Positions 1 to 38,832 of a DNA stretch of 38,832 bases are shown here, one piece after another. Position 1 is the first letter of the stretch. The number at the start of each line of letters is the position of its first letter. The stretch is from an uncultured Dialister sp. (lineage in GTDB: Bacteria; Bacillota; Negativicutes; Veillonellales; Dialisteraceae): assembly GCA_900541485.1 (NCBI GenBank), contig UQJW01000012.1, forward strand, positions 1 to 38,832, read 5' to 3'. The position numbers and the translations under genes were made by a program. The notes under the pieces are model-generated. The model worked only from the letters and a program-made list of their open reading frames with translations, was not told where the DNA came from and did not search any database.

Positions 1-45
1 GTACTGTTCAGTTTTCAAAGAACCATCGCTCTAAGCGACTTGATT

Positions 46-74
46 AGTTTATCACATTCATTTTAAGCTGTCAA
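46..74 (-). promoter_or_regulatory. rRNA operon promoter, proximal (P2)
   Basis: On the minus strand TTGACA (74-69) is followed after exactly 17 nt by TAAACT (51-46). Downstream, to the left edge, the minus strand reads a boxA-like leader containing GGTTCTTTGAAAACTGAACA, which is typical of the leader just before 16S rRNA in Firmicutes. The rRNA genes themselves lie outside the window, so the rRNA assignment rests on the leader sequence and on the paired promoter arrangement. Confidence 0.8.
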
Positions 75-119
75 GAACTTTTCATAATTCAGTTCCCGCC
101 AGGCGAGAATGCTTTCTGT

Positions 120-148
120 ATAATAGCAATTTCACTTTATTTTGTCAA
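120..148 (-). promoter_or_regulatory. rRNA operon promoter, distal (P1)
   Basis: A second minus-strand promoter, TTGACA (148-143), 17 nt spacer, TATTAT (125-120), lies 74 bp upstream of the proximal one. Tandem strong promoters with identical 17-nt spacing are the normal design for rRNA operons in Firmicutes. It diverges from the M48 protease gene. Confidence 0.75.
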
Positions 149-242
149 ACATTTTTTACCGTTTCTTGACTCGGTTTTTATGATTATTCTCTCTTTGTTT
201 TTCTTCTGCGTTATGTCGTATTTTTATTTATTTTCCTATATT

Positions 243-271
243 TTGTAATTCCATATGCCAGGTAGTAAAAT
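243..271 (+). promoter_or_regulatory. promoter of the M48 protease gene
   Basis: TTGTAA (243-248), 17 nt, TAAAAT (266-271). Transcription from here would start near 278, about 30 nt before the ATG at 309. This supports the ATG at 309 rather than the in-frame ATG at 255, which would lie upstream of the -10 box. Confidence 0.55.
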
Positions 272-308
272 ATATATAAGATTGTTTATATTTTTAAAGG
301 AGTTCGTC

Positions 309-1418
309 ATGAATCATTTAACTAAGAAAGTTTCTCTCCTCATTATGTCCGGTATACTGGGAAGCGGCTTTGCTTTCAGCATGCCTCTCATCAGCTATGC
401 TTCTGCCGATGCTATCGGAATCCTCGGAACCGTTGTCGGTGGCGCTTTGGTTTACCGGGAGCTTGACGATTATATGAACAGAATAAATAATACGGAAGAG
501 GGACGTCAGGAATATTTCAATGAGCTGAAACAGAAGGAGGGTGTATCGGAAAATTATGCACGCAAAGCCCGGCTGAATGCAATGATGAGCCGCTTAACGG
601 AAGGTGTCGCTTCCTCTGACCCCTCCATTTACGAAAAGCCTTATCTGTATTTTTTAAATCCGAAACCTGAATTTAATGCCGCCTGCGGTCTCGGTCATGT
701 TTTAACCATTAATGAAGGAATTTTCGATTTATCCGGTTCGGAAGATGAAATTGCTGTCGTGCTTGCCCACGAAATGGGACATGGACAAAAAGATCATGTT
801 GTAAAAGGTACTAAAAAGAAAATAAAGACTATTATCGGGGCTTCTGTCGCTTCCGGTGCTTTAGGCGGCACCGCCTTGTCCAACATGGCAATGACCGCTC
901 TTGTCGGCCAAATTAATAATGTCCAAATCACGAAAAAACAGGAATGGGAGGCGGATAATCTGGCTTTTGATTACTGCTACCAATCAGGATATAATCCCGG
1001 AGCGGGTGCAGCTTTGTGGCAAAGGGTTCTCGAAAAAAAAGGCGAGTTCCAAAATAGTCTTTTGGGTGAAATATTTTCCCCCAGTGACCATCCCACCCAT
1101 GAAGAACGGCGTGATAATTATGAGAAAAGGCTGAAAAAATTATCCGGCGGACATGTATCCGTAAAAAAGAACACAGACACGGTCCAAGTCAATAAAAAAG
1201 ATTTCATTACGCCCGCTCCGGCTAACGGAATGAGCAGTGCGGAAAGAAAATATTTCGTCATGGGCAATTTAGCCGCTGCTTACCATCAGGGAAAGAGCAA
1301 TAAAAAAGCCTACGCTTTGAACGGTACCGTCATGCTGGGCGACCAAAACATATTAACTCCTGTCAGAGAAGATCCTTCTGCCGAGGAGTTAGCGGATTTA
1401 TTAAACAAAATTAAATAA
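309..1418 (+). CDS. exported M48-family zinc metalloprotease
   Basis: This is a 369-residue protein of the M48 (HtpX/BepA/Oma1-like) zinc peptidase family. A signal peptide fills about residues 1-33: a KK start, a hydrophobic core and an ASADA-like cleavage region. The zinc site is HEMGH at residues 154-158, and the third ligand is expected in EADNLA near residue 214, matching the family pattern HExxH...ExD. The start at 309 follows AAAGGAG at a normal distance; an upstream ATG at 255 has no ribosome binding site. The gene is monocistronic, followed by a strong terminator, and divergent from an rRNA promoter. With a signal peptide and no clear further membrane segment, it probably works in the periplasm or at the envelope, perhaps in outer-membrane protein quality control like BepA. 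That role is inferred; no TPR domain is evident. Confidence 0.88.
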   Translation: MNHLTKKVSLLIMSGILGSGFAFSMPLISYASADAIGILGTVVGGALVYRELDDYMNRINNTEEGRQEYFNELKQKEGVSENYARKARLNAMMSRLTEGVASSDPSIYEKPYLYFLNPKPEFNAACGLGHVLTINEGIFDLSGSEDEIAVVLAHEMGHGQKDHVVKGTKKKIKTIIGASVASGALGGTALSNMAMTALVGQINNVQITKKQEWEADNLAFDYCYQSGYNPGAGAALWQRVLEKKGEFQNSLLGEIFSPSDHPTHEERRDNYEKRLKKLSGGHVSVKKNTDTVQVNKKDFITPAPANGMSSAERKYFVMGNLAAAYHQGKSNKKAYALNGTVMLGDQNILTPVREDPSAEELADLLNKIK

Positions 1419-1441
1419 ACAAAACAGACTCTCGAAAAACA

Positions 1442-1478
1442 AAAAAGACTCTTGGATTTTTTCCAAGGGTCTTTTTTT
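1442..1478 (+). terminator. rho-independent terminator after the M48 protease gene
   Basis: Stem GACTCTTGGA / TCCAAGGGTC (one G-U pair) with a T-rich loop, preceded by an A-run and followed by seven T residues. It lies 23 nt after the stop codon. Confidence 0.9.
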
Positions 1479-1557
1479 GTGCCAATATTCAGATTATATT
1501 TCGGCATATACCGCAGCCATTAAAAAAAGGAGTGCCTAAATATATTTTAAATTCTAA

Positions 1558-1629
1558 AAATTTGTCGCTCGCTTTCAGTATGTTTACTGATGAAAGCGTC
1601 TCGGCCGATTTCTTATGTGAAACAAATTT
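1558..1629. repeat. nested inverted repeat in the gap between the M48 terminator and tRNA-Ser
   Basis: Outer arms AAATTTGT (1558-1565) and ACAAATTT (1622-1629) enclose inner arms CGCTTTCA (1570-1577) and TGAAAGCG (1591-1598). Both are perfect 8-bp pairs. No ORF with a ribosome binding site and no T-run belongs to it. It may be a degenerate small repeat or a structured non-coding element; function unknown. Confidence 0.4.
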
Positions 1630-1671
1630 GCGAACACTTTCTCATTATTCATAAAATTTTGAGAATATGCA

Positions 1672-1708
1672 TAAAAAAAGAAGATACCGTTTTGTCCGAT
1701 ATCTTCTA
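1672..1708 (-). terminator. terminator after tRNA-Ser
   Basis: Minus-strand stem AGAAGATATCG / CGGTATCTTCT with a short loop, followed by TTTTTTTAT. It lies about 9 nt past the CCA end of the tRNA, so the tRNA is a single-gene transcript. Confidence 0.88.
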
Positions 1709-1716
1709 TGTTTTCA

Positions 1717-1806
1717 TGGCGGAGCGGGGGGGATTCGAACCCCCGCACGGGAGACCCGTCTAACGATTTAGCAAACCGTCCTCTTCAGCCACTTGAGTAC
1801 CGCTCC
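1717..1806 (-). tRNA. tRNA-Ser (anticodon GCU)
   Basis: The minus strand folds as a class II tRNA of 90 nt including an encoded CCA. The acceptor stem is GGAGCGG / CCGCTCC with discriminator G, the usual serine base. The anticodon loop reads TT-GCT-AA, so it decodes AGC/AGU serine codons. The T arm is GGGGG TTCGAAT CCCCC, and the long variable arm characteristic of tRNA-Ser is present. A promoter lies just upstream and a terminator just downstream. Confidence 0.97.
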
Positions 1807-1823
1807 GCATAGCTGACTTAAGT

Positions 1824-1853
1824 AGAATACACTATATAGCCGTCAATTGTCAA
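1824..1853 (-). promoter_or_regulatory. promoter of tRNA-Ser
   Basis: Minus-strand TTGACA (1853-1848), 18 nt spacer, TATTCT (1829-1824), ending 17 nt before the mature tRNA 5' end. Placed between the ddh stop codon and the tRNA. Confidence 0.65.
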
Positions 1854-1871
1854 GACGATACTTTACAGGCA

Positions 1872-2858
1872 TTACAAAAGTGTCTTTCTGAGTTCTTCAT
1901 CACTCTTGGCACTCAAATAAGCCGGCGGTATGTCAAAAACGGTCTTACAGCCTGTTTGTCCTTCTCTTGCCAACCGTGCCACTGCCCTTGCATAGGCAGC
2001 CACTACATGGGTGGTAAATTCCGGATTGGAGTCAAGTGTCAGTTTAAATTCAATAACATGCTTATTTTCTTTCTTTGCTCCTGTTTTTCCTGTTCTGAAT
2101 ACAAATCCGCCATGAGCAAGTCCCTGATGGTTCGCTTTAAATTCTTCTTCGGAAATAAAATGGACTGTCGTATCATATTCTGCAAAATAATTAGGCATTG
2201 TTTTTATTTCTTTTTCTACGAAATCAGAATCTGCTCCCTGTTCGAGGACGACAAAGCATTCTCTTGTATGCTTATCTCTTGTGGTAAGCTCCGGGCATTC
2301 TCCATTTCTGACGGCTTCGATAGCACTTTCTACCGGGCAGGTATATTGCTTCGCATTTTTTACGCCTTTGATTCTGCGTATTGCATCAGAATGGCCCTGC
2401 GAAACCCCTTTCCCCCAGAAGGTATAGTCTTCCCCGTCAGGAAGAATGACGTTTCCATATAATCTGGCAAGAGAAAATAATCCCGGGTCCCAGCCCACGG
2501 AAATCATGGCTACTTTTCCATTTTCCTTGGCAGCTTTATCGACTGCTTCAAAATGGGTCGGGATTTTTGCGTGAGTGTCAAAGGTATCAATCACATTGAA
2601 ATATTTCGCATATTCCGGTGTCTGGTGCGGTAAATCGGTCGCACTTCCTCCGCATAAAATGAGGACATCCAATTTGTCTTTCCATTCCTTGATTCTGTCG
2701 GCGGAAATCACGGGAACACCTTCTGTAATGATTTTTATTGTTTCCGGATCCCTCCGTGTAAATACAGCTGCCAGTTCCATATCTTTCTGATCCTGCAATG
2801 CAGTTTCCACACCGCGGCCAATATTTCCATAACCGGCAATTCCGATTTTAATGCTCAT
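1872..2858 (-). CDS. ddh: meso-diaminopimelate D-dehydrogenase
   Basis: This enzyme reductively aminates tetrahydrodipicolinate to meso-diaminopimelate in one NADPH-dependent step (EC 1.4.1.16), supplying peptidoglycan cross-links and lysine. The 328 residues match the family's usual length. An N-terminal Rossmann motif GIAGYGNIGRG (residues 6-16) is followed by family-typical segments including ISVGWDPGLFSLAR and QGHSDAIRRIKGVK. It is a single gene: the tRNA-Ser promoter follows its stop codon, and an A/T-rich upstream region holds a long perfect palindrome that may be an operator. A ribosome binding site AGAGGTAG precedes the ATG. The dehydrogenase route bypasses the succinylase or acetylase route to DAP; whether those genes also exist cannot be seen here. 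Confidence 0.95.
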   Translation of the reverse strand: MSIKIGIAGYGNIGRGVETALQDQKDMELAAVFTRRDPETIKIITEGVPVISADRIKEWKDKLDVLILCGGSATDLPHQTPEYAKYFNVIDTFDTHAKIPTHFEAVDKAAKENGKVAMISVGWDPGLFSLARLYGNVILPDGEDYTFWGKGVSQGHSDAIRRIKGVKNAKQYTCPVESAIEAVRNGECPELTTRDKHTRECFVVLEQGADSDFVEKEIKTMPNYFAEYDTTVHFISEEEFKANHQGLAHGGFVFRTGKTGAKKENKHVIEFKLTLDSNPEFTTHVVAAYARAVARLAREGQTGCKTVFDIPPAYLSAKSDEELRKTLL

Positions 2859-2892
2859 GATTCTACCTCTTTTTCTTTTTTACTTTTTCTTT

Positions 2893-2914
2893 TAATAAAG
2901 CATATGCTTTATTA
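2893..2914. promoter_or_regulatory. 22-bp perfect palindrome upstream of ddh (candidate operator)
   Basis: The half-site TAATAAAGCAT is followed directly by its exact reverse complement, centred about 45 bp upstream of the ddh ATG. It has no T-run and no loop, so it looks like a binding site for a dimeric repressor or activator rather than a terminator. The regulator is unknown. Confidence 0.5.
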
Positions 2915-3006
2915 TTTCATCAATTTATCACACTTTAAATGAGATGAAAAGTGATATTTTTTCATGCTTGATTGCTCTTTTTCGCTAACTGCACGGTACG
3001 TTTCTG

Positions 3007-3240
3007 TCATTTATATTTTTCAAACCGGAATTTCTGTGACGCTGTCGGATATTTTTTATGGTCCACAGGCTCCATAAACATCGTAAGAGGACGTATATAG
3101 TCCTTATAATCGCCATAAAGCGCTTTATATACTACATAAGATTCTCTTGTCTCACTATGGGTCGCTGTCGTCAGAATGAGATATAAATTCCCTTTGAAAT
3201 GTTTCCATATCTCGCCTGCCTGCGGTTCTTTACGGGTCAT
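3007..3240 (-). CDS. DUF1653 family protein
   Basis: A small protein of 77 residues that matches the DUF1653 family: a [15 protein letters not shown] start, a central [11 protein letters not shown] segment and an [12 protein letters not shown] segment. The fold is probably a small beta-barrel; the biochemical role of the family is unknown. It is the last gene of the acpS - nnr - metallo-beta-lactamase operon, starting 3 nt after the preceding stop codon. No signal peptide or membrane segment is present. Confidence 0.8.
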
Positions 3241-3243
3241 TGC

Positions 3244-4134
3244 TTAGTGCTCCTTTTCTATCTGATAACGTTTGCCGTCAGTACGCAATGTTATTGTTCC
3301 GTCTCTGTCTGTTCTGTATACACGGCTCCCTGCTTTTTCAATGCGGGCAATAACGCTGCGGTTGGGATGTCCGTAGCTGTTGCCGGCTCCGCAGGATATA
3401 AATGCTTCCCGCGGTGATACAGCGTCTAAAAATTTTTTCGTCGTTGATTTTTTACTTCCATGATGACCGACCTTAAGAACGATACTTTTGATATCTGCTC
3501 CGCTTTCCAAAATAGAATTTTCTTCTTCCGCTTCCGCATCTCCGGTGAACAGCATGGTGAATCCTTTATATTTCAGTCTGCCTACAATACTGTTATTGTT
3601 TTGCCGCGATCCTGTATTTCTTTCCTTGCTTTTCTGAAGAGGACCGACGACCTCAAAAGGCACCCCCGGAAGCAGTTCCACCTTATTTTTCCCCTGTAAT
3701 ACCCGTCGGGGAATATGGTTATTTTCTATCACTTTTTGATAGGTGTGGTAGATATACGAGGAAATAGGATCACCGTTGTCATATATTTGTTTTATATCTG
3801 CCTTGGCAAAAACCATCAGCATACCTCCGATATGATCGGCATGCGGATGTGTAATTACAACGGATTCCATGTTTTTTACGTGATATTTCTCTAAATAGGC
3901 TTTCATTTTAGAACGGGCGGTTACGTCTCCGCTGTCAATCAGTGCGAACTTTCCGTCCTTTTCAAGCAGTATGGCATCTCCTTGTCCTACGTCAAGCATA
4001 CGGATAACAAGCTCACCCTCCGATTTTCCCGATTCATGAAATACCGCTCCCGGTTCAAAGCCTCCTTCAAAAAGGAAGGCTGCAAAAAGAAGGGGGCAAA
4101 TCAAAAACAGGAGTTTTGCTATCCGTGAAATCAC
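3244..4134 (-). CDS. ComEC/Rec2-like metallo-beta-lactamase fold hydrolase, membrane-anchored or exported
   Basis: This 296-residue protein is the stand-alone equivalent of the C-terminal hydrolase domain of ComEC. Residues 4-22 form a hydrophobic N-terminal signal or anchor. The lactamase fold starts at VIRMLDVGQGDAILL (about 43-57), with the metal motif HPHADH at residues 96-101, FTGDAE and VLKVGHHGS later in the chain. It lacks the ComEC channel domain, so it is not itself a DNA uptake pore. Proteins of this kind may be extracellular nucleases or phosphodiesterases, but the substrate is unknown. The start is GTG and overlaps the nnr stop as GTGA, so the two genes are translationally coupled. 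Confidence 0.85.
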   Translation of the reverse strand: MISRIAKLLFLICPLLFAAFLFEGGFEPGAVFHESGKSEGELVIRMLDVGQGDAILLEKDGKFALIDSGDVTARSKMKAYLEKYHVKNMESVVITHPHADHIGGMLMVFAKADIKQIYDNGDPISSYIYHTYQKVIENNHIPRRVLQGKNKVELLPGVPFEVVGPLQKSKERNTGSRQNNNSIVGRLKYKGFTMLFTGDAEAEEENSILESGADIKSIVLKVGHHGSKKSTTKKFLDAVSPREAFISCGAGNSYGHPNRSVIARIEKAGSRVYRTDRDGTITLRTDGKRYQIEKEH

Positions 4135-5654
4135 TCTGTCACCACCCGTCTCTTTGCTTCGGGAAGTTTGCAGGTCAGGTCACTTGCTGTATACCCGTCA
4201 TCTGCGGATTCTCTTAAAATATCGCCGGCATATCCGTGCAAATAAACGCCTGCCGCCGCCGCTTTTTTCGCGCCAAGACCTTGTCCTACCAAAGAGGCTA
4301 TGATTCCCGTCAAGGTGTCGCCCATACCTCCTGCCGCCATTCCGGGATTTCCCGTCGGATTGATCCACGCCCTCCCGTCAGGCAACGCAACGACTGTGGG
4401 GGCTCCCTTTAAAACGAGTACCACCTGATTTTTTCTCGCAAAATCGACAGCAAAGTCGATTCTGTGGGTTTCTATATCTTTTGCCGTAAGTCCCGTCAGT
4501 TTGGAAAATTCTCCTACATGGGGTGTAAGAATTAATTGTCCCGGGCAATTTTTCAATTCTACTTTTTCCGCTATGGCAAATAAAGCATCCGCATCGGCAA
4601 CAATCGTTCCTTCATAACGGGTAACCAGGGATGCTATAAACTTCTGCGTCTCTTCCGTTCTTCCCATTCCCGGACCTATCGCCACTGTGTCAAAGCTTTG
4701 CATCCGCTCCAAAACATGTTCCGTATCATTTTCCGTAAAGTATTCTTCTTTTCCTGCCGCAGAAACCATAATTTCCGGTGTTTTACCTGCCAGGACCGCT
4801 GCCGCTTTTTCTACGGTGAGTAAAGAAATTTTTCCCGCACCGCTGCGAAGTGCTCCCCGGGCCGCCAGTAAAGCTGCCCCCTCCATACCGCATGAACCTG
4901 CAATAATGCCGACAAACCCGAAATTCCCCTTATGGGAAACCGGATTTCGCGCGGGCAGCCACATTCTCAGGTCTTCCGCTTCCGTTTGTCGCAGCGGATA
5001 TTTTTTTCTCGCCTCATCAGGAATCCCGATAGGAGAATAAAACAATTCTCCTGTATATTCTTTCCCCGGATACAGCACATGACCTCTCTTAACCGATCCC
5101 AACGCTACCGTAAAATCAGCTTTTACCGAGATTCCCTCTGCCTCACCTGTATCTGCATTCATACCGCTTGGAACATCAACAGAAACGACAAGGGCGTTCG
5201 CATCATTCACAAAAGCAATTACTTTTGCTTTTTCTCCCGTGACTTCGCTGTGAATACCTGTACCGATCAGTGCATCAACAAGTATGTCTGCTTTTTGGAA
5301 ACAAGGAAGTACTTCTTCCGCTTTTTTTATCGAGATAACGGGAATTCCCATTTTTTCTATGATATGTTTGTACATCAAAGAGGCTTTACTCATATGTTCT
5401 TCATTTCCCATGAGCAAAACCGTCACATCTGCACCGTACCCGTAGGCATAACGGGCAATAACAAATCCGTCGCCTCCGTTATTTCCTGTTCCGCAAAGAA
5501 TGACCGTCCCGGAATCTTTCCAAACAATCCGTTCATTCATAAGAAATGTCAGGGACGCCCCGGCATTTTCCATCAATACTTTTTCGGGAAGCCCCCATAT
5601 TTCTATGGCCTCTCTATCCAGCTGTTTCGATTCTTCCGCCGTTGTTATTATCAT
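4131..5654 (-). CDS. nnr: bifunctional NAD(P)HX epimerase / ADP-dependent NAD(P)HX dehydratase
   Basis: A metabolite-repair enzyme that converts damaged hydrated NADH or NADPH back to the active cofactor. The N-terminal YjeF_N epimerase domain covers about residues 1-215 (MENAG, GTGNNGGDGFVIARY). The C-terminal ribokinase-like dehydratase covers about 225-505 (GSCGMEGAALLAARGALRSG, GNPGMAAGGMGDTLTGI). The 507-residue length is normal for the fused form. I chose the ATG at 5654 because GGAGGCGAA lies just upstream and it overlaps the acpS stop as ATGA; the longer open frame to 5798 is inside acpS. Coupling to acpS is a common bacterial arrangement. Confidence 0.95.
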   Translation of the reverse strand: MIITTAEESKQLDREAIEIWGLPEKVLMENAGASLTFLMNERIVWKDSGTVILCGTGNNGGDGFVIARYAYGYGADVTVLLMGNEEHMSKASLMYKHIIEKMGIPVISIKKAEEVLPCFQKADILVDALIGTGIHSEVTGEKAKVIAFVNDANALVVSVDVPSGMNADTGEAEGISVKADFTVALGSVKRGHVLYPGKEYTGELFYSPIGIPDEARKKYPLRQTEAEDLRMWLPARNPVSHKGNFGFVGIIAGSCGMEGAALLAARGALRSGAGKISLLTVEKAAAVLAGKTPEIMVSAAGKEEYFTENDTEHVLERMQSFDTVAIGPGMGRTEETQKFIASLVTRYEGTIVADADALFAIAEKVELKNCPGQLILTPHVGEFSKLTGLTAKDIETHRIDFAVDFARKNQVVLVLKGAPTVVALPDGRAWINPTGNPGMAAGGMGDTLTGIIASLVGQGLGAKKAAAAGVYLHGYAGDILRESADDGYTASDLTCKLPEAKRRVVTE

Positions 5655-6025
5655 GACTTCGCCTCCATCACAACCACCGCTGCTGCCATGCCGTCTTCGT
5701 GGGATATGGAAACCGCTATATCGGTAACTCCGAGCGTTTCCGCTCTTTCCCGTAGCTTTCCCTGCAGATGAAGCTGCGGCATCCCCCATTCCGTCCATGT
5801 AAGGTATGCATCACCAAAGCCGCTTCCTAAAATTCCGGTTCCCAGTGCTTTTCCCGCCGCTTCCCGGACCGCCCAAAGTGCTGCATACGAATCGGCACTG
5901 CGCTTACCTTTGGCATCACAATGATTTCTTTCTTCTTCGGTAAATATTTTTTCCAGACGGCCGGGAAATTTTTCACAAATTCTCTGCCACCGGGTGACTT
6001 TAACGAGATCAAGTCCTATATACAT
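5651..6025 (-). CDS. acpS: holo-[acyl-carrier-protein] synthase
   Basis: AcpS transfers the 4'-phosphopantetheine arm of CoA to a serine of acyl carrier protein (EC 2.7.8.7), activating fatty acid synthesis. At 124 residues it has the usual length. The Mg/CoA-binding residues are visible as D6 in GLDLVKVTR and as E55 and K59 in WAVREAAGKALGTG; FTEEE around residue 28 is the other family motif. The ATG follows AAGGAGG. It is the first gene of the operon acpS - nnr - hydrolase - DUF1653, with a promoter between it and the divergent rpsT gene. Confidence 0.95.
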   Translation of the reverse strand: MYIGLDLVKVTRWQRICEKFPGRLEKIFTEEERNHCDAKGKRSADSYAALWAVREAAGKALGTGILGSGFGDAYLTWTEWGMPQLHLQGKLRERAETLGVTDIAVSISHEDGMAAAVVVMEAKS

Positions 6026-6086
6026 AGCGGAAGTTCCTCCTTATGTATTTTTATATGCTCTGCATTTTATTTCTGTTACTTTTTAT

Positions 6087-6115
6087 ATTTTAGCGAATCC
6101 TTATTTTTTATACAA
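6087..6115 (-). promoter_or_regulatory. promoter of the acpS operon
   Basis: Minus-strand TTGTAT (6115-6110), 17 nt, TAAAAT (6092-6087), about 60 nt before the acpS ATG. It diverges from the rpsT promoter 26 bp away. Confidence 0.55.
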
Positions 6116-6140
6116 ACTGTATTTCGATGAAATTCATTTC

Positions 6141-6169
6141 TTGCCAATGCCATAAAAACATGTTAGAAT
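6141..6169 (+). promoter_or_regulatory. promoter of rpsT
   Basis: TTGCCA (6141-6146), 17 nt, TAGAAT (6164-6169), about 38 nt before the TTG start codon. Confidence 0.6.
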
Positions 6170-6206
6170 GACATGGTATGAATGAAACAGACGGGAGGTG
6201 AAACAA

Positions 6207-6554
6207 TTGCCACAAATTAAAGCCAATATGAAAACCATGAGAACTGATGCGAAAAAAAGAGCAGCTCATGCTGCTGTCCGTTCCCAGATTCGTGGTGCCA
6301 TGAAGAAAGCTGTTGCTGCTGCTAACAGCGAAGAGAAGGACGCTGCTTTCCGTAATGCCCAGAGCGTCATCGATGCAGCAGCTCGTAAAGGTATTCTCCA
6401 TCAGAATGCTGCTGCCCGCAAAAAATCCCGTCTGAACGCAAGTGTCAATGCTGCTATCGCTGCCGAAAAAGCTTTAGAAGCTAAAGAAGCTGCTGAAGAA
6501 GCAAGGGAAGAAGCTAAAGAAGCTTATAAAGAAGCTTTGGAAGAACAGAAATAA
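6207..6554 (+). CDS. rpsT: 30S ribosomal protein S20 with extended C-terminus (TTG start)
   Basis: S20 binds 16S rRNA early in 30S assembly. The start is TTG at 6207, giving MPQIKANMKTMR, which aligns with the usual MPNIKSAIKR start of S20. GGAGG (6194-6198) lies 8 nt upstream; a GTG at 6198 overlaps this ribosome binding site and is unlikely. Residues 1-88 or so are the basic helical bundle (RTDAKKRAAHAAVRSQ, HQNAAARKKSRLN). The protein is 115 residues, about 25-30 longer than typical S20, because of an Ala/Glu/Lys-rich tail with an EAxEEAxE-like rhythm that predicts a long charged helix. It is monocistronic, with its own promoter and terminator. Confidence 0.92.
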   Translation: MPQIKANMKTMRTDAKKRAAHAAVRSQIRGAMKKAVAAANSEEKDAAFRNAQSVIDAAARKGILHQNAAARKKSRLNASVNAAIAAEKALEAKEAAEEAREEAKEAYKEALEEQK

Positions 6555-6570
6555 TTTATTTTCTGTCAGC

Positions 6571-6600
6571 AAGACGACGACTCCGGTCATCGTCTTTTTT
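6571..6600 (+). terminator. terminator of rpsT
   Basis: Stem GACGA-C-GAC / GTC-A-TCGTC with loop TCCG, one mismatch, then six T residues. Confidence 0.85.
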
Positions 6601-6622
6601 ATTGTCCATAATGTATATAAGT

Positions 6623-6657
6623 AAAAAAAGAGATTTCTCTGTGAAATCTCTTTTTTT
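6623..6657 (-). terminator. terminator after hemL (bidirectional)
   Basis: A perfect AGAGATTTC / GAAATCTCT stem with a 5-nt loop, flanked by A-run and T-run on opposite sides. It ends the tetrapyrrole operon on the minus strand and can back up the rpsT terminator on the plus strand. Confidence 0.9.
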
Positions 6658-6666
6658 ACTGTGTTT

Positions 6667-7965
6667 TTATGCTTTGGCTGCTTCTCTCATGGCAATGCTT
6701 GCCGCTTTAACAGTTCTTTCTATGTCTTCATCACTGTGGGCATAGGAAACAAACAAGGTTTCAAACGGTGACGGTGCAAGATAAATGCCCTGATTCAGCA
6801 TGGATAAAAACCAGGCTTTGAATTTTTTACTGTCACAGGCACAAGAGTCCTCATAATTCAATACAGGCTTATCACTGAAGAAGAGACAGAACATGGAACC
6901 GGATTGGTGGATTTCCACTGATACACCGGCCTCTTTTGCCGCATTTTTCCAGCCGTCAATAATTTTTTTTGTTTTTTCTTCCAGTGTTTTATGGAAATCG
7001 GGAATGGAACAGATTTCCTTTAACGTTTCCAGTCCTGCCGTAACAGCCAGGGGATTTCCCGACAAAGTACCTGCTTGGTACACTGATCCGTCGGGGGCTA
7101 TGCAGTTCATTATTTCCCGTTTTCCTCCGTAAGCCGCCGCAGGAAGTCCGCCGCCAATAATTTTTCCGAGACAGGTCATATCCGGTTTGATATGGTAAAA
7201 GTCCTGTGCTCCGTGAAGTGCCGTACGGAATCCGCACATCACTTCGTCAAATATTAAAACCGTTCCATGTTTTTCCGTTTCCCGGCGCAGTGTTTCCAAA
7301 AATCCTTCTACAGGAAGAACACATCCCATATTTCCTGCCACAGGTTCTACGATAACGGCAGCTATTTCATCGCCTTCCTCTTCCATCTTTTTTGAAAATG
7401 CCTGTATATCGTTGTAAGGAACGACTACCGTATCTTTTGCCGTGCCTTTGGTGACACCTGCACTGTCAGGACTGCTGAAGGTTGCCGCACCGGAACCTGC
7501 TTTTACGAGGAGACTGTCTCCATGCCCATGATAGCACCCTGCAAATTTTAATATTTTATCTCTTCCCGTAAATCCCCGGGCTGCGCGAAGTGCACTCATC
7601 GTAGCCTCTGTCCCGGAAGATACAAGACGCATTTTTTCAATGGACGGATAAATTTTTGTCACCAGCGCTGCCAGCTCCGTTTCAATTTCGGTAGGTGCTC
7701 CATAGCTGGTGCTTTTTTCTGCCGCTTTTTGAATCGCTTTGATAACTTTCGGATACGCATGCCCTAAAATCATAGGCCCCCAAGAACCTACATAATCTAC
7801 ATAAGTATTCCCGTCAATATCAGTAATATGTGAGCCCTTGGCAGAGGCGATAAAAGGAGGCGGACAATCCATATGCGGATATGACCGGACAGGGCTGTTT
7901 ACTCCGCCGGGCATATATTTTCGGGCTTCTTCAAATGCTTTTTTTGAAAGAGTTAAGTCAATCAT
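6667..7965 (-). CDS. hemL: glutamate-1-semialdehyde 2,1-aminomutase
   Basis: This PLP enzyme converts glutamate-1-semialdehyde to 5-aminolevulinate (EC 5.4.3.8), the second step of the C5 route. At 432 residues it has the family length. Recognisable segments are [11 protein letters not shown] at the N-terminus, [44 protein letters not shown], and the PLP lysine in [17 protein letters not shown]. The ATG at 7965 follows GGGAGGAAT and overlaps the hemB stop as ATGA; an upstream in-frame start at 7989 lies inside hemB. Last gene of the tetrapyrrole operon, which together with hemA gives the complete C5 pathway. Confidence 0.97.
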
Positions 7966-8948
7966 TTTCCGTATTCCTCCCTCAACCATTTGGCTACATC
8001 GATTGCGTGATAAGAAATAATAATATCGGCACCGGCCCGCTTCATGCAGAGCAGGGACTCCATGACAATTCTTTTTTCGTCAATCCAACCGTTTTTGGTA
8101 GCCGCTTTGACCATGGCGTACTCGCCGCTTACATTGTAAACAGCGACAGGGCGGTTAATTTTCTCACGTACCCGGGAAACTACATCAAGATAGGCCAGAG
8201 CAGGTTTTACCATAATAATATCCGCTCCTTCATCCATATCAAGTTCCACTTCTTTCATGGCTTCCCTGATATTGGCCGGATCCATCTGATACCCTCTTCT
8301 GTCGCCAAACTGGGGCGCCGAATCCGCAGCATCACGGAACGGACCGTAATAAGCGGATGCATATTTAACCGCATAGGACATAATCGATACATTCTTGAAC
8401 TGATTGGCATCCAATGCTTCTCTCAAGACGGCAATTCTTCCGTCCATCATATCGGAAGGTGCAATGATGTCAGCTCCCGCCTCAGCTTGGGAAACTGCAA
8501 CTTTCGCAAGAAGTTCCAATGTCGGATCATTGTCCACCTCATGCCCGCACAGTTGTCCGCAGTGGCCTGAATTGGTGTACTGGCAGAGACATACATCGCC
8601 GACGATAAGGAGATTGGGAATTTCTTTTTTTATGGCCTGAATTGCCCTTTGTACGGGGCTTGTCATATCCCATGCAGAAGAACCGGTATCATCTTTATAA
8701 GCGGGAAGTCCGAAAACTTCTACCGCCGGAATTCCGAGCTTATAAATTTCTTCCGCCTGTTTCACTGCCTGATCGACAGAAAGATGGTAACAATTAGGCA
8801 TACTGGGGATTTCTTCTTTAATATTTTCTCCGGGAACCACAAAAATAGGATATACAAAATCTTGAATGGCAAGGGTATTCTCTCTTACCATGCTGCGAAT
8901 CGCTTCCGTTCTCCTCAAGCGACGGGGACGTAGTGTATTTAATTTCAT
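7962..8948 (-). CDS. hemB: porphobilinogen synthase (delta-aminolevulinate dehydratase)
   Basis: Condenses two 5-aminolevulinates to porphobilinogen (EC 4.2.1.24). The 328 residues are typical. The cysteine cluster [20 protein letters not shown] indicates a zinc-dependent form. The two Schiff-base lysines are expected in [17 protein letters not shown] and in [13 protein letters not shown], both present. The start overlaps the preceding cobA/hemD stop by one base (TAATG) and its own stop overlaps hemL, so the three are translationally coupled. Confidence 0.97.
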
Positions 8949-10465
8949 TAGCGGTCAACTCCCTTCACAATAGCACCGGCTAAACCTTCAATTGTAAATA
9001 CATCTGAAATAATATCGGGATTTAAGTGATATTCCCGGCAGGCATCTGCCGTAACCGGCCCGATGCAGGCAAGGGATACATTTTCCAAAAGTTCTGTCTT
9101 CCCTTCTATCTGTCCTATAAGATTATGCACGGTAGATGAACTTGTAAATGTGATAATATCTACTTCTTTACGGATAAGAAGTTCTTTTAATTTTTCTTTG
9201 TTTTCCACATCGCAAACTGTCTGATAAGCTTCCGCCACATCGACCGTACAACCTGCCTCCGCCAAGCCGTCAGGTAAAACGCTTCTCGCCACTTTTGCAC
9301 GGGGCAGGAAAATTTTTTCTCCCGGCTTTATCAGTTTTTTCATGGTTTCCAATAAATCCTCGGCCTTGTATTTCTCCGGCACACAATCGGCCTTTAATCC
9401 ATAGTGGCGGAGCTGTTTATCTGTTGCCGGACCGATGACTGCTATTTTGGCACAGCCTAAAGCACGGCTGTCCAGTCCTTTTTCATTGAGTCTGCCGAAA
9501 AAGGCATCTACCCCGTTCTGGCTTGTAAAAACAATCCAGTCATATTCCTTGATATGCTCTATGCCTTTATCTATACTTTTCCAGCCGTCTCCGGGGATTT
9601 CAATTTTGATGGACGAAATTTCTGTACAAAATGCGCCCAAATCTTCCAACACTTTTGTCATACGGGAAGCCTGTGTACGGGAACGGGTAATTAATATATG
9701 CTTTCCGAAAAGAGGCTTGTTGTCATACCACTGGAGTGTTTCTCTGAGATTAACCACTTCACCGACCACAAAAACGGCAGGCGGTTTGATGGCAAAACGT
9801 TTCACCGCTTCTTCTGCTTCTCCTAATGTAGTGGTATACGTTTCCTGATACGGACGGGTTCCCCAACGTATGAAAGCAGCCGGCGTGTCGGCACTTCTTC
9901 CGTTTTTAATCAATTCTTCCGCAATCTGCTTAACTCTTCCGACACCCATGAGAAATATCAATGTGTCTACTGCCCCTGCCAATTTATCAAAGTGGACATC
10001 CGACCTGCCCTTGGTAGGATCTTCATGCCCCGTAACCACGGCAAAAGAAGCCGCTACTTTTCTGTGGGTTACGGGAATTCCCGCATATGCCGGTGCAGCA
10101 ATGGCTGAAGTTATGCCCGGCACCTCTTCAAAAGGAACGCCCGCCTCCTTCAGCAACTCTATTTCTTCTCCGCCGCGACCGAACACAAAGGGATCTCCCC
10201 CTTTTAGGCGGGCTACAACTTTTCCCTGTTTCCCTTTTTCTGCAAGGAGACGGCTGATTTCCTCCTGCGTCATGGTATGGTTTCCCGACTGCTTTCCCAC
10301 ATAAATATATTCCGCCTCGGGATTGGCAAAGCGGAGAATTCTCCGGTCCGCCAAATAATCTCCAACGATAACGTCCGCCGTTTCCAGGCAACGTTTCCCC
10401 TTCAGTGTTAAAAGTTCGGGATCTCCCGGACCTGCTCCGATAAGATATACCTTTCCTTTATTCAT
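8948..10465 (-). CDS. fused uroporphyrinogen-III C-methyltransferase / uroporphyrinogen-III synthase
   Basis: A two-domain fusion of 505 residues. The N-terminal half (about 1-245) is the SAM-dependent CobA/SUMT methylase making precorrin-2: [37 protein letters not shown] and [13 protein letters not shown] are its standard motifs. The C-terminal half (about 255-500) is HemD, which cyclises hydroxymethylbilane to uroporphyrinogen [46 protein letters not shown]. Both steps are consecutive. The ATG at 10465 is preceded by GAGGAG at 6 nt; an alternative ATG at 10483 overlaps the hemC stop as ATGA but has a weaker site. This cobA-hemD fusion is common in anaerobic Firmicutes. Confidence 0.95.
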
Positions 10466-10479
10466 ACGATTCTCCTCAA

Positions 10480-11406
10480 TCATAATTTTTGTAAATCCTT
10501 TAAAATTTGATCTCCTCCATCCGATAAAAGCTCTTCTGCCAGGACAGCGCCTATCTCCCCGGCCTCTTCCAAAAGACCTTCCCTGCTTCTTCTGTAAAGT
10601 TTCTTTCCGTCAGGAGAAGCAATAAATGCTTCTGCTAAAATTTTTTTATCTTGAGAAACCGCATAAATACCGGCCGATACTTTGCAGTCTCCTCCTACGC
10701 GGCCCAAAAATGCTCTTTCCGCGGTAATACAAGAAGCCACTTCAGCATTATGAAGGAAACGGATAATTTCTGATGTTTCTGCATCATCTGCCCGCATTTC
10801 CACTGCCATGACGCCCTGTCCTGCCGCAGGAATGCTTTCCTCCGTTTCTATATATGAGGTAATCCTTTTTTCAAGTCCCAGCCGTTTAAGACCGGCTGCA
10901 GCAAGAATAATAGCATCAAAATGTCCTTCCTCCAACTGACGGAGACGGGTTTGGACATTTCCGCGGAGTGTTTTTATTTGTAAATCGGGACGTCTGTGTA
11001 AAATTTGTGCCTGTCTCCGCAGACTTGCCGTACCTACCACGGCCCCGGGCGGCAACGCTTCAAGCGAATCGTATCTGTCCGATACAAAAGCATCCCTCGG
11101 ATCTTCTCTGTCCGTCACTGCCGCAAGCTTAAGTCCTTCCGGTATATCTGCCGTCATATCTTTTAATGAATGAACCGCTATATCGGCTTTTTTCTGTAAA
11201 AGTAAAATTTCCAACTCTTTAATAAAGAGTCCTTTTCCGCCTATATCAAGGAGCGATCTGTCTAAAATCTCGTCCCCTTTAGTCGTAACGGGAAGAAGTT
11301 CTACATTTACATGCGGATACTTTTTCTGTATCCGTTCCCGGATATACTTAGCCTGCCAAAGCGCCAGTACACTTTGTCTGGTCGCAATGACCAATTTATC
11401 CTTCAT
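10480..11406 (-). CDS. hemC: hydroxymethylbilane synthase (porphobilinogen deaminase)
   Basis: Polymerises four porphobilinogens to hydroxymethylbilane (EC 2.5.1.61). 308 residues, normal length. Motifs: LVIATRQSVLALWQA at the N-terminus, DIAVHSLKDMTADIP, GTASLRRQAQILHRRPDL, LRGNVQTRL, and the dipyrromethane cofactor cysteine in GGDCKVSAG. It overlaps the hemA 3' end by 11 nt and is preceded by a GGGGGA ribosome binding site inside hemA. Confidence 0.97.
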   Translation of the reverse strand: MKDKLVIATRQSVLALWQAKYIRERIQKKYPHVNVELLPVTTKGDEILDRSLLDIGGKGLFIKELEILLLQKKADIAVHSLKDMTADIPEGLKLAAVTDREDPRDAFVSDRYDSLEALPPGAVVGTASLRRQAQILHRRPDLQIKTLRGNVQTRLRQLEEGHFDAIILAAAGLKRLGLEKRITSYIETEESIPAAGQGVMAVEMRADDAETSEIIRFLHNAEVASCITAERAFLGRVGGDCKVSAGIYAVSQDKKILAEAFIASPDGKKLYRRSREGLLEEAGEIGAVLAEELLSDGGDQILKDLQKL

Positions 11407-12679
11407 GTTTATCCCCCTTCCTTACATCTAAGCTGAATAGGCTTGTCACTGCCGACTTTCCTGCCGATTCTTTTTCTGTTCCCGCATACCGGTTCAAATG
11501 AATCATCGGTTCTCTTAATATTTTACGGATAATCATATGCGACATGTGCTCTATCCCTTTTTTCTCTTCTTCCGTCAGGTCCGGCAATTTGCCCAAAGCC
11601 CGCCGGACTTCTCTTTCCCTGATATGCTCTGCTTTTTCGGAAAGGGAAACCATGACCGGCCGGGCACTTAAATAAGTAAATCTTTCTTCCAGGGAATCCA
11701 TTTCTTCCCGGATAATCATTTCCGCCCGTGATGCCTCACCTTCGCGGAATTTAATATTATTTTCTACAATTTCTTGTAAATCATCGATATTACAGAGTGT
11801 TACATTCCTGATTGTTCCCACATCGGGCTCGATGTCACAGGGCACTGCAATATCGATAGCTACAAGGGGCTTATTTTTCCTTTTCATCATCAGATTGCGC
11901 ACATCCCAGGATTTTACGATATACTGGGTCGCCCCTGTGGCAGTGACAAAGATATCCGCATCCTCCGCCTGCGCTACCGCCCCACGAAAAGGAACCGTAC
12001 TTCCGCCGAATTTCCTGGCAAGTGCTTCTGCTCTTTCAGGATGACGGTTTGTTACCACCACTTCTTTAAGTCCTTTCCCTTGCAGGTTTTTTACTAAAAG
12101 CTCCGCCGCATCACCGGCACCGAAAACAAGAACCTTTTTATTTTCCAAGGTTCCTAATATTTTTTCTGCCAGCTTTACCGCCGCATAGCTCACGGAAACA
12201 GCAGATGTTGAGATTTGTGTCTCTGTCCGTACCCTCTTCCCGGTACGAATGGCACGGTGAAAAAGAGTATTCAAAATTGTGCGGGTTGCTTTTTCCGAAA
12301 GCGCCAATGTATACGCCGTTTTAATCTGGTTTAAAATCTGGCTTTCTCCGATGACCATGGAATCCAGGCCCGATACAACTTCAAAAAGATGGCGGATACA
12401 TTCTTTTCCCGTATAGTAAAAGAAATATTCTTCTTTAGCGTCACTGTTTCCCGATAAGGTCAAAAAGAATTTATATAAATCCTGCTTTGCCTTTTCATCT
12501 CGCAAGACTGCATATATTTCCGTTCTGTTGCAGGTGGAAAGTATAACCGCCTCACGGATAGCCTCCTGGTCTTTCAGATGATGAAGCCCATCCCCGGCAC
12601 TTTCTTCAGAAATCGCAAACTGCTCCCGTATATCTACAGCAACCGTTTTATGATTAAGACCTAAAACTGCTAATACCAC
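11396..12679 (-). CDS. hemA: glutamyl-tRNA reductase
   Basis: Reduces glutamyl-tRNA(Glu) to glutamate-1-semialdehyde (EC 1.2.1.70), the entry step of the C5 route. Motifs: LGLNHKTVAVDIREQ at the N-terminus, the catalytic cysteine in ILSTCNRTEIYA, SGLDSMVIGESQILNQIK, and the NADPH site VLVFGAGDAAELL. About 427 residues. The start is uncertain: GTG at 12679 lies 11 nt after GAGGA and gives (M)VLAVLGLNHKT; GTG at 12688 is only 2 nt from the same site. Its 5' end overlaps the siroheme gene by about 26 nt, so expression is coupled. Confidence 0.95.
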   Translation of the reverse strand: MVLAVLGLNHKTVAVDIREQFAISEESAGDGLHHLKDQEAIREAVILSTCNRTEIYAVLRDEKAKQDLYKFFLTLSGNSDAKEEYFFYYTGKECIRHLFEVVSGLDSMVIGESQILNQIKTAYTLALSEKATRTILNTLFHRAIRTGKRVRTETQISTSAVSVSYAAVKLAEKILGTLENKKVLVFGAGDAAELLVKNLQGKGLKEVVVTNRHPERAEALARKFGGSTVPFRGAVAQAEDADIFVTATGATQYIVKSWDVRNLMMKRKNKPLVAIDIAVPCDIEPDVGTIRNVTLCNIDDLQEIVENNIKFREGEASRAEMIIREEMDSLEERFTYLSARPVMVSLSEKAEHIREREVRRALGKLPDLTEEEKKGIEHMSHMIIRKILREPMIHLNRYAGTEKESAGKSAVTSLFSLDVRKGDKHEG

Positions 12680-13286
12680 GACGTACACACTCCTCTGCTT
12701 CGTCTAATTTTCCCTGAACCACAAGTTCCATCGTTACTTTATCAAATGCTTTTCTCCAAAACCGTTCTCTCGTTTCCGCACTTTCTAAATCATCTTTTAA
12801 TTCTTCTCTGATCCGGCTGATTCTGTCGAGCCAAAAGCCATACCCGTCAGGAATTTGACGGGAAATTTGTTCTTTAATATATTTCGAAAAGGCCGGTGAC
12901 CGCCCGTCTGTAGAAACAGTAATCATCAGCCCTTCTTTTTTCAGACGGGCCGGCAAATGACAATTTCCCATAGACGGAAAGTCGGCACTGTTATATAAAA
13001 AACTTTTTTCTTTTGCTTCTTCTGCAACCCATGCGGCAATTTCTTTATTTCCCGATGCGGTAATCACCAAAAAATAATTCCCGCTTGTTCCTTTTCTGTA
13101 CGGTTCCTGCCGCCAGAAAATATGATTTCCATCGGCCAAATCCCTAATTTCCCTGCATGCTTCCGGTGCCACTGCCGTAACAGCCGCTTTTTCTTCCAGA
13201 AGTGCTTTAATTTTGCGGAGTGCCACATGGCCTCCACCGATAACCAGGCAAGGCCGCCCTGAGAGTTCTATATTTATCGGATACAT
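12654..13286 (-). CDS. precorrin-2 dehydrogenase / sirohydrochlorin ferrochelatase-like (CysG N-domain, Met8 type)
   Basis: A 210-residue protein equal to the N-terminal domain of CysG. It oxidises precorrin-2 to sirohydrochlorin with NAD+, and in Met8-type proteins may insert Fe2+ as well. The Rossmann start MYPINIELSGRPCLVIGGGH with VALRKIKALLE and the TVSTDGRSPAFSKYIKEQI segment near residue 130 are family signatures. It acts on the product of the cobA domain three genes downstream, so this operon makes sirohydrochlorin as precursor of siroheme or cobalamin. It starts 1 nt after the stop of the CsoR-family regulator. Confidence 0.93.
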   Translation of the reverse strand: MYPINIELSGRPCLVIGGGHVALRKIKALLEEKAAVTAVAPEACREIRDLADGNHIFWRQEPYRKGTSGNYFLVITASGNKEIAAWVAEEAKEKSFLYNSADFPSMGNCHLPARLKKEGLMITVSTDGRSPAFSKYIKEQISRQIPDGYGFWLDRISRIREELKDDLESAETRERFWRKAFDKVTMELVVQGKLDEAEECVRRGISSFRS

Positions 13287-13287
13287 A

Positions 13288-13563
13288 TCAGCTCATATTG
13301 GAAAAACGTTCTACCGCTTTACTGAACTTTGCTACCGTTTCTTCGGCATTTCCGTTTTCAAGCCCGTCAAGAACACAGTGATGGAGATGCCCCTCCAGTA
13401 TAATCTGCCCGACCCTGTGGAGAGCCGACTTGGCCGCATTCACCTGGGACAGCACGTCTTCACAGGGAATATCTGCATCAACCATACGGTCAATTGCCTG
13501 CACCTGCCCGATAATTTTTTTCAGGCGTCTATGTAAATTTTCAGAATCCATACATTGTTTCAT
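13288..13563 (-). CDS. CsoR/RcnR (DUF156) family metal- or persulfide-sensing repressor
   Basis: An all-helical regulator of 91 residues in the CsoR/RcnR/FrmR family. The RRLKKIIGQVQAIDRMV helix is the family signature. Candidate ligands are C34, H59 and C63, with the same spacing (25 and 4) as the Cys-His-Cys Cu(I) site of CsoR; H61 and H62 are additional histidines. This argues for a CsoR-like thiolate sensor over an RcnR Ni/Co sensor, but cognate effectors cannot be read reliably from motif alone. It has a strong AGGAGG site, lies 32 nt after rnhB, and heads the tetrapyrrole genes with 1-nt spacing, which suggests that it controls this operon or is co-transcribed with it by chance. Confidence 0.88.
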   Translation of the reverse strand: MKQCMDSENLHRRLKKIIGQVQAIDRMVDADIPCEDVLSQVNAAKSALHRVGQIILEGHLHHCVLDGLENGNAEETVAKFSKAVERFSNMS

Positions 13564-13595
13564 TTTTTATATCCTCCTGTTATAAAGCAGAATAT

Positions 13596-14357
13596 TTATC
13601 TTATAATCATGCTTTTTACGGGTTCAAAACTTTTTCTGTGTATCGGCGTAATTCCCAGCCGCCGTATCGCTTCTATATGGTCTGCCGTTCCATATCCTTT
13701 ATTCTGCGCAAAGCCGTACCCGGGATACTCCTTATCATACTCTTCCATTAAATGGTCCCTGTACACCTTGGCTACGATAGATGCCGCCGCTACAGAGGCA
13801 GACCGGGCATCGCCGTGTACCAGAGATAAAGACGGAATACCGAAATGAAGAGGCATGGCATCTACAATCACCGCTTCCGGCGCCGTTTTCAGACGGCTTA
13901 CCGCCCTGTACATTGCCTCCATTGTTGCCTGATAAATATTCAAGGCATCAATTTCTTCGGCCGGCAAACACACAATAGACACAGCCAATGCTTTTTTATG
14001 AATTTCCTCTGCCAGTTCTTCTCTTTTTTTCGGAGACACTTTTTTTGAATCGTTAATTCCCGCAAAAAAAGTGTGCGGTTTCAAGATGACCGCGGCCACC
14101 GTCACAGGTCCTGCCAAAGGCCCTCGTCCCACCTCATCAATGCCGGCGACAAGAGTCATTCCTTTTTTGTAAAAGCTGCTTTCCGGTTCATACATATCTT
14201 CTACACGGAGTCGTTCCGCCGACTCTCTGTTCATACGCTTGATATAAGAGGCAACCAGCTGCTGCACCCCTTTTCGCGGGTCATTCATCAATTCTTTCAG
14301 GACATTTTCGCTTACCGTATCCCCTGAAAGTAATGCTTTGATTTCAGAAATACTCAT
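13596..14357 (-). CDS. rnhB: ribonuclease HII
   Basis: Cleaves RNA in RNA-DNA hybrids and single ribonucleotides in DNA (EC 3.1.26.4). 253 residues, with the N-terminal extension of about 70 residues seen in Firmicute RnhB. The catalytic acidic residues appear as D74 and E75 in GIDEVGRGPLAGP, D166 in VIVDAMPL and D183 in HGDARSASVAAASIVAKVYRD. Its ATG overlaps the rbgA stop as ATGA. The rbgA-rnhB pairing is conserved in Firmicutes. Confidence 0.97.
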   Translation of the reverse strand: MSISEIKALLSGDTVSENVLKELMNDPRKGVQQLVASYIKRMNRESAERLRVEDMYEPESSFYKKGMTLVAGIDEVGRGPLAGPVTVAAVILKPHTFFAGINDSKKVSPKKREELAEEIHKKALAVSIVCLPAEEIDALNIYQATMEAMYRAVSRLKTAPEAVIVDAMPLHFGIPSLSLVHGDARSASVAAASIVAKVYRDHLMEEYDKEYPGYGFAQNKGYGTADHIEAIRRLGITPIHRKSFEPVKSMIIR

Positions 14358-15211
14358 AGCCTTTCCTCCGGAACGGCATCTAATGTAATTTTCCCGAGCT
14401 TTCCGCTGCGGAAGTCATTTAAAACGACCATTTCTGCACGGTCATAATCAATAGCACCGCCGGAAAGAAGACAACCTCTCCGCCGTCCCGCCTGCTCCAA
14501 AAGCAACTGCGGATCGGCACCGGTATCTTCAATATCATATTTTTCCCGGAGTATTGCGGGCGCCATAACCGACAAGGTCTTAAGAAGAGACATGACGACT
14601 TCAGAAGAATTGAAAACATCTCCTGCAATAGCCCCCGTTGCCGCTAATCGGAGCGCCGCCTCCTGATCTTCAAACTTCGGCCAGAGCACGCCCGGTGTGT
14701 CTAAAAGATCTAAACCGTCTGCCAAACGCACCCATTGCTTCCCTCTTGTATGTCCCGGTGTATTCGCCGTTCTTGCCATTGACCTTCCGGCAATAAAATT
14801 AATCAGCGTAGATTTTCCCACATTGGGAATTCCTAAAATCATAATCCGGGCAGAGCGGGTTTTCAGTCCCCGTCGTTTCCATTTTTCAAGCATCGGTGAC
14901 GCGGCTTCTCTAATGACCCGCAAAAACTTTTTCTTGTCTTTTCCATTGGTACAACTCATGGATATGACAGAGCGTCCCTTTTCCTTGAAATACGCTTCCC
15001 ATTGAGCCGTACAGGCAGGATCCGCCAAGTCGGCTTTATTTAAAATAACAAGATGCGGTTTATTTCCCAAAAGTTCCTGAATCATCGGATTGGAACTGGA
15101 ATAAGGAATCCGTGCATCCAAAAGTTCTGCCGCTACATCGACAGCTTTTAAGTGTTCTGTAATTAATCTTCTGGTTTTGGCCATGTGACCGGGAAACCAT
15201 TGTATCAGCAT
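14354..15211 (-). CDS. rbgA: ribosome biogenesis GTPase YlqF/RbgA
   Basis: A circularly permuted GTPase needed for late 50S subunit assembly. The permuted motif order is visible: G4 (LNKADLADP) comes before G1 (GIPNVGKSTLIN), followed by the G2 threonine region (TANTPGHTRG) and G3 (LLDTPGVLWPKF). The N-terminus IQWFPGHMAK is diagnostic of this family, and the C-terminal domain contains RRGCLLSGG. 285 residues. First gene of the run rbgA - rnhB, with a short upstream gap to the PiT terminator. Confidence 0.97.
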   Translation of the reverse strand: MLIQWFPGHMAKTRRLITEHLKAVDVAAELLDARIPYSSSNPMIQELLGNKPHLVILNKADLADPACTAQWEAYFKEKGRSVISMSCTNGKDKKKFLRVIREAASPMLEKWKRRGLKTRSARIMILGIPNVGKSTLINFIAGRSMARTANTPGHTRGKQWVRLADGLDLLDTPGVLWPKFEDQEAALRLAATGAIAGDVFNSSEVVMSLLKTLSVMAPAILREKYDIEDTGADPQLLLEQAGRRRGCLLSGGAIDYDRAEMVVLNDFRSGKLGKITLDAVPEERL

Positions 15212-15316
15212 GATTTATCCTTTCATACCCTACGGGGATATCCATACTCTATTATTTTACCATATAAGAGAAATGAACGGAGATTCCTATGCGGTTTGAT
15301 AATTCTGAATACTTCA

Positions 15317-15345
15317 TAAAAAAATCGCCCTTTAAAAAGGACGAC
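15317..15345 (-). terminator. terminator after the PiT transporter gene
   Basis: Minus-strand stem CGTCCTTT / AAAGGGCG (one G-U pair) followed by ATTTTTTTAT, just past the pit stop codon. Confidence 0.85.
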
Positions 15346-15351
15346 TCTCTA

Positions 15352-16344
15352 TCAATAAATATGTCGTATCAAAAGATAGACAATAGCTGCCACCGCTGCC
15401 GTACTCGGAATGGTCATTACCCAGGCACTCACCATGGAGTATGCCGTATTCCAATGGACGGCACGGAAACGTTTGGCCCAGCCCACCCCCATGATAGAAC
15501 CTGTCACGACGTGAGTTGTCGACACGGGAAGATGTAAAAATGTAGCTGTGAAAATGATAAATGCCGAATTAATATCTGCGGCAAGACCGTTAACCGGTTC
15601 AAGTCGGAAAATTTTATTACCCACCGTCCGGATAATACGCCATCCCCCTACACTGGTTCCCAATGCCATAGCCAAAGCGCAGGCAAATTTTACAAGCAGG
15701 GGAACTTCAAGCTCTCCGATATAGCCCCCGGAAAGCAAGGCCAGCGTAATGATTCCCATGCACTTCTGTGCATCATTGGATCCGTGGGAAAATGCCATCA
15801 CTGCAGCAGAAAGATTTTGCACATGAAGGGAAACATAATTCACTCTTGACTTCCCGACATTTCTGAAAAGCATAAATAAAAGAGTCATGACAACGTATCC
15901 GCTGCAAATAGCAATAATCGGTGATGCTATAAGTCCTGCCACAATCATCAGGACTCCTTCCGTATGAATAGCTCCCGTTCCGTAAGAAATAATGACGGCT
16001 CCGAGAACGCCGCCAATCAATGCATGGGAAGAACTGGAAGGCATTCCGATTTTCCAGGTAAATAAATTCCACAAAATAGCGGCTGCAAGAGCAGCAATCA
16101 AAACCGTCGAATCGACCATTTGCGGGGAAGTAACGATTTCGCCGCCTATTGTTTTTGCCACGCCTGTAGAAACCATGGCGCCCACAAAATTTAAAACGGC
16201 AGACATCAAAATCGCAACTCTCGGGCTTAATGACCGGGTAGCAATACATGTTGCAATGGCATTGGCGGTATCATGAAATCCGTTGATAAAGTCAAATGCC
16301 AGGGCAAGCAGAACTACCAGTCCTATCGCATAAATATCAGGCAT
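15352..16344 (-). CDS. pit: inorganic phosphate transporter, PiT family
   Basis: A membrane symporter that takes up metal-phosphate with H+ or Na+. It is 330 residues with about ten hydrophobic segments. The duplicated PiT signature is visible in FDFINGFHDTANAIATCIATR near the N-terminus and in AFSHGSNDAQKCMGIITLAL in the middle; the C-terminal half carries LPVSTTHVVTGSIMGVG. Its start overlaps the DUF47 stop by 8 nt. This two-gene pair is a standard low-affinity phosphate uptake module. Confidence 0.96.
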   Translation of the reverse strand: MPDIYAIGLVVLLALAFDFINGFHDTANAIATCIATRSLSPRVAILMSAVLNFVGAMVSTGVAKTIGGEIVTSPQMVDSTVLIAALAAAILWNLFTWKIGMPSSSSHALIGGVLGAVIISYGTGAIHTEGVLMIVAGLIASPIIAICSGYVVMTLLFMLFRNVGKSRVNYVSLHVQNLSAAVMAFSHGSNDAQKCMGIITLALLSGGYIGELEVPLLVKFACALAMALGTSVGGWRIIRTVGNKIFRLEPVNGLAADINSAFIIFTATFLHLPVSTTHVVTGSIMGVGWAKRFRAVHWNTAYSMVSAWVMTIPSTAAVAAIVYLLIRHIY

Positions 16345-16963
16345 ATTTCATGACCACTTCTTTAATCAGGTTTCCTACCCGTTCCGCCTGATCCGCGGTA
16401 TCCTCCATTGTTTCCATAATTTCTTTCCACCGGATAATATCGACAGCATCATGACTTCCGTCAAAAAGATTGGAAATGATATCTCTGTAAATCGTATCCG
16501 CTTCACTTTCAAGTGCATTAATCTTTCTTGTCCGTTCCGTTAATTCCGCTTCATTTTTGTCAATATTTTTCAAGAGACGGAACAGAACAATCAATTCATC
16601 AGACAGTTCTACAAGAATATCTGCCATGCGCAAGGTTTTTTCCCAACCCTGCCCGGCATGATAAATACGGAGCGAAAAAATGACATCCTTAATATCATCG
16701 ACACAATCATCCAGTGTACTGGTCAGCATATAAAAATCTTCTCTGTCTATCGGTGTAATAAAGACATGTTTCATTTTATTTGCTACTTCATGGGTGATGG
16801 CGTCTGCCATATGCTCAAGTTCCTTCATTTCTTTGGTACAGCGATCCAATTTCGTCGGATCCTGCAAAACTTCCTTGACCATCAATGCCCCTTTATGAAA
16901 ATATTCGGCATTGGTGACCAAAAAATCAAAGAACTCCTCATGCTTATTGACTAAACTGAACAT
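16337..16963 (-). CDS. DUF47 / PhoU-like accessory protein of the PiT transporter
   Basis: A soluble all-alpha protein of 208 residues belonging to DUF47 (YkaA/PitA-accessory, PhoU-like fold). The central ITPIDREDFYMLTSTLDDCV segment and the ExxxD-rich helices (LESEADTIYRDIISNLFDG) are family features thought to bind metal clusters. It lies upstream of and overlaps pit, and such proteins are believed to regulate the paired transporter. The ATG follows GGAGGG. Confidence 0.93.
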   Translation of the reverse strand: MFSLVNKHEEFFDFLVTNAEYFHKGALMVKEVLQDPTKLDRCTKEMKELEHMADAITHEVANKMKHVFITPIDREDFYMLTSTLDDCVDDIKDVIFSLRIYHAGQGWEKTLRMADILVELSDELIVLFRLLKNIDKNEAELTERTRKINALESEADTIYRDIISNLFDGSHDAVDIIRWKEIMETMEDTADQAERVGNLIKEVVMKYA

Positions 16964-17005
16964 GTCTTACCCTCCGGAAAGTATATTTTGTCCATTATTT
17001 TCTCT

Positions 17006-17037
17006 ATCATATCCTCCCGATGTAAACTCTGTGTAAA
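17006..17037 (-). promoter_or_regulatory. candidate PhoP box and -10 of the DUF47-pit operon
   Basis: Minus strand: two exact TTTACA repeats (17037-17032 and 17026-17021) separated by 5 nt, then 9 nt, then TATGAT (17011-17006). Repeated TT(A/T)ACA with about 5-nt spacing next to a -10 box lacking a good -35 is the Firmicute PhoP-activated promoter layout. The downstream genes import phosphate, which fits. No PhoPR genes are in the window. Confidence 0.45.
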
Positions 17038-17163
17038 ATTTTACTTATATTTACGTTCTGCTTTTATACAAAATCGGAAAGAGCCGTATTATATTTTCTA
17101 AAATAACAAAAATATTTTTACCCAATGCCAAAAATTTTTATAGGAAATATTCTAATTTTTTGT

Positions 17164-17169
17164 TATAAT
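17164..17169 (+). promoter_or_regulatory. -10 box of the rubrerythrin promoter
   Basis: A perfect TATAAT 40 nt before the rubrerythrin ATG in very A/T-rich DNA. No good -35 match is visible at 16-18 nt, so the promoter may depend on an activator or be relieved from a repressor. A PerR-type site is a natural suspicion but I do not see a convincing one. Confidence 0.4.
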
Positions 17170-17208
17170 AAGAATAGAGTATATTGGAAGTTGTTTAAGG
17201 AGGTTATT

Positions 17209-17781
17209 ATGAACGAAGAAAAAATTCAGGAAGAAATGAAAAAATTAGCAGGCACGGAAACAGAAAAAAATCTGCGCCATGCTTTTGCGGGAGAATCCAT
17301 GGCTCACATGAAATATACGCTTTTTGCCAAGGAAGCCCGGAAAGACCCGGAAATGTCCGAGCAGTTAGCTGATATTTTTGATGAAACCGCCGGAAATGAA
17401 CGGGCGCATGCGAAAATCTGGTTCTGGCTCGTTGGCGATTTGAAGAAAACCACAGCAGAACATTTAAAAATGGCTGCTGAAGGGGAAAATGAGGAATGGA
17501 CATCCATGTATCCCGAATTTGCCGAAACGGCAAAAAAAGAAGGTTTCCCGCAGATTGCCTTTCTCTTGAGCAAAGTCGGAGAAATTGAAAAGGAACATGA
17601 AACCAGATATAAAATGCTTCTGGCCAATGTGGAAAACGGTAAACTTTTCAAAAGAGGGGAAAAGAAATTATGGATTTGTGCCAATTGCGGCTTCACCTGC
17701 GAATCCGTAGAAGCCCCGGTGGAATGCCCCGTATGCGGTCATCCCCGTTCCTTCTTTGCTATCAAAGCCGATAATTATTAA
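17209..17781 (+). CDS. rbr: rubrerythrin
   Basis: A non-haem di-iron peroxidase that reduces H2O2 in anaerobes, using rubredoxin-type electron transfer. The 190 residues comprise an N-terminal ferritin-like four-helix domain (residues 20-140; [42 protein letters not shown] supply the metal ligands) and a C-terminal rubredoxin-like knuckle with C157, C160, C173 and C176 in two CxxC pairs. The ATG at 17209 follows AAGGAGG at a good distance; the open frame from 17125 has no such site and starts upstream of the -10 box. Monocistronic, with its own terminator. Confidence 0.96.
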
Positions 17782-17787
17782 TCAAGC

Positions 17788-17818
17788 GAAACTGCTCTTT
17801 TTACAAAGGGCAGTTTTT
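17788..17818 (+). terminator. terminator of rubrerythrin
   Basis: Stem ACTGCTCTTT / AAAGGGCAGT (one G-U pair) with loop TTAC, then TTTTT. Confidence 0.9.
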
Positions 17819-17836
17819 GATTGGAAAAAACGCACA

Positions 17837-17893
17837 CAAAAATCCGGATACCGAAACTTTCACAAATCGTGAAACCCGTGTATCCGGATTTTC
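17837..17893 (-). terminator. terminator after folC
   Basis: A perfect AAATCCGGATAC / GTATCCGGATTT stem encloses a second hairpin GTTTCAC / GTGAAA(C-type). On the minus strand it is followed by TTTTTGTG. It lies 75 nt past the folC stop codon and converges with the rubrerythrin terminator. Confidence 0.75.
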
Positions 17894-17968
17894 TGTTCTT
17901 ATATTTTATAAATTTATATCTTCCCGTTTTCTATACAGATCTGCAGTGCAGAGCGGATATATTTTTAT

Positions 17969-19291
17969 TTATGCATCCGCCTCTTGTCTGTTCAAAAGGG
18001 AAATCGCTTCTCCCAGGATATATAAAGAACCGCATACGAGAATGATATCATTTTCACCGGCCTCTTTTTCCGCTGCCTCTACAGCAGAAATAACATTTTC
18101 TACCTCAATATGATCCGCTTTTATTTTCTGGGCATCAATCATGTCGCAAATTTCTGCAGGGGTCCGCGTTCTTTCTGTCGGTGCAGGGCAGGCAAAAACC
18201 TTATCCCCTTTCCGCACAAGCATCTGAATAACCGTTTCCGTTTCTTTGTCCTTTAACGAGGAGAAAATAAAGATACGCCGTTTGTCGGGATATTGCTCTG
18301 CCAAAGACTCTTGCAACGCTTCCGCTCCCGCCGCATTATGCGCCCCGTCAAGGACAAAAGTTTTGCCGCGGACATTACGGATTTCAAAGCGGCCTGCCCA
18401 CTTTGCCCGTGCCAATCCTTCGCGTAAATCATTTTCATTGACCCGTTCGTCCTGTTTCATCACAAGACTGAGTGCCATTAATGCCACTGCCGCATTGACT
18501 GCCTGATGCGGTCCCACAAAAGGCACGAAAAGAAGACTTTTATCCTGATTTTTAGGCAAATCCTTTCTCTTGACTACGACAACCTGCCCCGTGCCATATC
18601 TGTTTCTTGTATCAATTTCAAAATCCCTGCCGTAGAAATAGAGGCGGGCTTTTTTATTATGTGCTTCTTTTTTTATTTCTTTAAGCGCCACATGCTGTGC
18701 AGCAGTAACCACGGGGATTCCTTTTTTTATGATGCCCGCTTTTTGTCTGGCAATTTCTGGGAGAGTGTCCCCGAGATACTGCATATGATCCAAAGCCACA
18801 TTGGTGATGACCGATACGACAGGCGTGACCACATTGGTTGAGTCATAGAGACCTCCCATACCGACTTCCACCACGGCATAGTCAATCTTTTCCTCCCGGA
18901 ACACCCAGAATGCCATGGCTGTAAGAATTTCAAATTCCGTCAGCGCTTCTCCGCCTTCCGCGGCAACTTTATCGGCTGCCTCTTTTACAACGGTAGCGGC
19001 TTTTGCAAAATCATCTTGAGAAATATCATGTCCGCAAAAATAAATGCGTTCCGTATAATCAATCAGGTGGGGAGAAATAAAGCGTCCCACCCGCAGTGTT
19101 GCATTTTCAAGAACACTGGTAATCATGGCAACGACACTGCCTTTTCCGTTTGTCCCCGCCACATGGATAACTTTATAGGCCGTTTCCGGATGATCCAGTT
19201 TTTCAAGAACGGCATTGATTCGTCCCAGCCCCGGTTTAATGCCGAAAGAAGAGGCGGATGCGAGCCAGGACAAAGTTTCTTGATAGTTCAT
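17969..19291 (-). CDS. folC: bifunctional folylpolyglutamate synthase / dihydrofolate synthase
   Basis: A Mur-ligase-family enzyme that adds glutamate to dihydropteroate or folates with ATP. 440 residues. The P-loop GTNGKGS is at residues 46-52; FISPHLIDYTERI, the VVEVGMGGLYDSTNVV segment and VLDGAHNAAGAEAL are FolC signatures. It follows valS by 36 nt and probably shares its T-box-controlled transcript, an arrangement (valS-folC) conserved in Firmicutes. Confidence 0.96.
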   Translation of the reverse strand: MNYQETLSWLASASSFGIKPGLGRINAVLEKLDHPETAYKVIHVAGTNGKGSVVAMITSVLENATLRVGRFISPHLIDYTERIYFCGHDISQDDFAKAATVVKEAADKVAAEGGEALTEFEILTAMAFWVFREEKIDYAVVEVGMGGLYDSTNVVTPVVSVITNVALDHMQYLGDTLPEIARQKAGIIKKGIPVVTAAQHVALKEIKKEAHNKKARLYFYGRDFEIDTRNRYGTGQVVVVKRKDLPKNQDKSLLFVPFVGPHQAVNAAVALMALSLVMKQDERVNENDLREGLARAKWAGRFEIRNVRGKTFVLDGAHNAAGAEALQESLAEQYPDKRRIFIFSSLKDKETETVIQMLVRKGDKVFACPAPTERTRTPAEICDMIDAQKIKADHIEVENVISAVEAAEKEAGENDIILVCGSLYILGEAISLLNRQEADA

Positions 19292-19327
19292 ACATTCTCC
19301 TTTTTAATTACCGATACAATCCGTTTT

Positions 19328-21979
19328 TTACAGATTTTTCAAAAATTCCAGGCGTTCATTGAAGGATTTCATTTTTTCTTCAAATTGTGCGAGCTTTTCC
19401 TTTTCCTTTTGCACCACTTCTTCCGGTGCTTTCGCCAGGAAGCCCTGGTTATTTAATTTACCCGAAGTGCGGGCAATATCTTTTTCAAGAGCGGCCTTTG
19501 CTTTTTCGATACGTCCTTTTTCCTTTTCCGTATCGATAAGACCTTTGAGTTCAAGATAAACTTCCATCCCCGTTACGACAGCGGTCATTGCATTTTCAGG
19601 CTTGTCTGCTCCCGGTGCAAGGAACGTGATTTGTTCTACATGACCGAGCTTTTCAAAATATTCCCTATGATCTTCAATGCATTTTTTCAAATCTTCACGG
19701 GTTACGGAAATCCGGATGTGGCACATTTTACTTGGGACGACATCTGCTTCCGCCCGCATATTCCGCACTGCCTTTATGGCATCCATCAGCCGTTCCATTT
19801 GTTCCTGCTCTGCCGGGAAACGAAGCTGTGCTTCCGCTTTCGGCCATTCTGCTCTCGCCAGTGTCTTCCCTTCATGAGGCAGGTGCTGCCAGAGATGCTC
19901 GGTAATAAAAGGCATAAAGGGGTGGAGAAGTGCCAGCATTCTTGTCAATGTGTAAACGAGGACATACTGGGTAACCTTGCGGTCATCATTGTGCGGTCCG
20001 TAAAGACGGGCTTTTGCGGTTTCGATATACCAATCGCAGAAGGAATTCCATGCAAAATTATAAATCGTATCTGCCGCTGCACCGAGTTCATATTTATCTA
20101 AATTGGCACCGACACTGTCCTCTGTAGCCGCCAATCCCTCTAAAATCCAACGGTCGGCCAGTGTAAGCTGTTCTTTTGACGGAACAAATCCGGCATCATA
20201 ATCATCAAGATTCATCAGTGTGAATTTCGTGGCATTCCAGATTTTATTCGCAAAATTACGATTGCCTTCCACTTTTTCATAATAAAAACGCATGTCGTTC
20301 CCCGGTGTATTTCCCGTTACCAGCGTAAAGCGGAGTGCATCCGCTCCGTAAGTGTCAATCACTTCCAGCGGGTCAATACCGTTCCCTAAAGACTTCGACA
20401 TTTTCCGTCCCTGCGAATCTCTGACAAGGCCGTGGATAAATACATATTTAAAAGGTATTTCTTTCATGAATTCCAGGGACATAAACATCATACGGGCCAC
20501 CCAGAAGAAAATAATATCGTAGCCTGTAACCATGGTCGATGTGGGATACCACCGGCGAAGCACATCTGTCTTATCCGGCCAACCCATCGTAGAAAAAGGC
20601 CAGAGTGCTGAAGAAAACCATGTATCAAGTACATCGGGATCCTGATGTATATGAGCACTTTCGCAGTGCGGACAGGTTTCAAGATCACTTCTTGATGCAT
20701 TCACCGCTCCGCAGTCATCACAATACCAGACAGGAATTCTGTGACCCCACCAGAGCTGCCTGGAAATACACCAGTCATGGATATTTTCAAGCCATTGTAA
20801 ATACGTATTGGAAAACCGTTCGGGAACAAATTTCGTCTTCCCTGACTTCACGGCTTCCATGGCGGGACCTGCCAGCGGTTTCATTTTGACAAACCATTGC
20901 TTCGTTGTTAAAGGTTCGACAACGGTATGGCAACGGGAGCAATGACCTACCGCATGCTCCTTTTCTTCCGTTTTAACAAACAGTCCCTGCTCTTTCAGGT
21001 CCTCCAGAATCGCCTTCCTGCATTCATAACGATCCATGCCCTCATACTTGCCGGCCTTTTCATTCATCGTGCCGTCTTTATTCATGATAACGATTGTTTC
21101 CAGACCGTGGCGCTGTCCCATTTCAAAGTCGTTCGGATCGTGGGCAGGTGTGATTTTTACACAACCTGTACCATATTCCATATCGACATATTCATCGGCA
21201 ATAATAGGAATTTCCCTGCCGTTTCCGGGCAGTTTTACTTTTTTGCCGATAAATGCGGCATATCTTTCATCATTCGGATTGACTGCTACCGCCGTATCAC
21301 CGGGAATCGTCTCCGGTCTTGTTGTTGCAATCTGTATATAACTTTCTTCTCCCACTACAGGATAATTGATATACCAGAGATGTCCGTTTTCATCTTCATG
21401 CTCCACTTCAATATCAGAAAGTGCGGTCTGACAGCGGGGACACCAGTTCGTTATACGGAACCCCTGATAAATCAGACCTTTTTCATAAAGGGAAACAAAA
21501 ACCTCACGGACCGCTTTGGCACAAACATCGTCCATCGTAAACCGTTCACGGCTCCAATCACAGGAAGAACCGAGATGACGAATCTGGTTACCGATTGTAT
21601 TTCCGTATTTTTCTTTCCATTCCCAAACACGTTCCAGGAATTTTTCACGTCCTAAGTCATATTTGGTCAGACCCTCTTCGGCAATCTGCTTTTCCACCTT
21701 GACCTGGGTAGCAATTCCTGCATGATCTTTTCCCGGGAGCCAAAGAACATTATACCCCTGCATTCTTTTGTAACGGATAAGAATATCCTGGAGCGTATTA
21801 TCAAGAGCATGCCCCATATGAAGCTGTCCCGTAACGTTCGGCGGAGGCAGCACAATGCTGTATGGTTCTTTTTCCATATCCGGCTCATCATGAAATACGC
21901 CGTTCTCTTCCCAGAACTTATACCATTTCTGCTCAATTTCACGGGGATCATATTTTCCGAGACCTTTTTCATTTTCCAT
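19328..21979 (-). CDS. valS: valyl-tRNA synthetase
   Basis: A class I aminoacyl-tRNA synthetase (EC 6.1.1.9) of 883 residues. The HIGH-type motif is HMGH at residues 54-57 in [15 protein letters not shown]; the KMSKS motif is in [14 protein letters not shown]. The editing domain ([15 protein letters not shown]) lies between, and the C-terminal coiled-coil arm ([19 protein letters not shown]...[15 protein letters not shown]) is typical of ValRS. I place the start at the ATG at 21979, 8 nt after AAGGAG; the GTG at 21988 overlaps that site. Controlled by the upstream T-box leader. Confidence 0.98.
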
Positions 21980-21997
21980 AGCATTCACTCCTTAGAA

Positions 21998-22215
21998 ATA
22001 AAAAACTCTTTCATCCGTATAGGACGAAAGAGACTTCCGCGGTACCACCTACATAGTCCAAAGACCACTCATTCACGCGTAACGTGCGCAACGGACAGCT
22101 TTCACTGCCGGCTCGGGGGTGACTCACTGTATCCCGTCTGCCGCTCTTCCACCAATGGAGCGGCTCTCTTTGAGACCTTCCGCAGTTTCTTCCCGTCTGT
22201 GCCTTTAAGTATGCA
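21998..22215 (-). ncRNA. T-box riboswitch (valS leader)
   Basis: The minus-strand leader contains the conserved T-box GGTGGTACCGCG (22049-22038), whose TGGT pairs with an uncharged tRNA end having discriminator A, as in tRNA-Val. It is followed by a terminator stem CTCTTTCgTCC / GGAtGAAAGAG and a T-run (22032-22000). Stem I elements such as AGAGAG (about 22169-22164) are present. Valine codons GTG and GTC both occur in the expected specifier region (22121-22128), so I cannot fix the specifier by eye. Uncharged tRNA-Val would stabilise the antiterminator and allow valS-folC transcription. Confidence 0.93.
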
Positions 22216-22218
22216 CTC

Positions 22219-22247
22219 ATTATATATGCAGCCCCGCACTTTTGCAA
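22219..22247 (-). promoter_or_regulatory. promoter of the valS T-box transcript
   Basis: Minus strand TTGCAA (22247-22242), 17 nt, TATAAT (22224-22219). Transcription would begin near 22212, at the 5' side of T-box stem I. Confidence 0.75.
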
Positions 22248-22314
22248 GCGTTGTTTATGATTCTCTCCTTGATTTTCCCTTCACGCCACAAATATATGAA
22301 GGAAAAACATTTTA

Positions 22315-22353
22315 AAAGGCCTCCGTTTATCAGCCCGGACTGATGAAGGAGGC
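22315..22353 (-). terminator. terminator after purD (end of purine operon)
   Basis: Minus-strand GCCTCC / GGAGGC stem enclosing a second ATCAG / CTGAT stem, followed by TTTTAAAA. It lies 32 nt past the purD stop codon. Confidence 0.8.
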
Positions 22354-22384
22354 ACTTTATTTAGTTCAATTTATATTTGATGTT

Positions 22385-23653
22385 CTATTTTAAATGTTTT
22401 AAGCCTTTGTCGGCAATATCACTGCGGTACTGGGCACCGCGCCAATGGATTTTGGAAACTCCTGCATAGGCTTTGTCCCGTGCTTCTTTTAAAGTCGGTG
22501 CTGTGGCTACTACATTCAGTACACGCCCGCCGTTTACATAGTACTTTCCTTTTTTAGAAACCGTACCTGCATGGAACAGGAGACAATCCTTGCCTACTTC
22601 TTCCAGTCCCGTGATTTCATCGCCTGACGAATGTGTTCTCGGATAGCCCTCAGATGCCATAACTACGTCGACAGCATATCCTTTTTTCCATGACACATCA
22701 CCGGCTTTGAGATTTCCTTTCACGCAGGAAAGCATAATCTTCCCCAAGTCGCCTTCTAACAGAGGTAATATCACTTCTGTTTCCGGATCTCCGAAACGGC
22801 AGTTAAATTCCACCACCTTCGGTCCTTCTTTGGTAATCATAAGTCCTGCATAGAGACAGCCTTTGAAAGGACGGCCTTCTTTTTTCATCGCCCGGATTGT
22901 CGGTACAAGAATCTTGTCATACACTTCTTTGTTCAATTTGTCCGTCATAACCGGAGCAGGTGCATAGGCTCCCATACCGCCTGTATTCAGGCCTGTATCA
23001 CCGTTACCGATACGTTTATGGTCCTGCGCGGAAATCAGAGGAACAATCGTCTCTCCGTCAGTAAAGCAGAGTACGCTCGCTTCTTCTCCCTCCATAAACT
23101 CTTCGATGACAAGAGATTTTCCGGCACCGCCGAAAGCTTTCCCGTCCATCATATCCCGGACAGCCGTCAAGGCTTCTTCCTCTGTTCCGGCAATAATCAC
23201 GCCTTTTCCCGATGCAAGTCCGTCCGCTTTAATGACCAGCGGATATTTCTTTTGTTTTTTTACGTAAGAAACTGCTTTTCCTTCATCATCAAAAACGGCA
23301 TAGTCTGCGGTAGGAATTTTATATTTTTTCATTAACTTCTTGGCAAAAATTTTTGAGCCTTCAATTTCTGCCGCCGCTTTGGACGGTCCGAAGAAAGGAA
23401 GTCCCCGCTCTTCGAAACGGTCTGCCAAGCCGTCTGTAAGAACCGTTTCGGGACCTGCTATAGTCAAATCCACTTTCATCAAACGGGCAAAATCAAGAAT
23501 ATCATCTGCCCCTTTCACGGGAATCAAATGGGATACATCTCTCATGCCGTCATTTCCGGGAATGACATACGTTTCTTTAACTGACGGACTCTGTGCGAGC
23601 CGCCACAAAAGTGCGTGTTCTCTTCCACCGCCGCCGATTACCAGTACTTTCAT
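22385..23653 (-). CDS. purD: phosphoribosylamine-glycine ligase (GARS)
   Basis: Joins phosphoribosylamine and glycine using ATP (EC 6.3.4.13). 422 residues, ATP-grasp family. Motifs: VLVIGGGGREHALLWRL at the N-terminus, GPSKAAAEIEGSKIFAKKLM, IKADGLASGKGVIIA and EFNCRFGDPETEVIL. It follows purH after a 113-nt gap, the largest in the operon, which holds a TATAAT box but no convincing -35, so a weak internal promoter is possible. Confidence 0.97.
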   Translation of the reverse strand: MKVLVIGGGGREHALLWRLAQSPSVKETYVIPGNDGMRDVSHLIPVKGADDILDFARLMKVDLTIAGPETVLTDGLADRFEERGLPFFGPSKAAAEIEGSKIFAKKLMKKYKIPTADYAVFDDEGKAVSYVKKQKKYPLVIKADGLASGKGVIIAGTEEEALTAVRDMMDGKAFGGAGKSLVIEEFMEGEEASVLCFTDGETIVPLISAQDHKRIGNGDTGLNTGGMGAYAPAPVMTDKLNKEVYDKILVPTIRAMKKEGRPFKGCLYAGLMITKEGPKVVEFNCRFGDPETEVILPLLEGDLGKIMLSCVKGNLKAGDVSWKKGYAVDVVMASEGYPRTHSSGDEITGLEEVGKDCLLFHAGTVSKKGKYYVNGGRVLNVVATAPTLKEARDKAYAGVSKIHWRGAQYRSDIADKGLKHLK

Positions 23654-23766
23654 ATTTCCCCCTTATATCCGGATATTCCTCAATTCATTTATCTCCGTCG
23701 TTTCGGCTTATTTAAAGCCGTCTGTACTTATTATACCCCAGCCTGTCCAATCTCAACGGATGCTTA

Positions 23767-25308
23767 TCAGCTGTGTCTGAAATGGCGGTGTCCTGTAAAT
23801 ACCATGGCAATCCCGTATTTGTCTGCCATTTCTATAGACTCCTCATCACGGATTGATCCGCCGGGCTGGATAACTGCCGTAATACCTGCTTTTCCTGCCG
23901 CTTCTATGGTATCTCCAAAGGGAAAGAACGCATCGGAACTCATAACCGCACCTTTGCATTTTTCTCCCGCTTCCGCTATGGCGATATCGGCTGCACCGAC
24001 ACGGTTCATCTGCCCCGCACCGACACCGTAAGTGACGTCCTTACCGGTGAGCACGATGGCATTGGATTTGACATGCTTAACGATTTTCCACGCAAACTCA
24101 AGGGCTTCCCATTCTTCTTCTGTCGGTGCTCTCTTTGTCACGCATTTGCAGTCTTTCCTTGTTTCCGAACTGTCATCGGCCGTCTGGATTAAAAGACCGC
24201 CGGACACTTTATGAAGTTGCAGCTCTTTTTCTTCCGTATTTTCAACTTCAATAAGGCGGATATTCTTTTTCTCCGATAATAATTCTACCGCCCCTTTAGA
24301 AAAACGGGGTGCCATAATGACTTCAAAGAAAATCGGTTTCATCGCTTCCGCCGTTTCCTTATCGCACTCGCGGTTCATCGCCACGATACCGCCAAAAGCA
24401 GATTTACTGTCCGCGTCAAAGGCTTTACGGAATGCATCGAGCGGTGTATCTCCGAGTGCCGTCCCGCAAGGATTCGTATGTTTCACAATGACGCAGGCCG
24501 GTCTGTCTTTCCATTCGTTGGCAAGATTCCAGGCCGCTTCCATATCTACAATATTATTGTAAGAAAGCTCTTTCCCGTGAAGTTGACGGGCTTCCGCAAT
24601 TCCCCCGCGGCATTCCGGATCTTTGTAAAAAGCTGCTTTCTGGTGAGGATTTTCACCGTACCGGAGATCCTGGATTTTGGTATAAGCCTTGGCAAATATG
24701 TCGGGCAGGCCATTTTTTTCTCCCGTAATTTCCTTTGTCATGTACCCGGCAATGGCACAGTCATATAAGCCGGTATGAAGAAAGGCTTTTCTCGATAATT
24801 CAAATTTAAAATCTTCTGTGAGAGAGTCTGTTTTTATTCTGTCCAGCACTTCTTGATATTGCCGCGGATCGACAACAATCGTCACATATTTATAATTTTT
24901 GGCTGCCGCTCTCACCATGGACGGACCGCCGATATCTATATTTTCAATAGCTTCTTCTCTTGTTACATCAGGCTTTGCCACCGTTTCACGGAACGGATAC
25001 AGATTGACCGCCACGAGATCGATACCGCCGATACCGTGCTCTTCCATCGCTTTTACGTGGGAAGGATTATCGCGGATTGCCAAAATCCCGCCATGTATTT
25101 TCGGATGCAGTGTTTTTACGCGGCCGTCCATCATTTCCGGAAATCCCGTGATTTCTGAAACCGATTTAACTGGAATCCCCGCTTCCGCAATGGTTTTCAT
25201 CGTCCCGCCGGTAGAAATAATTTCTACACCCAGCTCATGAAGGCCTCTGGCAAACTCTACAATTCCTGTTTTATCAGACACACTGATAAGTGCCCGTTTT
25301 ACTCCCAT
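23767..25308 (-). CDS. purH: bifunctional AICAR formyltransferase / IMP cyclohydrolase
   Basis: Catalyses the last two steps to IMP (EC 2.1.2.3 and 3.5.4.10). 513 residues. The N-terminal MGS-like cyclohydrolase domain has [24 protein letters not shown] and [15 protein letters not shown]. The C-terminal transformylase has [24 protein letters not shown], the catalytic lysine-histidine pair, and [14 protein letters not shown]. It overlaps the purN stop by 10 nt. Confidence 0.98.
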
Positions 25309-25928
25309 TTTTTTGCCTCCTTATGCATACCTGAAACATGGTGTCCTTCTATAGTAAGAATATCCTCACAATAGGCTTTGACTGCCCGGACATAAGCGGG
25401 ATGCTCCTGTTCCAAAATACGGGCAGAAAGTGTTTCTTCCGTATCATCGTCAAGTACGGGAACTGCCACCTGCGTGATAATGGGACCGTCATCAAGACCG
25501 GTTCCCACAAAATGAACCGTACAGCCCGAAACCTTTACGCCTGCTGAAATCGCCTGTCTTTGGGCATGAAGTCCTCTGAAACTCGGCAACAGGGCCGGGT
25601 GTATATTCATAATGCGGTCAGGAAAGGCATGAATTAAATTTTCTCCGCAAATCCGCATATAGCCGGCCAGACAAATCAAATCAGGCCGATAGGAGCGGGC
25701 AGCTTCCAGAATTTTTTCATTGTATTCCGCCTTGTCACGGCATGATTTCATTTCTATCACCGTAGCAGGCACACCCCAACGTTTTGCCCTTTCAAGCACT
25801 GCCGCCTCTTTGTGGTCGCAAATAACGCCCACCACAGTGCCGCGAACCGTACCGTTCATTGTTGCCTGATAAATGGCTTCCGCATTGGAGCCGCGGCCGG
25901 ACGCAAAAATCAAAAGCCTTTTATTCAT
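25299..25928 (-). CDS. purN: phosphoribosylglycinamide formyltransferase
   Basis: Transfers a formyl group from 10-formyl-THF to GAR (EC 2.1.2.2). 209 residues. Motifs: [35 protein letters not shown] with the conserved catalytic N-H, and the downstream [15 protein letters not shown] loop with the catalytic D. It overlaps purM by 8 nt and purH by 10 nt. Confidence 0.97.
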
Positions 25929-26979
25929 GGAAAAGACCGCCTGTTACTGTTACGTCTCTGTTTCCTGTTGTAATTTTCCCGATTTCATACACCGCTTCTC
26001 CCATTTCCTGTAAAACAGCTTTGGCTTTTTCCTCCTCCCCGGGAGAAAGAATCAAAAGCATACCGATTCCGCAATTAAAAGTGCGGTACATTTCACGAGC
26101 TTCTACTCCCCCCTGTTTTTTCAAGAAAGGAAATACGGGAAGCATGGGCCATTGATCGGCATCTATAACAGCTCTTGTCCCTTCGGGCAACACACGGGGG
26201 ATATTGTCATAGAAACCGCCCCCTGTAATATGAACCAAGCCTTTCACATCCGCACTTTTCAGTACGGGAATCACAGCTTTCGGATACAGCCGTGTCGGTG
26301 TCAAAAGCACTTCTCCCAAAGGTTTGTCAAAGCCTTCATAGGTTGTTTTTAAATCCAGGTGGTTATCGGAAATAATACGCCGCACCAGGGAATATCCGTT
26401 AGAATGCACGCCGCTGGAAGGAAGTCCCAGAATCACATCTCCTGCAGAAATACGCTCGCCTGTAATCAAATTTTTTCTGTCTGCGATTCCTACCGCAAAA
26501 CCTGCGACATCATAATCACCGGCTGCGTAAAAGCCTGCCATCTCCGCCGTTTCACCGCCAAGCAAAGCACAACCCGATTCAATGCATGCATCGGCCACGC
26601 CCTTGACAATATCTGCCATTAATTCAGGTTTGAGTTTTCCTGTCGCAATGTAATCAAGGAAGAAAAGCGGCTTCGCTCCTTGGACAAGAACATCGTTAAC
26701 ACTCATTGCCACGCAGTCCTGTCCGATAGTATGGTGGATTCCCATTTCAATGGCAAGACGGAGCTTTGTCCCTACTCCATCAGTGCCCGATACAAGAACA
26801 GGGTCTTCCGTTAAATCATCCTTCAGACGGTAAAGACCGCCAAATCCGCCGAGATCGCCCAATACCCCCGGCGTGTATGTCGCTTGTACCGACTCCTTAA
26901 TCAATTCGACTTCCCGCTCACCGGCATCTATATCGACACCGGCCTCTGCGTAAGTCAATCCTTTTTTCTTTTCACTCAT
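25921..26979 (-). CDS. purM: phosphoribosylformylglycinamidine cyclo-ligase (AIRS)
   Basis: Closes the imidazole ring of AIR using ATP (EC 6.3.3.1). 352 residues from the ATG at 26979, which follows CAGGAG; the open frame from 27018 lacks a site and adds an atypical N-terminus. Motifs: LTYAEAGVDIDAGE at the N-terminus, VSGTDGVGTKLRLA, DCVAMSVNDVLVQGAKPLFF, and LVHITGGGFYDNIPRVLP. Confidence 0.97.
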   Translation of the reverse strand: MSEKKKGLTYAEAGVDIDAGEREVELIKESVQATYTPGVLGDLGGFGGLYRLKDDLTEDPVLVSGTDGVGTKLRLAIEMGIHHTIGQDCVAMSVNDVLVQGAKPLFFLDYIATGKLKPELMADIVKGVADACIESGCALLGGETAEMAGFYAAGDYDVAGFAVGIADRKNLITGERISAGDVILGLPSSGVHSNGYSLVRRIISDNHLDLKTTYEGFDKPLGEVLLTPTRLYPKAVIPVLKSADVKGLVHITGGGFYDNIPRVLPEGTRAVIDADQWPMLPVFPFLKKQGGVEAREMYRTFNCGIGMLLILSPGEEEKAKAVLQEMGEAVYEIGKITTGNRDVTVTGGLFHE

Positions 26980-27028
26980 GAGCAGCTCCTGTTTGAATAT
27001 TCTGAAACTCCTGCACAAAACCGGTCAA

Positions 27029-27892
27029 TCAGAATTTTTTCCCTGTAAGAAGTTCATAGGCTTCTACATATTTTGCCAATGTTTTATCGATAATTTCCTG
27101 AGGAAGAACATCACCGGGATGTTCTTTCAGATAATCGCGGACAAACTGCTTATCATAAGAAGGCTGTCCTTTCCCTGCTTCATAACCTTCCAGCGGCCAG
27201 AAACGGGAATTATCGGGAGTCAGCATTTCATCGCCAAGTACGATATTTCCCTTTTCATCAAGACCGAATTCAAATTTTGTATCGGCAATGATAATTCCTT
27301 TAGACAGTGCATAGTCCGCACACTTCTTATAAAGCGCCAGTGTCAGGTCACGAAGCTGTTCCATATATTCCCTGCCTTTGCCGGGGAATGTTTTTTCAAC
27401 CCACTCTACCCCTTCTTCCATGGAAATATTGAGGTCATGCTCTCCTACAGGTGCTTTCGTCGACGGCGTAAAAATCGGTTCCGGCAATTTTTCGCATTCT
27501 TTCAATCCCTTCGGGAGCTCTATGCCACAAACCTTGCCGTCTTTCTGATATCCTTCCCAGCCTGAACCGGTGATATATCCGCGAACAATACATTCTACAG
27601 GAATCATATCCAGTTTTTTTGTTTTCATGCTGTTTCCGTCAAATTCGGGTTTGCGGAAAAATTCTGGCATATCTTTCACGTCAATGGAAATCATATGGTT
27701 CGGCACAACATCTTTTGTGAAATCAAACCAAAATTCCGACATTTTATTTAATACTTCCCCTTTTTTAGGAATTGGATTTTCCAAAATTTTATCAAAAGCG
27801 GAAATACGGTCTGTGCAGACCATGACCAAACTGTCTCCTAAATCATACAATTCACGAACTTTTCCTGATTTGAACGGCTTATATTCTTTCAT
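27029..27892 (-). CDS. purC: SAICAR synthase
   Basis: Condenses CAIR with aspartate using ATP (EC 6.3.2.6). 287 residues. Motifs: GKVRELYDLGDSLVMVCTDR, PVECIVRGYITGSGWEGYQ, GIIIADTKFEFGLD and DEMLTPDNSRFWP. It lies 19 nt after purE and 49 nt before purM. Confidence 0.97.
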   Translation of the reverse strand: MKEYKPFKSGKVRELYDLGDSLVMVCTDRISAFDKILENPIPKKGEVLNKMSEFWFDFTKDVVPNHMISIDVKDMPEFFRKPEFDGNSMKTKKLDMIPVECIVRGYITGSGWEGYQKDGKVCGIELPKGLKECEKLPEPIFTPSTKAPVGEHDLNISMEEGVEWVEKTFPGKGREYMEQLRDLTLALYKKCADYALSKGIIIADTKFEFGLDEKGNIVLGDEMLTPDNSRFWPLEGYEAGKGQPSYDKQFVRDYLKEHPGDVLPQEIIDKTLAKYVEAYELLTGKKF

Positions 27893-27911
27893 GATATTCT
27901 CCCTTTCACTC

Positions 27912-28403
27912 TTATTTCTTTAATTCCTGTTGTAATTTTTCATCCTTGCGGTACACTTCCGCTGCCGCTTCTTCTCTGTATTCTTTATATTTCCTGTACA
28001 AATCGCGGTCGCTGACTGCACCTATTTCGACAGCAAGATACGCTGCATTTTTTGCCCCGTCAATAGCGACAGTAGCTACAGGCACCCCCGACGGCATCTG
28101 GACAATAGAAAAAAGTGCATCCATTCCGTCTAATTTTGCTCCCGAAAGAGGCACACCGATGACCGGACGGAATGTCATAGATGCCACCACACCCGGTAAA
28201 GCCGCTGCCATACCTGCACCGGCAATGAAGCAGGCTGCCCCTTTTTCTTCCTGAGCCGTTACAAACTGCTCCAATTTTTTCGGGGTACGGTGTGCCGATG
28301 CAATGACCATATCATAAGTGATACCAAACCCGCTTAAAATTTCACAGGCTTTTCTCATCACCGGTAAATCAGAATCACTCCCCATAACAATCCCTACATG
28401 CAT
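27912..28403 (-). CDS. purE: N5-carboxyaminoimidazole ribonucleotide mutase
   Basis: Interconverts N5-CAIR and CAIR (class I PurE, EC 5.4.99.18). 163 residues. The signature GSDSDLPVM is at the N-terminus, followed by SAHRTPKKL and GAGMAAALPGVVA. The ATG at 28403 is chosen because AAGGAGG lies immediately upstream, whereas the in-frame ATG at 28418 would put that site inside the gene. First gene of the purine operon, behind a structured leader. No purK is present in this window. Confidence 0.96.
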   Translation of the reverse strand: MHVGIVMGSDSDLPVMRKACEILSGFGITYDMVIASAHRTPKKLEQFVTAQEEKGAACFIAGAGMAAALPGVVASMTFRPVIGVPLSGAKLDGMDALFSIVQMPSGVPVATVAIDGAKNAAYLAVEIGAVSDRDLYRKYKEYREEAAAEVYRKDEKLQQELKK

Positions 28404-28420
28404 AGTTGCCTCCTTCATAA

Positions 28421-28620
28421 AAAAATAAAGCTCCCTGTTTCATTTATACAAATCCACATAGAAGCTTCATATACCATAATTAAAACCGGACACAAAAATA
28501 AAAAAGGCACTGTCCCTACATTTTATTTTACGACTGCTAAAATAAAACACGAAGACCGGCCTCCTTTGGTGCAAATACGTCTGTCACTGAATCTGCTTTT
28601 TCTGCGTCGGCAGATATAAC
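28421..28620 (-). promoter_or_regulatory. structured 5' leader of the purine operon, class unknown
   Basis: About 217 nt separate the predicted transcription start (near 28621) from the purE ATG. The leader begins with an ATCTGC / GCAGAT hairpin (28615-28610 with 28596-28591), contains a perfect 10-bp TTTTATTTTA / TAAAATAAAA hairpin (28547-28521), and ends in a weak AAGCT(T)C / GAGCTT hairpin followed by TATTTTTTT (28468-28421), directly before the ribosome binding site. The last element could be an attenuator. I cannot match the 5' part to the guanine, ZTP or PRPP riboswitch consensus by eye. Confidence 0.45.
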
Positions 28621-28627
28621 TCTATTT

Positions 28628-28656
28628 ATTTTAATATTTACCTCTTGTCTTGTCAA
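28628..28656 (-). promoter_or_regulatory. promoter of the purine operon
   Basis: Minus strand TTGACA (28656-28651), 17 nt, TAAAAT (28633-28628). It lies between dusB and purE, giving the pur genes their own transcript. Confidence 0.75.
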
Positions 28657-28753
28657 CGAAACCCATCTGCCAAAAAGCAAGGTTTTATCTGCTCTTTTTG
28701 CAAGTAACTATTTATTAATTTATTTTATTCTTTCTCTAATTTTTAAATAACTT

Positions 28754-29755
28754 TTAAAGCTCTTCTGTTTCCGGCTCGAAAAAACCTCTTTCTTTTTCAT
28801 AACTGTCCAGCACATCATTAAACCCTTTTTCCGTCGTTTCCTTCATGATTTCCTGCCGCAAAGCAGTTGCTTTGGGAAGTCCGTGGAAATAACGGCTTGC
28901 ATGCGCCCTCATTTCCCTGACTGCCGCATACTCTCCTTTTTCAAGGCAAAGCCCGTGAAGATGACGTCTTGCCATTTGAAGTCTCATTTCCCAAGATGGC
29001 GGAGGAATGATTTCTCCCGTTTCCAGATACGCATTCACTTCCCGGAAAATCCAGGGATTACCCCAAGCAGCACGACCGATAGCCACAGCGGCGCACCCCG
29101 TTTCTTCCATGAGATCTTTCGCCGATTTTCCGTCTGTCACATCTCCGTTACCTATTACAGGAATTTTTACGGCATCCACAACTTTCTTGATTTCTTTCCA
29201 ATCCGCTTTCCCTGTATAAAAATCTTCCCGTGTCCTTCCGTGGACTGTAATGGCAGCGGCGCCAGCCTCTTCTGCCGCCTGTGCCAATTCCACCGCACTC
29301 AATGTATCCCGTGACCAGCCCAGACGCATTTTCACCGTCACCGGTGTATGTACCGCTTTGACCATGGCACGGATAACAGCCGCCGCAAGAGGGATATTTT
29401 TCATGAGCGCCGATCCGTCTCCGTTTTTTACCACTTTCTGCATAGGGCATCCCATATTGATGTCAATGAAATCAGGACCTGCCTGCTCCATAATTTTTGC
29501 TCCCCATGCCATGATGTCGGGATCGGAGCCGAAAAGCTGGAGCGCTACGGGATGTTCATCAGAATCTATTTTGAGCATCTCTTTCGTTTTTTCATTCCTG
29601 TAATAAAGTCCTTTGGCACTTACCATTTCAGCAGTTGTCAGTGACGCGCCCATTTTTTTTGCAATGACACGGTACGCCAAATCACTGACGCCTGCCATAG
29701 GCGCCAGACAGGCCCAACCGTTCAACTCTATATTTCCGATTTTAGGATATTTCAT
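28754..29755 (-). CDS. dusB: tRNA-dihydrouridine synthase, DusB family
   Basis: A flavin enzyme that reduces uridine to dihydrouridine in tRNA D-loops. 333 residues, TIM barrel plus helical tail. Motifs: LAPMAGVSDLAYRV (FMN loop), LQLFGSDPD, DINMGCPMQKVVKNGDGSAL with catalytic C103, VKMRLGW, TVHGRTREDFYTGKADW and PVIGNGDV. The bacterial DusB type is favoured by the start IGNIELNGWACLAPMAG. The ATG follows AGAGGAG. Confidence 0.95.
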   Translation of the reverse strand: MKYPKIGNIELNGWACLAPMAGVSDLAYRVIAKKMGASLTTAEMVSAKGLYYRNEKTKEMLKIDSDEHPVALQLFGSDPDIMAWGAKIMEQAGPDFIDINMGCPMQKVVKNGDGSALMKNIPLAAAVIRAMVKAVHTPVTVKMRLGWSRDTLSAVELAQAAEEAGAAAITVHGRTREDFYTGKADWKEIKKVVDAVKIPVIGNGDVTDGKSAKDLMEETGCAAVAIGRAAWGNPWIFREVNAYLETGEIIPPPSWEMRLQMARRHLHGLCLEKGEYAAVREMRAHASRYFHGLPKATALRQEIMKETTEKGFNDVLDSYEKERGFFEPETEEL

Positions 29756-29814
29756 AATGACTCCTCTAAAATAATCTGTCTTATTTTATCACATATTTTT
29801 TGATTTCCTATCTG

Positions 29815-29853
29815 AAAAAACTGCCTCCTGTAAAGCCGGAAGCAGTTTTTTAT
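29815..29853 (-). terminator. terminator after the nitroreductase gene (bidirectional)
   Basis: Stem AAAACTGC-TCC / GGA-GCAGTTTT with small bulges, flanked by A-run and T-run. It lies between the nitroreductase stop and dusB. Confidence 0.85.
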
Positions 29854-29888
29854 TCTCTTAATGAAATTTTTTATTTGTTTCTTACATT

Positions 29889-30407
29889 TCAATCACGGGA
29901 AATCACTTGGAAATGCCTGTCCTCTTTCCGTTTCACATCGCTGCCCGGTGCATGCCCGACGGCAACTGCCAGTAAAGGAAGTGTCCCCTCCGGCAAATCA
30001 AGCATTTTTATATATTCCGCATCTTCTCCCAAGTGGCGGATAAATCCGAAGAGTATCACTGAACCGAGTCCCAGTTCTGCCGCCTTTAAATGGATATGTT
30101 CTGCAATAATCCCTGCATCAAAATGCATCAGGTAATCTACCGCTTCTTTTGTTTTGCAAATGATAAAAAGAAGCGGTGCTTTAAATAAGGGGTCGCCGTT
30201 TCCCGTTTTTTCTTTTTCTTCTTTTTTTATCATTTCTAAAATTTCTTTGTTTTTTACGACGACAATGGTATACCCCGCATCATTATGTTTTCCCACGGAA
30301 GAGGCCATGGCCGCTTTCAGCATTTCTTCTTCCGACTCCTCGGACACCGGGTCGGCTTTATAATTTCTCATTGACTTGCGAAGTGCCAGTACATCATTAA
30401 ATTCCAT
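29889..30407 (-). CDS. nitroreductase family protein
   Basis: A 172-residue FMN-dependent nitroreductase-fold oxidoreductase. Family features: ALRKSMRNYKADPVSEE at the N-terminus (FMN phosphate arginines), AAMASSVGKHNDAGYTIVVV, the HFDAGIIAEHIHLKAAELGLG helix, and a C-terminal LAVAVGHAPGSDVKRKEDRH. The ATG at 30407 follows GGAGGGAAAAG; the longer open frame to 30503 runs past the TATAAT box at 30449-30444. Its natural substrate cannot be deduced. It diverges from the ABC transporter operon. Confidence 0.9.
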   Translation of the reverse strand: MEFNDVLALRKSMRNYKADPVSEESEEEMLKAAMASSVGKHNDAGYTIVVVKNKEILEMIKKEEKEKTGNGDPLFKAPLLFIICKTKEAVDYLMHFDAGIIAEHIHLKAAELGLGSVILFGFIRHLGEDAEYIKMLDLPEGTLPLLAVAVGHAPGSDVKRKEDRHFQVISRD

Positions 30408-30482
30408 ATCTTTTCCCTCCTGTTTTTCACCGGATTTACTTTTATTATACCCTGTTCTTCCCAAAAAACCTATGATGTCCCT

Positions 30483-30511
30483 TTGACAATCATTTTTAAT
30501 CATGATAAGAT
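30483..30511 (+). promoter_or_regulatory. promoter of the Cys-leader / ABC transporter operon
   Basis: TTGACA (30483-30488), 17 nt, TAAGAT (30506-30511). Start of transcription would be near 30518, about 36 nt before the leader peptide ATG. Confidence 0.75.
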
Positions 30512-30553
30512 GTTTTTAAATTAAGCAATTGAAGCAGAAAGGAAGTACGCAAT

Positions 30554-30643
30554 ATGAACAGTGCAATGCATGCAAAGGCTACTTGTTGTCCCATGGCATG
30601 TTGCTGTCATGTCCCCTTTGCGTGCGCTCCTTTTCATAAATAA
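30554..30643 (+). CDS. cysteine-rich leader peptide (29 aa, putative attenuation peptide)
   Basis: A small ORF with AAAGGAAG (30538-30545) 8 nt before its ATG, ending in TAA at 30641-30643. Six of 29 codons are cysteine: residues 11-12 (TGT TGT), 16-18 (TGT TGC TGT) and 24 (TGC), that is CC, CCC and C. Such density by chance is very unlikely, and the position is right after a promoter and right before a terminator. No membrane segment or metal-binding family is recognised. The best reading is a leader peptide whose translation reports Cys-tRNA supply. A functional Cys-rich micropeptide is the alternative. Confidence 0.7.
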   Translation: MNSAMHAKATCCPMACCCHVPFACAPFHK

Positions 30644-30716
30644 CCGGCTTGTCACAAAAATTCTGTGACCCTTTCTCTGTACCGGAATGCGGGAAGCGCA
30701 AGCTTTCCGTTTTTTT
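30644..30716 (+). promoter_or_regulatory. attenuator: antiterminator elements and rho-independent terminator
   Basis: Right after the leader stop codon, GGCTTG (30646-30651) is complementary to CAAGCT (30699-30704, one G-U pair), which includes the loop and the start of the 3' arm of a terminator. The terminator is CGGGAAGC (30690-30697), loop GCAA, GCTTTCCG (30702-30709), then seven T residues (30710-30716). A GTCACA / TGTGAC hairpin (30651-30669) sits between. The two long-range pairings are mutually exclusive. A ribosome at the stop codon would cover GGCTTG; one stalled on a Cys codon would leave it free. Confidence 0.7.
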
Positions 30717-30735
30717 GTTTCTAAAAAGGAGTCTT

Positions 30736-31407
30736 ATGGATACTGAGTTTATGTGGAAATTTGCACCGCTTTTTGCGGAAGCTGCAATCACCACCATTTC
30801 TATCGCCTTTCTCGGCATCGTACTATCCGCACTTCTCGGCTTGGCAATCAGCCTTATCCGTTATGAAAAAGTGCCTCTCCTGACACCTCTTTCAGGTGCG
30901 TATATCGAGCTTTCAAGAAATACCCCTCTTCTGGTCCAGCTGTTTTTCCTCTACTTCGGTCTTCCGAAAATAGGGGTTCATATTTCGGGAACAGCCTGTG
31001 CCGTTCTGGGTCTTACATTTTTAGGCGGAAGCTATATGGCAGAAGCCTTCCGCGGCGGGCTGGAAGCCGTTTCTAAATCGCAAATCGAATCCGCCTCCGC
31101 CCTCGGCCTCAGCAAGTACCAAATGCTCCGGTATATCACAGGGCCCCAGGCTTTTATCGTTGCCCTTCCCTCTATTTGTGCAAATGTGCTTTTCCTTATT
31201 AAAGAAACTTCCGTTTTCAGTGTCTGTGCTGTTCCCGATTTGATGTATGTCGCCAAGGATCTCATCGGTCTTTATTACAAAACAGATGAAACGTTATGGA
31301 TGCTTGTTATTTCTTATCTGATTATTTTGCTCCCTCTCTCTTTGGGAGCATCGTACCTGGAAAGGAGACTTCGTCATGGACGATTTGGGACTCTCCGTAC
31401 TCTTTGA
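30736..31407 (+). CDS. polar amino acid ABC transporter permease (probable cystine/S-amino acid)
   Basis: A 223-residue inner-membrane permease of the HisM/TcyL type. Several hydrophobic helices are visible, and the EAA loop appears as EAFRGGLEAVSKSQIESASALGLSKYQ, the ATPase contact. YIELSRNTPLLVQLFF is a signature of polar amino acid permeases. The ATG at 30736 follows AAAAGGAG; the open frame back to 30649 passes through the attenuator terminator and is not used. First structural gene of the operon; its cysteine link is inferred from the leader peptide and the downstream C-S lyase. Confidence 0.93.
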   Translation: MDTEFMWKFAPLFAEAAITTISIAFLGIVLSALLGLAISLIRYEKVPLLTPLSGAYIELSRNTPLLVQLFFLYFGLPKIGVHISGTACAVLGLTFLGGSYMAEAFRGGLEAVSKSQIESASALGLSKYQMLRYITGPQAFIVALPSICANVLFLIKETSVFSVCAVPDLMYVAKDLIGLYYKTDETLWMLVISYLIILLPLSLGASYLERRLRHGRFGTLRTL

Positions 31408-32053
31408 AGGCTCTAATGGTATCCGTCTTCTCGGCGGACTTTGGACAACTGTGGAAATTTCCCTCCTTTCTGTAGTGGGATCGATTATTTTCGGTATTCT
31501 CGCCGGTATCGCCATGACACTTCCGTATAAAGGTTTACAACTCGTCATGCGTCTGTATCTTGAATCGGTCCGTATCCTTCCCCAGCTTGTACTTCTTTTC
31601 ATTGCCTATTTCGGTGTGACAAGAGCTGTCGGTGTGGATATTTCCGGTTTTACTGCCTCTATTATTGTCTTTATTTTCTGGGGCGCCGCCGAAATGGGCG
31701 ACCTTGTCAGAGGTGCTCTTCTTTCCATTCCGGCCGGACAATATGAAAGTGCTGCTGCTTTGGGACTTTCCCGCCGGCAAACCTTCCATTATATTATTCT
31801 CCCCCAGTCGCTCCGCCGTCTTCTTCCCCCGGCAATCAACTTATTTACACGCATTATAAAAACCACGTCCCTTATCGTACTGCTTGGAGTCGTGGAAATG
31901 CTCAAAATCGGACAGCAAATCATAGAGGCCAACCGCTATACAGCACCTGATGCGGCTCTCTGGATTTACGGAACAATATTCTTCTTATACTTCTTAGCCT
32001 GCTACCCTTTGTCAAAGATGGCGGCTCATTTAGAAAAGAAATGGACGGCCTGA
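31376..32053 (+). CDS. polar amino acid ABC transporter permease, second subunit
   Basis: A 225-residue paralogue of the first permease, presumably its heterodimer partner. N-terminal residues 1-15 are soluble, then the [16 protein letters not shown] helix, the [20 protein letters not shown] signature, and the EAA loop [21 protein letters not shown]. It overlaps the first permease gene by 32 nt, with its ribosome binding site AAGGAG inside that gene, and ends 1 nt before the ATPase gene. Confidence 0.93.
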
Positions 32054-32054
32054 T

Positions 32055-32801
32055 ATGGAAAAAGAAATTCTTCTTGAAGTCAATCATCTGAGTAAAAAAT
32101 TCGGAGACCAAACCATTCTGAAAGATATTTCCCTCACCCTGCGGAAAAGCGAAGTTATCGTAATCATCGGTCCCTCCGGCTGCGGAAAATCGACCTTTCT
32201 CCGGTGTCTGAACGGACTTGAATCCGTATCGGGCGGTGATATTATTCTGGAAGGACAAAAAATTTCTGACGGCTCTATGCCCCATGCGGAACTCTGCCAA
32301 AAAATCGGTATGGTTTTCCAAAGCTATGATTTATTTCCCCATATGACCGTCATGGAAAATATCACGCTCGCCCCCTTGCAGGTCCAGCACCGCAATAAAG
32401 AGGAAGTTCTCAAGGAAGCAAGAAAAATGCTTTCCCGTATCGGACTTTCCGATAAAGAAAATGCTTATCCCCGTGAATTATCAGGCGGGCAGAAACAAAG
32501 AATCGCCATGATCAGGGCTCTCATTATGAAGCCTGACATTATGCTCTTTGATGAAGTTACCGCCTCTCTGGATCCCGAAATGGTACGGGAAGTTTTGGAC
32601 GTCGTTATGGAGCTTGCCAAAGAGGGAATGACAATGGTCATTGTCAGCCACGAAATGCAATTTGCCCGGGCCGTAGCGGATCGTATTCTTTTCTTTGACA
32701 AAGGTCTCATCGCTGAAGAAGGAACGCCGGATACTATTTTTGATAATCCTCAAAATCCGCGGACAAAACAGTTTCTCCATTCGTTTACCTATGAAAATTA
32801 A
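32055..32801 (+). CDS. amino acid ABC transporter ATPase
   Basis: The 248-residue nucleotide-binding subunit. Walker A is GPSGCGKST (residues 39-47), the Q-loop [16 protein letters not shown], the signature LSGGQKQR (142-149), Walker B IMLFDE (162-167), and the switch histidine in [10 protein letters not shown]. The D-loop reads [10 protein letters not shown] where most GlnQ/HisP-type proteins have DEPTSALDPE; this does not touch catalytic residues. Family: polar amino acid uptake (GlnQ/TcyN). Confidence 0.95.
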
Positions 32802-32837
32802 TTTCATAAATTTTACAAACAGAAAAGAGGTATTCCT

Positions 32838-33701
32838 ATGCTGAAAAAGATTTATTATTTACTCGCCGCTCTTCTTTTACTCACCACACTTTCCCTCTCG
32901 GCAGGGTGCGGAAGCAAGAACCAGATCCAGGGAACGGCCCCTCAAAAAGCCACCTTCCGCTCCATGGATGAAATCAAAAAAAGCGGTAAGCTTATCATCG
33001 GCGTATTCAGTGACAAAGCCCCTTTCGGCTATGTTGATAAGGACGGAAACTACCAGGGCTACGATGTATACTTTGCAGAACGTCTGGCCAAAGACTTGGG
33101 GGTTAAAGCCGAATATATTTCTCTGGAACCGGCTAACCGTGTCGAATATGCAAAAACCGGCAAAGTCGATATCGTCCTTGCCAACTTTACCATAACCAAA
33201 GAAAGAGCCGAACAGGTAGATTTTGCTCTTCCTTACATGAAAGTTGCTTTAGGTGTTGTTTCTCCGGTAGAAAATAACATTACCGACCTTTCCCAGCTCA
33301 AAGACAAACAGCTTATTGTAGCAAAAGGCACAACGGCAGAAACTTATTTCTCCAAACATCACCCTGAAATCAAGCTTCTGAAATTCGACCAGTATACGGA
33401 AACCTACAACGCTCTCCTTGACTGCAGAGCTGCCGCATTCTCTACAGACAATACGGAAGTCCTCGCATGGGCCTTGAAAAATCCGGGATTCAAAGTGGGC
33501 ATTACCTCTTTAGGCGATATTGACACGATTGCTCCGGCTGTACAAAAAGGAAATAAAGAGCTCCTTAACTATATCAACGATGAAATCAAAAAATTGGGCA
33601 AAGAAAACTTTTTCCATAAGAACTATGAAATTACCCTTGCCCCTGTCTATGGAAGTGCCGTCAATCCCGATGACCTCGTTGTCGAAGGTGGACAGCTTTA
33701 G
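32838..33701 (+). CDS. amino acid ABC transporter substrate-binding lipoprotein
   Basis: A 287-residue solute-binding protein of the bacterial type 3 (SBP_bac_3) family. A lipoprotein signal precedes C24 in the lipobox LSAG-C, so it is lipid-anchored, on the inner-membrane face in this diderm cell. Family features: GKLIIGVFSDKAPFGYVDKDG, YDVYFAERLAKDLG, LANFTITKERAEQVDFALPY. The ligand-binding residues cannot settle the substrate by eye; cystine, cysteine, cystathionine or another S-amino acid fits the context. Last gene before a hairpin that may partly stop transcription into patB. Confidence 0.93.
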   Translation: MLKKIYYLLAALLLLTTLSLSAGCGSKNQIQGTAPQKATFRSMDEIKKSGKLIIGVFSDKAPFGYVDKDGNYQGYDVYFAERLAKDLGVKAEYISLEPANRVEYAKTGKVDIVLANFTITKERAEQVDFALPYMKVALGVVSPVENNITDLSQLKDKQLIVAKGTTAETYFSKHHPEIKLLKFDQYTETYNALLDCRAAAFSTDNTEVLAWALKNPGFKVGITSLGDIDTIAPAVQKGNKELLNYINDEIKKLGKENFFHKNYEITLAPVYGSAVNPDDLVVEGGQL

Positions 33702-33727
33702 AAATAACAGATACAATAAAAGCATGC

Positions 33728-33760
33728 CAAGAGGACTCTCTCGCAGACGTCCTCTTTTTC
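33728..33760 (+). terminator. terminator between the binding protein gene and patB
   Basis: Stem AAGAGGAC (33729-33736) / GTCCTCTT (33749-33756) followed by a T-run. It may end the transporter transcript or only reduce readthrough into patB, which lacks an obvious promoter in the remaining 34 nt. Confidence 0.8.
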
Positions 33761-33793
33761 ACACTTACTTTTATCATTTGAAAAGGAGGCTTT

Positions 33794-34969
33794 ATGAACC
33801 TTTCCGATCTTGATATCGTCATTGACAGAAAAAATACAAACTCTATGAAATTCGACTTTGCCAAAGAAGAAGGTAAGCCGGATAATCTCCTCCCCTTTTG
33901 GATTGCCGACATGGATTTCCCCGTTGCCGCATGCATCACCGAAGCCCTGCAAAAGCGGGTAGATCATGCCATTTACGGGTACTCTGAAGCAAAACCCTCT
34001 TATTTCAAAGCCGTTCATGACTGGTTTCTTCATAATTTCCAATGGAACACAAAACCGGAATGGTTGGTCAAAACGCCCGGTGTCGTTCCTGCCATCAACC
34101 TTGCTGTCAAAGCACTGACAAAAGAAAATGAGGCCGTTCTCATTCACCGCCCCGTTTACCACCCTTTTACTTTTGCCATAGAAAATAACAAAAGAAAACT
34201 GGTCAACAGTCCGCTGATTCTGAAAAACGGCCGCTATGAAATTGATTTTGCAGACATGGAAAGAAAAATTACAGAAAATAAGGTAAAGCTTGCCATTTTC
34301 TGTTCTCCCCATAACCCTGCCGGACGGGTATGGACAAAAGAAGAATTGGAAACCTATGCAGATATTTGTATCCGCCATGACGTAAAAATTATTTCCGATG
34401 AAATTCACGCCGACTTTGCCTATCCCGGTTACAAACATATTCCCTTTGCCGCTATCAATGAAAAAGCTGCTGAACAAGTCATTCTTTGCACGGCTCCGAG
34501 CAAAACATTCAACATAGCGGGGCTTCAGGTTTCCAATATCTGGATTCCTAATCCCGAAATCCGTGCCGCTTTCCAACAGGAACTCGCCGCTTTCGGCTAT
34601 GACCATGTAAACGTCATGGGCCTTATCGCAGGAGAAGCTGCCTATAAGGGCGCCGGCGAATGGCTGTCTGTCGTTAAAGAATATATCGGAAACAATTTAG
34701 ACTATACACGACAATTCCTGAAAGAAAAACTCCCGAAATTGAAACTCATAGAACCGGAAGGCACCTATCTCGCCTGGATCGATTGCAACGGCTATGGTCT
34801 CAGTGATACGGAAATGGAGCAAAAACTTTTAAATGACGCCAAAATCTGGGTCAATATGGGCTCCATGTTCGGACCCGAAGGAAACTGCTTCATTCGTCTG
34901 AACCTCGCCTGCCCCAAGAAAACATTGGAGCAAGGTCTTAGGCAGCTTTATGCGGGACTGGAAAAATAG
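33794..34969 (+). CDS. patB: PatB/MalY-type PLP-dependent cystathionine beta-lyase (C-S lyase)
   Basis: A fold-type I aminotransferase-like enzyme of 391 residues. MalY/PatB signatures: LPFWIADMDFPV near the N-terminus, IYGYSEAKPSY, TPGVVPAINLAVKAL, IFCSPHNPAGRVW, IISDEIHADFAYPGY, and the PLP lysine K237 in TAPSKTFNIAGLQ. Such enzymes cleave the C-S bond of cystathionine, cysteine, cystine or S-conjugates to pyruvate, ammonia and a thiol. Its place after the transporter suggests that it processes the imported substrate. The ATG follows AAAAGGAGG. Confidence 0.93.
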   Translation: MNLSDLDIVIDRKNTNSMKFDFAKEEGKPDNLLPFWIADMDFPVAACITEALQKRVDHAIYGYSEAKPSYFKAVHDWFLHNFQWNTKPEWLVKTPGVVPAINLAVKALTKENEAVLIHRPVYHPFTFAIENNKRKLVNSPLILKNGRYEIDFADMERKITENKVKLAIFCSPHNPAGRVWTKEELETYADICIRHDVKIISDEIHADFAYPGYKHIPFAAINEKAAEQVILCTAPSKTFNIAGLQVSNIWIPNPEIRAAFQQELAAFGYDHVNVMGLIAGEAAYKGAGEWLSVVKEYIGNNLDYTRQFLKEKLPKLKLIEPEGTYLAWIDCNGYGLSDTEMEQKLLNDAKIWVNMGSMFGPEGNCFIRLNLACPKKTLEQGLRQLYAGLEK

Positions 34970-35081
34970 GATTTTCGCCTCCGCGTAAGAGGGTTTCAAC
35001 CGTTTCCCACATATTTTCGTAAAAGTATTTTTATCATATCCTGTCTATTTTATCCGTCATAATAAAATACATGCCAGAACT

Positions 35082-35126
35082 AAAAAATGCAGAAAACTTT
35101 TTTAGAAAAGTAACTCTGCATTTTTT
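35082..35126 (+). terminator. bidirectional terminator between patB and tonB
   Basis: A perfect 12-bp stem AAAAAATGCAGA / TCTGCATTTTTT encloses a smaller CTTTT / AAAAG hairpin. It serves patB on the plus strand and tonB (stop at 35125) on the minus strand. Confidence 0.92.
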
Positions 35127-35841
35127 AATGTAACTTAAATTCTATGGGAAATGTAATCTGACAAGCCGAAGGGATTCCATATTTATCCATTGCCGGAGTA
35201 AATGTCCACTGATATGCTGCTTTTACAGCTGAATTATCCAAATCCAGGTTCCCGGAGCTTTGTTCTACAAAAACGGAATCTACTGCCCCAGATGCATTGA
35301 CATAGATTGTTACATAGGTCACACCGGTAATTTCGTCTCGATTAGCAGCGTAAGGGTATACAGGAAGAACCGTATGAATTGCTTTCGGTGGTGTGACCGG
35401 TACTCCTCCGCCCTCTCCTGCACCGTCACCACTGCTTTCTCCCGTATTGTTTCCGCCATCTCCCGAACTTCTCTGGCCCGTTTCCTCTCCGGTACCGGAC
35501 AGATAAGAATTGCCGGATTCTTCGGTTTCATTTTCCAAATCATCACTTTTATCTTCTTCGTCCACATGATTTGTTTTATCTGTATTTTCATACGAATTTT
35601 CTGTCTTTATTGCCTCATTTGCCGTCTTTTTATTATTTGTTGCAGTCCGTGAGTTTTGATTTCCTTTATTTCCTCCGGCTTTACTTTTGCCTCCTCCACT
35701 GTCCAGTGTCACCTGCAAAACCTCTATGCCCGGAACTGTTTTCAAGAATCTGCTACCTGCTAAACCTATAGCCAGGAAAAAAATGAGATGGAAAATAATA
35801 GTACTTACGACTCCGGCAATATATCGTTTCCTGTCACTCAT
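35125..35841 (-). CDS. tonB: TonB-family energy transducer
   Basis: A 238-residue inner-membrane-anchored protein that transmits ExbB/ExbD energy to outer-membrane receptors. An N-terminal anchor helix covers about residues 8-29. The middle (about 45-150) is a low-complexity Gly/Asn/Ser/Glu/Thr-rich linker, not the usual Pro-rich spacer. The C-terminal TonB domain (about 150-238) contains VLPVYPYAANRDEITGVTYV and AYQWTFTPAMDKYGIPS. The ATG at 35841 follows GGGAG and overlaps exbD by 8 nt. Confidence 0.93.
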   Translation of the reverse strand: MSDRKRYIAGVVSTIIFHLIFFLAIGLAGSRFLKTVPGIEVLQVTLDSGGGKSKAGGNKGNQNSRTATNNKKTANEAIKTENSYENTDKTNHVDEEDKSDDLENETEESGNSYLSGTGEETGQRSSGDGGNNTGESSGDGAGEGGGVPVTPPKAIHTVLPVYPYAANRDEITGVTYVTIYVNASGAVDSVFVEQSSGNLDLDNSAVKAAYQWTFTPAMDKYGIPSACQITFPIEFKLH

Positions 35842-36250
35842 CACTTACTCCCTGTTCCGCCGCCAACCCGAAACGGGTAAGACCGGCTCCCTTAAATGCA
35901 TCTAACACCCGCATGACATCATTATAACGAGCATCTTTTTCTCCGCGAATGACTACGGAATAGTCAGACTTCCTGCCGCTTCGTTCCTTAACCTCGGAAA
36001 CCAATTTCTCTAAAGGCATTTTTTTATCATCTAACCAATATGTTCCGTCTTTTTTTACTGAAACAAGACTGCTGCTTTTATTTATGATTTCTGCACTTTC
36101 TGCATTTGGAAGTTCGATTGAAACAGTCCTTACCTGTGTCATATACATGGTACTGATAATAAAAAATGCCAGTAATAGAAATATGAGGTCTATCATAGGG
36201 CTTATCATAAGCTCCGGTGTTTTATCTTTAATTCGTTCCCGCCTTCTCAT
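35834..36250 (-). CDS. exbD: ExbD/TolR biopolymer transport protein
   Basis: A 138-residue single-pass membrane protein of the proton-driven Ton or Tol motor. The conserved proton-carrying aspartate is D21 at the start of the membrane helix (LMISPMIDLIFLLLAFF). The periplasmic domain continues with VSIELPNAESAEI. It lies between exbB and tonB, so it belongs to the Ton rather than the Tol system. Confidence 0.94.
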   Translation of the reverse strand: MRRRERIKDKTPELMISPMIDLIFLLLAFFIISTMYMTQVRTVSIELPNAESAEIINKSSSLVSVKKDGTYWLDDKKMPLEKLVSEVKERSGRKSDYSVVIRGEKDARYNDVMRVLDAFKGAGLTRFGLAAEQGVSDE

Positions 36251-36258
36251 ATATGTGT

Positions 36259-36873
36259 TTACCTTTCCGATAAACCAGACACTAATGCATCTGCCACAGA
36301 ATTTAAGTCGAGATCAGCCTTTTTATATTCCCCCATAAGATAAGCATGCACCAGCATAGCTACAATGGCGATAATCAAACCGAAAATCGTTGTAATCAAT
36401 GCTTCTGCCAAACCGGCCGTCACTCCAGCCGTGTTTTGGAGCTGGCCGGTCATGGAGGAAAATGTCCCCATCATTCCTGTAATGGTTCCCAAAAGCCCAA
36501 GCATCGGTGATAACCCTATAATGACTCCCAGGTAGTCGAGATGCTCTGAAAGCCGGTTTAAATATCTGTCCGTCTTCTCGTAAGTAACTGATGCTAAAGA
36601 AGATCCCAGATTCTCTCTTTCATCCAAAATATCTTTAGCCAGTTTTGCCGCACAACCTGCCGACGAAACAGCAAGATTATAAGCTTCTTCTATTTGTCCC
36701 CGTGTCATCTTTTCACAAAACTCTACTGCAAATTCAGTTTTTGAAATTTTCTGTTTATAATAAATACCTCTTTCAACTGCCAAAAAAATAACTGCGAAAG
36801 AACAAAGCAAAAGAGGCCACATGCATAATCCGCCGCGGGTAAAATATTCTGCAGACGTCTCTAAAAAACTCAT
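36259..36873 (-). CDS. exbB: MotA/TolQ/ExbB proton channel family protein
   Basis: A 204-residue protein with three membrane segments, about residues 12-30, 105-130 and 150-175. The channel signature LSPMLGLLGTITGMMGTFSSM precedes the third helix region with GLAEALITTIFGLIIAIVAM. It forms the stator channel with ExbD. It follows the Skp terminator by only about 25 nt, so its transcription may be partly readthrough from skp. Confidence 0.94.
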   Translation of the reverse strand: MSFLETSAEYFTRGGLCMWPLLLCSFAVIFLAVERGIYYKQKISKTEFAVEFCEKMTRGQIEEAYNLAVSSAGCAAKLAKDILDERENLGSSLASVTYEKTDRYLNRLSEHLDYLGVIIGLSPMLGLLGTITGMMGTFSSMTGQLQNTAGVTAGLAEALITTIFGLIIAIVAMLVHAYLMGEYKKADLDLNSVADALVSGLSER

Positions 36874-36898
36874 GTATATCTCCTTTTTTAATTTTAAT

Positions 36899-36953
36899 CA
36901 AAAAGGCATAACTGAAACCGGAAGATATTTCTTCTTTCAACAGTCATGCCTTT
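36899..36953 (-). terminator. terminator after the Skp gene
   Basis: Minus-strand stem AAAGGCATGACTG / CAGTTATGCCTTT (one G-U pair) with an internal hairpin, then TTGATT after TTTTT. A moderately weak stop that may leave readthrough into exbB. Confidence 0.8.
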
Positions 36954-37013
36954 CTATTTTAATCAGCTTATATTACGATAATCCGATTTACATACAACCT
37001 ATTTACTTTTCGT

Positions 37014-37418
37014 TTATCTCATATTTGCCTTTACTTTTTCCGTGAGATCAATGCCTCCATAAATGACATCACGTCCGTTGATAATAATATCAACATCGCT
37101 CTCTTTGGCCGCCTTTTCAACCGCTGCACGCAGCTTTGCCTGAATGGGGGCCAGCACCTGATTTTCTTTCTGTGCCAACTGGGCATTAAACTTTTCAGCT
37201 AATGCTTCTTTTTCTTTTTGTGACATCCCCTTGGACTTTTGATCAAATTCATTCTGCAATCTCTGCTGTTCCGCCGCTACCGTTCTGCCGGCCTGCATAA
37301 ATGCCGGTGTAGACGCAAGAACATTGTCCATATTAACGTAACCGGACGCCGCATCCGCCTGTCCGCTAAGTCCCAGCAGTGCAGCAGCCAATACCATAGA
37401 ACCTACTATTTTTTTCAT
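37014..37418 (-). CDS. skp: OmpH/Skp-family periplasmic chaperone
   Basis: A 134-residue exported protein. The signal peptide occupies about 1-24 (MKKIVGSMVLAAALLGLSG then QADA-A). The mature part carries the OmpH/Skp start GYVNMDNVLASTPAFMQAG, a long charged coiled coil, and the C-terminal VDIIINGRDVIYGGIDLTEKV. Skp holds unfolded outer-membrane proteins in the periplasm. The ATG at 37418 follows AGAGGTG; the open frame starting at 37442 has no such site. It supports a diderm envelope. Confidence 0.92.
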   Translation of the reverse strand: MKKIVGSMVLAAALLGLSGQADAASGYVNMDNVLASTPAFMQAGRTVAAEQQRLQNEFDQKSKGMSQKEKEALAEKFNAQLAQKENQVLAPIQAKLRAAVEKAAKESDVDIIINGRDVIYGGIDLTEKVKANMR

Positions 37419-37454
37419 AACGACACCTCTTTTTATAAACAAAACCTGACCGGC

Positions 37455-37943
37455 TTATTTCTTCCAAATTTTTTCCATAATTGTCGGATATACGGCACTG
37501 AGATGCCCTTGAATCTGGTTAAGAATCGCAATCACCAATGCAGGGTCGAAATGTTCCAATCCCGCAGGAATGCAGCAAGTGAGAAGAACATTGCCCATTT
37601 CATCCACATTATATTTCAACATGCGGTACTGGTCATTCAATTCATTCAAATCTTCACAAATTTTTGTCTTCTTATCTCCTACAGCTATGGCAGCGGCTAC
37701 CTGCACCTGAATAATCGTATATACGCTGTCATCAAGAAGGATCATAAAAGGAAGATTTTGTCCCGCTACCGGAAGATTGCTCCGGAATGCCTGAGCATGA
37801 ACTTCGTTTTCAAAATCCTGTATTCCGAATCCGCTAATTTTTGATGCTTCCAGATGTTCCTGTAAAAGCTTAACCTTTTCAGCACCTACTTTTACTTCCG
37901 CTTCCGCCTTTTCTTTTGTTGCGATTTTTTCTTTTTCTGCCAT
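37455..37943 (-). CDS. YbjN-like (type III secretion chaperone-like fold) protein of unknown function
   Basis: A 162-residue protein. Residues 1-35 are Lys/Glu/Ala-rich and probably a coiled coil; the rest resembles the YbjN family, with a DDSVYTIIQVQVAAAIA strand, a LNELNDQYRMLKYNVDEMG segment and a C-terminal LNQIQGHLSAVYPTIMEKIWK helix. No signal peptide. I match this by pattern only. It lies upstream of skp in the same direction with a 36-nt gap. Confidence 0.6.
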   Translation of the reverse strand: MAEKEKIATKEKAEAEVKVGAEKVKLLQEHLEASKISGFGIQDFENEVHAQAFRSNLPVAGQNLPFMILLDDSVYTIIQVQVAAAIAVGDKKTKICEDLNELNDQYRMLKYNVDEMGNVLLTCCIPAGLEHFDPALVIAILNQIQGHLSAVYPTIMEKIWKK

Positions 37944-37988
37944 TTTCTGCTCCTCATTTCTCTGTTATAAACAACATCAAACTCATTT

Positions 37989-38032
37989 CGGGGTTTTCCG
38001 GTTCGTCTTGAAAGTACACCGGAATAAACCCG
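37989..38032. repeat. terminator-like inverted repeat upstream of the YbjN-like gene
   Basis: CGGGGTTTTCCGGT (37989-38002) pairs with ACCGGAATAAACCCG (38018-38032) through a strong stem with small bulges. On the plus strand it is followed by TTTTATTTT, which would suit a terminator, but no plus-strand gene lies upstream. On the minus strand it falls in the 5' region of the YbjN-like gene, 46-90 nt before its ATG. Confidence 0.5.
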
Positions 38033-38389
38033 TTTTATTTTCAAAAAGCATAAGTCGGCAATATTTCTGTTTATAAATTGCTTTTTATCAACTGCAAAGT
38101 TAAATATTTTTGAATATCCAATGTGTTTTTGCCACTTTATACTCTTTAAAACCTTTTGATTATTTTTTCTTTCGTTAGTTATTTTAAAATAAAATTATAA
38201 TTATATAAACATACTACCATATAAGACCAACCGATTCAATTACAAACCTATTAAAATCGTAATGGCTGTTTCATTATTTCCACTTATTTATTTTCTACCA
38301 TCATTTAAATTTATTTTTGCAGGAAATTTTATTTATGACTTCCTGTCCGGTGTCCGAAAAATCTTTAATCAAAGACATCCGGAAACTTG

Positions 38390-38432
38390 AAAAAAGATGG
38401 CCCTATAAGTTTCATTCCCCACTCATAGGGCC
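38390..38432 (-). terminator. terminator after the autotransporter-type gene
   Basis: Minus-strand stem GGCCCTATGAGT / ACTTATAGGGCC (one G-U pair) followed by ATCTTTTTT. Confidence 0.9.
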
Positions 38433-38503
38433 TGTAAACTGTCTGTCTTTATTTTTTATTTTTATTTATTGGTTATTTTATACTTTTACACCATTCCTTC
38501 CTA

Positions 38504-38832
38504 TTAGAATCTCAAACGGATACCTGCATTGGCTTTCCATTCCATCTCGTAGTCTCCGCCGAAGCTCTTGGTGATATCGGCATAGACCATTTTGTCTTTG
38601 TCGATGTTGTGGTTGACTCCAATGGAAATTTCTGCCCAGGTGTCTCCGAAGTCCTGGTCTACTGTTGCTGTCGGTTCGTTTTCTGCACTGAATGTGGACG
38701 CTGTCGTTCCTTTGAATTCATGCAGCAGGTTTGCTTTCAGGTACAAGTCCGTTGTTTCTGTCCTCTTTCCTGCCGCTATTCCTATCCGTCCTACAAGGCT
38801 TGTCATTCCGTCTTGTTTTACGTGCATTCTCT
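38504..38832 (-). CDS. autotransporter-type beta-barrel domain, 3' end of a gene cut by the window edge
   Basis: Only the last 108 codons or so are visible; the frame stays open to the right edge, so the ATG at 38827 is not necessarily the start. The sequence has alternating polar-hydrophobic strands typical of an outer-membrane beta-barrel, such as LYLKANLLHEFKGT, TWAEISIGVNHNIDKDK, and the final ANAGIRLRF. The C-terminal phenylalanine is the outer-membrane insertion signal of barrel proteins. It resembles autotransporter beta-domains of Negativicutes surface proteins. The passenger lies outside the window. Confidence 0.8.
   Translation of the reverse strand, partial: RMHVKQDGMTSLVGRIGIAAGKRTETTDLYLKANLLHEFKGTTASTFSAENEPTATVDQDFGDTWAEISIGVNHNIDKDKMVYADITKSFGGDYEMEWKANAGIRLRF

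Follow-up and report, generated by a model that had tools for sequence, protein, structure and literature searches.

Transcription attenuators of the trp, his and leu type combine a short ORF carrying control codons with a terminator whose 5' arm can also enter an alternative pairing. In Bacillota, a common device for sensing aminoacyl-tRNA supply is the T-box, and the textbook control of cysteine genes is by T-boxes and CymR.

Related leaders are described in several papers. The ilv-leu operon of Staphylococcus aureus has a Leu-rich leader attenuator, with mutations in leader and terminator (PMC5794164), and His leader peptides are described in bacilli (PMC2965389). Cys leader peptides were predicted in 2005 in Mycobacterium, Propionibacterium and Bifidobacterium, without conserved terminators (PMC1262725), Cys-rich upstream ORFs of mycobacteria followed in 2015 (PMC4633059), and mycobacterial polycysteine leaders have been presented as a case of translation attenuation (PMC13236596); the last paper and PMC9094748 also mention the study of Canestrari et al. 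2020 on mycobacterial Cys leaders. In Rhodobacterales, a Cys attenuator is predicted before cysS: the uORFC-8-2 motif there has tandem Cys codons and includes a terminator (PMC8632094).

The window, i.e., the whole stretch of 38,832 nucleotides analysed here, contains a locus that has in common with the trp/his/leu type a short control-codon ORF, a terminator and a predicted pairing with the terminator 5' arm, all before the first structural gene; it differs in the control codon, which is Cys, in the operon, which is predicted to import the amino acid, and in the masking 1:2 pairing, which is predicted in only 10 of 22 representatives of the related loci. With the Cys-rich ORFs of Actinobacteria (PMC1262725, PMC4633059, PMC13236596, PMC9094748) it shares runs of Cys codons before cysteine-related genes and a response to cysteine, described there and proposed here. 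The mycobacterial and other Actinobacterial ORFs differ in being leaderless, in having no conserved terminator hairpin and in preceding cys operons, not this importer; the leader of the window has both a Shine-Dalgarno (SD)-like motif and a terminator. The uORFC-8-2 motif resembles the window in its tandem Cys codons and terminator, but it belongs to a cysteinyl-tRNA synthetase gene of Alphaproteobacteria, whereas the window leader precedes an ABC importer. The S. aureus ilv-leu system is likewise leader-peptide attenuation in Bacillota, but with Leu control, a biosynthetic operon and an antiterminator that uses the U-tract of the terminator.

The earlier note on this DNA knew of no peptide-based Cys attenuator in Negativicutes. 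Such leaders are not peculiar to that group, and Cys leader attenuation itself is already described or predicted in Actinobacteria and Rhodobacterales. The literature search, which covered few subscription journals or preprints, found no Cys leader attenuator before a cysteine or cystine importer of Bacillota and no report of the distribution before an L-cysteine importer described below.

Leader region and operon of the window

The features of the leader region, all on the forward strand, are as follows.

30483-30511, +, promoter-like site TTGACA-N17-TAAGAT (TTGACA at 30483-30488, TAAGAT at 30506-30511; 10/12 matches)
30539-30545, +, SD-like AAGGAAG of the leader ORF (from the sequence)
30554-30643, +, predicted leader ORF, 29 sense codons and stop, MNSAMHAKATCCPMACCCHVPFACAPFHK (sequence and codon list)
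30568-30578, +, possible protector strand (region 1), pairing with 30615-30625 in the fold from 30554, i.e., without a ribosome
30584-30607, +, control codons, comprising a Cys pair at 30584-30589 and a Cys triplet at 30599-30607 (codon list)
30623-30631, +, putative antiterminator 5' strand (region 2), holding the sixth Cys codon; partner of 30691-30700 in folding
30651-30669, +, predicted small hairpin GTCACAAAAATTCTGTGAC between the two antiterminator strands (folding)
30690-30716, +, intrinsic terminator with stem CGGGAAGC/GCTTTCCG, GCAA loop and seven T; stem-loop of -14.1 kcal/mol
30691-30700, +, region 3, the putative antiterminator 3' strand, which shares bases with the 5' arm and loop of the terminator (folding)

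The promoter-like site, the 29-codon ORF with six Cys codons in runs of two, three and one, and the terminator all lie where the earlier note had placed them. The leader ORF begins about 43 nt downstream of the end of the promoter-like site, with its SD-like motif in front of the ATG at 30554, and ends at the TAA at 30641-30643; its Cys codons, at 30584, 30587, 30599, 30602, 30605 and 30623, make up 6 of the 29 codons, and the peptide also contains three His and three Met. The terminator follows, with its stem and loop at 30690-30709 and a T run that ends at 30716, before the ATG of permease 1 at 30736. A nitroreductase-family ORF (PF00881) lies on the minus strand at 29889-30503 of the window, divergent from the leader, and its longest reading frame overlaps the promoter-like site.

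Only three short ORFs (8-60 codons) on both strands of the whole window have at least four Cys in 10 codons, and the leader ORF is the densest of the short ORFs, with five Cys in 10 codons; at least five would be expected in 0.05 of 68 dinucleotide-shuffled upstream regions. Since this Cys density is rare in shuffles and the highest in the window, the leader ORF is beyond chance on its own. In 1.2 kb of the window, the search found one promoter-like site against a shuffle mean of 2.0 and two terminator-like sites against 1.5 in shuffles, and the promoter and terminator of the window appear beyond chance only when taken with those of the relatives.

The leader is followed by five genes.

30736-31407, +, permease 1 (BPD_transp_1, domain match)
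31376-32053, +, permease 2 (BPD_transp_1, domain match)
32055-32801, +, ATPase (ABC_tran, domain match)
32838-33701, +, solute-binding protein (SBP_bac_3), closest to 1xt8 and 2yjp among solved structures
33794-34969, +, PatB-family C-S lyase (TIGR04350, 463.4 bits against a cut-off of 340)

The operon thus encodes a four-gene ABC importer and a PatB-type C-S lyase. A comparison of the binding protein with solved structures gave 1xt8 (E 1.9e-86) and 2yjp (E 1.2e-83), both of which we take to be L-cysteine binders; the next solved relative is far behind (1.5e-36), and 2yln, presumably a cystine binder, reached 8.6e-15. The earlier note had proposed cystine or another sulfur-containing amino acid as the substrate; the sulfur amino acid is retained, and the nearest solved relatives, with the ligands assigned to them here, point to L-cysteine and not to cystine. 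Among the best 120 matches listed, the closest homologues of the binding protein are 98% identical, and Dialister invisus proteins named "cysteine ABC transporter substrate-binding protein" are 84-85% identical; the host is thus probably a species of Dialister distinct from D. invisus. One homologue of 448 residues, P0001, scored 814 bits with the 287-residue binding protein; as the 98%-identical matches scored 621, it may contain a duplicated binding domain.

Cys-dense leaders upstream of related permeases

A scan of genome contigs with permease 1 yielded at least 80 loci of 58-66% identity, whose titles name Lachnospiraceae, other Clostridia, Aedoeadaptatus, Peptoniphilus, Treponema, Streptococcus and Duodenibacillus, among others; none of the permease 1 loci listed (at least 80) has Negativicutes in its title. 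A sample of 398 genomes of one phylum contained no permease 1 relative closer than 63%, and the viral contigs searched contained no relative. A large share of the listed loci have their genes in the same order, permease-permease-ATPase-binding protein, and in L004, L005, L011, L017, L018 and L019 permease 1 is preceded, at a distance of one or two genes, by a PatB relative.

With a strict threshold of a short ORF with at least four Cys in 10 codons, a leader was found in 13 of 68 usable upstream regions, the window included; these regions ended at neighbouring genes. L046, which has 24 nt upstream, was left out together with two duplicate rows, and 10 of 78 regions were dropped for being under 80 nt long. 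The same threshold was reached in 1 of 258 other intergenic regions of those loci, in 0 of 68 antisense regions and in 0.175 of 68 shuffled ones. Wider sampling gave 155 permease rows including the window, 139 of them with distinct upstream DNA, and a Cys-dense short ORF in 43 of the 139 regions, a sample biased because the family and genus searches were centred on genomes already showing leaders; only the best 30 of 59 matches from one relative search were made into loci. This count used 450 nt with neighbouring genes ignored, so the regions ran past such genes and some leaders lie far upstream (L035, L049, L090, L122, L126). The ORF and its Cys codons, which the earlier note expected at homologous loci, are thus found in several lineages but at the strict threshold are absent from 96 of the 139 distinct regions; eight regions hold weaker candidates.

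The leaders are unevenly distributed. The family of genome G003 (locus L041, Aedoeadaptatus; L084, L094-L103) has dense Cys runs at the threshold in 9 of 11 loci, the tenth having three Cys and the eleventh fewer. In the genus of G004 (locus L065, Lacrimispora; L085, L116, L135-L154), 21 of 22 loci carry a leader, as do two of three in the family of G005 (locus L071, Duodenibacillus). No Cys-dense ORF was present within 400 nt upstream in the seven Streptococcus-titled or the seven Treponema-titled loci. Paralogous permeases were represented by 16 loci from five leader-bearing genomes, chosen from 32 paralogue rows; none of their 26 intergenic regions reached the threshold, and one has three Cys.

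Several single loci deserve mention. In L096, of the G003 family, a leader-like ORF in which Cys and Ser alternate (AASCSSCSS, by eye) lies about 125-225 nt upstream of permease 1, with a terminator-like stem after it. In L175 (G003:C3:37537-41181, minus strand), a short ORF with three Cys in 10 codons lies upstream of the gene at 1953, which adjoins a paralogous permease, and a second Cys leader in G003 is possible. The leader regions of L052 and L062, titled as Paenibacillaceae and Hungatella MAGs, are near-identical to those of Lacrimispora L039 and L065; wrong titles or a transfer of the region could account for this. In L071 (Duodenibacillus) and in L105, from the same family, the importer has a Cys leader and a terminator of its own; since Duodenibacillus presumably belongs to Pseudomonadota, this suggests transfer or an independent origin.

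The other parts of the leader region recur as well. A terminator starts 10-75 nt after the leader stop in all 54 leader rows (43 distinct). Among 118 short ORFs that hold no more than one Cys, taken from the remaining permease upstream regions, 33 have such a terminator, and in shuffled sequences it occurs in 27 of 320. Of the 36 leaders (among 43) for which 110 nt of upstream DNA are available, 30 have a promoter-like site with 10/12 or more matches in that stretch (shuffled expectation 1.68), and an SD-like motif precedes an in-frame start in 37 of 43 distinct leaders. Leaders of different lineages have Cys runs in common and little else. In 11 leaders of one clade, the Cys columns contain nine synonymous and 11 residue-changing deviations over seven columns, and the other columns 20 synonymous and 85 residue-changing ones over 28; this codon pattern, taken from few rows of one clade, is consistent with selection for Cys codons.

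Searches with leader peptides against NCBIfam (seven peptides) and Pfam (six) gave nothing above the cut-off and two weak matches below it, and a genome-wide search of ten genomes with a Cys-run DNA pattern gave many matches, not sorted by frame, and was uninformative. A general hairpin over the Cys codons was rejected (mean z -0.39 for 16 lineages); it is strong only in L100, L095 and L038. A T-box or another Rfam control element was also rejected: at the Rfam gathering score the window contains one tRNA only and no T-box, an Rfam scan of 34 of 154 permease loci gave only tRNA, TPP and PyrR matches, and a T-box-like regular expression found nothing in up to 500 nt of the listed loci (at least 80, two of them with short upstream DNA).

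Pairing of the terminator arm

Folds of window transcripts beginning at 30602-30620 and ending at 30700-30704 predict that 30691-30700 pairs with 30623-30631 (UGCGCUCCU with GGGAAGCGCA), and the pair probabilities lie between about 0.47 and 1.0. Region 2 sits just past a ribosome on the Cys triplet. The leading edge of a ribosome is about 12 nt beyond the first base of the A-site codon; with this footprint, a ribosome on the codon at 30605 would free everything from about 30618, and a ribosome at the stop codon (30641) would cover about 30626-30653, which is most of region 2. When the RNA is folded from the ORF start, as it would be with no ribosome on it, 30568-30578 is predicted to bind 30615-30625, and the fold includes the terminator. 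The terminator is present in every full-length fold of the window, and the antiterminator prevails only in transcripts that end before the terminator 3' arm is complete. The folds of the window follow the 1:2, 2:3 and 3:4 logic of trp in these predictions, which is not general among the representatives.

The earlier note had the same logic with another antiterminator, GGCTTG (30646-30651) with CAAGCT (30699-30704). Both motifs are located as it described, and their complementarity is real, appearing in a fold from 30645 to 30704; however, GGCTTG lies after the stop codon, CAAGCT falls in the loop of the terminator and the beginning of its 3' arm, and the pairing is absent from folds with 30623-30631 free (starts at 30602-30620). 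The best duplex with the terminator region is -17.4 kcal/mol for 30617-30640, compared to -10.9 kcal/mol for 30643-30670. GGCTTG/CAAGCT is therefore an improbable main antiterminator, and region 2 with region 3 is probably the better one by these folding energies. Folding by ribosome position, proposed in the same note, bore out an alternative for the terminator arm that a stall would expose, with 30623-30631 as the strand in place of GGCTTG.

The window taken alone gives modest numbers. Its region 2/3 duplex, at -20.0, does not significantly exceed shuffled sequence (mean -16.0, p 0.117), the pairing of its arm was equalled or beaten by 16 of 60 shuffles, and the terminator arm is paired upstream at 0.72 in the stalled state against 0.45 with the ribosome at the stop codon, a modest contrast.

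The comparison of lineages is clearer. For 16 hand-chosen representatives of different lineages, cognate regions 2 and 3 gave a mean of -16.11 kcal/mol, compared to -12.80 for permuted partners (p 0.00005, 20,000 permutations), and -15.34 against -12.59 (p 0.0001) with region 2 confined to the ORF; 20 representatives gave similar results. As permutation alters base composition, the test with dinucleotide shuffles of region 2 matters, and the observed sum over the 16 representatives, -257.7 against -200.2 (sd 10.7) in shuffles, was reached in 0 of 1000. In a comparison of ribosome states, all of 22 representatives sequestered the terminator 5' arm more strongly when the ribosome stood on the Cys codons than when it had reached the stop codon; a longer RNA by itself favours sequestration, so the fair test is that against shuffles, where, for the 16 representatives, 0.756 with the ribosome at the Cys codons compares to 0.537 and was reached in 0 of 60. 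Row by row, p is below 0.05 in just 5 of 23 rows (35 minus 12 duplicate or near-identical ones), the duplex is weaker than its own shuffles in four of the 23 (L011, L038, L041, L049), and L100 is weaker than shuffles in the arm-sequestration test. The cognate pairing of regions 2 and 3 is thus non-random over lineages; in the window by itself it does not exceed chance. A general protector strand is not supported: without a ribosome the arm is still sequestered (0.66 or more) in 12 of 22 representatives; it is freed, an effect comparable to that in the window, in only 10.

Alignments of two clades also predict an arm-sequestering helix. In the 7-row clade, a GCCUGC/GCGGGC pairing is invariant, and next to it one pair is G-C in some rows and A-U in others. 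In the 21-row clade, the 5' arm of the terminator pairs with RNA around the leader stop codon; this helix has a few mispairs and its changes are one-sided, while the terminator of the same clade has two-sided changes. Covariation thus gives good support to the terminator in one clade and only modest support to the antiterminator. The covariation check suggested in the earlier note came out thin: the antiterminator has a single exchanged pair in the 7-row clade, and the main helix of the 21-row clade has none.

Proposed control of the importer

The locus is, very probably, a ribosome-mediated transcription attenuator, which would read the charging of Cys-tRNA and in this way control the operon of an L-cysteine ABC importer and a C-S lyase; the kind and the logic, a Cys-codon leader with an intrinsic terminator before a sulfur-amino-acid importer, agree with the earlier note. 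The parts, their recurrence at orthologous loci and the non-random cognate pairing over lineages are computed, and we infer from them the ribosome positions, the kinetics, the response to cysteine, the direction of control and the state without a ribosome. With cysteine plentiful, the ribosome would reach the stop codon and cover most of region 2 (30623-30631), leaving region 3 to the terminator 3' arm, and the terminator would form and stop transcription. With cysteine scarce, the ribosome would stall on the Cys triplet (30599-30607), and the free region 2 could pair with region 3 (30691-30700) before the terminator 3' arm is made, which would allow the polymerase to read into the importer. 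Without a ribosome, region 1 of the window would mask region 2, leading to termination.

The composition of the window leader, with six Cys, three His and three Met, could also indicate a nascent peptide that stalls the ribosome on binding a metal or on being oxidised, in which case the operon would sense metal or redox stress and not Cys-tRNA; we give this little credence, since the lineages have little in common but Cys runs, the leaders of L041, L100 and L103 have no His, and the downstream genes are a cysteine-type importer. Translational control, in which translation of the leader would open or close the ribosome binding site of the permease, has a precedent in the mycobacterial Cys leaders described as translation attenuators (PMC13236596), but it is very unlikely here, given the intrinsic terminator after the leader stop in every one of the leader rows and the SD-like AAAAAGGAG of permease 1 (about 30723-30731), which lies outside the terminator stem. 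A chance ORF beside an ordinary terminator, with which the near-expected numbers of promoter-like and terminator-like matches in 1.2 kb would agree, is hardly credible in view of the Cys density and its recurrence among relatives, compared to the controls.

Attenuation by Cys codons thus remains the preferred reading. Perhaps, and we offer this tentatively, Cys-codon attenuators are a main control of the L-cysteine importer in parts of Negativicutes, Clostridia and relatives of Duodenibacillus, with repeated origin or re-invention at the same operon; a repeated origin is considered because the leaders of the lineages have Cys runs, spacing and the terminator in common but no sequence. If the preferred reading is true, a trp-style cysteine attenuator would control uptake in common anaerobes of Bacillota, and the rule of a short Cys-dense ORF with a terminator within about 75 nt after its stop codon could be used to annotate cysteine importers and would also flag unannotated leader genes; the leaders around this one operon would then be natural replicates for the evolution of leader attenuators.
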